Origin: Sphingomonas sp. 32-66-10
Lineage (GTDB): Bacteria; Pseudomonadota; Alphaproteobacteria; Sphingomonadales; Sphingomonadaceae
Assembly: GCA_002280565.1 (NCBI GenBank)
Contig: NCEF01000005.1
Span: 75,589 to 137,334 of the forward strand
Direction of reading: 5' to 3'
Length of the DNA: 61,746 bases
Positions 1 through 61,746 of this stretch are shown here, piece by piece. A program made the position numbers and the translations under genes. Under the pieces are notes generated by a model. The model saw only the letters and a list, made by a program, of their open reading frames with translations, had not been told where the DNA came from and searched no databases. The number at the start of each line of letters is the position of its first letter. Position 1 is the first letter of the stretch.

Positions 1-542
1 CCCGACGACCACCATTTGCGGCCGTTGATGACATAATGGTCGCCATCGCGAACCATCGACGTCTGGATATTGGTCGCGTCGGACGAGGCGACGTCCGGCT
101 CGGTCATCAGAAAGGCCGATCGGATCTCGCCATCCATCAACGGCTTGAGCCAGCGCTCCTTATGCCCGCGCGTGCCATAGCGGTGCAGCACTTCCATATT
201 GCCGGTGTCGGGCGCGGAGCAGTTGAACACCTCGCTCGCCCAGCCGGCGCGGCCCATTTCCTCGGCACACAGCGCGTATTCCAGGTTGGTGAGCTGCGTT
301 CCCTCGAACTCGAAGCTGTCGTCGACATGGGTCTGGCCCGAATGCGGCGGCATGAAGAAATTCCACAGGCCCTGCGCGCGCGCGACCGGCTTCAGCTCCT
401 CGATCACCGGCAGCACCTTCCAGCGCTCGCCCGTATACACCTGATCGCGATACTCGTTCTGGCGCGGGGTGATATGCTGGTCGATGAACCCCCGCACGCG
501 GTCGCGGAAATAGGTCTCGCGCTCCGTCAGTGTGAAATCCAT
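1..542 (-). CDS. acyl-CoA dehydrogenase family protein, partial (N-terminal part)
   Basis: Flavin-dependent acyl-CoA dehydrogenase, which would form the alpha,beta double bond of an acyl-CoA in the cytoplasm. About 180 N-terminal residues are present; the rest lies beyond the left edge. The helical N-terminal domain is followed by the conserved stretch [15 protein letters not shown] (about residues 146-160), which in this family contacts FAD and substrate, and then GRKWWSSG at the edge. The ATG at 542 is preceded by a GGAGAGGCCCC-type ribosome site. The wording of the motifs resembles the ACAD10/11-like subgroup (inference from memory). It is divergent from the TetR gene at 699, which suggests it is a target of that regulator. 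Confidence 0.9.
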
Positions 543-698
543 GGGGCCTCTCCTTGCTCGATCCGTTTCGAGTCGATTAGGCCATACCCGATATTCGGTA
601 AAGTGGGGCTGGCCGCATTTTTCGGCTACGGTTTGCTGTGCATGGCGAAACACGCGTTTAGGACTGTTCGTTCGAATCAAATTTGCTAATCTGGCGCG
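543..698. promoter_or_regulatory. divergent control region between acyl-CoA dehydrogenase and TetR genes
   Basis: This 156-bp gap separates two divergently transcribed genes and must hold both promoters. It is more AT-rich near 640-690 than the coding flanks, as expected for a promoter. No convincing palindromic operator was found, and the ACATGT-type sites seen at 11.5 and 13.3 kb are absent here. Confidence 0.4.
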
Positions 699-1943
699 AT
701 GAACGCCGAAGAAGCGGTGCCGGACGAGGCACGGGGTGAAACAAAACGGTTCCGCGCGAAGCGCGACGCGATCCTCGCGGCGGCAGCGGACGTGATCAAC
801 GATCAGAGCGCGAAGGGCATGACCTTTGCCGATGTTGCACAGCGCGTGGGCCTCAACACCACCAGCGTTACCTATTATTTCAAGCGCAAGGAAGACCTCG
901 CCGCTGCCGCGTTCGACGTGACGCTCGACCGGCTCGACGCGATGCTGGACGCGGCGCATCAGGAGCGCACGCCAGAGGCACGCGTCGCCCGCTATCTGTC
1001 GATCAACATGCAGCGGCTCGCGCGCATCCATCGCGGCGAGGAAAAGGCGTTCGCAATCCTGTCCGACCTGCGCGCGATGGAAGGCGAAATGCGCACCCGC
1101 CTGATGAAGCGCTGGCAGCAAATTTTCCGCAAGACCCGCGCCTTGTGGGGCGAAGGCGGCACGCGCGCCGAAACCGACCTGCGCGGCGGGCGCGCGCATG
1201 TGCTGCTCGAAAACACCTTCTGGCTCCCCGTCTGGATCACGCGGTACGAAGTGGATGAATATCCGCGCGTCGAAAGCCGGCTGATGGACGTGTTCCGTCA
1301 CGGCATCGCTACCCCCGACGATGTGTGGAAGCCCGAAATGCTCGACCTCATTCATGACGAGGCCGAGCCGGGGCGGGAGGCGTTCCTGCTGGCGGCGACG
1401 CGACTGATCAACGAACTCGGCTATCGCGGCGCATCGGTGCAGAAGATCGCGAGCGAGCTCAACGTGACCAAGGGCAGTTTCTACCACCATCTCGACGCCA
1501 AGGACGAGCTGGTGATCGAATGCTACAAGCGCAGCTTCGACCTGATCGCCGACGCACAGCGGCTGGCCGAAGAGGGGCCGGGCGACCATTGGCGCAAGCT
1601 GACCAGCATCATCGCCACGCTGCTCGACGTGCAGTTTTCCGAACGCGGGCCGCTGCTGCGCACCACCGCGCTGTCGGGCCTGCCCGCACGCGTGCGCACG
1701 GCATTGATCGACCGGTCGAACCGCATTGCGCGCCGCTATGCCGGCATGCTGTCCGACGGCATCGCCGAAGGATCGATCCGCGCGATCGACCCGCTCGTCG
1801 CCAGCCAGACGATGATGGCGCTGCAGAATGCCGCGTTCGACATGCGCAAATGGGCGAGCACCATGCCGCGCGACCGCGCGGTGGCCTTCTACGCCTCGAC
1901 CATCGTGTTCGGCCTGTTCGACGATCGCGTGCTGGAGTTTTGA
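699..1943 (+). CDS. double TetR/AcrR-family transcriptional regulator
   Basis: DNA-binding regulator of 414 residues, about twice the usual 190-220 of TetR proteins. Two complete TetR helix-turn-helix domains are visible. The first spans about residues 18-70 ([20 protein letters not shown]) and the second about 226-280 ([20 protein letters not shown]). Each is followed by its own helical ligand/dimer region. It is therefore a tandem fusion, which may act as a monomeric pseudo-dimer or bind two half-sites differently. TetR proteins next to acyl-CoA dehydrogenases commonly repress them and release on acyl-CoA binding. The position divergent from the gene at 1-542 fits that, but ligand and targets are inferred. 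Confidence 0.9.
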
Positions 1944-1956
1944 GCGCGCCTTGGCG

Positions 1957-2829
1957 TCAGGGAATGGCGCGCGCGAGCCAGGCCATCACATTGCGCGCAA
2001 AGCGCTGATCGTCGGCGATATCAAGGCCAACCTTGGCACCCGACTGCATCTGCTGGGCGGTGAACATCGCGGCCTCGCCCGCGATCACCACTCGTCCCTT
2101 GCCATAGTCTAACGCGACCGCCTGTGCGCGGCCACCGACCCTGAGCCCGGGCGCGCTTTCCCCACGCCGCAGGGCGTCAACCTGTGGGGGTCCGGCCACT
2201 TCAAGCGCATCCTCAGGCAGCACTAGCAGCGCCACTGCGCCTGCGGGCACCGACAGCGACTGGCCGGTGAAGGTTTCGACGCGCCGCACACGCCCGCCCG
2301 GCCCGGCCCCTGCGATGATCGGGTGCGCCCCAAGCTGCTGCCCGGAAAACTCGATCCGCGACGTTACCTTCCCGTCCTGACGCACGGCGACATAGCCATT
2401 CCCCATCTCGACGCCGAAGGCAGCGGCAAGCGGCGTGGCGGACTTTCCAAACGGCGCATGATCGGCGATCAGGAGCAATGATCCGCCCTGCTCCACCCAT
2501 GTCTTGATCGTTGCGATCTCCGCTGCCGAGATGGGCCCGCGGGCGTTGGCGATGACAAGAACGCCCGTCGCACCGATGGATTCGGCGGTAGCCGCTTCGG
2601 TCAAGGCGCGCGGGCGATACCCGTCAGCGCGTAATAATGTGGCGAAGGGGGCATAGCGACCATCGATCGTGTGAAAATTCTGATGCGCCTCATCAATGGC
2701 GACAACCGGCCCCTCGCCGGTGAACGCCGGCTGCGAGATCTTTGGATCGTAGTCGGCGATGGCCACCTGTTGCGCAGATGCCGGAAGCGCCAGCACGAGC
2801 AACGCCGAAGCCAGAACGCGTGCAATCAT
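1957..2829 (-). CDS. DUF4350-type secreted/periplasmic protein
   Basis: Protein of 290 residues with a clear Sec signal peptide ([20 protein letters not shown]), which is why the ATG at 2829 is preferred to the longer reading frame. The mature part looks like a DUF4350 / class I glutamine-amidotransferase-like fold: an early [17 protein letters not shown] stretch, a [13 protein letters not shown] segment that resembles a Rossmann-like strand-turn, and a C-terminal [18 protein letters not shown] stretch. No amidotransferase catalytic triad is evident, so it is probably a binding or scaffold protein. It converges on the TetR gene 13 bp away. Function is unknown. Confidence 0.75.
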
Positions 2830-2914
2830 GTGAATCAAGATCGCCCCAACCTGTTGCCGTCGGCACGATAGTATTCGGGCGAAACGCCAGCGCCAAGCGC
2901 TTAAACTCTTTAGC

Positions 2915-3040
2915 CTACGCCGCACCCCGATTCAACCAACCCCCCGCACGCCAGGAATGGAACAACGCCCATGGCGTCGCCATAGGCGGATCGTAGCGCG
3001 CGTTTTCAACGCGTTCGATGATCGCGTGCTGGAGTTCTGA
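2915..3040. pseudogene. duplication scar: MFS 3' fragment abutting TetR 3' fragment
   Basis: This apparent spacer contains two gene tails. On the minus strand, 2915-2990 encodes a C-terminus ending TPWALFHSWRAGGWLNRGAA-stop. That is nearly the same as the end of the MFS gene at 4239 (TPWALFHYWRAGVWLKRG), with 46 of 51 bases identical between 2931-2981 and 4261-4311. On the plus strand, 3001-3040 encodes [12 protein letters not shown]-stop, matching the TetR end [12 protein letters not shown]-stop at 1904-1943 with about 33 of 40 bases identical. The order (MFS tail, then TetR tail) is what a tandem-duplication or single-crossover integration junction would leave. Confidence 0.75.
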
Positions 3041-3047
3041 TCGCGGA

Positions 3048-4166
3048 TCAGGGCGTCGCACTGGTCTCGGTGTGCGCGGCCAATTTGGTGATATCGACCT
3101 GGTGCAGGCTGACCGGTCCCACGCGCTGGCGAATCCGCGTTCCGATATCGGCCTTATAGGCCGGGCGCAGCGTATAGCGCTCGACCCGATACACGCCCAT
3201 CGATCCCGCCTCGGCACCCTCAACCGGCGAATAGCGGCGACCGGCGATCTGCTTGAATAACCGTCGCGCCCACGCGCCATCCTCTGCCGGTCGCAGGACT
3301 TCGATCCCTGCGGTCGTGCCATCGGGCTGAATCCAGAACCCGATATCCGCCCAAATAATGTCGCGGCTGGATCCGAACACCATCGGCGCCGGGTCGAACT
3401 CGGGGTAGGGCGGTTCGCGCATCAACAGTGGATCGGCCATCCCCGCCTGGCGGATCGCAGCGATGAACGCCGCGGTCCCGTCATCCTTGCCGTCTCCCAG
3501 CGCCAGCCGCGCTTTCAGGATTGCGAGCGCCGGGGCGAATACGGGTTCGCGGCCATATTCGCGCTCGAGCTGGACTGACAGCTTGCGTGCGTGCGGCTTG
3601 TCGCGCGCCGCCAGCGCCAGCCAGGCGCGCCGGAAGCTCAGCATGCCGGCAAGGTCGCGGCGTCCGAACCGCGCGGCACGCTCCGCCTCGCGCTGATAGG
3701 CGCCGTCGGCACGTTGCGGCTGCCCCAGCTTGGCCCACATGTCCCCAATCCGCGCGGATACCCGGATCGCCGCCGGATGCCCTTCACCCAGCGCCCGGCG
3801 CAGCACCGTCACGCTGTTGCGGGTCGAATCGATGAACGCGGTTTCGTCGCCCTCATGTTCGGCGACGTCGGCATAGGTGGCATACAGGTCGGAAATCTTG
3901 GTCGGTATGACCTTGGCATATTTTGCATTGCGGGAGATGGCGAGCCGCAGCGTTTTCTTTGCCTCTTCATAGCGTCCGGCGGCAAAGCTCTCGGCCCCCG
4001 CCTCCATCGCCGCCTCGACCTCCTCCTCCGGCGGGCAGTTACGCTCGAGACAGCGCCTCAGCGCCGCGCCCATGCGGTTGCCGATGACGACGATATCCTG
4101 GGTATCGCTGGGCTTGGGCGCAGGGGCAGCCTGCGAGGCGGCCAACATCAAGCTCAGCATGAACAT
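3048..4166 (-). CDS. secreted tetratricopeptide-like protein with TonB-C-like end
   Basis: About 372 residues. An N-terminal signal peptide (MFMLSLMLAASQAAPA) favours the ATG at 4166 over a GTG at 4190. A short DIVVIGNRMG segment follows, then a helical region with TPR character (about residues 60-210, including AGAESFAAGRYEEAKKTLRLA and similar pairs). The final 110 residues resemble a TonB C-terminal/energy-transducer fold (IWADIGFWIQPDGTTAGIEV, then KQIAGRRYSPVEG). No membrane anchor or proline-rich stalk is present, so it is not a functional TonB. It is probably a periplasmic protein of unknown role. It ends 7 bp from the duplication scar. Confidence 0.65.
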   Translation of the reverse strand: MFMLSLMLAASQAAPAPKPSDTQDIVVIGNRMGAALRRCLERNCPPEEEVEAAMEAGAESFAAGRYEEAKKTLRLAISRNAKYAKVIPTKISDLYATYADVAEHEGDETAFIDSTRNSVTVLRRALGEGHPAAIRVSARIGDMWAKLGQPQRADGAYQREAERAARFGRRDLAGMLSFRRAWLALAARDKPHARKLSVQLEREYGREPVFAPALAILKARLALGDGKDDGTAAFIAAIRQAGMADPLLMREPPYPEFDPAPMVFGSSRDIIWADIGFWIQPDGTTAGIEVLRPAEDGAWARRLFKQIAGRRYSPVEGAEAGSMGVYRVERYTLRPAYKADIGTRIRQRVGPVSLHQVDITKLAAHTETSATP

Positions 4167-4238
4167 ATACGCCCCCGTCACCGCCAACACACAGAGCCGC
4201 CACGCTAAATTGCGGTACCGGACTTGGCAAGGACGGGG

Positions 4239-5552
4239 TCAGGCGGCGGCGGCCCCGCGCTTCAACCACACCCCCGCGCGCCAGTAATGGAACAGCGCCC
4301 ATGGCGTCGCCGCCGCAAAGGTCAGCATCGCCAGCCGCAGCGCCTCCGCCTCGCCATAGGCGGGCTTGAGCGCGTCGGAGATCACCCCGATCATCGTCGG
4401 ACCCAGGCCAAGGCCGATCAGGTTGATGACCAGCAACGTCACCGCCGCCCACAATGCGCGCATCCGCAGCGGGGCGAGCCCCTGGATCAGCGCGAAGCTC
4501 GGGCCGAGATAGGAATTCACCAGCAGCAGCGAGACCCAGTAGATCGGGATCGCGATCCACGGATCGGACGAGGCAAAGAACAGGAAGGACAAGGGCAGTC
4601 CCACCCCCTTCATCACCAGCACCAGCCACGCCTGGCTGTGCAGCCCCCAGCGCACCGCCGCCTTGTTCGCCAGCCAGCCGCCGAGCACCGCCGACAGCGT
4701 GCCGCACACCGCGCCGACGGGCGCGACGATCGATGCGATCTCGATCTTCGTCAGCCCGATCGTACGGATCAGGAAGCTGGGGCCGAAAGCGGTATGGCCA
4801 TAGCCGATCAGCGAGGTGATGGTGACACCCAGCACCAGATGCACGGCAGCGCGATTGGAAAAGAGCGAGCGGAAACCCTCGCCGAAACTGGGCATGGCGC
4901 CCTGCGCGGCAGGCACATGGCTGGGGTCGGACAGGCCGCGACGCGGCTCGACCACGAACAGCTTGATGATGATGGCGAGCAGGATGCCGGGGATGCCGAC
5001 CGCAAACATCGCGACCCGCCATCCGAAATAATGCGCGAGCGTGCCGCCGATGATCGTGCCGCCGGCCGCGCCGAGCACGACGCCGAGCGAGTAGATGCCC
5101 ATTGCCCCGGCCCGCTTTTCGGGCGGGTAGAGATCGGCGATGATCGAATGGCTGGGCGGGCTCGACCCCGCCTCGCCAATGCCGACACCGATCCGGGCGA
5201 GCAGCAATTGCACGAAATTCTGCGCCAAGCCGCACACGGCGGTCATCGCGCTCCACAGCGACAGCGCGATCGCGATGATGTTGACGCGATTGCTCTTGTC
5301 CGCCCAGCGCGCGACCGGCAGGCCGAGCGTCGCGTAGAAAATCGCGAAGGCAAACCCGGCGAGCAGCCCGAGCTGCGTATCGGACAGCAACAGCTCTTTC
5401 TTGATGTCCTCCTGCAGGATCGCGAGGATCTGCCGGTCCATGTAGCTGAAGAAATAGGCAGCGGTGAGCAGGATCAGCGTGGCGGTGCGCCGCCGGATCG
5501 CGAGCGCGTCTTCGGAGGCTTGGGTCAGGGCCGGGGCCGGGATCGTCGCCAT
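4239..5552 (-). CDS. MFS transporter, spinster-like
   Basis: Inner-membrane carrier of 437 residues with about twelve hydrophobic segments. The first helix region carries YFFSYMDRQILAILQEDIKK, and the loop between helices 2 and 3 has the MFS motif-A-like LPVARWADKSNRVNI. GIGEAGSSPPSHSIIADLYP is typical of the spinster-type MFS group often found beside TonB receptors in sphingomonads. ATG 5552 has GGAG ten bases upstream; a GTG two codons earlier is the alternative. It lies downstream of the TonB receptor on the same strand, so the two may form a substrate import route across both membranes. Its 3' end is duplicated in the scar at 2915-2990. Confidence 0.88.
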   Translation of the reverse strand: MATIPAPALTQASEDALAIRRRTATLILLTAAYFFSYMDRQILAILQEDIKKELLLSDTQLGLLAGFAFAIFYATLGLPVARWADKSNRVNIIAIALSLWSAMTAVCGLAQNFVQLLLARIGVGIGEAGSSPPSHSIIADLYPPEKRAGAMGIYSLGVVLGAAGGTIIGGTLAHYFGWRVAMFAVGIPGILLAIIIKLFVVEPRRGLSDPSHVPAAQGAMPSFGEGFRSLFSNRAAVHLVLGVTITSLIGYGHTAFGPSFLIRTIGLTKIEIASIVAPVGAVCGTLSAVLGGWLANKAAVRWGLHSQAWLVLVMKGVGLPLSFLFFASSDPWIAIPIYWVSLLLVNSYLGPSFALIQGLAPLRMRALWAAVTLLVINLIGLGLGPTMIGVISDALKPAYGEAEALRLAMLTFAAATPWALFHYWRAGVWLKRGAAAA

Positions 5553-5593
5553 CTTCACGCTACTCCATCACACGGCCGGGACGGCCTGGTCAC

Positions 5594-5639
5594 GATAAAA
5601 TTCGGAGCTCCGCCGCGTTCCCCGCGCGACGGAGCCCCG
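5594..5639 (-). terminator. probable intrinsic terminator of the TonB receptor gene
   Basis: Read on the minus strand just after the receptor stop codon, a GGGGCTCCG...CGGAGCTCC imperfect stem with CGCG extensions is followed by a TTTTA tract. This would end receptor transcription before the MFS gene. Confidence 0.45.
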
Positions 5640-5652
5640 AAAGGTGCCGGCT

Positions 5653-8610
5653 TCAGAATTTGGCGGAAACGCCAATCTTGAAGTTGCGGCCCAGAGGATT
5701 CCCCACGAACGGCTCGTAGTTATAGTCTTCGCGCGCGAAGGGCGGATCCTTGTCGAAGATGTTGTAGATGCTGCCCGACAGCGTAACGTCCTTCACGATC
5801 TCGAACTGGATCGTGAAATCAGCGGTGGTGAAGCTGTCGATGAACGCGCCCCCGGTCACCCGCGCCCCGCCAAGCGAGGCGTTGGGTCCATAGACGCCGG
5901 CGGCGGTCGTGTCGGCGCGCTGGTCGTACAGCCCGTCGATATAGGTCACGGTCAACCGCGCATCGACCGGGCCTGCACCGAACTCCAGGAAGCCCTGCCC
6001 CTTCCATTCCGGCACCGGATAGAGCGTCGTCTGATAGTTGAGCAGACCGACGCCGTCATAGCCCGCCTGCACCAGCGTCCCTTCGACGAAGATGTCGCTG
6101 ATCCGGTTCTGCAGCGTGTAGGTGACATTGCCGCCGATCGCGAAGCGCGTCCCCTCGCCCAGCATGTCGGTCCCGCGATAGCTGGCGGTGACGTCGATGC
6201 CTTCATTGGTGATCGACGCACCATTCTGGTTCTCGGTCCGCACGCGCGAAATCGCGGTGCGCGCCGTGGTCGCGGTGCACGGGCCGGTCGAGAAGGTGAA
6301 GCGCGCCGCCAGTGCAGTGTTGATGGCACAGGTGTTGCCGCCAGTGCTGGGGAACAGCGTGTTGACCATCGAGATCAGCGGATCGGTGACGATCACATCC
6401 TCGATATCATAGCGGTAATAATCGATGCTCGCGCTGAAGCCCCCGGCGTTGAACAACACGCCGCCGCCATAGTTCTTCGAGCTTTCCGGCACCAGGTTCG
6501 GATTGCCGAACACATCGATCGGACGGAAGGTCGTATCGATGATCTGCAGCGCGGTGATCGATCCGGGCGCCAGCTGGTTGAGCGTCGGCGCGCGGAAGGT
6601 GGTGCCAAAGCCGCCGCGCAGTGCCAGCCAGTCGGTGACCTGCCAGCGCGCACGGATCTGGGGATCGAAGGTCGATCCGGTCGCCCCGCCATAATCCTCG
6701 AACCGCGCGGCGAGCTGCAGATTCAGCGAGTCGAACACCGGCAGCTGCGCTTCGCCATAGACCGCCCAGACATCGCCCTGCAGGTCATAGTCGAGATTGG
6801 TGCCAAGGAAGCCGAGCGCACCCGCCGGAGCACGCCCACCCGAGCATGCCGCGCCGTTGGTATTGCCGTTGAGCGGCGATTCGCGGCACGGATTGGTGGC
6901 CAGGTTGTTGTTCGCACCATAACGGCCCTTGATCGAGGTATCGCGATATTGTGCGCCGACGCCGAATTGGATCTCGCCGCCAGGCAGGCTCACCCCGGTC
7001 CCGCCGCTCAGCGACCCCTCAAACACCAGCAGGTCGGTATACACCTTGGAATTCGACCGGACAAAGAACCAATCGGTCAGTTCGGCGCTGTTGCTTGGGC
7101 CATTGGCGACGGGGTTGGACTGGCCGGTCGCCGGGTTGACCGACACCGCGTTGCCGAACGGATTGAGCCACAGACAGCCATTGGCCCCCGGCGTCGTCCC
7201 GGTGCAGTTCGGGCCGCCAAAGCCCAGCAACGCACGCTGTACGCGGTCGCCGAACGAGTCATAGCCGTCGATGTAACGATAATAGCTGTGATAGGTGGCA
7301 TTGAGGTTGTAGTTGAGCCCGTCCGCGACCTCACCGCGCAATTCGGCGGTAAACCGGGTGGATTCACCCTTGCGCAGACCGGTCGCCGAACCGGGCGCGA
7401 ATTCATTGTCCAGCGTCGAGGGATTGCCGCCGAGCAGGAACGGCCGGAACAACAGGGTCGGGAACAGCACGCCCGCGCCCGCCGGGGTCGTATTGGCCGC
7501 GCGATAGGCGACGAGGCCCGGATTCGCGCTCGGCACGAAGAAGCCGCTGTTCAACAGTGCCGCGAACGGCGCGAACGGCGTTCCGGCAATCGCCACGCCC
7601 GACGGCGGCTGGGTCAGCAGATAGGATGGCGATGTGAGATAATTGGGAACCGTGGTGCGCCCGTACAGCGCAGTCACCTGGAACGTGGTCTTCTCACCCA
7701 CATCCCATTCGAAATCGATGAACGCCTGGCCGCGCATCTCCTTTTCGACCAGATTGTCATAGACCGAATATTGGTTGTAGCAGCGCGCATCCGCACCGAC
7801 AAAGCCGCCAAGCGGCGCGCAGGCCGAGTCCGCCGCGATGCCGGTCACCGGTGAACCGGTCGCGCCAAGGAACAGGAAGTTCGCCGGATTGCCGCCACCG
7901 GTCCAGCCGCCCTGCGGGTTTTCGGCATAGGGGCGGATCGCCCAGTCGCGATCCTTTGCCATCAGCTGACCGCGTTGCTGATATCCGCCCGCGACGAGCA
8001 CGCGGAAATTGTCCCCGACATGGCCAAAGCTGAGCGAGACGTCGAGATCGCCGTCCGATCCGTCGATGAACCGGTAGCTGCCCGATCCCTGGAAACCGCG
8101 CTGATTGGTGCGGGTGATGAAGTTGACCACGCCCGCAATCGCTTCGGACCCATAGGTCGCAGCCGCGCCGTCCTTCAGCACCTCGACCCGGCCGATCGCG
8201 GCCTGCGGCAGCAGGTTGATATCGACCGACGGCACGCCATTGCCCGACGTCGCCAGGCGCTTCGAATTGAGCAGCACCAGCGTACGCTGCGGGCTGAGGC
8301 CGCGCAGATTGACCGTTGCGATCCCCTCGGCGCCCTGCGAGCGGCTGTCGAACTGGTTGGCGTCGCCGAGCGATGCGCTGGAGCTTGGCAGTGCCTTGAC
8401 CAGGTCGAGCACGCTCGGATTGCCCTGCTTGGCGAGTTCTTCGGCGCCGATCACATCGACCGGCAGCGCTGCGTCCTCGGGCGTCCCGGCGATCAGCGAT
8501 CCGGTAATGACGATTTCGGCTTCGCCCCCGCTATCCTGCGCAAAGGCAGGCGCCGTACCGCCGAGGATAAGCGCCGAAACCCCGCACGCCGCCAAAAGCT
8601 GCTTCTTCAT
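5653..8610 (-). CDS. TonB-dependent outer-membrane receptor
   Basis: Outer-membrane active transporter of 985 residues. A signal peptide (MKKQLLAACGVSALILGGTA, cleaved after AFA) precedes an EIVITGSLI TonB box. The plug domain (about residues 45-170) contains LRGLSPQRTLVLLNSKRLA and VEVLKDGAAATYGSEAIAGV, and a large beta-barrel ends in the aromatic-final pattern NFKIGVSAKF. The plug wording is that of the sphingomonad/Caulobacter TonB receptor expansion, whose substrates range from polymers to aromatic and lipid-like compounds, so the ligand cannot be told. ATG 8610 is chosen because a GGGAG lies about ten bases upstream and it starts the signal peptide directly; a GTG three codons earlier is less likely. 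Confidence 0.93.
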   Translation of the reverse strand: MKKQLLAACGVSALILGGTAPAFAQDSGGEAEIVITGSLIAGTPEDAALPVDVIGAEELAKQGNPSVLDLVKALPSSSASLGDANQFDSRSQGAEGIATVNLRGLSPQRTLVLLNSKRLATSGNGVPSVDINLLPQAAIGRVEVLKDGAAATYGSEAIAGVVNFITRTNQRGFQGSGSYRFIDGSDGDLDVSLSFGHVGDNFRVLVAGGYQQRGQLMAKDRDWAIRPYAENPQGGWTGGGNPANFLFLGATGSPVTGIAADSACAPLGGFVGADARCYNQYSVYDNLVEKEMRGQAFIDFEWDVGEKTTFQVTALYGRTTVPNYLTSPSYLLTQPPSGVAIAGTPFAPFAALLNSGFFVPSANPGLVAYRAANTTPAGAGVLFPTLLFRPFLLGGNPSTLDNEFAPGSATGLRKGESTRFTAELRGEVADGLNYNLNATYHSYYRYIDGYDSFGDRVQRALLGFGGPNCTGTTPGANGCLWLNPFGNAVSVNPATGQSNPVANGPSNSAELTDWFFVRSNSKVYTDLLVFEGSLSGGTGVSLPGGEIQFGVGAQYRDTSIKGRYGANNNLATNPCRESPLNGNTNGAACSGGRAPAGALGFLGTNLDYDLQGDVWAVYGEAQLPVFDSLNLQLAARFEDYGGATGSTFDPQIRARWQVTDWLALRGGFGTTFRAPTLNQLAPGSITALQIIDTTFRPIDVFGNPNLVPESSKNYGGGVLFNAGGFSASIDYYRYDIEDVIVTDPLISMVNTLFPSTGGNTCAINTALAARFTFSTGPCTATTARTAISRVRTENQNGASITNEGIDVTASYRGTDMLGEGTRFAIGGNVTYTLQNRISDIFVEGTLVQAGYDGVGLLNYQTTLYPVPEWKGQGFLEFGAGPVDARLTVTYIDGLYDQRADTTAAGVYGPNASLGGARVTGGAFIDSFTTADFTIQFEIVKDVTLSGSIYNIFDKDPPFAREDYNYEPFVGNPLGRNFKIGVSAKF

Positions 8611-8824
8611 AGATCCCACTCCCGTTCGGCCGGAACGCTTTGCGGTTCCATACCGTAAACTCGAATAGAGCGATTTCCGGAGTTGCGGTCAAGGCGAGAA
8701 AAGCGTTGCGAAACGCCACTTATCCGTAGGGTAAGGGGGGCGAATATTGGTCGCCCTCGCGCAAAGTAGATCTACAGGGGTATGCTGAACCGATCTTCTA
8801 AATGGCAAACTTTATACCGCAGAT

Positions 8825-8862
8825 GCGAAAAGGGCGCTGCCGTCGATTGCGGAAGCGCCCCG
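8825..8862 (-). terminator. probable intrinsic terminator of the acyl-CoA dehydrogenase pair
   Basis: On the minus strand a GGGGCGCT...AGCGCCC stem (arms 8854-8861 and 8832-8838, loop about 15) is followed by a TTTT run. It lies downstream of the gene ending at 9030, in the 419-bp gap 8611-9029. The rest of that gap holds the TonB receptor promoter (near 8640-8760) and a REP element. Confidence 0.5.
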
Positions 8863-8891
8863 GAGTGTCATCGGCGTCTTACAATCCTACC

Positions 8892-9017
8892 CAGCAAAAG
8901 GGAGGTGGCACGCGACGCGTGACGGAGGGGGAGGAAGCACGGCAGCAAGAGCCGAAAGCATGCAGCCGCCCTCCCCCTCCGTCGCCTGCGGCGACACCTC
9001 CCCCTGGCGGGGGAGGA
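8892..9017. repeat. REP/BIME-like paired palindrome, family 1
   Basis: GGGAGGTG...ACGGAGGGGGAGGAAGCAC is followed after a variable centre by its inverted counterpart CCTCCCCCTCCGTCGCC and CACCTCCCCCTGGCGGGGG. The same bipartite unit recurs at 23541 and 28621 and in divergent form at 22798. Such intergenic palindromes are typical of sphingomonad genomes and are thought to be mobilised by REP-associated tyrosine transposases. Confidence 0.75.
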
Positions 9018-9029
9018 TGCGCCGCGATC

Positions 9030-10100
9030 CTAAAACCCGCTCAACCGCGCAAACCGGTCGCGGTGATAGGCGGTGTTACCCCACATCTGCTCCAGCACGC
9101 GCATCCGCTTGAGGTAGAAGCCTGCATCATATTCATCGGTCATGCCGATGCCGCCATGCAGCTGGATCAGCTCGCGGCTCATCAAATGGCCGATCTCATT
9201 GGCCTTGCCCTTGGCCAGCGACGCCGCCTGACGCACATCGCCGCCCCGGTCGATCGCTGCGAGGCCAGCCTCGACCGCCGAGCGCATCTGCTCGATCTCG
9301 CTGAACAGGTTCGCCATGCGGTGCTGCAGCGCCTGGAAGGTCGCGAGGATCTGCCCGAACTGCACGCGCTGCTTGAGATAGGCGAGCGTGGTGTCGAACG
9401 CCTGGCCCGCCATGCCCAGCATCTCGGCGGCGGCGAGCACGGCGGCGCGGTCGAGCACCGCGTCGAGCAAATCGGCGCCGCCCGAGGCGAGCTTGTCCGC
9501 AGGCGCGCCGTCGAAGCTGACCTGCGCATGGCTGCGGAAATCGACCAGATGACGGCGCGAAACCGTCACACCCTGCCCCGCCTCGACCAGATACAGGCCA
9601 TCGGTCGCGGCAACGACGAACAGACCCGCGCTGTCACCTTCGGCGACAAATGCCTTGGTGCCGCTGAGCATGCCGCTCTCGACCGTCGCGGCAATCGCCG
9701 ACGGATCATGGCGCGGGCCTTCATCGACCGCGAGCGTCGCGACCAGCTCGCCGCTGGCGATACGCGGGAGATATGCTTCCTTCTGCGCATCGCTCCCGCC
9801 GAGCAGGATCGCTGACGCAGCGGCGGCGCTAGCCGCGATCGGGCTCGCGGCAAGCGTCTTGCCGAGTTCCTCAACGACGAGGCCCAGGCTCAGCCAGCCG
9901 AAATCGCTGCCGCCATGGGCTTCGGGAATAATCACCCCGGTCCAGCCCATTTCGGCCATCGTCGCATAGGCGGCGGGGTCATAGCCCGTCGCGTCATTGG
10001 CATTGCGGATCTTGCGCCACGCGGTGACCGGGCTCTCATTGCTCGCCCAGTCGCGCGCCATGTCGCGCAGCATTGTCTGTTCTTCGGTCAGAACGGCCAT
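9030..10100 (-). CDS. acyl-CoA dehydrogenase, smaller subunit of a probable heteromeric pair
   Basis: 356-residue acyl-CoA dehydrogenase. It has the N-terminal helical domain, GWTGVIIPEAHGGSDFGWLS in the loop to the active site, and a C-terminal domain with the FAD-arginine motif QRVQFGQILATFQALQHRMA and ELIQLHGGIGMTDEYDAGFY. The shorter length and its position 144 bp behind a 401-residue homologue resemble the paired acyl-CoA dehydrogenases (alpha2beta2) that attack bulky CoA esters such as steroid side chains. That the two subunits associate is inference. The ATG at 10100 has a GAGGGA site. Confidence 0.9.
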   Translation of the reverse strand: MAVLTEEQTMLRDMARDWASNESPVTAWRKIRNANDATGYDPAAYATMAEMGWTGVIIPEAHGGSDFGWLSLGLVVEELGKTLAASPIAASAAAASAILLGGSDAQKEAYLPRIASGELVATLAVDEGPRHDPSAIAATVESGMLSGTKAFVAEGDSAGLFVVAATDGLYLVEAGQGVTVSRRHLVDFRSHAQVSFDGAPADKLASGGADLLDAVLDRAAVLAAAEMLGMAGQAFDTTLAYLKQRVQFGQILATFQALQHRMANLFSEIEQMRSAVEAGLAAIDRGGDVRQAASLAKGKANEIGHLMSRELIQLHGGIGMTDEYDAGFYLKRMRVLEQMWGNTAYHRDRFARLSGF

Positions 10101-10126
10101 TCTCAGTCCCTCTCAAACCCTAGTTC

Positions 10127-10234
10127 GTCATGCCGGACTTGTTCCGGCATCCACTTCGCGTCACGCGCACCGCTCAAGCCTCTTGCTTCGCGCTCGCGGC
10201 ACCGTGGATCCCGGCACAAGGCCGGGATGACGAT
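10127..10234. repeat. REP-like paired hairpins, family 2
   Basis: Two GC hairpins in the gap between the acyl-CoA dehydrogenase genes: GTCATGCCGGACTTGTTCCGGCAT at its left end and a GGATCCCGGCACAAGGCCGGGATGACG unit at its right end, about 55 bp apart and in inverted orientation. This family differs from the CCTCCCCC family. A single related unit lies at 13411-13445. Confidence 0.65.
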
Positions 10235-10243
10235 TGTTGTGCC

Positions 10244-11449
10244 TCACTGATGATCCAGCATCCCCAGGATGCGCTTGGCGATCACGTTGTTCTGGATTTC
10301 GGTCGAGCCGCCATAAATGGTCGTCGCCTTGCCAAAGAGCCACGCGCGCACGCCATGGATCTGTGCCTCGGTAAAGCCCTCGCCTTCCCAGCCGAGCCCT
10401 TCCATCCCCTGGATCTCGATCAGCAGTTCAGCGCGCTCCTGGCCTAGCTTGGTCCCGACAGTCTTGAGGATCGACGAGACTTCGGACACGCCACCGACCG
10501 CCTTGCTCTCTGCCTGCACGCGCATTGCCGTCAGCAGGAAGGCACGCCAGTCCATCTCGAACTTGGCGATGCGCGCGCGCAGATCGGGGTTGGCGATGCG
10601 CCCCTCGGCATCGACGCCGACATATTTCTTGGCGATGTCCGCCAGCGACGGGCCCGACATGCGGAAGGCGGAGCCGCCACCCGACAAATTGGTGCGCTCA
10701 TGCTGGAGCAGGCGCTTGCCGATGGTCCAGCCCTGCCCTTCCTCACCGACGCGGTTTTCCTTGGGCACCTTCACATTGGTGAAGAAGGTTTCGCAAAAGG
10801 GCGACATGCCGCTGATCATCTGGATCGGCTTCACCTCGACGCCCGGCGAATCCATGTCGATCAGCAGGAAGGTGATACCGCCCTGTTTCTGCGTCTTGTC
10901 AGTGCGCACGATGGCAAAGCATTTGTGCGCCCATTGCCCGCCGCTGGTCCAGGTCTTCTGGCCGTTGACGACATAATGGTCGCCCTTGTCCTCGGCAAAG
11001 GTCTGGAGGTTGGCGAGGTCGGAGCCCGCGTTCGGCTCCGAATAACCCTGGCACCAGCGCACTTCGCCCTTGGCGATCGCCGGGATATGCTCGCGCTTCT
11101 GCGCTTCATTGCCATATTCCAGCAGCGTCGGGCCGAACATCATCACGCCCATGCCGCCGATCGGATTCCACGCGCCGACGCGCGCCATTTCCTCCGACAG
11201 CACCTTGGCCTGCGCCCGGCTGAGACCGCCGCCGCCATATTCGGCGGGCCAGGTCGGAACGCCCCACCCCTTTTCGCCCATCGCCTTGCGCCATGCGGCC
11301 TGTTCCGGGGTCTCGTTGGTCGGCCCCTCGACCGCGGACATGCTGTTGTCCTTGCCCTTGAGCGAGGCGGGGAAATTGGCCGCGAGCCAGTCGCGGACTT
11401 CGGTGCGGAAGGTGTCGAGATCGACCCTTACATCCTCCATTACAGACAT
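10244..11449 (-). CDS. acyl-CoA dehydrogenase, larger subunit of a probable heteromeric pair
   Basis: 401-residue acyl-CoA dehydrogenase. Visible motifs are WCQGYSEPNAGSDLANLQT (FAD/substrate region, about residues 133-151), VNGQKTWTSGGQWAHKCFAI, KRLLQHERTNLSGG, and the C-terminal FGKATTIYGGSTEIQNNVIA segment that holds the FAD adenine moiety. Larger subunits of this form pair with a shorter partner in the alpha2beta2 dehydrogenases that act on branched or cyclic acyl-CoAs. The ATG at 11449 has GAGGAG seven bases upstream. Two ACATGT-type operator candidates lie 54 and 92 bp upstream, so this gene is probably the first of an operon with the gene at 9030. Confidence 0.92.
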   Translation of the reverse strand: MSVMEDVRVDLDTFRTEVRDWLAANFPASLKGKDNSMSAVEGPTNETPEQAAWRKAMGEKGWGVPTWPAEYGGGGLSRAQAKVLSEEMARVGAWNPIGGMGVMMFGPTLLEYGNEAQKREHIPAIAKGEVRWCQGYSEPNAGSDLANLQTFAEDKGDHYVVNGQKTWTSGGQWAHKCFAIVRTDKTQKQGGITFLLIDMDSPGVEVKPIQMISGMSPFCETFFTNVKVPKENRVGEEGQGWTIGKRLLQHERTNLSGGGSAFRMSGPSLADIAKKYVGVDAEGRIANPDLRARIAKFEMDWRAFLLTAMRVQAESKAVGGVSEVSSILKTVGTKLGQERAELLIEIQGMEGLGWEGEGFTEAQIHGVRAWLFGKATTIYGGSTEIQNNVIAKRILGMLDHQ

Positions 11450-11500
11450 GTTCTCTCCTCAAAATTCACAGCGGGCTGCGGCTTCACGGCGCATTCTTCC

Positions 11501-11554
11501 GCGACATGTTCGCTTTAGTTCACTTTGTGCGAATTTCCTCGACATGTTCGCTTT
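11501..11554. promoter_or_regulatory. pair of ACATGT-type operator candidates upstream of acyl-CoA dehydrogenase operon
   Basis: GCGACATGTTCGCTTT at 11501 and TCGACATGTTCGCTTT at 11539 are direct repeats whose cores start 38 bp apart. The core GAACATGTC/GACATGTTC is nearly palindromic, as TetR/GntR-type operators are. The same motif occurs twice, in the opposite orientation and 37 bp apart, in front of the MFS gene that starts at 13180. The remainder of the 216-bp gap 11450-11665 holds no gene. Confidence 0.6.
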
Positions 11555-11665
11555 CGACCTTGGCCAGCCCCGCCGCATTGGTCGTTTGCGCCCACCGCCG
11601 ACGCGACTCTCACGATGCTGGATTTGAAAATGCGGTATGGCGCCGCGCGCGTCAATACCCCGCGA

Positions 11666-13180
11666 TTACCGCGCGGGGCCGAGCAGCGCCGAATTGTCCA
11701 TCTCAAGTGACCGCGCCTCCGCCTCGCGGGCGCGCAGGGCGGCGACATTGGCTTCGTGCTTGGCGCGGGTGATCGGGTAGAAGAGCAGGATCAGCGCGCC
11801 GAGCGTCCACAGCCCGATCGAGCAGGGAATGTAATGGATGACGAGGCTGCGGATCGCCTCGTCGGTGACTTGCCCCGGCACGGGCTTGGCCGGGAAATCC
11901 GACCAGACCAGCAGTCGTCCGGCGAGGAAGATGCCGATCGCGGTCGAACATTGCTGCATGAAGCTGGACGCGGCGAAGAAAATCCCCGCCTCATGCCGCC
12001 CGGTCGTCACGGCGCTGTCCTCGACCACATCGGCGAGCATCGAGCTGGTGTTGATCAGCGAGATGGCGACCATCGCCCCATAGACCGCACCGATCGCGAA
12101 CAGGGTCGGCACCAGCAACGCGTCACCGGGCACGAAGAACCAGCCGAGATAGGACAGGAACAGCGGCGACAGGCCGATCGCGACGCCGAACACCGCGAAG
12201 ATCATCGAACTCGCCCGCTTGCCGATCCACGCGGACATGACCGGCGCCAACGGTGCGGCGATGGTCGCGGCGACGAGGCTGTCGATGGTCAGGATCGCGA
12301 GCTGGGTCGCGGTGAGTTCGAAGAGGTACGTGCCGAAGAACAAGTTGGTCGCGCTGTACAGGCCGATTGCGGAATATTTGAGCACGCCGAACCCGAAAAT
12401 CGCCAGAAAGGCGCGGTTCTTCAGCGCTGCGCCCATTTCGCGCAAATGGCCAAGCAGCGGTATGCGCTCCACCCGAACCTCGGCCTGGCGCAGATAGGGA
12501 ATGCGGTTATGCGTGCCGATGCCGCAGATCAGAATCACCGCCAGGATGGTCAGCGCACCGGCAATGGCAAAGCCGGGATAGCCATCGGGGTTGAGCTGGC
12601 CGCGCGGATATTCGGGCGTCGCGGCGAAGAAGGTCAGCAGGCACAATGTGGTGAAGCCATAGGTGCCGGCATAGCCGAACCACCAGCGCAGGCTGAACAA
12701 TTTGGTGCGCTCGCGATAATCGTCGGTCATTTCCGGGGCCATCGCCGAGGTCGCGATCTCGAACGCGCTGATCGACATGCGCGTGAGCGAGGCTGTGGCG
12801 AAGATCCATACGCCCATCTGGAAATCGCTGAGACCCGCGGGCGGAAACCAAGCGAGCAGGAAGAACAGGGCGGTCGGGAGCGCCGCGCCATAGATGAATG
12901 GGTGGCGGCGCCCCCAGCGGCTGCGCGTGAGGTCCGACCAGCGCCCGATCAGCGGATCGGCGACCGCATCGACCAGCAGGGTGAGCGCGACCGCGGCGGA
13001 GACAATTCCGGCCGGTACGCCGATGATCTGGCTGTAGAAAAACAGCAGATAGGTGGTGAAGGCGGCGTTCTTGATGCCATTGGCGATCGCCCCCGAACCA
13101 TAGCTGACGCGCGTGCGCAGCGTGATCGGCGGCGTACCGCGCACCGCCTCGCCCACGACTCCATCCACTGTCGTCGCCAT
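11666..13180 (-). CDS. MFS transporter, glycoside-pentoside-hexuronide:cation symporter-like
   Basis: About 504 residues with twelve hydrophobic segments. The N-terminal half has the GPH/MelB features YGSGAIANGIKNAAFTTYLL and DAVADPLIGRWSDLTRSRWG followed by RRHPFIYGAALP, the cation-binding helix region and motif-A-like loop of that family. GPH carriers normally move sugars with Na+ or H+, but sphingomonads have many paralogues inside catabolic clusters whose substrates are unknown. The ATG at 13180 is preferred because GGAGG lies seven bases upstream; a second ATG at 13186 abuts that site. It probably shares regulation with the acyl-CoA dehydrogenase operon through the operator pairs. Confidence 0.88.
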   Translation of the reverse strand: MATTVDGVVGEAVRGTPPITLRTRVSYGSGAIANGIKNAAFTTYLLFFYSQIIGVPAGIVSAAVALTLLVDAVADPLIGRWSDLTRSRWGRRHPFIYGAALPTALFFLLAWFPPAGLSDFQMGVWIFATASLTRMSISAFEIATSAMAPEMTDDYRERTKLFSLRWWFGYAGTYGFTTLCLLTFFAATPEYPRGQLNPDGYPGFAIAGALTILAVILICGIGTHNRIPYLRQAEVRVERIPLLGHLREMGAALKNRAFLAIFGFGVLKYSAIGLYSATNLFFGTYLFELTATQLAILTIDSLVAATIAAPLAPVMSAWIGKRASSMIFAVFGVAIGLSPLFLSYLGWFFVPGDALLVPTLFAIGAVYGAMVAISLINTSSMLADVVEDSAVTTGRHEAGIFFAASSFMQQCSTAIGIFLAGRLLVWSDFPAKPVPGQVTDEAIRSLVIHYIPCSIGLWTLGALILLFYPITRAKHEANVAALRAREAEARSLEMDNSALLGPAR

Positions 13181-13259
13181 CTGCATCCCTCCACATGCCG
13201 TCTGCTACGGCCGTTTAGAAGCTGCGGTATGGATGACGCTACGTCAAGCCGGGATCGCG

Positions 13260-13313
13260 AAGCGAACATGTCGCGGCCCGGGGGTGAAACTCGCGGAAGC
13301 GAACATGTCGCGC
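13260..13313. promoter_or_regulatory. pair of ACATGT-type operator candidates upstream of MFS gene
   Basis: AGCGAACATGTCGCGG at 13261 and AGCGAACATGTCGCGC at 13298 are direct repeats 37 bp apart, about 80 and 117 bp before the MFS start at 13180. They match, inverted, the pair at 11501-11554. The 332-bp gap 13187-13518 separates divergent MFS genes, so the sites could control either or both. Confidence 0.6.
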
Positions 13314-13410
13314 GACTTCGCGTCATTTGTCGCAACGCGGTGAGGACATTTGCCCAGCGGGAATGTGAGCGCGTGCATCGTGGTGGCGAATGGTGCGCGC
13401 CTTGCCATGT

Positions 13411-13445
13411 TCGTCGCCCCGGGCTTGACCGAGGCCGGGACGACG
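13411..13445. repeat. single REP-like hairpin, family 2
   Basis: TCGTCGCCCCGGGCTTGACC followed by GAGGCCGGGACGACGA folds into a GC-rich hairpin with a mismatch. It resembles one unit of the element at 10127-10234. It lies 74 bp upstream of the TetA-like MFS gene. Confidence 0.5.
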
Positions 13446-13518
13446 AAGGGTTGGAGCGACCGCTTCCGTCCTGCCGTGATCGGCCCTACAAACGTGCGCG
13501 AAGCGGGGGGACAGGGGC

Positions 13519-14736
13519 ATGAAGTTCGGACATCGCGCGGTTCCGATCGCGCTGGCGGCGGTGCTGATCGATGCGATCGGGTTCGGGATCGTGATCCCGG
13601 TGCTGCCGACGCTGATCGTCGAATTGAGCGGGGCGAGCCTGACCGATGCGACGCGGATCGGCGGTGCGCTGGCGATCGTGTTTGCGCTGGCGCATTTCTT
13701 TGCCGCACCGATCCTGGGCAATCTGGGCGACCGTTATGGGCGGCGGCCGGTGATCCTGGCGGCGATGCTGATCTTTGCAGTCGATTATGCGCTGATGGCG
13801 TTTGCGCCGACGATTGCGTGGCTGTTCGCCGGACGGCTGGTCGCGGGGATCGCAGGCGCGGTCTATGGCCCGGCCAATGCGATCCTGGCGGACGTGACCC
13901 CGCCGGAAAAGCGCGGCGCGACATTCGGTTTGATGGGCGCGGCGTTCGGGATCGGGTTCGTGGTCGGGCCGGCGATCGGCGGGCTGCTCGCCGATTTCGG
14001 GCCGCGCACCCCGTTCATGGTCGCCGCCGCGCTCGCGGCGATCAACGCGACCTGGATCTTCTTCATCCTGCCCGAAACGCTGGCGCCGGAGAACCGGCGC
14101 CCGTTCGACTGGAGGCGCGCCAATCCGCTCGGCACCTTTCGCCCGTTGTTCGCGATGACCGGGGCGCTGCCTTTGCTCGCCGTCGCGTCCATCTGGCAGC
14201 TGGCGCATCAGGTGTACCCGGCAACCTGGGCCTTCTATGCCGAGCTGGCGCATGGCTGGGACAGCCGCGCGATCGGGTGGTCGCTGGCGGCATCGGGCAC
14301 GGCGATGGCGCTGACGCAGATTTTCGTGACCGGGCGCGCGATCGCAACGCTGGGCGAGGCCAAGACGCTGATGATCGGCCTGATCGTCGGGACCATCGCC
14401 TATGCCGCCTATGGCTTTGCGAGCGAAGGGTGGCAGGTCTATCTGATCCTGATGTTCGGGGCGTTGCAGATGCTCGCCTCGCCCGCGCTCAACGCGATGC
14501 TGAGCCGACGGGTCGATGCCGCCAATCAGGGCGCGCTGCAGGGCGGGATGGCGAGCATTGCCAGCATCGCCGCGATCCTGGGGCCGCTGAGCCTGACCCA
14601 GACCCTGGCCTATGGCGCGGAGCGTGGTTTTCCGGGCGCGGCGTTCGCGCTGGCCGCGATGCTGACGACGGTTGCGGCGGGGATCGTGCTGATCTTTGTC
14701 CTGCGGCGACCGCGCATCGCCGAGCAGGTTGCGTAA
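13519..14736 (+). CDS. MFS transporter, TetA/TCR multidrug efflux family
   Basis: 405-residue inner-membrane carrier with twelve predicted helices. Diagnostic pieces are DAIGFGIVIPVLPTLIVELS in helix 1, motif A GNLGDRYGRRPVIL between helices 2 and 3, GRLVAGIAGAVYGPANAILA in helix 4, and GIGFVVGPAIGGLLADFGPR (motif C) in helix 5, which marks drug:H+ antiporters. It is most like the tetracycline/chloramphenicol-type 12-helix group. No resistance phenotype can be assigned; such genes are common chromosomal paralogues. It is divergent from the GPH-type MFS gene. Confidence 0.9.
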   Translation: MKFGHRAVPIALAAVLIDAIGFGIVIPVLPTLIVELSGASLTDATRIGGALAIVFALAHFFAAPILGNLGDRYGRRPVILAAMLIFAVDYALMAFAPTIAWLFAGRLVAGIAGAVYGPANAILADVTPPEKRGATFGLMGAAFGIGFVVGPAIGGLLADFGPRTPFMVAAALAAINATWIFFILPETLAPENRRPFDWRRANPLGTFRPLFAMTGALPLLAVASIWQLAHQVYPATWAFYAELAHGWDSRAIGWSLAASGTAMALTQIFVTGRAIATLGEAKTLMIGLIVGTIAYAAYGFASEGWQVYLILMFGALQMLASPALNAMLSRRVDAANQGALQGGMASIASIAAILGPLSLTQTLAYGAERGFPGAAFALAAMLTTVAAGIVLIFVLRRPRIAEQVA

Positions 14737-14784
14737 GCGACGCGCCACCCCATTTGAGCGGCTTCACGCTGGAGACCCGCGCCC

Positions 14785-15489
14785 ATGATCGACCTGCATT
14801 ACTGGCCCACGCCGAACGGCCACAAGATCACGCTGTTCCTGGAGGAGGCCGGCCTTCCCTATACCATCGTGCCGGTGAACATTGGGCAGGGCGACCAGTT
14901 CAAGCCCGATTTCCTGAAGATCGCGCCCAATAACCGCATGCCCGCGATTGTCGACCATGATCCGGTCGATGGCGGCGAACCGATCAGCGTGTTCGAGAGC
15001 GGGGCGATCCTGCTGTATTTGGCCAACAAGACCGAGCGCTTCTTTGGCCCCGAGCAGCGCGACAAGATCGTGCAGATGCAGTGGCTGATGTGGCAGATGG
15101 GTGGCCTTGGCCCGATGGCGGGGCAGAACCATCATTTCAACCGCTACGCGCCCGAGCAGATCCCGTACGCGCAGAAGCGCTATATCGACGAAACCAACCG
15201 GCTGTACGGGGTGCTCGACCGGCAGCTGGCGGGCAAGCCGTTCGTCGGGGGAGAGGATTACTCGATCGCGGACATGGCGATCTATCCGTGGATCGTGCCG
15301 TACAAGGCGCAGAGCCAGGATCTGAACGATTTCCCGCACGTGAAGCGCTGGTTCGAAGCGGTTGCCGCACGACCCGCGACGGTGCGCGCCTATGCCAAGG
15401 GCGAGGAATTGCAGTCGGGGAGTCCGGTGATGACCGATGAACAGAAGAAGGTGCTGTTCGGGCAGACTGCGGCGGTGACGAAGGGGTGA
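14785..15489 (+). CDS. glutathione transferase-like protein (YghU/YfcG type)
   Basis: 234-residue cytosolic thioredoxin-fold plus helical-domain protein. The N-terminus LHYWPTPNGHKITLFLEEAG carries the PNGHK motif of the nu-class/YfcG disulfide-bond reductases, which use backbone and Thr/Asn residues rather than Tyr to bind glutathione. FESGAILLYLA is the glutathione gamma-glutamyl contact, and DYSIADMAIYPWIVPY is the C-terminal N-cap motif. The likely activity is glutathione-disulfide-dependent reduction. It lies 48 bp after the MFS gene on the same strand and may be cotranscribed. Confidence 0.9.
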   Translation: MIDLHYWPTPNGHKITLFLEEAGLPYTIVPVNIGQGDQFKPDFLKIAPNNRMPAIVDHDPVDGGEPISVFESGAILLYLANKTERFFGPEQRDKIVQMQWLMWQMGGLGPMAGQNHHFNRYAPEQIPYAQKRYIDETNRLYGVLDRQLAGKPFVGGEDYSIADMAIYPWIVPYKAQSQDLNDFPHVKRWFEAVAARPATVRAYAKGEELQSGSPVMTDEQKKVLFGQTAAVTKG

Positions 15490-15510
15490 GCACGCTCCGC
15501 CATTCTTGGC

Positions 15511-15534
15511 CCCTCCCGCATGCGGGAGAGGGCT
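15511..15534. repeat. GC palindrome between convergent genes
   Basis: CCCTCCCGCATGCGGGAGAGGG is an almost perfect palindrome placed between the convergent GST-like gene and the 85-residue gene. It could act as a bidirectional terminator, but no T-tract follows on the plus strand, so it may simply be a REP relic. Confidence 0.5.
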
Positions 15535-15561
15535 AAGAAGAAGAGGTCTTCCCCCAGCCAA

Positions 15562-15819
15562 TCACAGGCCGGCCTTTTCGATGGCGATGGCGAGTTCGTT
15601 GGCCGCCGACAGGTCGTCGGCGGGACGCAGCCGGTTGAGGGCGGTCTGCACGCGGGTCTGCGCGACCTGCAGCGTCTTGTACCGCGTCTCACGCGCGAGA
15701 TTGGTGCGCCATGACGGGCTTTGCCCAAGCAACGGCTCCCATTTGGCTTCTTCGCTCGCCAGAATCTGCAATGCGAGGCGAAGACCGTCGCGCCTGCCGC
15801 GATCATAATCATCGGCCAT
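15562..15819 (-). CDS. small conserved hypothetical protein (85 aa)
   Basis: 85 residues, charged and probably helical ([31 protein letters not shown]). No signal peptide, membrane segment or metal site is seen. Its ATG overlaps the last 11 bases of the DUF2256 gene upstream, so translation is probably coupled. It is the fourth gene of an apparent GST-SDR-DUF2256-this operon. Function is not recognised. Confidence 0.6.
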
Positions 15820-15958
15820 CCGCTGCCCCTTTCGTGCGGCACCGGTCGGAACAGAATTTTACCTGTTCCCAGTCGCGCTCCCATTTCTTGCGCCAGGCGA
15901 ACGGGCGGGCACAGGCGACGCAGATCTTGGTCGGCAGGTTCAGTTTCTTGTGGGCCAC
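15809..15958 (-). CDS. DUF2256 domain protein (49 aa)
   Basis: A 49-residue protein starting at GTG 15958. It reads [20 protein letters not shown] then [18 protein letters not shown], the DUF2256 signature. Four cysteines arranged CxxC...CxxxC suggest a small zinc ribbon. It starts two bases after the SDR stop codon and overlaps the next gene by 11 bases. DUF2256 proteins are widespread, often beside cryptochrome/photolyase or short-chain dehydrogenase genes, and lack a known function. It was found by reading the gap, because it is shorter than the usual gene-calling cut-off. Confidence 0.85.
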
Positions 15959-15960
15959 CG

Positions 15961-16749
15961 CTACCCTTTACCCGGTCTGCGCGACAATCCCACATCAAGA
16001 TGGGCGCCGGCGTCGAGCAACACGATTTCTCCGGTGATGACGCGGCTGGCGGGATCGAGCAGGTTGACGATCGGCCCGGCGATATCCTCGGCATGCGCGG
16101 CCATCTGCATCGGCGTCTGGCTGGCGATGAAGGCTTCGAACTTGTCGAAGGCTTCGGGCGTCATCCGCTCGCTGAACCAGCCGGTGCCGACATAGCCGGG
16201 CGCGACGGCGTTGACGCGGATCGCGGGGGCGAGGACGCGGGCGAGGCTTTTGGTCATCGTCGCCAGCGCGCCCTTTGACGCGGCATAGGCGACCGAGGAG
16301 CCGTTGCCGAACACCCCGGCGACCGAGGCGATGTTGACGACCGCGCTCGCTTGCCCTTCGCGCATGGCGGGGGCGCAGGCGCGGATCATCTGGAACGGGG
16401 CGACGGTGTTGAGCCGGTAGATGTCGAGGAAATCGTCCGCCGACAGCGCTTCCAGGTCTTCATGATTGGCGAACTTCGTCTTGCCGGCATTGTTGACCAG
16501 CAGGTCGATGCGGCCGAACGCCTGCGTCGCCGCGGCGGCGAGTGCGCGGCACTGGGCGTCGTCGGCGATGTCGGCCTGGACCGCGATCGATCCGTTGCCG
16601 AGCTCCACCGCCAGCGCCTCCGCCGCGTCGCGGCTATTGGCGTAGTTGATGACGCAGCGCACGCCGCGCGCGGCGAGGCGCCGGACCACCGCTGCGCCGA
16701 TCCCGGTGCCGCCGCCGGTGACGATCGCGGCCATGCCCTCCATCGTCAT
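15961..16749 (-). CDS. short-chain dehydrogenase/reductase (SDR)
   Basis: 262-residue NAD(P)-dependent oxidoreductase of the classical SDR type. It shows the Rossmann motif [10 protein letters not shown] (residues 11-20), NNAGKTKF (NAG motif), the catalytic Ser in [15 protein letters not shown] and YAASKGAL with Tyr-x-x-x-Lys. The C-terminal part contains [14 protein letters not shown]. The substrate is unknown; the setting with acyl-CoA enzymes suggests a hydroxyacyl-CoA or alcohol step. Its start overlaps the upstream GST stop by four bases (ATGA), indicating one operon. Confidence 0.93.
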
Positions 16750-17363
16750 GCCGCAGCGCTCGGGCGCGCGGTGACGCGCCGGTGCCAGTCGTTGAGGCGC
16801 ACATGCTCCTCGGCAATCGTCAGGCCGATGAACGTGCCGAAATCGATCGTGGTGAGCAGCAGGATATCGGCCATCGTATAGCGTTCGCCCGCGACATAGG
16901 GGGTTTCGCCGAGCGCTTCGTCGAACAAGGCATGGGCGCGGGCGACGAGCGTGCGGTTGCTCTCGCCGAACTCCTTATACTGGTGCGGCACGACGCGCGC
17001 TGTGAAGGGGTGGGTGTGGACCCAGATCATGCCGGTCGGGACCATCAGCCGCAGCTCGACGCGGCGGCTCCACATTTCGACCTGGGCGATTTCGGTCGGG
17101 GTGCTGCCGAACAAGGGCGGCTCCGGGTGCAGGGCTTCGAGATAGCGGCAGATTGCGACGCTTTCGGAGAGGCAGGTTCCGTCGTCGAGCTTGAGCGCGG
17201 GCGTCTGGCCGAGCGGGTTTACGGCCTTGAAATCCTCGCGCTTGTGCTCGCCCTTCATGATCGACACATCCTGGGTCGGCAGGATGATCCCCTTTTCCGC
17301 GGCAAAGATGCGGACGCGGCGGGGATTGGGGGCGGGCATCGCCGAATCGTAGAACAGCATCAA
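16746..17363 (-). CDS. glutathione S-transferase family protein
   Basis: 205-residue GST. The N-terminal thioredoxin fold has MLFYDSAMPAPNPRRVRIFA, NPLGQTPALKLDDG and LSESVAICRYLEA (Ser for glutathione binding), and the C-terminal helical domain has YTMADILLLTTIDF. It resembles the bacterial beta/theta-like GSTs used in detoxification or isomerisation during catabolism. It is the first gene of the leftward operon with the SDR, DUF2256 and 85-residue genes, and is divergent from the acyl-CoA synthetase at 17447 across an 83-bp gap. Confidence 0.92.
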   Translation of the reverse strand: MMLFYDSAMPAPNPRRVRIFAAEKGIILPTQDVSIMKGEHKREDFKAVNPLGQTPALKLDDGTCLSESVAICRYLEALHPEPPLFGSTPTEIAQVEMWSRRVELRLMVPTGMIWVHTHPFTARVVPHQYKEFGESNRTLVARAHALFDEALGETPYVAGERYTMADILLLTTIDFGTFIGLTIAEEHVRLNDWHRRVTARPSAAA

Positions 17364-17446
17364 CCTCTCCTCATCATTTTTCGAAGATCGCGTATGGCAG
17401 CCAATGGCGGTTTCGCATAGCAGTTGATCCGAATCGAGGAGTGGGG

Positions 17447-18976
17447 ATGCAGTCAGCAGCAGAAATCCTGGCCGGGCCGTTCGGCACCATCCCCGAGCTG
17501 ATTGCCGCCCATGCGCGTGAGCGTGGCGACAAGCTGGCGGTGGTGCATGGCGATGCTGCGCTCACCTATGCGCAGCTCGATGCGCGGATGGACGCGATTG
17601 CGGCGGCGTTGCAGCGCGATGGGCTGGTGCGCGGACAGGCGGTCGCGATTATCGGGGCGATGAGCGTCGACTATGCCGCGATCTTTCTGGGTGCGATCCG
17701 GGCGGGCGGGGCACCGGCGCCGATTGCGCCGTCCTCGACCGGCGACCAGATGGCGGCGATGATCGCGGACAGCGGCGCTGGCGTGGTGTTCATTGATGCC
17801 GATGCTGCGGCGACATTGGGTGACCGCGCCGTGGCGGCGCAGCGGGTGATGCTTGACCCTGAAGCAGTGGATGCGTGGGTCGCGGGCGCGGGTGCGCCCT
17901 CCCCGGTCGACCTGGGCCCTGAGGATCCGTTCAACATCATCTATTCGAGCGGCACGACCGGAACGCCCAAGGGGATCGTCCAGCCGCATGCGATGCGCTG
18001 GGCGCATGTCGCGCGGGGCGATGCGGCGGGCTTTGCCGAGGCGGTGACGATGATCGCGACACCGCTCTATTCGAACACGACCCTGGTCAGCTTCATCCCG
18101 ACGCTCGCCTGGGGCGGGACGGCGGTGCTGCTGGGCAAGTTCGATGCGCGCGGGTTTGTGGAGGCGGCGGAGCGGCATAGGGCCACGCATGCGATGCTGG
18201 TGCCGGTGCAATATCAGCGGATCATGGCGCTGGCGGACTTCGATGCGTTCGACCTGTCCAGCTTTCGGTTGAAGACCTGCACCAGCGCACCGTTTTCGGC
18301 GGCGCTCAAGGCCGATGTGGTGGCGCGCTGGCCGGGGTTGCTGGTCGAATATTACGGGATGACCGAGGGGGGTGGCACCTGCATCCTCAATGCAACTGCG
18401 CACCCCGACAAGCTGCACACGGTCGGCCAGCCCGCGCCGGGGCATGACATCCGCCTGATCGACGACGACGGCCGCGAGGTCGCGCAGGGCGCGATGGGCG
18501 AGGTCGTCGGGCGCAGCGGTGCGATGATGTCGGGCTATCACGGGCGCAAACAGGCGACGTCGGAGGCGGAGTGGTTCGATGCGGATGGCAATCGCTTCAT
18601 CCGCCATGGCGATGTCGGGCGGTTCGATGAAGACGGGTTCCTGATCCTGATGGACCGCAAGAAGGACCTGATCATCTCGGGCGGGTTCAACATCTATCCG
18701 AGCGATCTGGAGGCGGAGTTGCGCCAGCATCCGGGCGTGCGCGATTGCGCGGTGGTAGGCGTGCCGTCGGCGCAATGGGGGGAGACGCCGGTGGGATTCT
18801 ATGTCCCCGGCGATACGACCCCGGCGGCGGAGATTCTGGCGGCGGTCAATGCTGGCCTTGGCAAGACCCAGCGGCTGGCCGACCTGATCGCGATCGACGA
18901 ACTGCCGCGCAGCGCGATCGGCAAGGTGCTGAAGCGCGAATTGCGCGACCTCTATGTGGAGAAGACCCCGGCATGA
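17447..18976 (+). CDS. AMP-dependent acyl-CoA synthetase/ligase
   Basis: About 509 residues. It activates a carboxylic acid to its CoA ester through an acyl-adenylate in the cytoplasm. ANL-family motifs are present in order: YSSGTTGTPKG (P-loop, about residue 165), YGMTEGGGTC (A5, about 302), GDVGRFDEDGFLILMDRKKD (hinge Asp region), ISGGFNIYPSDLE and the C-terminal LPRSAIGKVLKREL with the adenylating Lys. It is most like medium/long-chain or aryl-acid ligases; the substrate is unknown. ATG 17447 is chosen because GAGGAG lies six bases upstream. It overlaps the thioesterase gene by four bases. Confidence 0.93.
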   Translation: MQSAAEILAGPFGTIPELIAAHARERGDKLAVVHGDAALTYAQLDARMDAIAAALQRDGLVRGQAVAIIGAMSVDYAAIFLGAIRAGGAPAPIAPSSTGDQMAAMIADSGAGVVFIDADAAATLGDRAVAAQRVMLDPEAVDAWVAGAGAPSPVDLGPEDPFNIIYSSGTTGTPKGIVQPHAMRWAHVARGDAAGFAEAVTMIATPLYSNTTLVSFIPTLAWGGTAVLLGKFDARGFVEAAERHRATHAMLVPVQYQRIMALADFDAFDLSSFRLKTCTSAPFSAALKADVVARWPGLLVEYYGMTEGGGTCILNATAHPDKLHTVGQPAPGHDIRLIDDDGREVAQGAMGEVVGRSGAMMSGYHGRKQATSEAEWFDADGNRFIRHGDVGRFDEDGFLILMDRKKDLIISGGFNIYPSDLEAELRQHPGVRDCAVVGVPSAQWGETPVGFYVPGDTTPAAEILAAVNAGLGKTQRLADLIAIDELPRSAIGKVLKRELRDLYVEKTPA

Positions 18977-19743
18977 CTTCGCTTCCGCAATTGCTGGCCG
19001 ACGCGGTGCCGACCGAGAGCGGCTTTACGACCGAAATTCCGGCCAACTGGCTGCAGGGGCGCACCGCTTATGGCGGGCTGTCCTCCGCGCTCGCGCTGGC
19101 GGCGGCGAAGCAGGTCGAGCCGGACCTGCCGCCGCTGCGGTCGGCACAGGTGGCGTTTGTCGGGCCGCTCTCCGGGCCGGTGACGGTGACCGCGACCAAG
19201 CTGCGGCGCGGGCGCAACGCGGCGTTTATCCAGGCGGACATCGTGAGCGAGGCGGGACTGGGGCTGCGCACCAATTTCGTGTTCATGAGCCGGCTGGAGT
19301 CGGCGATCGACCATGACGGGACGGTGCGGGCGGAGCATGCGCCGCCGCCTGCAGACGCCGAACTCTACACCGGGCCCAAGGAGTTCTTCACCGGCAATTT
19401 CAACTTCTTCGACCTGAAGGCAGAGGCCGGGCCGACCGAGTGGCTGCGCTGGGGGCGGCTGATCGACCGGGCGGGGCTGGACCCGGAGGTCGAGCTGATG
19501 GCGCTGGGCGACGCGCTGCCGCCCGCGGCGTTCAAGCTGTTCGCCAAGATGACCCCGCTGTCGTCGCTGACGTGGCAGGTGAATATCCTCCAGCCTGCCC
19601 CGGTCACCACCGATGGCTGGTGGTTGCTGGAGGCGGAGACCGACAGCGCGCGTGGCGGCTATTCGAGCCAGACGATGCGGATGTGGGCTGCGGACGGGAC
19701 GCTGGTGGCCGAGGGGACGCAGGGCGTGGCGATATTCGGGTGA
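18973..19743 (+). CDS. acyl-CoA thioesterase family protein (hotdog fold)
   Basis: 256-residue double-hotdog protein of the TesB/acyl-CoA thioesterase II-like family (N-terminal NWLQGRTAYGGLSSALALAA, then RGRNAAFIQADIVSEAG; second half WWLLEAETDSARGGYSSQTM and MWAADGTLVAEGTQGVAIF). These enzymes hydrolyse acyl-CoA to acid and CoA. The start ATG at 18973 overlaps the ligase stop (ATGA), so the pair is translationally coupled. A ligase and a thioesterase of opposite direction in one operon suggests control of the acyl-CoA pool or release of a processed product. Confidence 0.88.
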   Translation: MTSLPQLLADAVPTESGFTTEIPANWLQGRTAYGGLSSALALAAAKQVEPDLPPLRSAQVAFVGPLSGPVTVTATKLRRGRNAAFIQADIVSEAGLGLRTNFVFMSRLESAIDHDGTVRAEHAPPPADAELYTGPKEFFTGNFNFFDLKAEAGPTEWLRWGRLIDRAGLDPEVELMALGDALPPAAFKLFAKMTPLSSLTWQVNILQPAPVTTDGWWLLEAETDSARGGYSSQTMRMWAADGTLVAEGTQGVAIFG

Positions 19744-19750
19744 GTCAATT

Positions 19751-19774
19751 CCTCCCCCAGCAAGCTGGGGGAGG
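19751..19774. repeat. CCTCCCCC hairpin
   Basis: CCTCCCCCAGCAAGCTGGGG plus GAGG forms a perfect hairpin of 10 bp with a 4-base loop, seven bases after the thioesterase stop codon. It is a single arm of the family-1 palindromes and may also limit read-through into the EF-hand gene. Confidence 0.6.
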
Positions 19775-19888
19775 AACGGTGACCGACACAATTTGCGACA
19801 CTTTCCCCACCCGCTGACAAACACGTGCGACAGGCGGGGTTCAGAAGGGCATCACTGCGGCGCCCCCTGCCGCGTGACAGGAGCCCGT

Positions 19889-20611
19889 ATGAAGAAATTT
19901 CTCACCACGGCCGCGATCGGCGCGATGCTGGCCGCTGGCACCGCAATCGCAATGCAGAGCGAAGCCCCGACTGCGCCCAAGCAACCGGTTTCGAAGGCCG
20001 AGATGCTCGCCCGCGCCGATGCGCGGTTCGACCGGCTCGACACCAACAAGGACGGCCAGCTGAGCGCCGACGAGCGCAAGGCCGGCATGGATGCCGCCCG
20101 CGCTGCGATGGCCGAGAAGAAGGGCGGCGAGCTGCAGGACTTCGTGCCCGGCGCACGGCGTGGCGGTGGCGGCATGGGCGAGCGGATGATGGCGCGCGTC
20201 GACACCAATGGCGACGGCCTGATCAGCAAGGCGGAAAACCGCGCGATGGTCGAGGCCCGCTTTGCCCGGATGGATGCCGACAAGGACGGCACGGTCGAGG
20301 CGGGCGAAGGCCGCAAGGGCATGGGCAAGGGCAAGTGGAAGCGCGGCGGTGAAGGTCGCGGTCCCGGCGGCCCGGGTGGCCCCGCGATGGCGATGAAGAA
20401 GGCCGACACCAATGGTGACGGCGCGATCAGCAAGGCCGAGTTCGACGCGATGTCGGCCCAGCGCTTCGCCAAGCTCGACACCAATAAAGACGGCAAGATC
20501 GACGCGACCGAGATGCAGGCACAGCGCGACAAGGCGCGCGACGCCATGAAGAAAATGCGCGAGCGTCGCGGAAACACACCGCCGCCACCGCCCGCCCCCC
20601 CGGGCGCGTGA
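19889..20611 (+). CDS. secreted EF-hand calcium-binding protein
   Basis: 240 residues with a signal peptide (MKKFLTTAAIGAMLAAGTAI, cleaved near AMA). Five canonical EF-hand loops follow: DTNKDGQLSADE, DTNGDGLISKAE, DADKDGTVEAGE, DTNGDGAISKAE and DTNKDGKIDATE. A Gly/Lys-rich linker lies between loops 3 and 4, and the C-terminus is a proline tail. It should bind several Ca2+ ions in the periplasm or outside. ATG 19889 (after GGAGCCC) gives the signal peptide directly. It sits immediately before a two-component system on the same strand, so it may be sensed by or regulated through that system (inference). Confidence 0.92.
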   Translation: MKKFLTTAAIGAMLAAGTAIAMQSEAPTAPKQPVSKAEMLARADARFDRLDTNKDGQLSADERKAGMDAARAAMAEKKGGELQDFVPGARRGGGGMGERMMARVDTNGDGLISKAENRAMVEARFARMDADKDGTVEAGEGRKGMGKGKWKRGGEGRGPGGPGGPAMAMKKADTNGDGAISKAEFDAMSAQRFAKLDTNKDGKIDATEMQAQRDKARDAMKKMRERRGNTPPPPPAPPGA

Positions 20612-20694
20612 CGGCGATGCCGGGCGGGATTCGCGACCTCCTCCGCGCCCGCCCGGCACTTCCCGAGCGGACGGAATCTGCTAACTCCAACGAG

Positions 20695-21417
20695 ATGACC
20701 AATGAGACCCCGCATTTGCTGCTCGTCGATGACGAGCGTTCGATCCGCGAGCCGCTGGCGCAATATCTGACCAAGCAGGGGTTCCGCGTGACGCAGGTCG
20801 CCGATGCGGAAGCGGCACGGACGCGGCTGTCTGCCTATTCGATCGATCTCGTCGTGCTCGACATCATGATGCCGGGCGAGGATGGGCTGAGCCTGTGCCG
20901 GCATATCCGCGCGACCAGCGAAGTGCCGGTGATCCTGCTGACCGCCAAGAGCGAGGAGACCGACCGGATCGTGGGGCTGGAGATGGGCGCCGACGATTAT
21001 GTCGTGAAGCCCTTTTCCCCGCGCGAGCTGGCGGCGCGGATCAAGGTGGTGCTGCGGCGGATGCAGGCGGGCGGGACGCGCCTGTCTGCGCCGGATAGCG
21101 GCAGCTATGCCTTTTCCGGATGGGTGCTCAAGACCGGCGAGCGCGCACTGGTCGATCGCGAGGGCGTGTCGGTGCCGCTGTCGACCGGCGAGTATAACCT
21201 GCTGCTCGCGCTCGTCATGCGGCCGCGCGCGGTGCTGACGCGCGACCAGCTGCTCGACCTGACGCAGGGGCGCGAGGCAGCGGCGTTCGACCGCGCGATC
21301 GACAATCAGGTCAGCCGGTTGCGCAAGAAGATCGAGCCGGATGCCAAGAACCCGACGCTGATCAAGACCGTGTGGGGCGGCGGCTACACGCTCGCGAGCG
21401 ACGTCACCAAGCTGTGA
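20695..21417 (+). CDS. OmpR-family response regulator
   Basis: 240-residue response regulator. The receiver domain (about residues 5-120) has the acidic pair DDE, phospho-acceptor Asp in VVLDIMMPGEDG, and DYVVKPFSPRELAARIKVVL with the conserved Lys. The C-terminal winged helix (about 140-235) includes LSTGEYNLLLALVMRPRAVL and RAIDNQVSRLRKKIEPDA. The start at ATG 20695 is preferred because it begins just before the receiver. The stop overlaps the GTG start of the kinase (GTGA), so the pair is one operon. EF-hand genes with an adjacent regulator pair suggest cation or envelope-stress sensing. Confidence 0.92.
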   Translation: MTNETPHLLLVDDERSIREPLAQYLTKQGFRVTQVADAEAARTRLSAYSIDLVVLDIMMPGEDGLSLCRHIRATSEVPVILLTAKSEETDRIVGLEMGADDYVVKPFSPRELAARIKVVLRRMQAGGTRLSAPDSGSYAFSGWVLKTGERALVDREGVSVPLSTGEYNLLLALVMRPRAVLTRDQLLDLTQGREAAAFDRAIDNQVSRLRKKIEPDAKNPTLIKTVWGGGYTLASDVTKL

Positions 21418-22784
21418 GCGCGCCCTCGTTCCTCAAGCGGCTGGTGCCGAGCAGCCTGACCGGGCAGATCGCGTTGCTGGTCGCGCTGGCGCTATTCGTG
21501 GCGCAGGCGATCAATTTCGCCCTGATCCTGCGCGAGCGGCGCTCGCTGCGCTTCGAACAAGTCACTGCGCCGGCGGTCACCCGCGTGGTCGATGCGGCCG
21601 AGCGTATCCGCGACGGCCGGTTTCGCGACCCACCGGAGCAGCGCAAGGCGCGGTTGCGGCTGGAACCCACCAATCCAATCCCGCCGGGGTTGCGCAACAA
21701 TCCTGAAGTCGAGCAAGGCATCCGCACCTCCCTCGCCGAGGCCGGGATCCCGGTGGGGCGCATCGTTACGGGCGTGCGCAAATTGTCTCCGACCGACCCG
21801 CGTTTCGCCCGGATGAACGCGTTGCGTGCCGAGCGCATGAAGCGGCTGGGCGGCGAGCTGATGGTCGCGGTCGAACTGCCCGGCAAGGGCTGGCTGGTGC
21901 TGACATCGGCATGGCCACGCAGCGATGGCGACATCATCTGGCGGCTGATCCTGCAGACGCTGATCATCTATGGAGTGGTGCTGGTGCCGGTGCTGTGGGT
22001 CGGCGCGCGCGTCAACCGGCCGTTGCGCTCGCTCGCCGATGCGGCGCGCGGGTTCAGCCCGGGTGCTGCGCCCGCGCCGATCGAGGAGCGCGGGCCGGGT
22101 GATGTGCGCGCGGTGATCGCCGCGCATAATCTGATGCGCAGCCGCGTGACCGCGATGCTTGACGAGAAAGACCAGATGCTCGGCGCAATCGGGCACGACT
22201 TGCGCACGCCGCTCGCTGCGCTGCGCGTACGGATCGAATCGGTCGAGGATGACGAAGACCGCGCGCGCATGGCCGACACGATCGACGAGATGAACCGCAC
22301 GCTCGACGACATATTGTCGCTGGCGCGGCTGGGTCGACCGAGCGAGCCGCTTACCGAGACCGATCTGTCGGCGCTGATCGATGCGGTGGTCGATGATTTC
22401 CGCGATCTGGGCGCGGCGGTCGAGTATGAGAATGGCCATCGCCTGATCCGGCGCATCCGCCCGTCGCTGATGCGGCGCGCGCTGCGCAATCTGATCGAGA
22501 ATGCGATCAAGTATGCCGGCGCGGCCGAAGTGACCTTGATCCAGGATGCGGGCGGCGTGCGGATCGAGGTCGCCGATCGCGGCCCGGGCATTCCAGCCGA
22601 GCAGATTGCGGCGGTGTTCGATCCGTTCACCCGGCTCGACCCCTCACGCAACCGCACCACCGGTGGCGTGGGCCTCGGCCTGACGCTGGCGCGCGCAATC
22701 GTGCGCGAGGCAGGGGGCGATGTCACGCTGGCGAACCGCGACGGCGGCGGGCTGTGCGCGACGATCACGCTGCCGGGGCGCTAA
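21414..22784 (+). CDS. sensor histidine kinase, EnvZ-like
   Basis: 456-residue membrane kinase. There are two transmembrane segments (about residues 14-35 and 178-200) flanking a periplasmic sensor of about 140 residues, then HAMP (NRPLRSLADAARGF), the dimerisation domain with phospho-His in AIGHDLRTPLAALRVRIESV (about residue 262), N box LRNLIENAIKYAG, G1 VADRGPGIPAEQI and G2 GGVGLGLTLARAIV. The small sensor domain lacks a named fold. The GTG start at 21414 overlaps the regulator stop codon. It forms an envelope-sensing two-component system with the preceding gene. Confidence 0.92.
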   Translation: MSAPSFLKRLVPSSLTGQIALLVALALFVAQAINFALILRERRSLRFEQVTAPAVTRVVDAAERIRDGRFRDPPEQRKARLRLEPTNPIPPGLRNNPEVEQGIRTSLAEAGIPVGRIVTGVRKLSPTDPRFARMNALRAERMKRLGGELMVAVELPGKGWLVLTSAWPRSDGDIIWRLILQTLIIYGVVLVPVLWVGARVNRPLRSLADAARGFSPGAAPAPIEERGPGDVRAVIAAHNLMRSRVTAMLDEKDQMLGAIGHDLRTPLAALRVRIESVEDDEDRARMADTIDEMNRTLDDILSLARLGRPSEPLTETDLSALIDAVVDDFRDLGAAVEYENGHRLIRRIRPSLMRRALRNLIENAIKYAGAAEVTLIQDAGGVRIEVADRGPGIPAEQIAAVFDPFTRLDPSRNRTTGGVGLGLTLARAIVREAGGDVTLANRDGGGLCATITLPGR

Positions 22785-22797
22785 GCGGTTGCATATT

Positions 22798-22967
22798 CCT
22801 CCCTCAGCTTGTCTCGATGAGGGGGGCCGCCGCCGCAGGCGGTGGTGGAGGGGCCGCGTCACAGCGCGGACACGTTGCCTCACGCGACACCGCTGCGTCT
22901 GCGCGCAGCGGCCCCTCCACCACCCGCTACGCGGGCGGTCCCCCTCCCCCAGCGCGCTGGGGGAGGA
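22798..22967. repeat. long inverted REP pair, divergent family 1
   Basis: Left half CCTCCCTCAGCTTG...CGCCGCAGGCGGTGGTGGAGGGGCCGC and right half GCGGCCCCTCCACCACCCGC...CCCCAGCGCGCTGGGGGAGG are inverted copies separated by about 50 bp. Each half also contains its own hairpin. It fills the 204-bp gap 22785-22988. Confidence 0.7.
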
Positions 22968-22988
22968 ATTTGGATCGGGGGACATGAT

Positions 22989-23534
22989 GTGAGCGGGTTC
23001 GAGTTCATCTTTTCGCTGTTCGGGCTGATGCTTGGCCTGTCGCTCGCCGAGGGATTGGGCGGGCTGACGCGGGCGATCAAGCGGCGCGGGCTGAGCGGGA
23101 TCGGGTGGTCGACCGGGCTGCTCGGGCTGTTCGTGTCGTGCGATGTCGTGACATTCTGGATGTATGGCTGGGCGATGCGCGAGCAACTGCCGCTGAGCTG
23201 GCCGGTGATGTTCGGCGGGTTTCTGGTGACCGCGGTCTATTTCGTCGCGGCGTCACTGGTGTTCCCCGACACGATTGACGCGGACAGCGATCTCGACGGG
23301 CATTTCGACCGGTATCGCCGCACAGTGATTGGCGCGGTGTTGCTGTGCAATGTGGTGCTGGTCGGGACTGCCTATGCGCTGGTCGACCTCAATCTCGACT
23401 TGCGCAGCGTGATTATCACCTTCTCGTTCTTCCCGGTCAGCCTGATGGCGGTGCTGACGCGCGACCGGCGGGTGGTGATGGCGTGCCTGATCTGGCTGAT
23501 CGCGCTCTATCCGCTGTCGGCGGTGTGGCATTGA
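22989..23534 (+). CDS. integral membrane protein, unknown function (181 aa)
   Basis: 181 residues with about five to six hydrophobic helices (FEFIFSLFGLMLGLSLAEGL; GWSTGLLGLFVSCDVVTFWM; VMFGGFLVTAVYFVAASLVF; VIGAVLLCNVVLVGTAYALV; VIITFSFFPVSLMAVL; VVMACLIWLIALYPLSAVW). No transporter motif is seen. GTG 22989 is the only plausible start before the first helix. It follows the histidine kinase after a REP element and is therefore probably a separate unit. Function is not recognised. Confidence 0.7.
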   Translation: MSGFEFIFSLFGLMLGLSLAEGLGGLTRAIKRRGLSGIGWSTGLLGLFVSCDVVTFWMYGWAMREQLPLSWPVMFGGFLVTAVYFVAASLVFPDTIDADSDLDGHFDRYRRTVIGAVLLCNVVLVGTAYALVDLNLDLRSVIITFSFFPVSLMAVLTRDRRVVMACLIWLIALYPLSAVWH

Positions 23535-23540
23535 GTCCTT

Positions 23541-23668
23541 CAATCCTCCCCCGCCAGGGGGAGGTGTCAGCGCAGCTGACGGAGGGGGAGGAAGCACGAT
23601 GGTCTAGTCACTCCCGTCCTCCCCCTCCGTCGCCTTCGGCGCCACCTCCCCCTAGCGGGGGAGGATTT
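23541..23668. repeat. REP/BIME-like paired palindrome, family 1
   Basis: CCTCCCCCGCCAGGGGGAGG, then TCAGCGCAGCTGACGGAGGG, a short centre, and the inverted CCTCCCCCTCCGTCGCCTTC with CGCCACCTCCCCCTAGCGGG. It is the best-preserved copy along with that at 28621. It lies between the convergent membrane-protein and ndk genes. Confidence 0.75.
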
Positions 23669-23679
23669 GATACCCTCAA

Positions 23680-23712
23680 ACGCAAAACGGGCCGGAGTTG
23701 CCCCCGGCCCGC
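23680..23712 (-). terminator. intrinsic terminator of ndk
   Basis: On the minus strand CGGGCCGG...CCGGCCCG (8-bp arms 23704-23711 and 23688-23695, loop 8) is followed by TTTTGCGTTT. It lies 27 bp after the ndk stop codon. Confidence 0.7.
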
Positions 23713-23739
23713 TTCGTTCTGGTCAGGTGATCGGATCGA

Positions 23740-24168
<429 letters not shown>

Positions 24169-24253
24169 GCGGCTCCTGTCATATGGGGGATGGGATTGCG
24201 CGCGCCTCTAGTCGGGTGCGGGCGTGGTGGCAAGGGGGCGGTGGATCGGCCCG

Positions 24254-24694
24254 CTACGCCGCCTGCGCCCAGCGGCCGGTTTCGTCCTGTTTCCAGTAGC
24301 GGCGCTCGACACCGTCGCGGTCGGCGAGGGTCTTCCACGCGATCCGCGCCGCGCCGATGCTGTCTTCGCCGAAAAAGTGGAACGCGCGGTCGAAGGTCAG
24401 GGCTTCGTCGCGCCATTCGCCGTCGATCAGCGCGACGTGGCGCGCGCCGTTGCCGGGCGCGACCGCTTCGCCGATCAGGACGGGCTGGAGGCTGTCATCC
24501 CCTGCCCCGGCCTGGGCGTGCGGCAGGAAGCTGTCGGGGCGGAAGGTCCACAGCAGCTGGTCGATCCGGCGACGCTGTTCGGCGTCGGCGGAGACGATCA
24601 GCAGGCGCTGGCCGGTTTCCACCACCTTGGCCGCGATCTGCGGGAGCGCGCGCTCCAGCGGGGTCGCGGTGAGGTGGTAGAAATCGACCTGCAT
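24254..24694 (-). CDS. holC: DNA polymerase III chi subunit
   Basis: 146-residue HolC. Chi links the clamp loader to single-strand binding protein at the replication fork. The N-terminus MQVDFYHLTATPLERALPQI and the middle GQRLLIVSADAEQRRRIDQL and LWTFRPDSFLPHAQ are typical, and NGARHVALIDGEW and FGEDSIGAARIAWKTL complete the fold. The ATG at 24694 lies 7 bp after pepA, so it is cotranscribed. The longer frame reading into pepA is not the true start. Confidence 0.93.
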   Translation of the reverse strand: MQVDFYHLTATPLERALPQIAAKVVETGQRLLIVSADAEQRRRIDQLLWTFRPDSFLPHAQAGAGDDSLQPVLIGEAVAPGNGARHVALIDGEWRDEALTFDRAFHFFGEDSIGAARIAWKTLADRDGVERRYWKQDETGRWAQAA

Positions 24695-24701
24695 GGCCCG
24701 A

Positions 24702-26177
24702 TCAGCGCTCGAAATTGTCGCGGATATAGCGGTCGAGCAGGCGCACGCCGTAGCCGGTTGCGCCCTTGTCATAGTTGGGGCCGGGCTTGTCGGCCCAGAC
24801 CATGCCGGCGATGTCGAGATGCGCCCAGCGCACGCCGGGGTCGACGAAGCGCTGGATAAACTGCGCCGCGGTGATCGATCCGGCGCCGCGCGGGCCGACA
24901 TTCTTCATGTCGGCGATCGGGCTGTCGATCAGCTTGTTGTACGCCTCGCCGAGCGGGAAGCGCCACAGCTGGTCGCCGGTCGCGCGGCCGGCCGAGAGCA
25001 GCTCTTCGGCCAGGCCATCGTCATTGGCGAACAGGCCGCCATGCTCGCTGCCCAATGCGATGATCATCGCGCCGGTCAGGGTAGCGAGATCGACGATGGT
25101 CTTGGGACCATGCGTGCGCTGGACCCAGGTGACCGCGTCGCACAGGACGAGGCGGCCCTCGGCGTCGGTGTTGATGACTTCGATCGTCTGGCCCGACATC
25201 GAGGTGACGACGTCACCCGGACGCTGGGCGTTGCCGTCGGGCATGTTCTCGACCAGGCCGCACACGCCGATGACATTCGCCTTGGCCTTGCGCAGCGCGA
25301 GCGCCTTCATCGCGCCGGCGACGGCACCTGCGCCGCCCATGTCCCACTTCATGTCTTCCATGCCGGCGGCGGGCTTGATCGAGATGCCGCCGGTGTCGAA
25401 GGTCACGCCCTTGCCGACCAGCGCGACATCGACGTCACCGGTACCCTTGCCGTTCCAGCGCATCGCGAGCAGGCGCGCTTCACGGCGCGAACCCTGTGCG
25501 ACGCCGAGCAGCGCACCCATGCCGAGCTTTTCCATGTCGGTGCGGTCGAGCACGGTGATTTCGATGCCGAGCTCCGCAAGGTGGCGGCAACGCTCGACGA
25601 AGCTTTCCGGGTAGATGATGTTTGGCGGCTCCGACACGAGCGTGCGGGTCAGCTCCATCCCCTTGGTCACCGCGTCGAGGCTCGCCCAGCTCGACTCGCT
25701 GTCGGCGGGGGCGTTGGCGAGCGTGAGGGTGTCCAGCGTCGGCTTCTGCTTGTCGCTGAGCTTGGTGCGATAGACATCGTGCCGCCAGCTGCGCTGCACC
25801 GCGGCCGCGGCGAAGCGCGCGACGGCGCGCGCGGTTGGAGCGCCGCCAAGGGCAGCGAAATCGACCGTGACGCCGGTCACGCCCGAGGTCAGGAAGCGCG
25901 CGGTCAGCGATCCACCGGCGCGTTCATAATCGGCCTCGCTGCCCGAACCGACGCCGAGCAGCAGGATGCGGTTCGCCGCCTCGTCGCCAGGGACGAAGAT
26001 TTCGGCGACGCTTCCCGCCTCACCCTCGAACCGGCCCGCACGCGCGGCACCGCGCACCAGCGCCAGCGTCGCGTCGTCGAGCGTGCCGGCGGGCATGCGA
26101 TCCAGCCCGTCCTTTTCGACCGGGAGCGCGAGCACGGCCGCATCGGTGGGGCGGGTGGCGGAAAAAATGACCTGCAT
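24702..26177 (-). CDS. pepA: leucyl aminopeptidase (M17)
   Basis: 491-residue cytosolic M17 aminopeptidase that removes N-terminal residues and, in some bacteria, also binds DNA. The dinuclear-metal motifs are visible: VGKGVTFDTGGISIKPAAGM (Lys and Asp ligands), KWDMGGAGAV and the signature NTDAEGRLVLCDAV. The C-terminal half contains GSEHGGLFANDDGLAEEL and GPRGAGSITAAQFIQRF. Length is normal. ATG 26177 has AGGAAG upstream. It is divergent from lptD across 176 bp. Confidence 0.96.
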   Translation of the reverse strand: MQVIFSATRPTDAAVLALPVEKDGLDRMPAGTLDDATLALVRGAARAGRFEGEAGSVAEIFVPGDEAANRILLLGVGSGSEADYERAGGSLTARFLTSGVTGVTVDFAALGGAPTARAVARFAAAAVQRSWRHDVYRTKLSDKQKPTLDTLTLANAPADSESSWASLDAVTKGMELTRTLVSEPPNIIYPESFVERCRHLAELGIEITVLDRTDMEKLGMGALLGVAQGSRREARLLAMRWNGKGTGDVDVALVGKGVTFDTGGISIKPAAGMEDMKWDMGGAGAVAGAMKALALRKAKANVIGVCGLVENMPDGNAQRPGDVVTSMSGQTIEVINTDAEGRLVLCDAVTWVQRTHGPKTIVDLATLTGAMIIALGSEHGGLFANDDGLAEELLSAGRATGDQLWRFPLGEAYNKLIDSPIADMKNVGPRGAGSITAAQFIQRFVDPGVRWAHLDIAGMVWADKPGPNYDKGATGYGVRLLDRYIRDNFER

Positions 26178-26353
26178 GAAGCTTCCTGTTCCTGTGGGCG
26201 TTAGCGGTTCGGATGGGCCGCGATTCAGTTGTATCTAGGCGCGGCACCCCACCGGGGCAACGCCGGGCGATTGCGAAGCGGGCCGTGCGGTGCGATAGGG
26301 CTGCTTCGGCCCTGCGCGGGGCGAGAGTTGGTTCAAAGGGGTTTTCGAGAAAC

Positions 26354-28612
26354 GTGACGCGCAAGGCTCTGTTGCTCGCCGGGGTCGTCCCGCTGGCCCT
26401 GTGTCTGGTCCCGGGGGCCAGCGCGACTGGTGTTCAGGACCTTCAGGACCGCGCGGTCGAACCGCCGCCGCCGTCGGAAACCGCGCTGCCCGCCGATCCC
26501 AGCGATATCCAGTTTTCCGCCGATCTCGCCGAATATGATTCGAACGCCGACGTCGTCACGGTCAGCGGCGATGTGCGCCTGTTCCGTGAGGGCAACCGGC
26601 TGCGCGCCGACAAGGTGGTGTGGAACCGCAAGACCGGTCAGGTGGTGGCGAACGGCAATATCGCCGTCACCAATCCCGAGGGCGACACCGCCTATGGCGA
26701 CCGGATCGAGCTGACCGATTCGCTGAAAGACGGCGTGATCGAGAATATGCTCGTCGTGCTGGAACAGGGCGGGCGCATCGCGGCGGAGCGCGGGACGCGT
26801 GAGGCTGGCGGCGTGATCCGGGTCGATCGCGCGGCCTATACCCCCTGCGCCGTGGTCGATTCGGGCAATTGTCCCAAGGAACCGTCGTGGAAAATCACCG
26901 CGGTCCGCGTCGTCTATGATCCCGCAACGCAACGCATCCGCTATACCGGCGCGCGCGTGTCGCTGTTCGGCATTGCCAGCCTGCCGCTGCCGGTGTTTTC
27001 GCATTCGGTGGGCGACGGCAATGCCAGCGGTCTGCTTGCGCCCGAGCTGCGCTATGACGCGGTCAACGGGTTCGAGGTCGCGCTGCCCTATTATTTCAGT
27101 CTGGCGCCCAATCGCGACCTGACCGTCACGCCGCGCCTGTTCACCGGTGCGCTGCCGATGCTGCAGGCGCAATATCGCCATTTGCTGGACAAGGGCGCGT
27201 TCAGCGTCACCGGCTATGGCACCTATAGCCGCCGCAGCGACGATTTCATTTCGCCCACCCCCGGCGTGTCGAGCGAGAATGCATTTCGCGGCTATATCGA
27301 CGCGGTCGGCCGTTATCAGTTCGACGAAAACTGGAGCACCAGCGGATCGGTCCGGCTGGCGAGCGACCGCACCTTCCTGCGCCGCTACGATATTTCGAGC
27401 GACGACCGGCTGCGCAACAATCTGCGGGTCGAGCGGATCGATCGCGATTCCTATTTTTCGATCAATGGCTGGTTCGTCCAGACGTTGCGCCCGACCGAGA
27501 GCCAGGGCCTGCAGGCGGTGGCGCTGCCCGAAATCGACTATCGGCTGCGCTTCGGCCAGGATCTGATCCCCGGCGGGCGGTTCGAACTGCAGGCCAACAG
27601 CCTGGCGATCGGGCGCAGCGCGGGGCAGGATACGCAGCGCGCCTTTACCTCGCTGCGCTATGACCTGCGCAAGCTGACGGCGTGGGGGCAGGAGGTCACG
27701 CTGACCGCCTATGCCCGCGGCGATGTTTACAACACGCAACAGACCGCCGCCACCAGCGTGGTCAGCTATCGCGGGCTTGAAGGATTTCGCGGGCGCGCGA
27801 TCGGTGCGCTGGCGCTCGACATCAAATGGCCGCTGATCGGCGACGCGTTCGGTGGGATGCAGCGGATCACGCCGCGCTTCCAGATTGTCGCCGCGCCGCG
27901 CGTCGAGAATATCGATGTGCCGAACGAAGACGCGCGCTCGGTCGATCTGGAGGATTCGAACCTCTTCGCGCTCAACCGCTTTCCCGGTTACGACCGGTTC
28001 GAGGATTCGACGCGGTTTACCTTTGGCGTCGATTATGCGCTGTATCTGCCCGGCATTTCGGTCGAGGCGAATGTCGGGCAGAGCTATCGCCTCAATTCGC
28101 GCGCCTCGATCCTGCCGGACGGGACCGGGTTGGACGACCGATTGTCGGACATCGTCGGGCGGACGGTGGTGCGGTACCGCGACTTCCTGTCGGTCACGCA
28201 TCGGTATCGCGTGGACAAGGACAATTTCGCGGTGCGCCGCAACGAAATCGACGCCACGGTCGGATCGCGCACGACGTTCGTGACGCTCGGCTATCTGCGG
28301 CTCAACCGCAACATCCCCTTTGCGCTGGAGGATCTGCAGGACCGGGAGGAAGCGCGAATCGGCGCGCGCGTGCAGATTTCCCGCTTCTGGTCGGCCTTCG
28401 GGTCGGCAGTCGTCGACCTGACCGATGGCGAGGAAGATCCGACCTCGCTGGCCGACGGATTCGAGCCGGTGCGGCACCGGCTGGGCGTCGAATATGAAGA
28501 TGACTGCATCCGCATCGGCCTGACCTGGAAGCGCGATTACCAGACCACGGGCGATGCGCGGCGGGGCAATTCCTATCTGTTCACGCTGGCGCTGAAGAAT
28601 CTGGGGCGTTGA
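26354..28612 (+). CDS. lptD: LPS-assembly outer-membrane protein LptD
   Basis: About 752 residues. LptD forms the outer-membrane barrel that, with LptE, inserts lipopolysaccharide into the outer leaflet. The GTG at 26354 gives a signal peptide (TRKALLLAGVVPLALCLVPG). An OstA/LptA-like beta-jellyroll follows (about residues 55-150: DVVTVSGDVRLFREGNRLRA, KVVWNRKTGQVVANGNIAV), then the LptD barrel (LPLPVFSHSVGDGNASGLL, ending EYEDDCIRIGLTWKRDY). Cysteines in the N-terminal part (YTPC, GNC) and in EDDC could form the inter-domain disulfides known for the family. It is followed by surA-pdxA-rsmA, the classical order. Confidence 0.94.
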   Translation: MTRKALLLAGVVPLALCLVPGASATGVQDLQDRAVEPPPPSETALPADPSDIQFSADLAEYDSNADVVTVSGDVRLFREGNRLRADKVVWNRKTGQVVANGNIAVTNPEGDTAYGDRIELTDSLKDGVIENMLVVLEQGGRIAAERGTREAGGVIRVDRAAYTPCAVVDSGNCPKEPSWKITAVRVVYDPATQRIRYTGARVSLFGIASLPLPVFSHSVGDGNASGLLAPELRYDAVNGFEVALPYYFSLAPNRDLTVTPRLFTGALPMLQAQYRHLLDKGAFSVTGYGTYSRRSDDFISPTPGVSSENAFRGYIDAVGRYQFDENWSTSGSVRLASDRTFLRRYDISSDDRLRNNLRVERIDRDSYFSINGWFVQTLRPTESQGLQAVALPEIDYRLRFGQDLIPGGRFELQANSLAIGRSAGQDTQRAFTSLRYDLRKLTAWGQEVTLTAYARGDVYNTQQTAATSVVSYRGLEGFRGRAIGALALDIKWPLIGDAFGGMQRITPRFQIVAAPRVENIDVPNEDARSVDLEDSNLFALNRFPGYDRFEDSTRFTFGVDYALYLPGISVEANVGQSYRLNSRASILPDGTGLDDRLSDIVGRTVVRYRDFLSVTHRYRVDKDNFAVRRNEIDATVGSRTTFVTLGYLRLNRNIPFALEDLQDREEARIGARVQISRFWSAFGSAVVDLTDGEEDPTSLADGFEPVRHRLGVEYEDDCIRIGLTWKRDYQTTGDARRGNSYLFTLALKNLGR

Positions 28613-28620
28613 GTTCAGAA

Positions 28621-28748
28621 TAATCCTCCCCCGCCAGGGGTAGGTGTCAGCGTAGCTGAGGGAGGGGGAGGAAGCACGACGTGCGAGAAGGCGCAGCCGT
28701 CCTTCCGTCGCCTTCGGCGCCACCTCCCCCTGGCGGGGGAGGATTAGG
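28621..28748. repeat. REP/BIME-like paired palindrome, family 1
   Basis: Same architecture and nearly the same sequence as 23541-23668 (CCTCCCCCGCCAGGGGTAGG ... CACCTCCCCCTGGCGGGGG), inserted between lptD and surA. The following 119 bp to the surA start contain no gene. Confidence 0.75.
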
Positions 28749-28867
28749 ATGCACCCAATCATGACCATTGCGGCGACAGGTTACAGGCCGTAAGCCCCAG
28801 TTCAGGCACAATTGGCGATTACACGACCCCGATGCATGGTTCGGACAGGTTTCAGGCACAGGTGAAA

Positions 28868-30214
28868 ATGACTTCGAAAGTCGCGCGTTTCGGCCGCTTT
28901 ACGGCCCTTGTTCTGGGTATTGCGGGCAGCGCCGCCATTGCGGCGCAGACCGTGGATGACGCGGCGGTGCCGTCCACGGCGAACCTCAACCTGCCAGAAA
29001 ATCTGCAGCTGTTCAGCAAGGCCGATCCCAATGTGCGCAAGCCTACGGCGATCGTGAACGGCTATGTGCTCACCCGCACCGATGTCGATCATCGTGTCAA
29101 TCTGGCGATCGCACTCAACCAGTGGAAGCTGTCCGAGGCGGAGACAGACCAGCTGCGCATGCAGGTGCTGCGCCTGTTGATCGACGAGACCATCCAGATT
29201 CAGCATGCCAAGTCGGAAAGTGTGTCGATCCCCGCCGAGCAGATCGAGCGCAGCTTTGCCGGCATCGCGCGCCGCTACGGGCGCTCGCCCGATCAGATGC
29301 GCGCCTGGCTGACGGAAGTCGGCTCGTCAGAGCGCTCGTTCCGCCGCCAGATCGAGGGTGAGCTGGCGTGGCAGGCGGTGATCCGCCGCAGCGTCGGCCC
29401 GTTCATCAACGTCGGCCAGTATGAGATCGATCAGATCATTCAGTCGATCGAAGCCGCCAAGGGCACCAACGAATATCACCTGCGCGAAATCTACATCCAG
29501 GCGACGCCGGAACGCGCGGGCGAAGTGTTCCAGGCGATGCAGCAGATGATCCAGCAGATGCAGCAGGGTCGTCCATTCGAGTATTTCGCGCAATATTCCG
29601 ACGCGACGACCAAATCGACCGGCGGCGACCTGGGCTGGGTCCGTGCCGAAATGCTGCCCGCATCGCTGTCGCAGGCGGCGCAGCAGATGCAGGTCGGTCA
29701 GGTTGCCGGCCCGATCGAAGTGCCGGGCGGGTTTTCGATCCTGTATCTGGTCGACAAGCGCCAGGTCGGGATGCCCGATCCGCGCGACGCGAAGCTGAGC
29801 CTGCGCCAGCTGACGGTCAAATTCCCGGCCGGCATCACCCAGGCCCAGGCCACCGCCAAAGTCGCCGAATTCGCCGCGGTGCTGAAGGCAACCAATGGCT
29901 GCGGCGCGGTTGGCAAGGCCGCTGAAACGCTGGGCGCCGATGTGATTGACAATGATTCGGTGGTCGCACGCGACCTGCCGCCGCAGTTGCAGGACCTGAT
30001 CCTCGGGCTGCAGGTCGGACAGGCGACGCCGCCATTCGGATCGCCGACCGATGGCATCCGCGCGCTGGTGCTGTGCGGGCGTGATGACCCCAAGACCGCC
30101 GCCGCACCGTCGCCCGACCAGATCCGCGACGGGCTGGAAGAGCGCCGTACCAATTTGCGTGCCCAGCGCCTGCTCAAAGATCTGCGCCGCGACGCAATCA
30201 TCGAGTATCGCTGA
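28868..30214 (+). CDS. surA: periplasmic peptidyl-prolyl isomerase / chaperone SurA
   Basis: About 448 residues. SurA is a periplasmic chaperone that escorts outer-membrane proteins, including LptD, to the BAM complex. A signal peptide (VARFGRFTALVLGIAGSAAI, cleaved after AAQ) is followed by the SurA N-domain (KPTAIVNGYVLTRTDVDHRV) and one parvulin domain (about residues 200-300: YHLREIYIQATPERAGEVFQ, KSTGGDLGWVRAEMLPASL). A second, degenerate parvulin-like region follows (DAKLSLRQLTVKFPAGI). The ATG at 28868 gives the signal peptide; a few upstream in-frame codons exist. Confidence 0.93.
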   Translation: MTSKVARFGRFTALVLGIAGSAAIAAQTVDDAAVPSTANLNLPENLQLFSKADPNVRKPTAIVNGYVLTRTDVDHRVNLAIALNQWKLSEAETDQLRMQVLRLLIDETIQIQHAKSESVSIPAEQIERSFAGIARRYGRSPDQMRAWLTEVGSSERSFRRQIEGELAWQAVIRRSVGPFINVGQYEIDQIIQSIEAAKGTNEYHLREIYIQATPERAGEVFQAMQQMIQQMQQGRPFEYFAQYSDATTKSTGGDLGWVRAEMLPASLSQAAQQMQVGQVAGPIEVPGGFSILYLVDKRQVGMPDPRDAKLSLRQLTVKFPAGITQAQATAKVAEFAAVLKATNGCGAVGKAAETLGADVIDNDSVVARDLPPQLQDLILGLQVGQATPPFGSPTDGIRALVLCGRDDPKTAAAPSPDQIRDGLEERRTNLRAQRLLKDLRRDAIIEYR

Positions 30215-30217
30215 GCC

Positions 30218-31240
30218 GTGAGCGGCGCGCTGCGCCCGCTTGCGGTTGCGATGGGCGATCCCGCCGGGGTCGGTCCGGAGATTATCGGCAAGGCGTGGCG
30301 CAACCGCGAACTTCATGCGCTCGCGCCGTTTTTCGCGGTCGGCGAACCCGGCGCTATTGCGGCGGTGTGGGACGGCCCGATGGCGCGGATCGGCAGCCCC
30401 GACGAGGCACTGGGCGCGTTTGACGGTGCGCTGCCGGTGCTGGCGGTCGATTGCTCGGCAAGCGTCAATCCGGGGGTTCCCGATGTCGCGGGCGCGCGCT
30501 GTGCGCTCAGCAGCCTGGAGCTCGCCACGGGCCTTGCCCGGTCGGGCGCGGCGGGGGGCGTCGTGACCGGCCCGGTGTCCAAGGCGCAGCTTTATGCGAT
30601 CGGCTTTACCCATCCGGGGCAGACCGAGTTCGTTGCCGAACGCTGTGGCGTTGCGCCCGAAAATGCCGTGATGATGCTCGCCGGGCCGACGTTGCGCGTG
30701 GTGCCGGTGACGACGCATATCGCGCTGGCCGAAGTCGCACCGACCCTCACGATTCCCCTGATCCTGGCCAAGGCACGGGCGACCGCGCGGGGGCTGGCCC
30801 GCAATTTCGGGATCAGCGCGCCGCGGCTCGCCTTTGCCGGGCTGAACCCGCATGCGGGCGAAGGCGGCGCGATCGGGCGTGAGGAGATCGACCTGTTGAT
30901 CCCCGCGATCGAACAGCTCCGCGCTGAAGGCATCGATGCAACCGGGCCATTTGCAGGCGACACGATGTTTCATGCACGGGCGCGGGCGACCTATGACGCC
31001 GCGATCTGCCTCTATCACGATCAGGCGCTGATCCCGCTCAAGACGCTGCATTTTGACGAGGGGGTCAATCTGACCTTGGGCCTGCCGATCGTGCGGACTT
31101 CACCCGATCACGGCACCGCGTTCGGCATTGCCGGCAAGGACATGGCCGAGCCCGGTGCGATGATCGCGGCGATCCGCATGGCGGCACAGGCAGCCGCGCA
31201 TCGCGCTATCTATGATGCAGAGCAGGCCGCGACCGCGTGA
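30218..31240 (+). CDS. pdxA: 4-hydroxythreonine-4-phosphate dehydrogenase
   Basis: 340-residue PdxA, which oxidises 4-phosphohydroxy-L-threonine with NAD+ in pyridoxal-5-phosphate synthesis. [17 protein letters not shown] at the start is the nucleotide/metal-fold signature. Metal ligands occur in [13 protein letters not shown] and [20 protein letters not shown], and [18 protein letters not shown] is typical. GTG 30218 lies three bases after the surA stop. The end overlaps rsmA by four bases (GTGA). Confidence 0.95.
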
Positions 31241-31973
31241 CCAAGCTGCCGCCGCTGCGTGAAGTGATTGCGAAACACGGGCTCTCCGCCAGCAAGGCGT
31301 TGGGCCAGAATTTCCTGTTCGATTCGCAACTGCTCGACCGGATCGCGCGGTTGCCGGGCGATCTCAAGGGTGCCGAGGTGTTCGAGGTCGGCCCGGGCCC
31401 CGGCGGCCTCACGCGCGCACTGCTGGGGGCAGGCGCACAGGTGACGGCGGTTGAGCGTGACCGGCGCTGTATCCCCGCGCTGGAGGAACTGGGCGAGGCG
31501 TTTCCGGGGCAGCTCAAGCTGATCGAGGGCGATGCGCTGGAGGTGGATGCCCCGGCGCTGTTTTCCGGCAAGCCGCATATCGCGTCGAACCTGCCGTACA
31601 ATGTCGGCACGGCGTTGCTGGTCGGCTGGCTGTCGGCGGAGTGGGAGCCGTGGTGGGCGAGCCTGACGCTGATGTTCCAGAAGGAAGTCGCCGAGCGCAT
31701 CGTCGCGACCACCGACAGCGATCATTATGGCCGCCTCGCGGTGCTGGCGCAGTGGCGCAGCAGCGCGCGGATCGCGATGCCGGTCCACCGCAGCGCGTTC
31801 ACCCCGCCGCCCAAGGTGATGTCAGCGGTGGTACATATCGTGCCGACGGACGAGCCGCCGGGGGTGAAGTTCAAGGTGCTGGAGCGCCTGACCGCCGCGG
31901 CATTCGGACAACGCGGCGCGCCGAGACGGTGAGTGTGGCGGAGTTTGTCGCGCTGGCGCGGGCTTTGTCCTAA
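31237..31973 (+). pseudogene. rsmA: 16S rRNA dimethyladenosine transferase rsmA (ksgA), frameshifted with C-terminal gap
   Basis: RsmA dimethylates A1518 and A1519 of 16S rRNA. The first 225 residues look intact: [17 protein letters not shown], the SAM motif [15 protein letters not shown] and the catalytic [11 protein letters not shown], then [11 protein letters not shown] and [15 protein letters not shown]. After LTAAAFGQR the frame reads GAPRR-stop (31932), whereas another frame continues as [18 protein letters not shown]-stop (31973), the expected RsmA ending. Compared with E. coli RsmA about 25 residues (roughly 75-80 bases, not a multiple of three) are missing between these parts, at 31911-31918. 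If translated, the 231-residue product loses most of the small C-terminal domain. The GTG start overlaps pdxA. Confidence 0.8.
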
Positions 31974-32041
31974 GAGGACGATGCTCCCGGGAGTGAAGCC
32001 TGAACCGGATCGGGCATGGACTCGGCTTCCCCGGAGGCGAT

Positions 32042-32491
32042 ATGGTTTTCGTGAGCGTCAGCCGACTGCGCATTCGATCGTGGCGCTTCATGCCCGGCTT
32101 CGCAATCGCGGCGTTGCGCACGCGCGCCCAGGTCAGGGCTGCGGAGGGGTTTCTGGCGGGATCGCTGCTCCCGGATGACGAACGCACTTTCTGGACGATG
32201 ACGCTCTGGCGAGATCAGGCCGCCATGCGACGCTATATGACGAGCGGAGCGCATCTGAAGGCAATGCCAAAGCTGATGATCTGGTGCGACGAGGCAAGCA
32301 TCGTGCACTGGGAACAGGATGATGCAGTGGCGCCCGACTGGACCGAGGCGGACCGGCGCATGCGCGCCGAAGGCAGACCATCCAAGGTACACAACCCTTC
32401 CAGCCGACATGGCGACCTGAGCTATGCTGCGCCGCGAACGACCGGCGCCGTCGCAATGCCCTCCACAGGCGCGCAATCAGGGCGGGATTAG
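32042..32491 (+). CDS. DUF3291/monooxygenase-like dimeric alpha-beta barrel protein
   Basis: 149 residues. FVSVSRLRIRSWRFMPGFAI, FLAGSLLPDDERTFWTMTLW and MRRYMTSGAHLKAMPKLMIW with CDEASIVHW form the pattern of the ferredoxin-like ABM/DUF3291 superfamily, some of whose members bind haem or oxidise small substrates. The last 45 residues are low-complexity and probably disordered. ATG 32042 has a GGAGG site. Its stop codon overlaps that of the convergent TPR gene by four bases. The function is not known. Confidence 0.75.
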   Translation: MVFVSVSRLRIRSWRFMPGFAIAALRTRAQVRAAEGFLAGSLLPDDERTFWTMTLWRDQAAMRRYMTSGAHLKAMPKLMIWCDEASIVHWEQDDAVAPDWTEADRRMRAEGRPSKVHNPSSRHGDLSYAAPRTTGAVAMPSTGAQSGRD

Positions 32492-32994
32492 TTCTTCTTC
32501 TCGTCCGTCTTGGCTGCCGGCACCACCTGCGCGGTGGCGGTCGCGGGCGGGCCCTTGGCAATCGCCGCCGCCAGCTGGGTCGCGTCGGCGCAATTGCCGC
32601 ACAGCGTCTTCAGCCGAGCGAGATTTTCCCGGGCGCGTTCGACCGCGCCCTTCTGCACCATCGCCTCGCCCTGCCCACGCAGTGCGGCCTGATCATTCGG
32701 CTCGAGCGTGAGCGCCTCGCGGTAGAAGCGGATCGCCTTTCCCGGCAGGCCCTGCGCGCGGGCGATTTCGGCGAGCACCAGATAGCCGGCGCGGTTGCGC
32801 GGATCGACGGCGAGCGCGCTTTCGATCAGGCCGTTGGCGGTGTCGAGGTCACCGGCGGCGCGCGCCGCCTTGCCGCGATCGAGCAAAGCGACCGAGCGGG
32901 CGTCGATCTGGTCGTCAGCCCGCTGGGCATTGAGCGAGGTCGAAACGCTGAGCAGCGCGAGTGCTGCGGCGGCCGACACGAGCGAGATACGCAT
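32488..32994 (-). CDS. periplasmic TPR protein
   Basis: 168 residues with a signal peptide (MRISLVSAAAALALLSVSTS, cleaved near LNA) and about three tetratricopeptide repeats (GKAARAAGDLDTANGLIESA; LAEIARAQGLPGKAIRFYRE; GEAMVQKGAVERARENLARL). A CGNC pair sits near residue 140 and the tail is Ala/Pro/Lys-rich. It is likely a periplasmic scaffold. ATG 32994 is chosen because it begins the signal peptide and has GGAG nearby. No catalytic domain is seen. Confidence 0.8.
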   Translation of the reverse strand: MRISLVSAAAALALLSVSTSLNAQRADDQIDARSVALLDRGKAARAAGDLDTANGLIESALAVDPRNRAGYLVLAEIARAQGLPGKAIRFYREALTLEPNDQAALRGQGEAMVQKGAVERARENLARLKTLCGNCADATQLAAAIAKGPPATATAQVVPAAKTDEKKN

Positions 32995-33026
32995 GACAGT
33001 CTCCGGACGTGGAATGGACAAGGCTA

Positions 33027-34211
33027 TCATGCGCGCACCAGCCGCGCGACAAAAAAGCCGTCGGTCGCATCGCGGAGCGGGGTGAGGCGCATGCCCGATC
33101 CATGCGGCGTGCCGAGCGGGAGCGCAAGCGGCTCCGCGCGGAAGGCGGGATTGCGCGCGAGGAAGGCCGCGACCTGATCCGCCCCTTCCGCATCGAGCAA
33201 CGAGCAGACGATATGGATCAGCGCGCCGCCGGGGCGGACCAGCGCCGCGCCGACATCGAGCAACCGGGCCTGTGTCTCGACCAGCCGGGCGAGCCGCGCG
33301 GGGGTGAGCCGCCAGCGCGCCTCCGGGTTGCGGCGCCATGTGCCGGTGCCCGAACAGGGCGCGTCGATCAGCACGACGTCCGCGCGCTCGGCCCAGTCGG
33401 CCAACGCCTCCGCCTCCCGGTTGGGGTTGAGCAGGCGGGTTTCGACGATCTCCACCCCGGCCCGCTGCGCACGTGGAGCTAGACGCGAGAGGCGTGCGCG
33501 GTCGCTGTCGCTGGCGAGGATCGTCCCCTGCCCCGCCATTGCGGCGGCTAGGGCGAGGGTCTTGCCGCCCCCGCCCGCGCACAAATCGACCACGCGCATG
33601 CCCGGGGCGGCGGCAGCGGCGAGCGTCACGGCCTGACTGCCCGCATCCTGCACCTCGAACCAGCCCGCGTCATAGGCGTCGCTCTTGTCCACCTGCGTGT
33701 CGGCGGACAGGCGCAGCGCGAGATCGAAGCCGGGGATCGGCGTGGAATCGGGGAAGGCGGTGGCGAGCTGGTCGCGGTCGGCCCGCAACGGGTTGACGCG
33801 CAGGTCGAGCGGCGCGCGGTCGAGCAGGGCCGCCGCCTGCTCGCCGTCCACGCCCGACGCGGCGAGCGCATCGATCAGCCAGACGGGGGCGGTGCCGGGA
33901 ACGGCGGCAGCCTCATCCGGAGCGATCGGCGCAGGGCCATAGGGGGAGCCATCGAAGGTCGCGGCGAGATCGGGGTCGCGCGCGGCGAGCGCGCGCAGCG
34001 CCGCACGGCCACTCGCCGGAATCTCGCCGCACAGCCGGATCGCGTCATAGACGAGGGCACGGATTGCGCGGCGGTCCTTCGACCCGGCATAGCGGCGCGC
34101 CGCGAGTTCGCGTGCGATCAGCACGTCCGCCGACGCCCCCCCGTCGCGCGCGGCGGCGATGATCGTGTCGAGCAGTTCGATGGCAGTGCGCGTGCGCGCG
34201 GCGGGAGTCAT
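33027..34211 (-). CDS. RsmB/NOP2-family RNA (cytosine-C5) methyltransferase
   Basis: 394 residues. It has an N-terminal NusB-like helical region (about 1-130), a PUA-less linker, and a SAM-dependent methyltransferase domain with motif I VVDLCAGGGGKTLALAA, motif IV VLIDAPCSGTGTWRRNPEAR (Cys) and motif VI GGALIHIVCSLLDAEGADQV (catalytic Cys). These two cysteines define the m5C enzymes. It most likely methylates rRNA (RsmB/Fmu group), though the specificity cannot be fixed from sequence alone. The short final stretch with GFFVARLVRA is typical of the family. Confidence 0.9.
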   Translation of the reverse strand: MTPAARTRTAIELLDTIIAAARDGGASADVLIARELAARRYAGSKDRRAIRALVYDAIRLCGEIPASGRAALRALAARDPDLAATFDGSPYGPAPIAPDEAAAVPGTAPVWLIDALAASGVDGEQAAALLDRAPLDLRVNPLRADRDQLATAFPDSTPIPGFDLALRLSADTQVDKSDAYDAGWFEVQDAGSQAVTLAAAAAPGMRVVDLCAGGGGKTLALAAAMAGQGTILASDSDRARLSRLAPRAQRAGVEIVETRLLNPNREAEALADWAERADVVLIDAPCSGTGTWRRNPEARWRLTPARLARLVETQARLLDVGAALVRPGGALIHIVCSLLDAEGADQVAAFLARNPAFRAEPLALPLGTPHGSGMRLTPLRDATDGFFVARLVRA

Positions 34212-34220
34212 TCCGGCGCT

Positions 34221-34754
34221 TTAGGGGATCGACAACGGTTCGGCGAGGGTCTGCGGGAACGCGCGGATGATCGCCGGGGCGAGCTTGCCGGCGAGCGTTG
34301 CGGGCACATCGGCGCGCGTGCCGGCGGCTTGTGCGGTCAACGCGCTACCGCGCCACACGATTTTGTCGTCCGCGCGGCTGACCAGCTCGACGGTCAGCGT
34401 GGTGACGATCAGGCCGCGCAGCTGGCGCTTGCCTGATGGCAACGCGACGCTGACCGCGCCGCCCCAATTGCCAAGGCCGCCCGATGCGCCCGGCTCGCGC
34501 CCGTTCGACGCAACCGCGCCGCGCTCGGCCCGGGTCACGCCGATCCGCGCGATGTAGCGCCCGCGTGCCTGCGGTGGCAGCGCGGTGAAGCGTGCATCAA
34601 GCAGCGCCTGTTCGACCGCGTCGGCGAAGACCTGACGGATTGCAGCGGGAGTCGCTTCGTCCGCCACCGCCTCGACCGTCACTGTGCCGGGGGTCAGTGT
34701 CGGTGCGTCCTGAACGCCGGAGGCCAGCAGGGCCAGAGCTGCAATCCACATCAT
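34221..34754 (-). CDS. secreted protein of unknown function (177 aa)
   Basis: 177 residues with an N-terminal signal peptide (MMWIAALALLASGVQDAPTL). The rest mixes beta strands (TVTVEAVADEATPAAIRQVF; RYIARIGVTRAERGAVASNG; GLIVTTLTVELVSRADDKIV) in a DUF4136- or GNA1162-like arrangement typical of envelope lipoproteins, but without a lipobox. It lies 9 bp downstream of the rRNA methyltransferase start side and follows the TonB-like gene at 34774 on the same strand, so those two may be cotranscribed. Confidence 0.65.
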   Translation of the reverse strand: MMWIAALALLASGVQDAPTLTPGTVTVEAVADEATPAAIRQVFADAVEQALLDARFTALPPQARGRYIARIGVTRAERGAVASNGREPGASGGLGNWGGAVSVALPSGKRQLRGLIVTTLTVELVSRADDKIVWRGSALTAQAAGTRADVPATLAGKLAPAIIRAFPQTLAEPLSIP

Positions 34755-34773
34755 TTCCGTTCCTTCCAAGAAC

Positions 34774-35610
34774 CTACCGCACGCGCGTTGAATCGAGTTC
34801 GTAATCGATCCGGATCCGCACCCATTCGCCAACCTGATATTGTCCACGCAGCCGCGGCGGGCGAACGCGGAATTGCCAGGCGGCGGCGAGCACGGCGCGG
34901 CCAATCTGCGCGCCGTCCGGATATTCGTCGAGCAATGTACAGCTGTCGATGCGGTAATCCTGCACCGTCCGGCACGCGATCAGCGCCCAGCCCGGCGGAC
35001 GCGCGGTCGAGAGATAACCACGCAATTCGCTATCATAGGGTTCGCGGAACCAGGCGGCGGCGTAGAGCGGCTCGCCATTCGGCCCGCGCCCCTCGACGCG
35101 GCGCGAGTCCCCGGGATCGGGGCCGGGCGCAGGAGGCCCAGCGACGCGGCGCGCGGGGGCTGCCGGACCGGCGGCGGGGCGGCGGGGAAGCGTGCCGATA
35201 TCGGGCATGCGACTGAGCGGGATGTCGAGCAGCACGGGCGGCGCGGGGGGCGGATCGGCGACCACCGGGTCGGACGTCGGCGGCGTGTCCGCATCGCGCG
35301 GCTGGGCGCGCGCTTTGGGCTGGGCCACGGCGTCTGCGGGGCGAGCCTCGGACGGCGGCTCGGGCGCGGGTTCGGGTTCGGGGCTGACGCCGAATGTCGC
35401 CATCGGCACGGTCTCTTCGGGCGGAGCCAGGATGTTGGGCGCGAGCGTCAGCAACAGCAGCGCAACCAACGCCTCGATCACCAGCGCCAGTGCGATCGCC
35501 ATCGCGCGCGTGCCGAACCGTCCCCGCACCCGCTGAAGCAGCGGACGCGAGTCTTCGGGCTGAGGCGGGACGGCGATACTCGACAAGGCGCAGTCGGATT
35601 GCCCGCGCAT
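34774..35610 (-). CDS. TonB-like energy transducer
   Basis: About 278 residues. One N-terminal transmembrane helix (AMAIALALVIEALVALLLLT), a proline-rich periplasmic stalk (PEPEPAPEPPSEARPADAV and further repeats to about residue 165), and a C-terminal domain with LRGYLSTARPPGWALIACRT and WQFRVRPPRLRGQYQVGEWV. That layout is TonB-like, and the final domain would contact TonB boxes. The usual exbB/exbD partners are absent here, so it is an orphan. The GTG/ATG choice is uncertain; ATG 35610 removes a positively charged extension. Confidence 0.7.
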   Translation of the reverse strand: MRGQSDCALSSIAVPPQPEDSRPLLQRVRGRFGTRAMAIALALVIEALVALLLLTLAPNILAPPEETVPMATFGVSPEPEPAPEPPSEARPADAVAQPKARAQPRDADTPPTSDPVVADPPPAPPVLLDIPLSRMPDIGTLPRRPAAGPAAPARRVAGPPAPGPDPGDSRRVEGRGPNGEPLYAAAWFREPYDSELRGYLSTARPPGWALIACRTVQDYRIDSCTLLDEYPDGAQIGRAVLAAAWQFRVRPPRLRGQYQVGEWVRIRIDYELDSTRVR

Positions 35611-35640
35611 TGCGTCGAAATGATGTCGGGCCCGTTGCAA

Positions 35641-35664
35641 CCCTCCCCCTGGCGGCGGAGGATG
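35641..35664. repeat. single family-1 REP arm
   Basis: CCTCCCCCTGGCGGCGGAGG is a degenerate single arm of the family-1 palindrome, placed between the TonB-like gene and the hybrid kinase. Confidence 0.5.
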
Positions 35665-35669
35665 ATTGC

Positions 35670-38324
35670 CTACACCCGCTGCAGCATCGCATCCGCCACG
35701 GCGCGCTCAAGATCGGCCTGGGTAAAGGGTTTGTTGAGGCGGAGGAGATGCTCGGCGGCTTCGGCGGGGGTTTCGCCATAGCCGGTGGCGAGGATGATCG
35801 GCAGCTCGGGACGCCGCGCGCGGACGTGCGCAATCAGTTCGGTCCCGGTCATCCCCGGCATTGCCTGATCGGTGATGAGCAGCGCGATATCCTCCCGCGC
35901 CGCAAGCTGGTCGAGCGCGGCGGCACCGGACTCGGCTTCGATCGCCTTGTGCCCCAGGTCGGTGAGCAGATCGGCGGTGTTCATCAAGACCAGTGGATCG
36001 TCATCGGCCACCAGCACGACCAGCGACCGGGTGGCGGCGCGACCGACGACATTGCGCAATACGGTCACGGCAGGGCGCGCAAATTCCCCGGCAACCGGAA
36101 GCCAGATATGGGCGTGTGTGCCCCGGCCCGCCTCGCTTTCGATCTCCAGCATCCCGCCATTCTGACGGGCAAAGCCGTGAATCATCGACAGGCCAAGGCC
36201 CGTTCCCTTGCCCACCCCCTTGGTGGTGAAGAACGGCTCGGTCGCGCGGGCGAGCGTTGCGGCATCCATGCCCGTCCCCTCGTCGCTCACCGTCATGCGG
36301 ACATAATGACCGGAGGTGAGGCCGCGCACCTCGCCGATCACCTCGCGTTCGACGCCGCGAATGCAGATAAGGCCCCCGTCGGGCATCGCGTCGCGCGCAT
36401 TCACCGCCAGATTGACCAGCGCCATTTCCAGCTGGTTCACGTCGCCGGAAACGGCGGGCAGGCGATCGGGGAAATCCATCTCGATCCGCCATGCCGGCCC
36501 AATGGTGCGTTCGAGCAGGCCGCGCATGTCGGCGACCAGCGCGGGCACGTCGATCCGTTCGGTCTTGAGTTCCTGTCGGCGGGCAAAGGCGAGCATACGC
36601 TGAGTTAGCGCCGCACCGCGATCGGCGGCCTGCAGCGAATTGTCGATCAGGCGGGTGATCTGGGCATCATCCTCGGGCAGACGTTTGCGCAGCAGGGTCA
36701 GGCCGCTCATGATCGCCATCAGCAGATTGTTGAAATCATGCGCGACCCCGCCGGTCAGCTGACCGATCGCCTCGATCTTCTGGCTCTGGAACAATGCCTC
36801 GCGCGCGACTTCCAGCTCGCGCTGCGCCTCTTCGCGCTCGGTGATGTCGCGGGTGATCTTGGCAAAGCCGATCAGCTTGCCGTCATCGTCATGGATCGCA
36901 TCGAGCACCACGCTGGCGCGGAAGCGCACGCCGCCCTTGCGCATCCGCCAGCCCTCCGCTGCGAAGCGCCCCTGTCGTCGTGCGGTTTCGAGCGCGCGTT
37001 GCGGCTCTCCGGCGGCGCGATCCTCTTCGTGATAGAAGGTCGAGAAGTGCGCACCCATGATTTCATCGGGAGCGTAGCCCTTGATTCGCTGCGCCCCGGC
37101 GTTCCAGCTGGCGACAATGCCGTCGGGATCGAGCATGTAGATCGCATAGTCGGTCACGCCCTGCACCAGCAGGCGGAACTGGGTGCGGCTCTGCTCCAGC
37201 GCGGCGGCGCGCTCGGTCGCACGGGTTTCGAGTTCGGCGTTGAGTTCGCGCAGCTGGATCGCGGTCTTGCGCAGCTCTGCCTCGGCCGCCGCACGCTCGA
37301 CATGCGCCCAGCTGCGGTCGGTTACCTCGCGGATCAGCGCGACTTCATCGGCGGTCCAGACATGGGGTTCGTCGTGGTGCGCCGCCATGAGCGCGATCAG
37401 CCGACCGTCCTTGACCAGCGGCATGCAGCACGTGGCGGCGATACGGATCGCCTGGAACGCCGCCGCTTCATGCTCGGGCAGTTCGATGGCATTGTCGTCG
37501 AGGATCAACGGGCGCCCCGCGCTGAGTTCGCGCACCGCCTGTTCGCCGAACGCGGCGAACTGGTAATGCCCGACGGTCGACGGCAATCCGGGGCGCACCC
37601 AATCGCCGCGGATCGTCAGCCCCGCGCCATCTGCATCCATATCGGCATAGGCGCAGTTGGACGCGCCAAGATGTTCGGCAAGCTTGGCCGTCGTGATCGC
37701 GAGGATTTCCAGCGGATCGGTCGCACGCCCGGTGTCGCGGTCGAGCGCATCGAGGAAGCGCAGCCGCGCCTCGCTTTTGCGCAACGCCTGTTCGGCGAGG
37801 ACCGACTCGGTCGTCTCGACCACCACCGCCATCACCCCGGCCGGGTGCCCGTCATCATCGAACACGGGCGAGTAGTCGAGGTCGAGCCAGCAATCCTCGA
37901 ACACCCCGGTGCGGTTGAGCTTCAATCGGTGGTTGCGATAGGCGAGCGTGCCGCCGGCAAGGCCGACGCGCATGACGTGGGCGTTGAGATCGGCAACTTC
38001 GGGCCACGCCTCGAGCACCTTCATGCCGAGCAGTCCCGGATGCCGCTCCCCGGCAAAGGCCGAATAGCCATCATTGTAGATGAGGTGTCCGTCCTCGCCC
38101 CACAGCATGACCAGCGGCACGGGCGAGTTGACGAGAAAGGCGACGATGCTGCGCAGGCTCTGCGACCATTGCGCGATCGCGCCGACACCGGTCGTCGACC
38201 AGTCATAGGCGGCGATGCGCGCGCCCATCTCTCCGCCATTGGCCAAAAATGCCGAGACGTCCGCCACCGGTGTCGCGCTGGATTCCACGCTTGCTCCGCC
38301 ATTCCCCCGGCGATGCATGTGCAT
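35670..38324 (-). CDS. cytoplasmic PAS-GAF-PAS hybrid sensor histidine kinase
   Basis: 884 residues without a transmembrane segment. Domain order: PAS (about 60-185, ending VMAVVVETTESVLAEQALR), GAF (about 195-345, ASNCAYADMDADGAGLTIRG), coiled linker, PAS (about 380-505, YAIYMLDPDGIVASWNAGAQ), HisKA with phospho-His in IGQLTGGVAHDFNNLLMAIM, HATPase (NLAVNARDAMPDGGLICIRG, GVGKGTGLGLSMIHGFARQN) and a C-terminal receiver (VLVADDDPLVLMNTADLLTD, Asp in LLITDQAMPGMTG). The receiver lies after the kinase, so it may feed a phosphorelay. The VAHDFNN type is common in alphaproteobacterial kinases for redox, light or general stress. No cognate regulator is adjacent. Confidence 0.92.
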   Translation of the reverse strand: MHMHRRGNGGASVESSATPVADVSAFLANGGEMGARIAAYDWSTTGVGAIAQWSQSLRSIVAFLVNSPVPLVMLWGEDGHLIYNDGYSAFAGERHPGLLGMKVLEAWPEVADLNAHVMRVGLAGGTLAYRNHRLKLNRTGVFEDCWLDLDYSPVFDDDGHPAGVMAVVVETTESVLAEQALRKSEARLRFLDALDRDTGRATDPLEILAITTAKLAEHLGASNCAYADMDADGAGLTIRGDWVRPGLPSTVGHYQFAAFGEQAVRELSAGRPLILDDNAIELPEHEAAAFQAIRIAATCCMPLVKDGRLIALMAAHHDEPHVWTADEVALIREVTDRSWAHVERAAAEAELRKTAIQLRELNAELETRATERAAALEQSRTQFRLLVQGVTDYAIYMLDPDGIVASWNAGAQRIKGYAPDEIMGAHFSTFYHEEDRAAGEPQRALETARRQGRFAAEGWRMRKGGVRFRASVVLDAIHDDDGKLIGFAKITRDITEREEAQRELEVAREALFQSQKIEAIGQLTGGVAHDFNNLLMAIMSGLTLLRKRLPEDDAQITRLIDNSLQAADRGAALTQRMLAFARRQELKTERIDVPALVADMRGLLERTIGPAWRIEMDFPDRLPAVSGDVNQLEMALVNLAVNARDAMPDGGLICIRGVEREVIGEVRGLTSGHYVRMTVSDEGTGMDAATLARATEPFFTTKGVGKGTGLGLSMIHGFARQNGGMLEIESEAGRGTHAHIWLPVAGEFARPAVTVLRNVVGRAATRSLVVLVADDDPLVLMNTADLLTDLGHKAIEAESGAAALDQLAAREDIALLITDQAMPGMTGTELIAHVRARRPELPIILATGYGETPAEAAEHLLRLNKPFTQADLERAVADAMLQRV

Positions 38325-38405
38325 CGGCCCAGAGGATTGAACGCGCGCGTAAAACGATCGGTTCCGCCGCGGCTAATTTTTGTAATTACATATGTTTAGG
38401 CAGGT

Positions 38406-39926
<1,521 letters not shown>

Positions 39927-40089
39927 CTAGGGGGTGGGTAAGGAAGACGCTTTGGATCGCACAACGGCGCATGTCAGACGGGCGCGGCGGATCCTTCATC
40001 GGGTACGGCCCGCCCGCCGGCTTTTGAGAATTCGTTTCGCCTCGGTTATGGTGTATGGTGAGGTCGACTTCGCGAGGGACATCATTTCG

Positions 40090-43000
40090 ATGCAGAGGTT
40101 GACTGAACGCTTCGGCGTCCGCCGGTTGCTGATCGGCGGCTTGGCAGCGGTCATGCTGTTGATCGCGATTCCCGTTGGTTGCGGGTGGCTTCAATCGGCT
40201 CCACCGGCTGACCGGGCCGATCTTTTGCGCATGATCGCAGAGGCCCGCGACAGCCTGGACGCGCCGGGCAGGACCGTTGTCGAAGCCGCGAAACACCTGG
40301 AAACGGCCGAGGCCACGCTGGATTTCGTGCGCGATCAGGTAACGCTCGCCGACTATCGATACCGTCGCCTCGATCCCGATATCGCGCTAGCGTACCGCAG
40401 CGCGAATGCAATCGACAAGGCGGCCCTGCTCGCGGCGTTGCTCAAGGCGCAGGGCCATGACGTGCAAATCCACTATGCCGACTGGCCAAGGGATGTGGAG
40501 CCGATCCGCGCAACCGGCCTAAAGATGCCGGCGGCGGTTCAGCGGCTGATCCGTGCGCTCGGTGCCGAGGCGGACGGCGAATCCGACGCTGAAGTCCGCA
40601 ATCGCGGCGCGGCGCTGCGCGCCAGCGTGGAACGCGCATCGACGGTCGTTACCCCGCATGTCTATGGGCCGGCCAACGACCGTGGCGTTCGCGCGCCGCG
40701 CTATCGTTATTGGGTGCGCGCCCGAAGGGACGGCGGCGAGTGGCAGGATTACGACCCGGTTTTCGCGGATCAGCCGACGGATAAGGGATATGCGGTGACG
40801 CTGGATGACGTCGTCCCGGTGAAGATCGAGCTGTTGAGCGAAAACAGGGCGGGCGTGCGACGCACGTTGCTCAGCTGGCGCGGCCCCATCACTGGCGACA
40901 TGTCGTTGACCTACCTCCCGACGGTTGGGGCACAAGCCTATATGAAGGGTAACGCCGGACCTGAAACGGTACCGCTGTGGACACCGGTTCTCGCGGTTGG
41001 CGGCAAGACGATCGCAGGACGCCCATTTACCCCCGACGGATCGGCGGCCCCGGCAAGCCGGGATGGCGGCCCGCTGTTCGCGTCGGACGCGGCGGTGCCC
41101 GTCCCGACGATCCGGTCGCTGAACATCGAACAGGTCGATGCCACGAAATTTCCGCGCATGGAGGCGTTGATCAGTGCCGACGTGGCAGGCGAAACGGTTT
41201 GGCGCGCGCAGTTCCTGAAGCTGACCGACAATGGCAAGGCGTCGGCGGTACGGATCGAGTCGCAACCTGCGTCGGTTTATGGCGGCCGCACATTGATGTT
41301 CGTGATCGACAATTCCGGATCGATGACCCCGCATCTCGACAGGATGCGGCAGATCATGTTCGACCTGATCGACCGGCTCGGCCCGGGTGTTCGCATCGGC
41401 ATGACCCATACCGAAGCGGCAGACAAGCTGGTGGTGCCGCCCCGCTTCCTGACCGACAAGCCCGCGTTGAAGGCAGAGATCGACGCGGCAATGAAGCCCG
41501 GCGGCGCGAACCGGGAAGTCGCAGCGATCAAGACCATCCTGCGCGACGTCACGACACCGGTCGATATCCTGCTGGTCGGCGATGGCGAACTGGACAATCC
41601 GGCCACGACAGGATTGATCCGGTCGATGATCGTGGAACGTCAGGGCGACATCTATTCGATCCTGGTCACCGGCAAGCCCGATCTGTACCGCGCCTTTTCC
41701 GCCGAGGTATGGAGCGCCCTGCCCGGCCAAGTTCCCGACGCGCTGACCGCCCGGCTCACCGACCGTTTTTCGGACCAGCTGCGAATCTCGTGGACGGCAA
41801 GCGGCGATGCGCGCGATGGCCGCCAGGTGACGCTGGCGAGCCCCGGCTGGTCGGGAGGCCTTGCCCGATCGACCTATGATGTCGCAGCCACCTCAGGCGA
41901 TATCGCCACCGACTCGCCGCTTGGCCCTGGCCTGATTCTCAGCGTCAGCACCGAAGCCGATGACGACGTGACCCACCTTCGCCGCATCGTACCGCTTGAG
42001 GGGCCGAATCCGGCAGCAGCGTTGATGTCGGCCGCCCGAATATCGCTGGTCCCCGGCCTTACGCCGGTTTCGGCGATGCTGGCCGCCAATCTCGATGCCT
42101 GGCACGCCATCGGCACTGCGCGCCAAAGCGGAGGCACGGCAGTTCCGCCATATCGCGCAGGCCCATCCTTTCTGGCGATGGCGCGCAGCAACGCGATGCT
42201 GCGGGCGGCAATGGTCGCATATGGCGACGCGCTCTACGCAGAGCGCCCCCTAGTGCTGGTCGAGCGCGTTGCGATCGCGACAGAGGGCGGCAATTCCAAC
42301 CCGGGCGATGGTGCAACGCTGACCCGCACGCTAGATCTGATGAACCCCGAGGCTCTGACCCAGCGCAGCGACGAACCCAAACCCTGGCGGATCGGGTTGG
42401 CGATCGGAGCGGGGGAAGGCGCAGCGCTGGAAGTCGACGGCCTGTCCAGGGCCATTGTCGACAGCAGCAGGCCAATCGTCGTCCGGCCTCAAGACACGCT
42501 CCCGCCAACCTTGGCGGCAATTGCCGAGGCGCGATCGATCCACACCGCCACCCGCGACGGTTCCCGCACCCTGATTACCGGGGATAAGGCTGGCCCCGCC
42601 GCATGGGTGGTGGGACGTGGCGGCTATCTGGAGGTTCGCACCTTCGACCCGCCGGGCAAGGGGGCCAATGCCGAGCAGGCGATCCGCGAATTCAAGCGAC
42701 AGAAGGACAATCTGCGGCGCGCCGGGATTTTGTGGAGCGGGCTGGCCGCGCCCTATGGCGTGCCCGGTGCGCCGCTGGGCGGCATTGTCGGCCTGCTGGA
42801 GGCGAACCGAAAGATGTGGTGCTATTCATCGGTAATGATGGGCTATGTCGCAGACGACATCGCCGGACAGAATTACGCGGATGAAACCGATGCAGCGCAA
42901 TGGCAGCAACGCGCGGGGACCGCGTGCGAGATCAACCCTGAGAATTTCGGTCGCGAACTTGGCGCAAGCATGGCCAGTGGCGCCATCTCCAACCAGTTGA

Positions 43001-43155
43001 CCGATATTCTCGGCGGCGCGGCGGGCGCGGGTTACAAGAAATGGGCGGGCGACGATCTGAGCCCCTGGGCCACTGCATTGCTCAGCGGAGGTCTGAGCGC
43101 CGGGTTCGACACTGATGGCGGCATCAACCACCATATTTCCAGCGCCCTGCAATGA
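40090..43155 (+). CDS. large VWA protein with degenerate transglutaminase-like domain
   Basis: 1021 residues, membrane- or periplasm-targeted. The N-terminus has one hydrophobic helix (RRLLIGGLAAVMLLIAIPVG) followed by Cys, a weak lipobox. About residues 70-215 resemble the transglutaminase-like fold (DFVRDQVTLADYRYRRLDPD; NAIDKAALLAALLKAQGHDV; WQDYDPVF) but the catalytic Cys position is not Cys, so it is probably an inactive pseudoenzyme. About 395-560 is a von Willebrand factor A domain with a MIDAS DNSGSM (about residue 406) for metal-dependent ligand binding. The C-terminal 450 residues have no recognised domain; the end is Gly/Ala-rich (GGAAGAGYKKWAGDDLSPWA). It is a single-gene unit. 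Function is unknown. Confidence 0.8.
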   Translation: MQRLTERFGVRRLLIGGLAAVMLLIAIPVGCGWLQSAPPADRADLLRMIAEARDSLDAPGRTVVEAAKHLETAEATLDFVRDQVTLADYRYRRLDPDIALAYRSANAIDKAALLAALLKAQGHDVQIHYADWPRDVEPIRATGLKMPAAVQRLIRALGAEADGESDAEVRNRGAALRASVERASTVVTPHVYGPANDRGVRAPRYRYWVRARRDGGEWQDYDPVFADQPTDKGYAVTLDDVVPVKIELLSENRAGVRRTLLSWRGPITGDMSLTYLPTVGAQAYMKGNAGPETVPLWTPVLAVGGKTIAGRPFTPDGSAAPASRDGGPLFASDAAVPVPTIRSLNIEQVDATKFPRMEALISADVAGETVWRAQFLKLTDNGKASAVRIESQPASVYGGRTLMFVIDNSGSMTPHLDRMRQIMFDLIDRLGPGVRIGMTHTEAADKLVVPPRFLTDKPALKAEIDAAMKPGGANREVAAIKTILRDVTTPVDILLVGDGELDNPATTGLIRSMIVERQGDIYSILVTGKPDLYRAFSAEVWSALPGQVPDALTARLTDRFSDQLRISWTASGDARDGRQVTLASPGWSGGLARSTYDVAATSGDIATDSPLGPGLILSVSTEADDDVTHLRRIVPLEGPNPAAALMSAARISLVPGLTPVSAMLAANLDAWHAIGTARQSGGTAVPPYRAGPSFLAMARSNAMLRAAMVAYGDALYAERPLVLVERVAIATEGGNSNPGDGATLTRTLDLMNPEALTQRSDEPKPWRIGLAIGAGEGAALEVDGLSRAIVDSSRPIVVRPQDTLPPTLAAIAEARSIHTATRDGSRTLITGDKAGPAAWVVGRGGYLEVRTFDPPGKGANAEQAIREFKRQKDNLRRAGILWSGLAAPYGVPGAPLGGIVGLLEANRKMWCYSSVMMGYVADDIAGQNYADETDAAQWQQRAGTACEINPENFGRELGASMASGAISNQLTDILGGAAGAGYKKWAGDDLSPWATALLSGGLSAGFDTDGGINHHISSALQ

Positions 43156-43205
43156 CGCACCCAGGCGCCGTATTACCCGAACCGGAACGGGGGCGGCACT
43201 GACCG

Positions 43206-44030
43206 CTAACGTAAGCCTACCCGCGCCAGCAGCGCCCTGGCGCGATCGACGTGCATCTCTTCGATCATCGCGTCCTTGTAGCGTTCCGCGCCGCCAGTGA
43301 ACGCCGCGACCAGCGCGCGTGCGTCTTCCAGTTCCGCTTCGGTCGGGTCGAACGCGGCGCGGGCGATGTCGATCTGGTTGGGGTGGATCAGACTCTTGCC
43401 GTCAAAGCCGAGCAGGCGGCCCTCGGCGCATTCCGCCGCCAGCCCTTCGGCATCGTCGAGGCGATTGAACACGCCGTCGAGCACCCACAATTCCCGCGCC
43501 CGCGCCGCCAGCACGACCAGCTGCAGCGACAGCGCCATCTGCGCGCGCCCCGCCGCCGGGGGCAACTTCAACGACGCCGCAAGGTCGTTGGTCCCGACGA
43601 TCAGGCCGGCCAGCTCGACGCCCCAGCCGGTGGTGCTGGCGATCGGACCGACATTCATCACCCCCGCCGCAGTCTCGATCATCGCGAGCACCGGGCGGTC
43701 GGCGTAGAGCGCGGCATAGGTGATCGCCTCCGCCGTCTCGACCTTGGGCACGATGACATGGGTCGCGGCGGATTTCTTGACCGCCTTCAGATCCGCCTTC
43801 CAGTGATCGCTGTCCTTGCCGTTGACGCGGACGCCGAACGGGCGATCGCCAAAGCCCTCGACCGCTTTCACCGCCTCGCGCGCCGCTTCCTTGTCCTCCG
43901 CTTTCACCGCATCCTCGAGGTCGAGGATCACCATGTCAGCCTTCAACCCTTTCGCCTTCTCGATCGCGCGGGCATTCGATGCGGGCAGGAACAGCGCAGT
44001 GCGCGGCGGGGCGTAAATCGCTTTGCTCAT
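43206..44030 (-). CDS. CitE-like CoA ester lyase (HpcH/HpaI aldolase family)
   Basis: 274-residue (beta/alpha)8 enzyme. The CitE-like signature runs RTALFLPASNARAIEKAKGL, VILDLEDAV, FGVRVNGKDS, VIVPKVETAE, VLAMIETAAGVMNV, LIVGTNDLAA and GFDGKSLIHPNQIDIARAAF. The metal-binding acidic residues and the Arg for the CoA carboxylate are in place. Homologues act as (S)-citramalyl- or malyl-CoA lyases/thioesterases. Which one applies here is not clear. No citrate-lyase alpha/gamma subunits are nearby, so it is not a citrate lyase. It is divergent from the SPFH gene. Confidence 0.9.
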   Translation of the reverse strand: MSKAIYAPPRTALFLPASNARAIEKAKGLKADMVILDLEDAVKAEDKEAAREAVKAVEGFGDRPFGVRVNGKDSDHWKADLKAVKKSAATHVIVPKVETAEAITYAALYADRPVLAMIETAAGVMNVGPIASTTGWGVELAGLIVGTNDLAASLKLPPAAGRAQMALSLQLVVLAARARELWVLDGVFNRLDDAEGLAAECAEGRLLGFDGKSLIHPNQIDIARAAFDPTEAELEDARALVAAFTGGAERYKDAMIEEMHVDRARALLARVGLR

Positions 44031-44080
44031 GGCCCCTCTATGCTAGGATCGCGGGAAGTAGGAAACCCAGGGGACGCGTG

Positions 44081-44900
44081 ATGGAACTAACGGTCGGCGC
44101 ATTTTTCATCCTGATGGTGCTGGTGCTGCTGTACCTGTTCGCCAGCATCAAGATCGTCCGTCAGGGCTATCATTACACGATCGAGCATTTCGGCCGCTTC
44201 ACCAATGTCGCGACGCGCCTATGAGGTGTCGGACCTGTATGTCGCGCTGCTCCAGCTGACGACGACCAACCTGCGCACGGTGATGGGGTCGATGGACCTC
44301 GACGAAACCCTGTCCAAGCGCGACGAGATCAACGCGCGGCTGTTGTCGGTGGTCGACCATGCGACGACGCCCTGGGGGGTCAAGATCACCCGCGTCGAGA
44401 TCAAGGACATCCGCCCGCCCGCCGACATCGTCAACGCGATGGGCCGCCAGATGAAGGCCGAGCGTGAGAAGCGCGCCAATATCCTTGAGGCCGAGGGCAG
44501 CCGCCAGTCGGAGATTCTGCGTGCCGAGGGCCAGAAACAGGCGCGCATCCTTGAGGCCGAGGGGCGCAAGGAATCGGCCTTCCGCGACTCCGAAGCCCGC
44601 GAACGTGCTGCGGAGGCCGAGGCCAAGGCGACGCAGGTCGTCAGCCAGGCGATCGAAAGCGGCGGCACCCAGTCGCTCAACTATTTCATCGCGCAGAAAT
44701 ATGTCGAAGCCATCGGCAAGTTCGCGACCAGCCCCAATGCCAAGACGATCCTGTTCCCGGTCGAGGCGACGCAGCTGATGGGCACGCTGGGCGGGATCGG
44801 TGAACTGGCGAAGGAGGCGTTCGGCAAGGTCGATACACCCGCCGCGCCGCCCGCACCGCAACAGCGCGTGCGCCAGTCGCCGTTCAAGACGGAGGAATGA
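44081..44900 (+). pseudogene. SPFH/stomatin-like protein (QmcA type), internally deleted and frameshifted
   Basis: SPFH-domain membrane protein that assembles with NfeD in membrane microdomains. It is split. Fragment 1 (44081-44224) has the transmembrane start [20 protein letters not shown] and [20 protein letters not shown] and then runs to a stop. Fragment 2 (44205-44900, second frame) starts near [20 protein letters not shown] and continues through [20 protein letters not shown], the coiled-coil region with repeated ILEAEG units, and [21 protein letters not shown]. coli QmcA has about 55 residues between these two points, so about 165 bases are missing and the frame shifts at 44207-44215. 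Fragment 2 lacks the membrane helix. Confidence 0.8.
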
Positions 44901-45361
44901 TGGACTGGCTTTCCGACCAGGCTGGCTTTGTCTGGCTGATCGTCGCGGCGTTGCTCGCGATTTGCGAGCTGATGATCCCCGGCGTGTATCTGACGTTCCT
45001 GGCGCTCGGCGCGGCGGCGACGGGCGTGCTGGCGCTGCTCTTTCCCGAGCTGGGCGCGATCGGGCAGTTCATCAGCTTTGCCGCATGGTCCACCGTCGCG
45101 GTGCTGGTCGGCAAGCGCTGGTATGGCGCGAACCCGGTGCCGAGCGCCGACCCCGACCTCAACAACCGCGCCGCGCGGATGATCGGGCAGAGCGTCACCG
45201 TGGTCGATGCGATCAGCGGCGGCAGCGGCCGGGTGCGCGTTGGCGACGGCGAGTGGCCGGCCGAGGGACCGGACCTTCCTGCCGGGGCGAAGGCACGGAT
45301 TTCCACGGTCCGCGGCGGGGTAGTGGTGGTCGAGGCGGTCCCTGCCCTTCCGGCGGATTGA
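44897..45361 (+). CDS. nfeD: NfeD family protein
   Basis: 154 residues. Two to three transmembrane helices ([60 protein letters not shown]) are followed by an OB-fold NfeD C-terminal domain ([40 protein letters not shown]). This is the short NfeD type without the ClpP-like protease part. It overlaps the SPFH gene by four bases, the classic pair that acts in membrane quality control. Confidence 0.9.
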
Positions 45362-45423
45362 TGCCCGCGCTTACCGGATTGAAGGAATTTCGCCGCTAAT
45401 CCTGCGCATCAGGGAGCGGATCG

Positions 45424-46614
45424 ATGTACGTTGAGCGGATCAACTGGGCGGAGCAACGCAACGGTATCGCGGTGGCGCGGCATCCGGGAATCGACGGCGC
45501 CATGGATGCGCTGACGCCGTTCCTGTCCCCGCAGCACCGCTTTCTGCGTGCCGCCTGGTTCGGTGCAGCCGATGACCGCGACGCCGCGACGCTGATCGCC
45601 TGGCGCGGCGACGACACACCGTTAGCGGCGATCCCGACAATCGGATTCGGCCCGGCGCTGGTCGGTGCGCGGACCGTGCCGGGCAGCTATTGGCCGTTCC
45701 GCGGACTGCCGATCGCGGCGGATGCTACCGCCGAGGAACTTGCCGACTTCCTTGCCCATCCGGTGGCACTCGGCGCGCTGGGGCAGGTATGGCGGCTTGG
45801 TCCGACTTATGCCGATGATCCCGCGACGCGGCTTTTCTCGCGCGCCGCAGCGATGGCCGGGTGGACGGTGCTGTCGCGTCCGCTGGGCCAGACCTTCACC
45901 TTCGATCCGGCGACCGGTTGGCCGCGCGCATCGACGCGACGGCGGCTGGCCAATTATGCGCGGCAGCTGGAGCAGCAAGGTGCCGTCACGATCGACTCCG
46001 TGCGCGGAGCCGGGTGGAGCGCGGCGCTGCTCGACGATCTCGGCGCGATCGAGCAGGCGAGCTGGGTCGGACGCGCGACCGATGGGACGGGTGCCAAGTT
46101 CCTGTCCGAAACGCGCCGCGCCGCCTGGCACCGCGTGCTGGGCGATCCGGTGCTGGCCGAGATGCTGATGGCGACCGTGCTGCGCATCGACGGTCGGCCC
46201 ATCGCCTTCTCGTTCGACCTGCTGACCCCGCCAGTCCAGTACAGCATCGCCAGCAGCTATGACGAAGCCTTCGCCGCCTATCGCCCCGGCAAGCTGGTGA
46301 CCGCACATCTGGTAGGCCAGGCCGAATCGCTGGGCATCGACCGCATCGATTTCGGATCGGGCGACTCCGGCTACAAGCGCGAGATGGGGGCGGAAGCGGG
46401 ATCGCGGATCGTCGACCTGCTGCTGGTGCGCAACCGCGCGGCATCGTCGCTGATCCAGCTGCGCTGGGGCCCGGAATGCGCCATCGCCGCCGAAGCCTAT
46501 CGCACCGCCAGCCTGCTCCGCCATGCGGCACGCGCGCGCAAGGGTCGCAGCCGCATCGACATGCTGATGGCGATGGGCGCGATCGCGGCGGCGGCGATCA
46601 GCGTCGGGGAATAG
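45424..46614 (+). CDS. GNAT-like acetyltransferase, BioF2/CelD family
   Basis: 396 residues with the double GNAT fold of the BioF2/GNAT_6 family. Recognisable parts are PFLSPQHRFLRAAWFGAA at the N-terminus and, in the second GNAT half, TVLRIDGRPIAFSFDLLTPP and YSIASSYDEAFAAYRPGKLV with a closing DFGSGDSGYKREMGAEAGSR. These enzymes are often linked to exopolysaccharide or cell-envelope acylation, but no such genes adjoin. The last 50 residues form a basic helix and then a hydrophobic segment (MLMAMGAIAAAAISVG). Confidence 0.85.
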   Translation: MYVERINWAEQRNGIAVARHPGIDGAMDALTPFLSPQHRFLRAAWFGAADDRDAATLIAWRGDDTPLAAIPTIGFGPALVGARTVPGSYWPFRGLPIAADATAEELADFLAHPVALGALGQVWRLGPTYADDPATRLFSRAAAMAGWTVLSRPLGQTFTFDPATGWPRASTRRRLANYARQLEQQGAVTIDSVRGAGWSAALLDDLGAIEQASWVGRATDGTGAKFLSETRRAAWHRVLGDPVLAEMLMATVLRIDGRPIAFSFDLLTPPVQYSIASSYDEAFAAYRPGKLVTAHLVGQAESLGIDRIDFGSGDSGYKREMGAEAGSRIVDLLLVRNRAASSLIQLRWGPECAIAAEAYRTASLLRHAARARKGRSRIDMLMAMGAIAAAAISVGE

Positions 46615-46631
46615 CGCGCGGCCGAAGCCGA

Positions 46632-46832
46632 TCAGCCCCGGCTCGTCACATAAGGTCGCACGAACAAATACATGCCGGTTGCGATCAGCAGCGCGAGGGG
46701 CAGTAGCGGCGCATAAGTGATCACGGCCGGCGGCGGGCCGAATGCCATGGCGATGAAATTGGCGGCGACGCTGAGCGTCAATGCCAGGCCAAGCCAGCGA
46801 TGGCCGGCGCGGATCCAATGATGTCGCATCAT
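46632..46832 (-). CDS. small integral membrane protein (66 aa)
   Basis: 66 residues with two hydrophobic helices (GLALTLSVAANFIAMAF; LLPLALLIATGMYLFV) joined by a GPPP turn, after a basic, His-rich start MMRHHWIRAGHRW. The ATG at 46832 is preceded by GAGGGGGTGG. It follows the VOC protein gene with an 8-bp gap and is probably the third gene of the AraC-VOC unit. No family is recognised. Confidence 0.6.
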   Translation of the reverse strand: MMRHHWIRAGHRWLGLALTLSVAANFIAMAFGPPPAVITYAPLLPLALLIATGMYLFVRPYVTSRG

Positions 46833-46840
46833 CCACCCCC

Positions 46841-47242
46841 TCAGCGTTCGACCAGCTTCCAGCCATTGCCGGACGGATCGCGAAAACTGGCATCGACCGC
46901 GCCGTAGCGCTCGACCGGTTCCTGGGTGAATTCGACGCCGCGCGCGCGCATCTCGGCATAGGCGGCGCGACAATCCTTCACCGACAGCACGAGCGGGGGC
47001 ATCGCCCCCTTTGCCACCGCCGCGTCGAGCGTCTGCGCCGTCGCATCATCAACCATTGGCGCACCGGGCCTGAACAGACCGAGCTGGACGTCCTGCCCGG
47101 GATATTGCACGGTCAGCCAGCGAAAATTGCCGTTGCGCACATCGCTGTGCACGCGAAAGCCTAGCTTGCCGACATAGAAATCCAGCGCCTCATCCTGATC
47201 GCGCACATAGATGCCGGCGACCTGCACCCCTTCCATCGTCAT
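46841..47242 (-). CDS. VOC-family protein (glyoxalase/bleomycin-resistance fold)
   Basis: 133 residues in the double beta-alpha-beta-beta-beta VOC fold. AGIYVRDQDEALDFYVGKLG and FRVHSDVRNGNFRWLTVQYP form the first module; ASFRDPSGNGWKLVE ends the second. A His/Glu/Gln metal set is not complete, so metal binding is uncertain. It overlaps the upstream AraC-family gene by four bases, so it is probably its target or partner. The substrate is unknown. Confidence 0.9.
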   Translation of the reverse strand: MTMEGVQVAGIYVRDQDEALDFYVGKLGFRVHSDVRNGNFRWLTVQYPGQDVQLGLFRPGAPMVDDATAQTLDAAVAKGAMPPLVLSVKDCRAAYAEMRARGVEFTQEPVERYGAVDASFRDPSGNGWKLVER

Positions 47243-47730
47243 TCCTCCTTACTGTGTGACGCCGGGGTAATGACAGCGGCGCGGCGGCGCTTCTCCGAAA
47301 CTGCTATCTTTAGGTCAGGGCGCTCGGCGGCACGCAGATAGCATTGCGGCATTGCGGGCGGTCCGGCCGGTGCCGCGCGCAATTGGGTCGGTGTCTTGCC
47401 GGTAACGTCGCGCACCGTGCGACTGAAACTGCCGAGGCTGCTCCAGCCGGTCTGGAACGCGACATCGGTGACCGACGCGTCGGTCTCGCGCAACAAAGCC
47501 GCCGCCCGCTCGACCCGGCGGGTGAGCAGATAACGATGCGGTGGCATCCCGAACGCCTGACGAAAGGCGCGGGCGAAATGCGCCTGCGACACCCCGCTCA
47601 CCCGGGCGAGCCGAGCTACTGGCCAATCCTCGTGCGAGGCAGCGTCGATGCGATCGCGGGCACGCAATAGCCGCCGCAACAGGCGCGGGTCCTGTGTGAT
47701 CGAAGGATCAGCTTCAGTCGGTCCGTTCAT
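47239..47730 (-). CDS. AraC-family regulator (short form)
   Basis: 163 residues with the two-HTH AraC domain at the N-terminal half (about 30-115): VARLARVSGVSQAHFARAFR, then PHRYLLTRRVERAAALLRET and VAFQTGWSSLGSFSRTVRDV. There is no N-terminal sensor domain. The 45-residue tail after the domain is basic. Short AraC proteins followed by a VOC gene are common, often with local autoregulation. ATG 47730 is preferred. It is divergent from the DUF885 gene across 129 bp. Confidence 0.9.
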   Translation of the reverse strand: MNGPTEADPSITQDPRLLRRLLRARDRIDAASHEDWPVARLARVSGVSQAHFARAFRQAFGMPPHRYLLTRRVERAAALLRETDASVTDVAFQTGWSSLGSFSRTVRDVTGKTPTQLRAAPAGPPAMPQCYLRAAERPDLKIAVSEKRRRAAVITPASHSKEE

Positions 47731-47859
47731 TGCCGCGCGATGATGCCCGCCCACCGGGCGATGCACAACGCACGCTGTTCCCGCCAGGGGGTGGCGCGGC
47801 GCAGGGCGCGCGCTAAGGTAACCGTCGCAACCATCCCCTCCCGCGTATCCGGAGCCGTC

Positions 47860-49674
47860 ATGATCGCCAGCCGCCGCCAGTTTCTTGCCTCGACCGCCAC
47901 GCTTGCCGCATTTCCCGCCCTCCCCGCCTGCGCGCAGGGCACGCCGTCGGCGGATGCTGCAGCCGATGCGCTGCTGAGTGCGACCGCCGAACAATTGCTG
48001 ACCAGTTCGCCGGAAAGCGCGACCTCGCTCGGCATCGACAAGGGCGAGCGCGCGCATCTGCGGTCGATGGTCGAGGATCGCAGCGTCGCAGGCCGCGCGA
48101 AGGTGGCCGGGGGGCTGCGCGCGCGGATCGCACAGCTCGACGCGCTCGACCGCAACGCGCTGTCGCCGGTGATGCAGACCAATGTCGATGTCGTGCGCAC
48201 CGCGTTTCAGGTCGGGCTGGACGGCATGGCGTTCGGCTATGGCGATATCGCGGTCGGCGGGTGGCGCAATGCCCCCTATGTCGTCGTGCAGAATGTCGGG
48301 GCGTATCTCGACATGCCGCGCTTCTTCGACAGCGAGCATAAGGTCGAGAGCGCGGCGGATGCGGCGTCGTGGCTGGCGCGGTTCGAGGGCTGGGCCGGAC
48401 AGATCGACGGCGAGACCGAACGGCTGAAGATCGCATACGACAAGGGCGTCGTCGCGCCCGACTTCCTGCTCGACAAATGCCTGCGTCAGATCGCGCTGAC
48501 CCGCGGGACCGATGCCGGCAAGTGGGAACTGGTCGAGAATTTCACCGGCAAGAAGGTCGTGACCGGCGATCAGGCGGTGGCGGCGGCGAAGCTGGCGGCG
48601 GGCAAGATCGCCCCGGCGCTCGACCGCCAGATCGAAGAGCTGAAACGCCACCGTGCCAAGGCCACGAGTGACGCGGGTGTGTGGAAGTTCCCGGATGGCG
48701 AGGCGTACTACGCCTGGGCACTGCGCGCCGGCACCACGACGACAATGACGCCCGACGAGGTTCACAAGGCCGGGCAGGAGGAGCTGAAGGCGCTCCAGTC
48801 CGAAATGAATACCATCCTCAAGAAGCTCGGTTATTCCAAGGGAACGGTCGGCGCACGGATGACCGCACTCGGCAAGGATCCCAAGTTCCTCTATCCCGAC
48901 AATGATGCCGGGCGGCAGGAAATCCTCGCCTATATGACCAAGACGATCGAGGACATGAAGGCGAAGATGCCGCAGGCGTTCCACACGCTGGTGCGCGGCA
49001 ATGTCGAGGTGAAGCGCCTGCCACTGGCCGAAGAGCCGGGCGCGCCGGGCGCCTATGGCGGGGCGGGGTCGATCGACGGGACGGTGCCGGGGCGCGTCTG
49101 GCTGAACCTGCGCACCACGCATCTGCACACCAAATACAGCCTCGCCACCCTCGCCTATCACGAAGGCATTCCGGGCCATGCGTGGCAGGGCGAATATACG
49201 TTCAAGCTGCCGCTGGTGCGCTCGCTGCTGGGGTTCAACGCCTATAGCGAGGGCTGGGCGCTGTACGCCGAGCAATTGGGTGCGGAGCTGGGGGCGTATG
49301 GCAGCGACCCGGTCGGCCGGCTCGGTTATCTCCAGAGCCTTGCGTTCCGCGCGTGCCGCCTCGTCGTCGACACCGGGCTGCATGCCAAGCGCTGGACGCG
49401 GGCCCAAGCGATCGAGTGGTTCGCGACTGCCAATGGATCGTCGGTCGAGGAAGTCAGCGGCGAGGTCGATCGCTATTGCAGCTGGCCGGGTCAGGCGTGC
49501 GGCTACAAGCTCGGCCACACCGCGATCAACCGGCTGCGGACCAGGGCGCAGCGCGAACTCGGCCCGCGCTATGATTTCCGCGCGTTCAACGACGCGCTGG
49601 TGCTCGGCGGCGGGGTGCCGATGAGCGTGCTGGAAGGCGTGATCGACCGGCATATCGCCAGCCGGAAGGGCTAA
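47860..49674 (+). CDS. DUF885 family secreted protein (Tat signal)
   Basis: 604 residues. The N-terminus MIASRRQFLASTATLAAFPA is a twin-arginine signal, so the protein is exported folded. The mature part is DUF885 (putative metallo-carboxypeptidase fold). Its LAYHEGIPGHAWQGEYTF holds an HExxxH-like motif, and FNAYSEGWALYAEQLGAELG carries a further conserved Glu, both as expected for zinc or metal binding. Length is normal. ATG 47860 is the only start that keeps the Tat motif at the terminus. It ends in a four-base overlap with the convergent channel gene. The peptidase role is inferred. Confidence 0.85.
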   Translation: MIASRRQFLASTATLAAFPALPACAQGTPSADAAADALLSATAEQLLTSSPESATSLGIDKGERAHLRSMVEDRSVAGRAKVAGGLRARIAQLDALDRNALSPVMQTNVDVVRTAFQVGLDGMAFGYGDIAVGGWRNAPYVVVQNVGAYLDMPRFFDSEHKVESAADAASWLARFEGWAGQIDGETERLKIAYDKGVVAPDFLLDKCLRQIALTRGTDAGKWELVENFTGKKVVTGDQAVAAAKLAAGKIAPALDRQIEELKRHRAKATSDAGVWKFPDGEAYYAWALRAGTTTTMTPDEVHKAGQEELKALQSEMNTILKKLGYSKGTVGARMTALGKDPKFLYPDNDAGRQEILAYMTKTIEDMKAKMPQAFHTLVRGNVEVKRLPLAEEPGAPGAYGGAGSIDGTVPGRVWLNLRTTHLHTKYSLATLAYHEGIPGHAWQGEYTFKLPLVRSLLGFNAYSEGWALYAEQLGAELGAYGSDPVGRLGYLQSLAFRACRLVVDTGLHAKRWTRAQAIEWFATANGSSVEEVSGEVDRYCSWPGQACGYKLGHTAINRLRTRAQRELGPRYDFRAFNDALVLGGGVPMSVLEGVIDRHIASRKG

Positions 49675-50828
49675 TCTCGCCCCTCTTCGGGGATCGCGCC
49701 CGCCCCGCCGCTGGAGCCTTGCTCCCCCGGCGCGGGCGGCACGGGTAGCGCCACCGGTTCGCTCCAGCCGGGGCGACCCAGCTCCATGCGGCCGCGCGGT
49801 AACGCTTCGGGCATCTCGTCGCGGATGAACGCCAGCATCCCTTCACGAATGTCGCAGCGCAGGTCGAAGGCGTTGGCAGCGTCGCGTGCCGTGACGAGCG
49901 CGCGCACCTCGATCGCGTCCGGTCGGGTGTCGGTGACCTGCAGCACAAAGCCGCGCCCGTCCCATCGCTCATTGGCGCGCACCAATTCCTCGAGCCGCGC
50001 GCGCAGCCGGGAAATGTCAGCGGTGGGGTCGAGCCAGAAAAAGGCGGTGCCGTGCAGCTGGCTGGAATTGCGCGTCCAGTTTTGGAAACTGTCTTCGAGG
50101 AATTTGGATACCGGTACCACGAGCCGCCGCTCGTCCCAGATCGCGACCACGACATAGGTCAGGCGGATTTCCTCGATCCGTCCCCATTCGCCGTCGATAA
50201 TCACAACATCGTCGATGCGGATCGGTTCGGTAAAGGCCATCTGGATGCCGGCGATGATGTTCTTGAGCGCAGGCTGCGCCGCCGCGCCGACCGCGAGGCC
50301 GGCAAGACCGGCCGAAGCCATCAGCGTCACCCCGACCGATCGCACGCTGGGGATCGACAACAGCATCAGGCAGATGGTGACGAATCCAACCAGGAACACC
50401 GCAACGCGCGTCAGGATCGCGCTGCGCGTGCGGCGGCGGCGGGCGAGCAGATTGTCGGCGACGCTGATATCGGCGCTGAGTTCGACCGCCCGACCGCCCG
50501 CGCGGATCATGTTGACCGCGAGCCAGCCGAGCAGCAGCGGCACGACCATCCCCGCCGCCTGCCCCCAGAAGGCGCTCGCCCCTTCGCCCAGGTGCAGCAG
50601 CCGGCGGACCGAGGCGAGTGCCAGCGCGACGAAGATCCAGAGCAGCGGCCGCTCCGCCCGGTCGACGAACACATCGTCGATCGACTCGGGGGTGCGTGCG
50701 GCCAGGCGGCGCGCGACCCGGATCGCAATCCAGTGCAGCACAAATGCCGCCACGACTGCGGCTGTCACAGTCAGCGCGTCAATGACGATGGGCGGCACGT
50801 CCCAGTGCGCGGGGAAAACTTGCTGCAT
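49671..50828 (-). CDS. MscS-family mechanosensitive channel
   Basis: 385 residues. About five hydrophobic segments (residues 15-160) precede the pore-lining helix GVTLMASAGLAGLAVGAAAQ and the following PALKNIIAGIQMAFTEPIRI, with the MscS beta domain DDVVIIDGEWGRIEEIRLTY and VVPVSKFLEDSFQNWTRNSS. The C-terminal part contains a Gly/Pro tail. It likely opens under membrane tension. It is on the minus strand, with its stop overlapping that of the DUF885 gene. Confidence 0.92.
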   Translation of the reverse strand: MQQVFPAHWDVPPIVIDALTVTAAVVAAFVLHWIAIRVARRLAARTPESIDDVFVDRAERPLLWIFVALALASVRRLLHLGEGASAFWGQAAGMVVPLLLGWLAVNMIRAGGRAVELSADISVADNLLARRRRTRSAILTRVAVFLVGFVTICLMLLSIPSVRSVGVTLMASAGLAGLAVGAAAQPALKNIIAGIQMAFTEPIRIDDVVIIDGEWGRIEEIRLTYVVVAIWDERRLVVPVSKFLEDSFQNWTRNSSQLHGTAFFWLDPTADISRLRARLEELVRANERWDGRGFVLQVTDTRPDAIEVRALVTARDAANAFDLRCDIREGMLAFIRDEMPEALPRGRMELGRPGWSEPVALPVPPAPGEQGSSGGAGAIPEEGRD

Positions 50829-50870
50829 TGCAACAGGAACCGGCTGCGAACGCGCCGGTTCCCGCTGCCA

Positions 50871-51227
50871 TCATTTCTTGCCGAACAAGCCGCCTGCCAT
50901 TCCTGCCAGATCGTTGAGCGGATTGCCGTCGCCGTCGCGGTCGAGCGCGCCGAGAATACCGGCCGCGCCGTCGGTCTGGAGCATCGTCGCGAATTTGCCG
51001 AGCGCGCCTTCGCCGCCGATCTGGGTGATGAGCTCCTGCATCTTGTCGAGCGGCAGGCCGGTCGCGGCCGCCGCACCCTCGGCGGTGTCACCGGCCATCT
51101 GATGATGCTTGGCCAGCGCCTGCACCGCGGATTCGACATGTTCGGGCGACAGCCCGACCTTGGCCGCAAGATTGGTGAGGCCGTCGGTGCCGCCGACCTG
51201 GCCGAGAATGGTGTCGAGGATGCTCAT
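50871..51227 (-). CDS. DUF937/YidB-like protein
   Basis: 118 residues: MSILDTILGQVGGTDGLTNL, then SPEHVESAVQALAKHHQMAG and GGEGALGKFATMLQTDGA. The helical repeats match the DUF937/YidB-like pattern. The C-terminus has a DRDGDGNPLNDL loop that looks like a single EF-hand-type calcium loop. No signal peptide is present. The function of the family is unknown. It lies 43 bp upstream of the MscS gene on the same strand. Confidence 0.7.
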   Translation of the reverse strand: MSILDTILGQVGGTDGLTNLAAKVGLSPEHVESAVQALAKHHQMAGDTAEGAAAATGLPLDKMQELITQIGGEGALGKFATMLQTDGAAGILGALDRDGDGNPLNDLAGMAGGLFGKK

Positions 51228-51266
51228 CTGCGTCGCTCCTTGAATGGGGAAATGCCCCGCGCGATC

Positions 51267-51542
51267 CTACCTCAGCGGGTGGAGCACGTCGAGGCGGGCA
51301 AGCACAGCGCGGATGCCGTCATCGTTGGCAATGGCAAGGTCGATCGGGCGGGCATCGAGCCCCGGATCATGCGCGTTGAGGAATTCGAGCACGGCCGCAT
51401 TGTCGCGCAGCCGTTCCCACACCAGCGTCGCCACGCGTCCCTGCCGTGCCACCGCTTCAGGGGCGAGGCGCGGCTTGTCGCTGTGGCGGCGGAACTGGCG
51501 GGTGCGGGGCTTGTCCGTTTCGGCGGGGGGTGGGTTCAGCAT
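51267..51542 (-). CDS. orphan MbcA/ParS/Xre-antitoxin-like C-terminal domain protein
   Basis: 91 residues. An N-terminal basic region (PPPAETDKPRTRQFRRHSDK) precedes RVATLVWERLRDNAAVLEFL, NAHDPGLDARPIDLAIANDD and GIRAVLARLDVLHPL. The latter half matches the toxin-binding DUF2384 domain of MbcA/ParS antitoxins (helix, Leu-x-x-Arg-Pro-x-Asp-Leu, Gly-x-x-x-Val-x-x-x-Leu). These usually sit next to a RES-domain toxin. None is present here, and there is no helix-turn-helix at the N-terminus. It overlaps a small upstream gene by seven bases. Confidence 0.6.
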   Translation of the reverse strand: MLNPPPAETDKPRTRQFRRHSDKPRLAPEAVARQGRVATLVWERLRDNAAVLEFLNAHDPGLDARPIDLAIANDDGIRAVLARLDVLHPLR

Positions 51543-51712
51543 GGCGCGCGCGTCAGCGACCCTTCCTCGCCCAGCGCGCTGCGCAGTACGCGAATGCGCT
51601 CGGCATAGCCGTTTGCGAGCCCGCGATGCGACCGGCTGGCGCACAGGCAATCGGACGATCTGGCGCGCATCAGCGACACCTGATGCCGATAGAGGAGATA
51701 GTTGAGGTCCAT
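51536..51712 (-). CDS. small protein of unknown function (58 aa)
   Basis: 58 residues beginning MDLNYLLYRHQVSLMRARSS, a start seen in a small alphaproteobacterial family (from memory), and ending in a mixed helical tail. An AGGAG ribosome site lies eight bases before ATG 51712, and the stop overlaps the next gene, so it is probably real. A Cys pair (CLC) is present in the middle. No function is known. Confidence 0.6.
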   Translation of the reverse strand: MDLNYLLYRHQVSLMRARSSDCLCASRSHRGLANGYAERIRVLRSALGEEGSLTRAPC

Positions 51713-51861
51713 ATGGCGGCTCCTGTCATGTAAGCGGGAGCGCGAAAAATCTCTCAGTCGCCGGCGCCTACGGAGCATGTGCCGACGATGATCGTCATAT
51801 AGGGGCTGGCACCGGAAATAGCCAGCGATGGCCCGACCGGCGGCCGGGCCATCGCGGCCGA

Positions 51862-53487
51862 TCAAGCGGGCTCGGTCGCCTTGTTGCGGCTCTGCGGCGC
51901 GGCCTGGCGCACGCCTTCGTCGACATGATCGGCGAACTGCGCGAAATTGGCGACGAATTCGTCCACCAGCTTCGCGGCGGTCGCGTCATATTCGCCCTTG
52001 TCCGCCCAGGCGGCCCGCGGGTCGAGCATGTTGGGGTCGATATCGCCGACCGCGACGGGCACCATGAATCCGAAATTGGGGTCCTGACGGAACTCCGCAT
52101 CCTTCAGGCTGCCGTCGAGCGCGGCGTTGAGCAGCGCGCGGGTGACGCGGATCGGCATCCGCTTGATCCCTGGCATCGTCGCCTTGCCGCCGCTCCAGCC
52201 GGTATTGACCAGCCAGCAATCGACCCCGCCCTTCGCGATCCGCTCCTTGAGCAGATTGCCATAGACCGACGGGTGGCGCGGCATGAATGGCGCACCGAAG
52301 CAGGTGGAGAAGGTCGCGCTCGGCTCGGTCACGCCGATCTCGGTCCCCGCGACGCGCGCGGTATAGCCCGAGAGGAAGTGATACATCGCCTGATCCGGTG
52401 TCAGCTTCGCGATCGGGGGCAGCACGCCATAGGCATCGGCGGTGAGGAAGATGATGTTCTTCGGCACCGGACCCAGATTCTTCTCGCTCGTATTCGGGAT
52501 GAAGTCTAGCGGGTAGGATCCGCGGCTATTCTCCGCGAGGCTGTTGTCGTTGAAATCGAGCGTTCGCGTCGCATCGTCCATCACGACATTTTCGAGCACC
52601 GTGCCAAAGCGCTTGGTGGTCGCGAAAATCTCCGGCTCGGCCTCCGCCGACAGGTTGATCATCTTGGCGTAGCAGCCGCCTTCGAAATTGAAGACCGCAG
52701 TGTCGGACCAGCCATGTTCGTCATCGCCGATCAGCGTCCGGCTGGCATCGGCCGACAGCGTCGTCTTGCCGGTACCCGACAGGCCGAAGAACACCGCCGT
52801 GTCGCCGTTCGGGCCGATATTGGCCGAACAATGCATCGGCATGATGCCCTGTGGCGGGAGGAGATAATTGAGCAGGCCGAACACGCTCTTCTTCATCTCA
52901 CCGGCATAGGCGGTGCCGCCGATCAGGATCAGCTTTTCGGTCAGGTTGACCGCAATGACGGTCTCGCTGCGGCAGCCATGCTTGGCCGGATCGGCGCGGA
53001 AGCTGGGCAGGTCGATGATCGTATATTCGGCGACGAAATCGCGAAGCTCATGCGCTTCGGGGCGGACCAACAGGGTGCGGATGAACTGGCTGTGCCAGGC
53101 GAGTTCGTTGACGACACGCACGGTGACGCGGTGCTCAGGCTGCGAGCCGCCATACAGGTCCTGAACGAACAGCGTGTCCTTGGTACCCAGAGCGCTGAGG
53201 AAATCGGCCTTGAGCGCTGCGAAATGCTCGGGCGTCATCCCGACATTGGTGCTGCCCCACCAGACATTGTCCTCGGTCTCGGCATCGCGGACGATGAACT
53301 TGTCCTTGGCGCTGCGTCCGGTGTGCTTGCCGGTTTCGACGACCAGCGGCCCATCCTTGGCGAGGCGGCCCTCACCGCGACGCAGGGCATGCTCGACCAG
53401 TTGGGCAGGCAGCAGGTTCCAATGAATGGTGGCCCCGGCCGCGACGCCCAGCGCGTCGAGGCCGATCTTGGGGGTACGATCGGTCAC
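51862..53487 (-). CDS. pckA: phosphoenolpyruvate carboxykinase (ATP)
   Basis: 541 residues. PEPCK converts oxaloacetate and ATP to PEP and CO2 for gluconeogenesis. [39 protein letters not shown] and the P-loop [16 protein letters not shown] (about residue 240) are the ATP-type signature, with metal ligands in [23 protein letters not shown] 53487 is chosen because GAGGAG lies nearby and it precedes the first conserved residues; a longer frame to 53574 is less likely. In alphaproteobacteria pckA is usually divergent from chvI; here the two are 4.3 kb apart with the bufferin locus between. The 205-bp gap upstream (53488-53692) shows no clear operator. Confidence 0.95.
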
Positions 53488-53692
53488 GTCTCTCTCCTCG
53501 GCCGAGCCTCTCCGCACGGCATTGCATTCGTATGCGTGGAGTCGCGCATAGGCAGCGGCGGAAACGGGGGTCAACGCCAGTAACCGGTGTCAAAAGCGCG
53601 ATAACCGTCTATTTTTGGGTGACAACGCTGACTGTGGCATACGGACCGCGCGCGGTCGTGAAGCGCATATGCAATCCGCGCAATGGACCAGG

Positions 53693-54469
53693 TCAGTGGG
53701 CCCGAATCGACTCGATCACGCCCATTTGAAGCCAGTGGTTCAGGATTGCGCCCGCCGCAGCTGCGGCCTCGCCCTGGCCAAGGCGTTCGGCCAGTCCGGC
53801 GCAGATCTCTCCGAAGCTTGCACCGCCAACCGCCGCGGCCAACGCCACCCCCTCATGGTCGGGGAGCAGAGCGAACACTGCTTCCTCACCTTCGCGCCAG
53901 ACCAGCAGCCAATGGCGCGCCTCCAGCCGTTCGACCGTCGCGTGACCCGACTCGTTGGACAGCGAGCACCACAGCCGGGGCAGATCATGCGTCACCGGGC
54001 GCAGCGCCGTGCCTGCGATCGGCTCCAGAACAAGCTGTTCCCAATCCGCCGCGTCGAACGCCGCCGTCGCGGCGGCGAACCCTGCATGGGTCAGCGGCGT
54101 CGCATCGGCGGCGGTAAAGGCGCATTGCATCGCCCATTCGAGCCAGGCGAGCTCCGCCACATCGGGGTCATGGGCGAACAAGTCGGCGCAGGTGTCGGCG
54201 AACCCCTCCCCCGCCCGGTCAATCGTCCAGGCCGATGGGGGATGCGCGATCAGGTGGTGCGCTGCGGCCTGATGAAAGGCCTCTACACCGACCAGCCGCG
54301 CAGTGCGCGGATAGGTTTCGGCCAGCACGTCGAGCAGCCGCGCGCGATAGCCGTTGCGATAGACCGCCATGCCGGCCGCGCGGGTGGCGTCCAGGCCGGG
54401 CGGCAACGGCGCGCCATCGTCGTGCAGGCAGGCGATAAACGCGTCCTGCAACTGGGCGAGCGCGGTCAT
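53693..54469 (-). CDS. bufC: bufferin maturation partner, DUF2063 (BufC/HvfC)
   Basis: 258 residues of the DUF2063/HvfC family (ALAQLQDAFIACLHDDGAPL; AVYRNGYRARLLDVLAETYP; TARLVGVEAFHQAAAHHLIA). BufC and MbnC-type proteins pair with DUF692 enzymes to modify cysteines of RiPP precursors. The gene overlaps bufB by four bases (ATGA), so the two are translationally coupled. It is the last gene of the bufA2-bufB-bufC unit. Confidence 0.9.
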   Translation of the reverse strand: MTALAQLQDAFIACLHDDGAPLPPGLDATRAAGMAVYRNGYRARLLDVLAETYPRTARLVGVEAFHQAAAHHLIAHPPSAWTIDRAGEGFADTCADLFAHDPDVAELAWLEWAMQCAFTAADATPLTHAGFAAATAAFDAADWEQLVLEPIAGTALRPVTHDLPRLWCSLSNESGHATVERLEARHWLLVWREGEEAVFALLPDHEGVALAAAVGGASFGEICAGLAERLGQGEAAAAAGAILNHWLQMGVIESIRAH

Positions 54470-55302
54470 GCCGCCGCCTCCAGCCGCGCGGTGGCGGCGA
54501 GGCTGCGCGCCTGATCGAGTTCGGTCAGCAGTTCGGGCAGCGGCGGGATCGCGTCGTCGCGCTCGATCATCACCGCGACCGGCCCGAGCAGCGCCATCGC
54601 CCGGGCGAACAGCGCCCAGACGGCATCGCAGACCGGGCGGTCATGCGTGTCGATCACGATCTCCCCCGGCGTGTGCCCGGCGAGATGCACCTGCCGCACC
54701 CGGTCGGCGGGGATGCCCGCGAGATAGTCGCGCGGGTCGAAGCCGTGGTTGCACGCGCTGACATAGATATTGTTGACGTCGAGCAGCAGGTAGCAGCCGG
54801 TACGGCGGCTCATCTCGGCCAGGAATTGCCATTCGGCATATTCGTCCTGCGGAAAGGACAGATAGCTCGACGGATTTTCGAACAGCATCGCGCGGCCCAG
54901 TGCATCCTGCGCGTGATCGATATTCTCGCACACCAGGTCGAGCGCGGCGCAGGTCAGCGGCATCGGCAACAGGTCATGGCTGTTGTGCGCGCTGGTTCGC
55001 GTCCAGCACAGATGATCGGACACCCAGAGCGGATCGATCCGGTCGGCCAGCGTCCGCAGCCGGGCGAGATGATCCGCGTCGAGGCCCTGCGCCGATCCGA
55101 TCGACATCGAAACACCGTGCAGGATCACCGGCAGCTTCGCGCGCACCTGTTCGAGGATGCGCAGCGGACGCCCGCCATCGACCATGAAGTTTTCGGAGAT
55201 CACCTCGACGAAATCGACCGCGACCTCGCCCTCGAGGAAATCGCGATAATGGTCGCGGCGCAGGCCGAGGCCGAAGCCGGCAAATGGCGTCACTGCATGC
55301 AT
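54466..55302 (-). CDS. bufB: bufferin-modifying multinuclear iron enzyme, DUF692 (BufB/HvfB)
   Basis: 278-residue DUF692 TIM-barrel protein, the MbnB-related family of multinuclear non-haem iron oxidases that turn precursor cysteines into thiooxazoles. Metal-binding and barrel motifs are seen: FVEVISENFMVDGGRPLRIL, LPVILHGVSMSIGSAQGLDA, WVSDHLCW, LLLDVNNIYVSACNHGFDPR, VRQVHLAGHTPGEIVIDTHD. The product is likely to be cytosolic and to act on bufA2 and probably bufA1 precursors. The gap to bufA2 contains a strong stem-loop. Confidence 0.92.
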   Translation of the reverse strand: MHAVTPFAGFGLGLRRDHYRDFLEGEVAVDFVEVISENFMVDGGRPLRILEQVRAKLPVILHGVSMSIGSAQGLDADHLARLRTLADRIDPLWVSDHLCWTRTSAHNSHDLLPMPLTCAALDLVCENIDHAQDALGRAMLFENPSSYLSFPQDEYAEWQFLAEMSRRTGCYLLLDVNNIYVSACNHGFDPRDYLAGIPADRVRQVHLAGHTPGEIVIDTHDRPVCDAVWALFARAMALLGPVAVMIERDDAIPPLPELLTELDQARSLAATARLEAAA

Positions 55303-55328
55303 GGCTTGCCCTCGACAACTGGGGAGAC

Positions 55329-55371
55329 GATCCGGCGGGCTTGCGGTTGCGGGGGAGCAGCCCGCCGGATC
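55329..55371 (-). promoter_or_regulatory. intercistronic stem-loop between bufA2 and bufB
   Basis: GATCCGGCGGGCT (55329-55341) and AGCCCGCCGGATC (55359-55371) are perfect inverted repeats of 13 bp with a 17-base loop, in the 77-bp gap between bufA2 and bufB. There is no T-tract on the minus strand. It looks like an mRNA-stabilising or attenuating hairpin that would give more precursor than maturase. Confidence 0.75.
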
Positions 55372-55379
55372 AGGCGGGA

Positions 55380-55670
55380 TCAGCCGAGGTCGCCGATCGT
55401 CCCACCCTTGGAGAGGCATTCGCCGGCCTTCATCGCCTTGAAGCCATGGCCCTTGCAGGCATTGTTACCCTTGCACTGATGCTCGGTCGTCGCGCAGTCC
55501 GACTGGCCCTTGCAGCTGTGCAGGCCGTAGCAATGCACCGTGTCGTTCGCACCGATCGCGCGGCCCTTGCTGCCTGCGGGCGTATCGGCGGCGAAAGCGG
55601 CAACCGAGCCCAGCGCGATGGCGGCGGCGGTGGCGGCGATGGATGCGGCGGTGCGCGTTGCGGTCTTCAT
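55380..55670 (-). CDS. bufA2: bufferin precursor, BufA2-like (Cys-rich RiPP)
   Basis: 96-residue precursor. A Sec signal peptide (MKTATRTAASIAATAAAIAL, cleaved near AFA) is followed by a core with six Cys: CYGLHSCKGQSDC and QCKGNNACKGHGF then GECLSKGG. The CKG repeats are like those of BufA2-type bufferins, copper-binding RiPPs described in Caulobacter. The DUF692/DUF2063 genes follow on the same strand, as expected for a modified precursor. It has a promoter of the SigF type 50 bp upstream. The actual modification and metal are inferred from the family. Confidence 0.88.
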   Translation of the reverse strand: MKTATRTAASIAATAAAIALGSVAAFAADTPAGSKGRAIGANDTVHCYGLHSCKGQSDCATTEHQCKGNNACKGHGFKAMKAGECLSKGGTIGDLG

Positions 55671-55720
55671 GTCGCTATTCCTTTCAAGCGGATCGTCGTG
55701 CGAAAGCGCACTCCGACCAG

Positions 55721-55746
55721 TTCGCCGAACCCGGCGCCGGGGTTAC
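55721..55746 (-). promoter_or_regulatory. SigF-type promoter of bufA2
   Basis: Minus strand GTAACC (-35, 55746-55741), 16-base spacer, CGAA (-10, 55724-55721). This is the form GTAACC-N16-CGAA known for SigF of Caulobacter. It lies about 50 bp before the bufA2 ATG at 55670 and is 24 bp from the opposed promoter. Confidence 0.8.
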
Positions 55747-55770
55747 ACCCGAAACAATTTTTCACCGGCT

Positions 55771-55796
55771 GTAACGCCCCTCTGTCTCGTCACGAA
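55771..55796 (+). promoter_or_regulatory. SigF-type promoter of bufA1
   Basis: Plus strand GTAACG (-35, 55771-55776), 16-base spacer, CGAA (-10, 55793-55796). It has the same layout as the opposed promoter, with one mismatch (G for C) in the -35. It lies about 53 bp before the bufA1 start, which also shows that an upstream in-frame ATG at 55796 cannot be the real start. Confidence 0.78.
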
Positions 55797-55849
55797 TGAG
55801 CAGCCGTGCCGACGATCCTATGCGTGGGCACCGACCACAGCCGGAGACG

Positions 55850-56140
55850 ATGACGATGACCACTTCCACGATTGCGCGCCTCGCCGGGCTCGCCGCCACC
55901 GCCGGACTCGCCGCAGCGCTCGGCACCGCACCCGCCGCCGCGCAGAAGCCCGAGATGGAAAAATGCTATGGCATCGCCAAGGCGGGCAAGAATGATTGCG
56001 CGGCCGGTCCGGGCACCAGCTGCGCCGGCAGCTCGACCCGCGACTATCAGGGCAATGCCTGGAAGCTGGTGCCCAAGGGCACGTGCGCAAAGACCGAAAC
56101 GCCCAAGGGCAACGGTTCGCTGACCCCGGTCCAGCGCTGA
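55850..56140 (+). CDS. bufA1: bufferin precursor, BufA1-like (DUF2282)
   Basis: 96 residues (ATG 55850; ATG 55856 is equally possible, with GGAG just upstream). A signal peptide ([20 protein letters not shown], cleaved near AAA) leads to a four-Cys DUF2282 core: [32 protein letters not shown]2282 proteins are the BufA1 bufferins. The core is quite unlike that of bufA2, so the locus makes two different products. No bufB/bufC follows on this strand, so it must share the maturases encoded on the other strand. Confidence 0.88.
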
Positions 56141-56167
56141 TCCCTTCGCACCTGACAGGATAATAAC

Positions 56168-56632
56168 ATGCAGCGCATCGCATCTTTGGTCGACCGGGCC
56201 GTCACGCTGGTCGGTTCGCGCACGGCAGAGGGCGTTGCGCTGCTGCTGGTGCGGGTCGCGCTCGCCGGAATCTTCTGGCGCGCGGGCCGCAGCAAGGTGG
56301 TGGAGGGAAGCTGGTTCGAACTCAGCGACTCCACCCGCTATCTGTTCGAGAATGATTACAGCGCGGTTCCGCTGCCGCCGGAGCTCGCCGCGCCCATGGC
56401 GCTGATGGCAGAGCATCTGTTCCCTGTCTTATTGCTGATCGGGCTCGCGACGCGGTTCTCGGCGCTCGCTCTGCTTGGCATGACGCTGGTCATCCAGCTG
56501 TTCGTCTATCCCGACGCCTGGTGGGCGACCCATATTCTGTGGGTTGCGCTGGCGGGCATCCTGATCGTGCGTGGCGGCGGCATGGTCTCGCTCGACGCGC
56601 AGATCGCCAAGTGGCACCGTCGGCGGGGCTGA
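56168..56632 (+). CDS. DoxX family membrane protein (BufD/HvfX-like)
   Basis: 154 residues, four transmembrane helices (VALLLVRVALAGIFWRAG; MALMAEHLFPVLLLIGLATR; LALLGMTLVIQLFVYPDAWW; ILWVALAGILIVRGG). The DoxX family member next to bufferin/DUF2063/DUF692 genes is a regular part of such loci, presumably helping redox or membrane delivery. A Cys pair for quinone-coupled redox is not obvious. ATG 56168 has AGGA upstream. Confidence 0.88.
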   Translation: MQRIASLVDRAVTLVGSRTAEGVALLLVRVALAGIFWRAGRSKVVEGSWFELSDSTRYLFENDYSAVPLPPELAAPMALMAEHLFPVLLLIGLATRFSALALLGMTLVIQLFVYPDAWWATHILWVALAGILIVRGGGMVSLDAQIAKWHRRRG

Positions 56633-56659
56633 TACCGGGTCAGGACGGCGGGGACGGCG

Positions 56660-57190
56660 ATGATTGCAGATGAAGCCGGCTTCGTGCGGCTGATGATCGC
56701 CGCGCAGGCGGGCGACAGCCGCGCCTATACCGTGCTGCTGACCGAGGTGCAGCTGTGGCTGGAACGCTATTTCCGCCGCCGCGTCGCGCCCGGCCAGCTC
56801 GACGATCTGGTGCAGGAGGTGCTGCTGGCGCTGCATGCCAAGCGCGCGACCTGGGACGAGACGCGCGCGTTCCTGCCCTGGCTCGCGGCGATCGCCCGCT
56901 ATCGCTGGGTCGATCATCTGCGCCGGGTCTATCGCTCCGCCGAGGACGCGCTGGAGGATCAGGATTCGGCTGAGGACAGCGACGAAGAGGCAGTGCTGGC
57001 GCGGATGAGCCTGGCGCGGCTGTTCGTCCACCTGCCACGGGGCCAGTGCGAGGCGATCGCGCTGGTGAAGATCAAGGGGCTGTCCGTCACCGAGGCAGCC
57101 GAACGTAGCGGTCAGAGCGAAAGCCTGATCAAGGTGAATATCCATCGCGGCTTGAGAAAGCTCGCCGCGCTCGTAGAAGAGGCCGACTGA
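56660..57190 (+). CDS. sigF: ECF sigma factor, SigF-like
   Basis: 176 residues. Region 2 has LDDLVQEVLLALHAKRATWD and AFLPWLAAIARYRWVDHLRR (-10 recognition); region 4 has HLPRGQCEAIALVKIKGLSV and TEAAERSGQSESLIKVNIHR (-35 recognition). In Caulobacter SigF with its membrane anti-sigma NrsF answers chromate, cadmium and copper stress and drives bufferin genes. This gene is followed by the NrsF-like gene, two bases after its stop, as in that system. It probably recognises the GTAAC(C/G)-N16-CGAA promoters at 55721 and 55771. Confidence 0.9.
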   Translation: MIADEAGFVRLMIAAQAGDSRAYTVLLTEVQLWLERYFRRRVAPGQLDDLVQEVLLALHAKRATWDETRAFLPWLAAIARYRWVDHLRRVYRSAEDALEDQDSAEDSDEEAVLARMSLARLFVHLPRGQCEAIALVKIKGLSVTEAAERSGQSESLIKVNIHRGLRKLAALVEEAD

Positions 57191-57192
57191 CC

Positions 57193-57719
57193 ATGACCCC
57201 CCCGCCCCCCCCCCGGGCCTGTGGTCCGGCCCGCTGCATGGCGAGGCGACGGGGATGTTCTTTGTCGCCAATGCGCTGATCGGACTTGTCGGGCTGGTCG
57301 CGGCACTCGCAGTCATCCGCATGGCCGGCCCACGCGTCGGCGCGCGGCAGGACGGTGCGCGCTGGCTGCTCGCGGCGTTGGCAATCCTCCCCATGACCGC
57401 CGTGATCCTTGCCGCGATCGAGGGCCAAATCGACTGGCATGAACACGCGACCCATGGCCTGGAGTGTTTCGTCGCCGGAACCGGCAGCGGCGCTTTGGTG
57501 GCGGTAGCGCTGGTCGCATGGCTGCGGCGTGGCGCGCCGGTCACCCTCAATATCGCCGGATTCTATACCGGTGTTGCCACCGGCGCGCTCGGCAGCTTTG
57601 CCTATGGCCTGACTTGCCCGGTGGATTCGATCGGCCATCTCGGCATCTGGCACGTCGCGCCGGTCGCGCTGTCGGCGGCGCTGGGGCGGTTCATCGTTCC
57701 GCACTGGGTGCGGTGGTAG
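57193..57719 (+). pseudogene. nrsF: NrsF-like anti-sigma factor (DUF1109), N-terminally truncated and frameshifted
   Basis: The natural start is the ATG at 57193, right after the sigF stop, but it runs into a poly-C tract (57197-57214) and then a wrong frame. From 57255 another frame codes 154 residues of a DUF1109 membrane protein (MFFVANALIGLVGLVAALAV; GSGALVAVALVAWLRRGAPV; TGVATGALGSFAYGLTCPVD). Two cysteines, in GLECF and GLTC, are exactly 50 residues apart, as in the sensing pair C131 and C181 of Caulobacter NrsF (numbers from memory). About 45-60 N-terminal residues, including the cytosolic sigma-binding part, are missing. If real, the sigma factor would be unrestrained. Confidence 0.7.
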
Positions 57720-57773
57720 GCGGAATGCCCCTCCCTTGTTGAGCCGCACGGCACATTCCGCTACCCCGCATGC

Positions 57774-58490
57774 ATGACCGCAACGATTGCGCTGGTCGAT
57801 GACGACCGCAACATCCTGACGTCCGTGTCGATCGCGTTGCAGGCCGAGGGGTTTGTGACGCGCGTCTATTCGGATGGCGAGGCGGCGCTGAAGGCGCTGG
57901 TCGACAATCCGCCCGAGCTGGCGGTGCTCGACATCAAGATGCCGCGCATGGACGGGCTGGAGCTGCTGCGGCGGCTGCGCGAGAAGAGCCAGATCCCGGT
58001 AATCTTCCTGACCAGCAAGGATGACGAGCTGGACGAGGCGCTGGGCCTGGCGATGGGCGCGGACGATTATATCGCCAAGCCGTTCAGCCAGCGGCTGCTG
58101 ATCGCCCGCATCCGAGCGATCCTGCGCCGGACCGAGCTGGTCGCGGCGACCGTTCCGGGCGAGGAAGCGGCGGCGGTCGAGGCACAGCCGGTGATCGAGC
58201 GCGGCCCGCTGACGATGGACCCGGCGCGGCACAAGGTGACGTGGAAGGGCGACAATGTGACGCTGACCGTCACCGAATTCATGATCCTCGAAACGCTCGC
58301 CCAGCGGCCCGGCATCGTCAAGACACGCAACCAGCTGATGGATGCGGCGTATCAGGACGACATTTACGTCGATGACCGCACCATCGACAGCCATATCAAG
58401 CGCGTGCGCCGCAAGTTCCGGCAGGTCGATCCGACATTCGACGCCATCGAGACGCTCTATGGTGCCGGATATCGCTTCTCCGACGAATAG
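57774..58490 (+). CDS. chvI: response regulator ChvI
   Basis: 238-residue OmpR-type regulator. Receiver: acidic DDDRNIL, phospho-Asp in [39 protein letters not shown]. Winged helix: [20 protein letters not shown] and [20 protein letters not shown]. ChvI with ChvG controls envelope, acid and osmotic responses and central metabolism in alphaproteobacteria; together with pckA, hprK and EIIA it makes a conserved regulatory neighbourhood. The chvG gene overlaps it. Confidence 0.94.
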
Positions 58491-60051
58491 GCCCGCCGCG
58501 ACGCGGGAAGAGCGCGACCTGTCGCTGCGCTGGTCCGGCCGGGTCAGCCTGACGCCGCGCATCCTGGCGGTGAACATCTTTGCGCTGGTGATGCTGGCGG
58601 GCGGGTTCTTTTACCTCGACAGCTATCGCGCACGGATCGTCGACAGCCGCGTCGAACAGGCGAGCCGCGAGGCGCGGCTGATTGCCCAAGCCGTTGCGAT
58701 GACCCCGCCCGATGACCGCACTGCGCTGGTCCGCCGGGTGGCGAGCGAGGCGGATATCCGCATCCGCCTCTATGATCGCGCCGGGCGCGTGACACTCGAC
58801 ACGCGCGCGCTCGGCCTCAACAATTTCGTGCTGCGCGATCCCGACAAGGACCCGTGGAACCAGAGCGCGGCGCGCTTCCTCGATGCGGTGATCGACACCG
58901 TCGCGGGCGCAGATCGCGACCAGCAGTTTCGCGAACGCGCGCCGACCAAGGGGCTGGACTGGCCCGACCTCGCCGCTGCACTGCGCACCGGCGAGTCGAG
59001 TGCGACCGTGTGGCGCGCGCCCGATCGCACGCCGGTGATCACCGCCGCCGCGCCCTATGGGCCGGAAGGTGCGGTATTCACCAGTTCCAATGCGCGCGAC
59101 ATCACCCAGACCGTCCGGGTGGAGCGGTTCCGGCTGGGACTGGTGCTGGCCTTTACCGCAGGGCTGTCGATCTTTCTGTCGCTGTTCCTGGCGCGCACCA
59201 TCGTCCGGCCGCTGCGCCGCCTCGCCCGCGCCGCAGTGCGGGTGCGGCTGGGGCGTGCGCGCGAAGTGGTGGTGCCGCGCCTGCCCGAGCGGCGCGACGA
59301 GATCGGCCACCTCGCCCGATCGCTATCGGACATGAGCCTGGCACTGCGCGCGCGGATCGATGCGACCGAAGCCTTTGCCGCCGACCTGGCGCATGAGATC
59401 AAGAACCCGCTCGCCTCGCTCCGCTCCGCCGTCGACAGCCTGATGGCGGTGCGCGACCCGGCGCTGCAGAGCCAGTTGCTGGCGGTGGTGCGCGACGACG
59501 TGCTGCGGCTCGACCGGCTGATCAGCGACATTTCGGAGGCGTCGCGGCTCGACGCACAGCTGTCCCGTGCCAAGTTCGATCCCGTCGATCTGGGTGCGAT
59601 GCTAGCGGCGATGGTCGAGCAGCGCACGGCGCGCGGCCTCGAACGCGATATTCGCCTGCGCTTCGACGCGCCGGTCGGGCCGACACCGATGGTGATGGGC
59701 GAAGGCGCCCGGCTGGAACGGGTCTTCGCCAATCTGATCGACAACGCCGTGTCCTTTTCACCCGATGGCGGCACGGTGGCGCTGTCGCTGATCGCGTCCG
59801 GCGACATGCTGGAGGCGCGGGTCGAGGATGAGGGACCGGGGGTGCCGGAAGAGGCGCGCGAAGCAATCTTCCGTCGCTTCCACACCGACCGACCCGAGGG
59901 CGAGGAATTCGGCAAGCATTCCGGACTGGGGCTTGCGATTGCGCGGACCATCGTCGAAGGCCATCAAGGTACGATCGGCGTCGAAACGCGCGAGGACCGG
60001 ATACAGGGCGCGCGCTTCGTCGTCCGCCTGCCGTTCGTTCAGGCGGGTTGA
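58459..60051 (+). CDS. chvG: sensor histidine kinase ChvG
   Basis: About 530 residues. There are two transmembrane helices (about residues 33-55 and 228-250) around a periplasmic sensor of about 170 residues, then HAMP, HisKA with phospho-His in [20 protein letters not shown] (about 313), N box [20 protein letters not shown], and G boxes with [20 protein letters not shown] and [23 protein letters not shown] 58459 overlaps the chvI end; GTG 58462 is an alternative. The order chvI-chvG-hprK-rapZ-EIIA is the typical alphaproteobacterial one. Confidence 0.93.
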
Positions 60052-60071
60052 GAGAGCAGGGAGTTAGAAGC

Positions 60072-60509
60072 GTGGCGATCCTGTCTTCCGAAACGCTGCA
60101 CGCATCCTGCGTCGCGATCGATGGGCGCGCCGTGCTGATCGAGGGCCGTTCGGGTGAGGGCAAGTCCGATCTGGCACTGCGCCTGATCGACCGGGGCGCG
60201 CTGCTGGTGTCCGACGATTACACGATCTGCACGCGGCGCGATGGCGTGCTGCACGGCGCGGCCCCGGCGACGATTGCGGGCAAGATCGAGGTGCGCGGGA
60301 TCGGCGTTGTCACCCTGCCCCATGCCGACAGCGCGCCGGTCGCGCTGCTGATCACCATCTTCGACGATCCGCCGCGCATGCCGGAAGGGCCGCACTTGCG
60401 GAAGATCGCCGGGGTCGATGTACCCGTAGTGGCCCTCCCCGCGCTCGAACCCTCCGCGCCGATCAAGGTCGAGCTGGCGCTGCGACACCTGACGGAGCTG
60501 AAGCGATGA
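60072..60509 (+). CDS. hprK: HPr kinase/phosphorylase, catalytic-domain-only form
   Basis: 145 residues, far shorter than the 310 of Firmicutes HprK. It has only the C-terminal P-loop domain, as in all alphaproteobacteria. Walker A-like GRSGEGKSDLALRLIDRGAL and DYTICTRRDGVLHGAAPATI with the capping loop GKIEVRGIGVV are visible. It phosphorylates a serine on HPr, tying the PTS-Ntr system to carbon metabolism. GTG 60072 is preferred (GGGAG nine bases before); a TTG eight codons upstream is the alternative. It overlaps rapZ by four bases. Confidence 0.93.
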   Translation: MAILSSETLHASCVAIDGRAVLIEGRSGEGKSDLALRLIDRGALLVSDDYTICTRRDGVLHGAAPATIAGKIEVRGIGVVTLPHADSAPVALLITIFDDPPRMPEGPHLRKIAGVDVPVVALPALEPSAPIKVELALRHLTELKR

Positions 60510-61426
60510 ACAAGCGGCGGGCCAAGCAGATCCTGCTCGTCACTGGAATGTCGGGCGCGGGGAAGTCGACCGTGCTGCGGACGCTCGAGGATCTGGGTTG
60601 GGAGGTGGTCGACAATCTGCCGCTGCTGCTGCTCAACCGCCTGCTCGACACCGACCCGCCCGAGGGCAGCGACGGCGATGATCGGCCGCTCGCGCTCGGC
60701 ATCGGCACCCGCACGCGCGGATTCGACGCCGACAGCATCGTGCGCCGCATCAAGAAGCTGCGCGACGAGCGCGGCTATGATATGGGGACGCTGTTCCTCG
60801 ATTGTGCGGGCGCGGAGCTCGAGCGGCGCTATTCGGAGACGCGCCGTCGCCACCCGCTCGCGCTCGACCGGCCTGCAGGCGACGGGATTGTGCGTGAGCG
60901 CGAATTGCTGCAGCCGCTGCGGCGCTGGGCCAACCGCGTCATCGACACGACCAGCCTGTCGTCGAACGAACTGGCGCAACAGATCCGTTCGACCTTTTCC
61001 GGACGCGGCCTGGGCGAGACGGTGGTGTCGGTGACGTCGTTCGGCTTTGCGCGCGGCGTGCCGACCAGCGCCGATCTGGTGCTCGACATGCGTTTCCTGC
61101 GCAATCCGCACTGGGTCGAATCACTGCGCCCCGGCACGGGCAAGGATGCCGATGTCGCCGCCTATGTCGCCGGGGACCCGGCCTATGCCGAGGGGGTGAC
61201 GCGGATCGAGGAGCTGCTGCTGCTGCTGCTTCCCCGCTATCAGGCGGAGGGGAAATCCTATGTTACCATCGCCTTTGGCTGTACCGGCGGGAGACACCGG
61301 TCGGTCCATGTTGCCGAACGCGTCGCTGCGCGGTTGCGCGACGCGGGTTTTTCGCCCACGGTAACCCATCGTGACTTGCAAACCGCGCCGCAGGACTCGC
61401 TAGAAGGCCCGCCGGCTGCAAGATGA
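60506..61426 (+). CDS. rapZ: RNase adapter protein RapZ
   Basis: 306-residue nucleotide-binding protein. Walker A VTGMSGAGKSTVLRTLEDLG (residues 13-32), then VVDNLPLLLLNRLLD, LFLDCAGAELERRYSETRRR and the C-terminal GCTGGRHRSVHVAERVAARL. RapZ in E. coli presents sRNAs to RNase E; in alphaproteobacteria it belongs to the PTS gene block and the role is less certain. It overlaps hprK and is followed by the EIIA gene, all on one strand. Confidence 0.95.
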   Translation: MNKRRAKQILLVTGMSGAGKSTVLRTLEDLGWEVVDNLPLLLLNRLLDTDPPEGSDGDDRPLALGIGTRTRGFDADSIVRRIKKLRDERGYDMGTLFLDCAGAELERRYSETRRRHPLALDRPAGDGIVRERELLQPLRRWANRVIDTTSLSSNELAQQIRSTFSGRGLGETVVSVTSFGFARGVPTSADLVLDMRFLRNPHWVESLRPGTGKDADVAAYVAGDPAYAEGVTRIEELLLLLLPRYQAEGKSYVTIAFGCTGGRHRSVHVAERVAARLRDAGFSPTVTHRDLQTAPQDSLEGPPAAR

Positions 61427-61450
61427 ACCGCATGGGACAAGCGTAGAGAC

Positions 61451-61746
61451 ATGATTGGACTGGTACTCGTGACGCACGGGCGGCTCGCGGAGGAGTTCGT
61501 CGTCGCGATGGAGCATGTCGTCGGTCGTCAGGACCGCATCGCCACCATCTGTATCGGCCCCGAGGACGATATGGAGGAGCGGCGCGCGGATATCGCCAAG
61601 GCGATCGTCGCGGTCGATGGCGGACGCGGCGTGATCCTGCTGACCGACCTGTTCGGCGGCACGCCGTCGAACCTGGCCATTTCGCTTCTGGAAGCGGGCA
61701 AGGTCGAGGTGATCGCCGGCATCAACCTGCCGATGCTGATCCGGCT
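61451..61746 (+). CDS. PTS EIIA (mannose-type), partial
   Basis: 98 residues visible; the gene runs off the right edge. MIGLVLVTHGRLAEEFVVAM carries the phospho-accepting His9, and ILLTDLFGGTPSNLAISLLE is the conserved second strand of the EIIA-Man fold. In alphaproteobacteria this protein acts in a truncated regulatory phosphorelay with HPr and EI(Ntr) and not in sugar import. HPr (ptsH) is expected just beyond the window. Confidence 0.93.
   Translation, partial: MIGLVLVTHGRLAEEFVVAMEHVVGRQDRIATICIGPEDDMEERRADIAKAIVAVDGGRGVILLTDLFGGTPSNLAISLLEAGKVEVIAGINLPMLIR

Follow-up and report, generated by a model that had tools for sequence, protein, structure and literature searches.

Previous work on Caulobacter vibrioides described two separate bufferin operons, buf1 (CCNA_03363-03366) and buf2 (CCNA_03001-02999), each with its own MNIO/DUF2063 pair. 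Both operons are controlled by SigF, which recognizes the consensus GTAACC-N16-CGAA (PMC3511200); they are copper-induced, and mutation of sigF makes the cells copper-sensitive (PMC8224329). The text of Antoine et al. 2025 (PMC12452194) describes precursors in tandem, precursors encoded at a distance from MNIO genes, and genomes in which a single MNIO/PME-type 1 pair accompanies several precursors. That one such pair may be shared is an idea already proposed there, as one possibility. The same text assigns the sigma factor and NrsF genes to Buf1 clusters and not to Buf2 clusters. In the fontiphorin cluster fonABC, as described by Gadgil et al. (PMC12668002), an MNIO and its DUF2063 partner install 5-thiooxazoles; the cluster is minimal, with one precursor of the EGKCG repeat kind.

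Here we analyse a locus in a 61,746-nucleotide stretch of DNA from Sphingomonas sp. 32-66-10 (contig NCEF01000005.1, positions 75,589 to 137,334; hereafter the window). Its precursor, MNIO, DUF2063 and DoxX families are those of Caulobacter buf1 and buf2, and it has similar SigF-type sites, but where Caulobacter has a pair in each of two operons, the window has one pair beside both precursors. As in the clusters and genomes of Antoine et al. 2025, precursors outnumber maturase pairs; the difference is that the window has Buf1 and Buf2 precursors in one locus, whereas the text of PMC12452194 gives no description of a mixed Buf1/Buf2 locus. The window BufB has the catalytic Asp in common with FonB, with a class fingerprint at the next residue (PMC12668002), but only the window adds a second precursor. 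The initial annotation of this DNA held that published operons carry the maturases behind each precursor, which is not general, given the exceptions in the text of Antoine et al. 2025.

The divergent locus and its distribution

The locus consists of bufA2-bufB-bufC on the minus strand and bufA1-doxX-sigF-nrsF on the plus strand, diverging from a 179-bp gap at 55671-55849 (Table 1). This layout and its gene identities, and the six Cys of BufA2 and four of BufA1, were recovered as first annotated; bufB and bufC themselves fall outside the interval then quoted (55380-57719). The MNIO and DUF2063 genes lie directly behind bufA2, which is the Buf2 gene order. The Buf1 order bufA-bufB-bufC is absent, as bufA1 is followed by doxX, and bufB and bufC lie on the opposite side, behind bufA2. 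The conserved His/Asp/Glu motifs of BufB align with those of 3bww, and the catalytic Asp is kept. BufC, at 258 aa, is compatible with a two-domain protein; it scores only 33.2 bits against the NCBIfam HvfC profile (cut-off 142), and a comparison with PDB sequences gave nothing better than E 0.29. The sigma factor scores 150.6 bits against NF009191, below the cut-off of 171.

Table 1. Features of the bufferin locus in the window
Feature	Position	Strand	Basis
bufC, PME type 1 (DUF2063) partner of the MNIO	53693..54469	-	PF09836, 71.6 bits (cut-off 27.2)
bufB, Buf2-class MNIO maturase	54466..55302	-	PF05114, 358 bits; NF050167 (MNIO_BufB), 375.6 bits (cut-off 310)
bufA2, six-Cys bufferin precursor	55380..55670	-	NF050166 (Cu_RiPP_BufA2), 99.5 bits (cut-off 60)
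SigF-type promoter site facing bufA2, GTAACC-N16-CGAA	55721..55746	-	Pattern match, exact to consensus
SigF-type promoter site facing bufA1, GTAACG-N16-CGAA	55771..55796	+	Pattern match, one change from consensus
bufA1, four-Cys bufferin precursor (DUF2282)	55850 (ATG)..56140	+	PF10048, 91.6 bits (cut-off 22.4)
doxX, DoxX-family membrane protein	56168..56632	+	PF07681, 65.5 bits (cut-off 23.6)
sigF, ECF sigma factor	56660..57190	+	PF04542 and PF08281 (sigma-70 regions 2 and 4), above cut-off
nrsF, remaining ORF of anti-sigma factor, N-terminal part absent in assembly	57255..57719	+	PF06532, positions 50-204 only

Among 199 genomes of the host family, profile searches found MNIO in 70 (87 matches), DUF2282 in 66 (101 matches) and, above cut-off, BufA2 in 42 (44 matches). 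Every one of the 44 BufA2 genes lies directly before an MNIO gene, and at 35 of the 44 bufA2-bufB pairs a divergent bufA1 lies within 6 kb; 30 of the family MNIOs lie directly behind a bufA1. In a scan of named genomes with BufB as query, both precursors were found beside a single bufB in 72 of the best 80 of 382 relatives, a sample biased to the window's BufB class. These 72 loci are alpha- (41), gamma- (18) and betaproteobacterial (13). The remaining eight have bufA2 only (5), bufA1 only (1) or neither (2), some being clipped by contig ends. Together, the family pairs and the named loci argue that the layout is not due to chance. The divergent two-precursor locus is real, conserved and common; the "economical variant" of the initial annotation, if rarity was meant, is instead the usual layout of this BufB group.

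Three gene orders were seen. In layout I, the window type (39 rows), nrsF, sigF, doxX and bufA1 lie on one side and bufA2, bufB and bufC on the other. In layout II (18 rows, including L109, with a sigF-like gene past bufC), doxX and bufA1 lie on one side and sigF, nrsF, bufA2, bufB and bufC on the other. Layout III (29 rows, all beta- or gammaproteobacteria) has bufA1, doxX, bufA2, bufB and bufC, mostly in that order and direction, and lacks sigF; in the three layout-III loci inspected (L088, L096, L118) an alpha/beta hydrolase gene, profile-confirmed in one of them, lies between doxX and bufA2. The pairing of bufA1 and bufA2 thus survives rearrangement. The surroundings vary too: in the window and in its relatives L061 and L062 the locus is flanked on one side by what we take to be a pckA-like gene and on the other by a two-component pair resembling ChvI/ChvG, and no pckA match was found within the fetched flanks of the other 78 named loci.

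Promoter sites and precursors

The gap holds one outward-facing SigF-type site for each precursor (Table 1). Across the assembly, GTAAC-N17-CGAA, the relaxed pattern, occurs six times and its control read backwards nine times, so the pattern itself is not enriched; what is telling is the presence of two of these six sites in one gap, facing outward. Sites were then counted per layout in rows anchored on the first core Cys of the precursors, against a plain single-base shuffle that gives at most 0.05 per group, the rows being related by descent. In layout I, whose 39 rows are 38 distinct precursor pairs with the window counted twice (WIN, L180), a site precedes bufA1 in 39/39 rows and bufA2 in 38/39 (expected 0.03), and 38/39 rows have both in the relaxed form. 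The corresponding counts are 13/18 and 12/18 for layout II and 0/29 and 0/29 for layout III, and 20/31 canonical bufA1 operons have a site. Layouts I and II do not fit the assignment, in the text of Antoine et al. 2025, of sigma and NrsF genes to Buf1 clusters only.

The two precursors had been annotated as leaderless and as having unrelated cores. Judged by eye, both have hydrophobic, signal-peptide-like N-terminal leaders. As to the cores, the DUF2282 profile matches the window BufA2 with E 0.001 (19.4 bits, below the cut-off of 22.4), and the BufA2 profile matches relatives' DUF2282 proteins with E values as low as 4.7e-9. By profile, then, the BufA1 and BufA2 cores are distant relatives, and the text of Antoine et al. 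2025 (PMC12452194) calls their structural models related. Comparing our own core alignments profile to profile gave a weak result (probability 7%, E 0.005), so the relatedness rests on the curated profiles; the comparison places the four BufA1 Cys on BufA2 Cys 1, 3, 4 and 6, which is suggestive only.

Four core Cys are found in BufA1 of 38/39 layout-I, 18/18 layout-II and 29/29 layout-III rows (85/86 in total). A PKGxGSL-like tail occurs in 72/86 dual rows versus 3/31 canonical operons, where 23/31 have a GG tail, and by this tail the BufA1 of dual loci is a recognizable subgroup. The idea that the BufA1 and BufA2 encoded at one locus share a leader motif was considered and rejected: in ungapped BLOSUM62 comparisons own pairs (25.1, 28.6 and 27.8 for layouts I, II and III) scored no better than pairs from other loci (24.5, 28.0, 27.0), with canonical BufA1 leaders at 26.5, 27.6 and 28.2 and shuffled leaders at 22.5, 25.3 and 20.2.

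BufB class and number of maturase genes

A midpoint-rooted tree, built by quick search from 137 BufB sequences, places the window BufB in a group with 103 members, including all 85 sequences from dual loci; its SH-aLRT is 91, under the 95 mark. Of the 28 BufB encoded directly behind bufA1, 27 fall outside this group and one inside; the latter, L146, has two bufA1 genes before bufB and a long branch near the dual group, and was left out. At another locus, L145, both maturase classes lie back to back.

The residue after FonB-Asp249 was reported in the text of PMC12668002 to be Phe in Lys-Cys enzymes, Asp in Cys-Lys (BufA2-type) enzymes and unconserved in DUF2282 MNIOs, and was modelled in contact with the substrate Lys. 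By our own mapping of this position onto the residue after the catalytic Asp of BufB, Asp is found in 77/85 dual and 10/11 bufA2-only sequences but in 0/28 behind bufA1, where the residue is Thr (18), Asn (4), Gly (4) or Ser (2). The window BufB reads ERDD, with Asp after the catalytic Asp, as in the Cys-Lys class. Counts of fixed BufB motifs (HG[VIL]S in 3/28 behind bufA1) were discarded as biased to the window class, and the aligned column was used instead. By tree and active-site fingerprint, the window BufB is a Buf2-class maturase, which would make BufA1 a guest substrate.

In profile searches of the assembly that contains the window (2.68 Mb, 83% complete), MNIO (PF05114), DUF2063, DUF2282 and BufA2 had one match each. 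Of the three named relatives closest to the window, L061 and L063 each have a single MNIO in the genome and L062 has two. The second MNIO of L062 (L201) is adjoined by a bufC-like gene, and no bufA1 or bufA2 was detected near it within a 9.5-kb stretch. Among the 35 family genomes that are at least 90% complete and hold both precursors, 23 have exactly one MNIO, each with one DUF2063 (counted by eye), and 12 have more than one. The divergent layout is present in 22 of the 23; in the exception, G031, bufA1 is on another contig. Whole-genome counts for 20 of the 80 named loci gave one MNIO in 14, Qipengyuania flava DSM 16421 (L076) among them, and two or three in 6. A second bufB/bufC pair for bufA1, set as the test of sharing, thus did not turn up in the window's assembly, at its 83% completeness, or in 23 of the 35 near-complete genomes; the other 12 have further MNIOs.

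The genus g42 (G041, G121 and G180, 99-100% complete) bears on BufA1 as a substrate. Each genome has one MNIO, one DUF2063 and two DUF2282 matches, and none of the three has a BufA2 profile match. At the g42 loci nrsF, sigF, doxX and bufA1 lie on one side, and bufB and bufC on the other. A tblastn search of four loci with 40 of 98 BufA2 queries found no bufA2 remnant among the matches listed, the weak matches falling partly on bufA1 itself. Since the three g42 BufB group together (97) inside a group of 36 (100), 32 of them dual, bufA2 was most likely lost. The g42 bufB has pN 0.14-0.17 and pS 0.76-0.84 (saturated) and, by these values, is under constraint. Two of the three g42 BufB have Glu behind the catalytic Asp, as do 1/85 dual sequences, which is suggestive only. 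Genus g42 thus keeps a Buf2-class pair with only BufA1-type precursors found, and this is the best comparative evidence for BufA1 as a substrate; there may also be an unseen third precursor. Massilia polaris L103 (bufA1, doxX, bufB and bufC, no bufA2) resembled a second bufA2 loss, but with three MNIOs in the genome it cannot serve as a clean example; it was counted in a four-row group, V, of the promoter, Cys and tail counts.

Discussion

We favour, with a probability of about 0.7, the reading that the locus is a mixed Buf1/Buf2 cluster whose single Buf2-class BufB, with BufC, would modify both precursors. Many relatives have two precursors and a single maturase set, so that one pair probably finishes both. 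What the sequences establish is the gene set, its single copies within the available assembly, the pair of promoter-like sites, the broad conservation of the layout, and the retention of bufB and bufC in g42 with only BufA1-type precursors found; the chemistry, sharing, induction and export of the mixed cluster we infer as follows. Copper stress would release SigF from NrsF, and SigF would initiate both divergent transcripts at the two sites in the gap. BufC would present BufA1 and BufA2 to BufB in the cytoplasm, where BufB would convert certain Cys to copper-binding 5-thiooxazoles; Sec would then export both products, which would act as copper buffers in the periplasm. The sharing proposed in the initial annotation is partly supported, as a comparative statement, by the single-pair genomes, g42 and the SigF-type sites at both precursors. 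Also in its favour are the spread of two-precursor loci over three proteobacterial classes and three gene orders, and the four Cys and distinctive tail of BufA1 at dual loci.

Sharing has points against it. The leaders of the two precursors have no locus-specific likeness, BufB has the Buf2-class fingerprint while BufA1 elsewhere has its own maturase class, and the related enzyme FonBC is selective for residues around Cys, according to the text of PMC12668002. The further MNIOs in 12 of the 35 near-complete genomes with both precursors, and the 83% completeness of the window's assembly, also weigh against sharing. The same leaders and the same class assignment favour the alternative that BufB and BufC modify BufA2 only, BufA1 being an unmodified Cys metal binder or a redox partner of DoxX that is co-induced by SigF, an alternative named by Antoine et al. 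2025 themselves in their text (PMC12452194). MNIO matches are also present in 64 of the 66 DUF2282 genomes of the host family, which, like the pair kept in g42 with BufA1-type precursors alone found and the low pN of its bufB, argues against it. The two DUF2282 genomes without an MNIO (G051 and G128, with weak matches) suggest that a BufA1-like protein may exist unmodified. On balance we consider modification of BufA2 alone unlikely, though it deserves to be taken seriously.

It is very improbable that a second MNIO pair, encoded elsewhere and absent from the incomplete assembly, acts on BufA1. The 83% completeness of that assembly, the existence of genomes with both pair classes, the near-complete genomes with more than one MNIO and the two MNIOs of L062 speak for it; but a single MNIO is the commoner state in near-complete genomes and holds in L061 and L063, and the second MNIO of L062 has no detected precursor gene in its stretch. 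A last reading, that the locus is decaying in the window strain so that regulation, and perhaps bufA1, no longer matter, we find scarcely credible. It draws on nrsF, which had been annotated as part of the rightward unit: an ORF is indeed there, but it is broken, about 115 bp being absent after a poly-C run in the alignment with the two nearest relatives, L061 and L062, so that the window assembly has no intact NrsF anti-sigma factor. The gene is longer in L061, L062 and L063, its N-terminal part included, and misassembly at the homopolymer may account for the gap; moreover, the remaining reading frames are open, and neither promoter-like site is missing.

For and against a broader proposition we see about equal odds: that the Buf2-class pair would be a general maturase for two bufferin families, that mixed loci would be normal in this proteobacterial BufB group, and that some lineages would have moved to BufA1 alone after loss of BufA2, the substrate-contacting Asp drifting to Glu. 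Whether one MNIO-partner pair modifies several precursors is a question that the text of Antoine et al. 2025 leaves to later work. It is directly addressable at this type of locus, which combines two precursor families with a single pair and two promoter sites, and has among its relatives one that lost a precursor and one, L145, with both maturase classes side by side. Sharing, if true, would bear on the way a single RiPP enzyme handles two different cores, and on the way bacteria supply two copper buffers with one set of enzymes.

Genomic place of the bufferin cassette

In the window the divergent bufferin cluster is flanked by a pckA-like gene on one side and a ChvI/ChvG-like two-component pair on the other, and this placement is shared with the named relatives L061 and L062. 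The fetched flanks of the remaining 78 named loci gave no match to pckA, the named loci being the best 80 of 382 relatives. The cassette therefore travels between genomic places as a unit. In the BufB tree (137 sequences, quick search, midpoint root), the enzymes of L109 (Luteimonas), L128 (a Halieaceae MAG) and L139 (a contig labelled Actinobacteria) place among Sphingomonadales sequences, which would reflect cassette transfer or, for those that are MAG-derived, possibly misbinning.

In alignment with L061 and L062, the window's nrsF lacks about 115 bp directly 3' of a poly-C run, and its reading frame is disrupted at the same spot. The gap is either a true loss of the anti-sigma factor's N-terminal part or an assembly error.

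Coordinates of features in the window and in compared loci
Feature	Locus	Position
pckA-like gene and two-component pair bracketing the cluster	window	51862-53574 and 57774-60051
nrsF break at poly-C run	window	57193-57260
Abhydrolase_6 gene	L096	4450-5229
additional MNIO + DUF2063 pair	L201	4150-5893
back-to-back locus	L145	G020:C92:9284-18344

Variant arrangements of precursors and maturases

An alpha/beta hydrolase gene, whose product has a signal-like N-terminus, stands between doxX and bufA2 in L096, L088 and L118, its family being confirmed by profile in one of them; all three loci run one way from bufA1 to bufA2. Partner and enzyme are split in Duganella L092 and L116, with a bufC-like gene between bufA1 and doxX and bufB separate, 3' of bufA2.

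The L062 genome has an additional maturase pair (L201), beside which neither bufA1 nor bufA2 was detected in the 9.5-kb stretch. Next to this pair is a Cys-rich reading frame, 270 codons long or more, which may be its precursor. L147, L148 and L149 also carry MNIO and bufC-like genes, with neither bufA1 nor bufA2 found adjoining them, and their MNIOs form one group in the BufB tree. L145 holds both maturase classes back-to-back, bufA2-bufB-bufC in one direction and bufA1-bufB-bufC-doxX in the opposite, and is a natural two-enzyme control.
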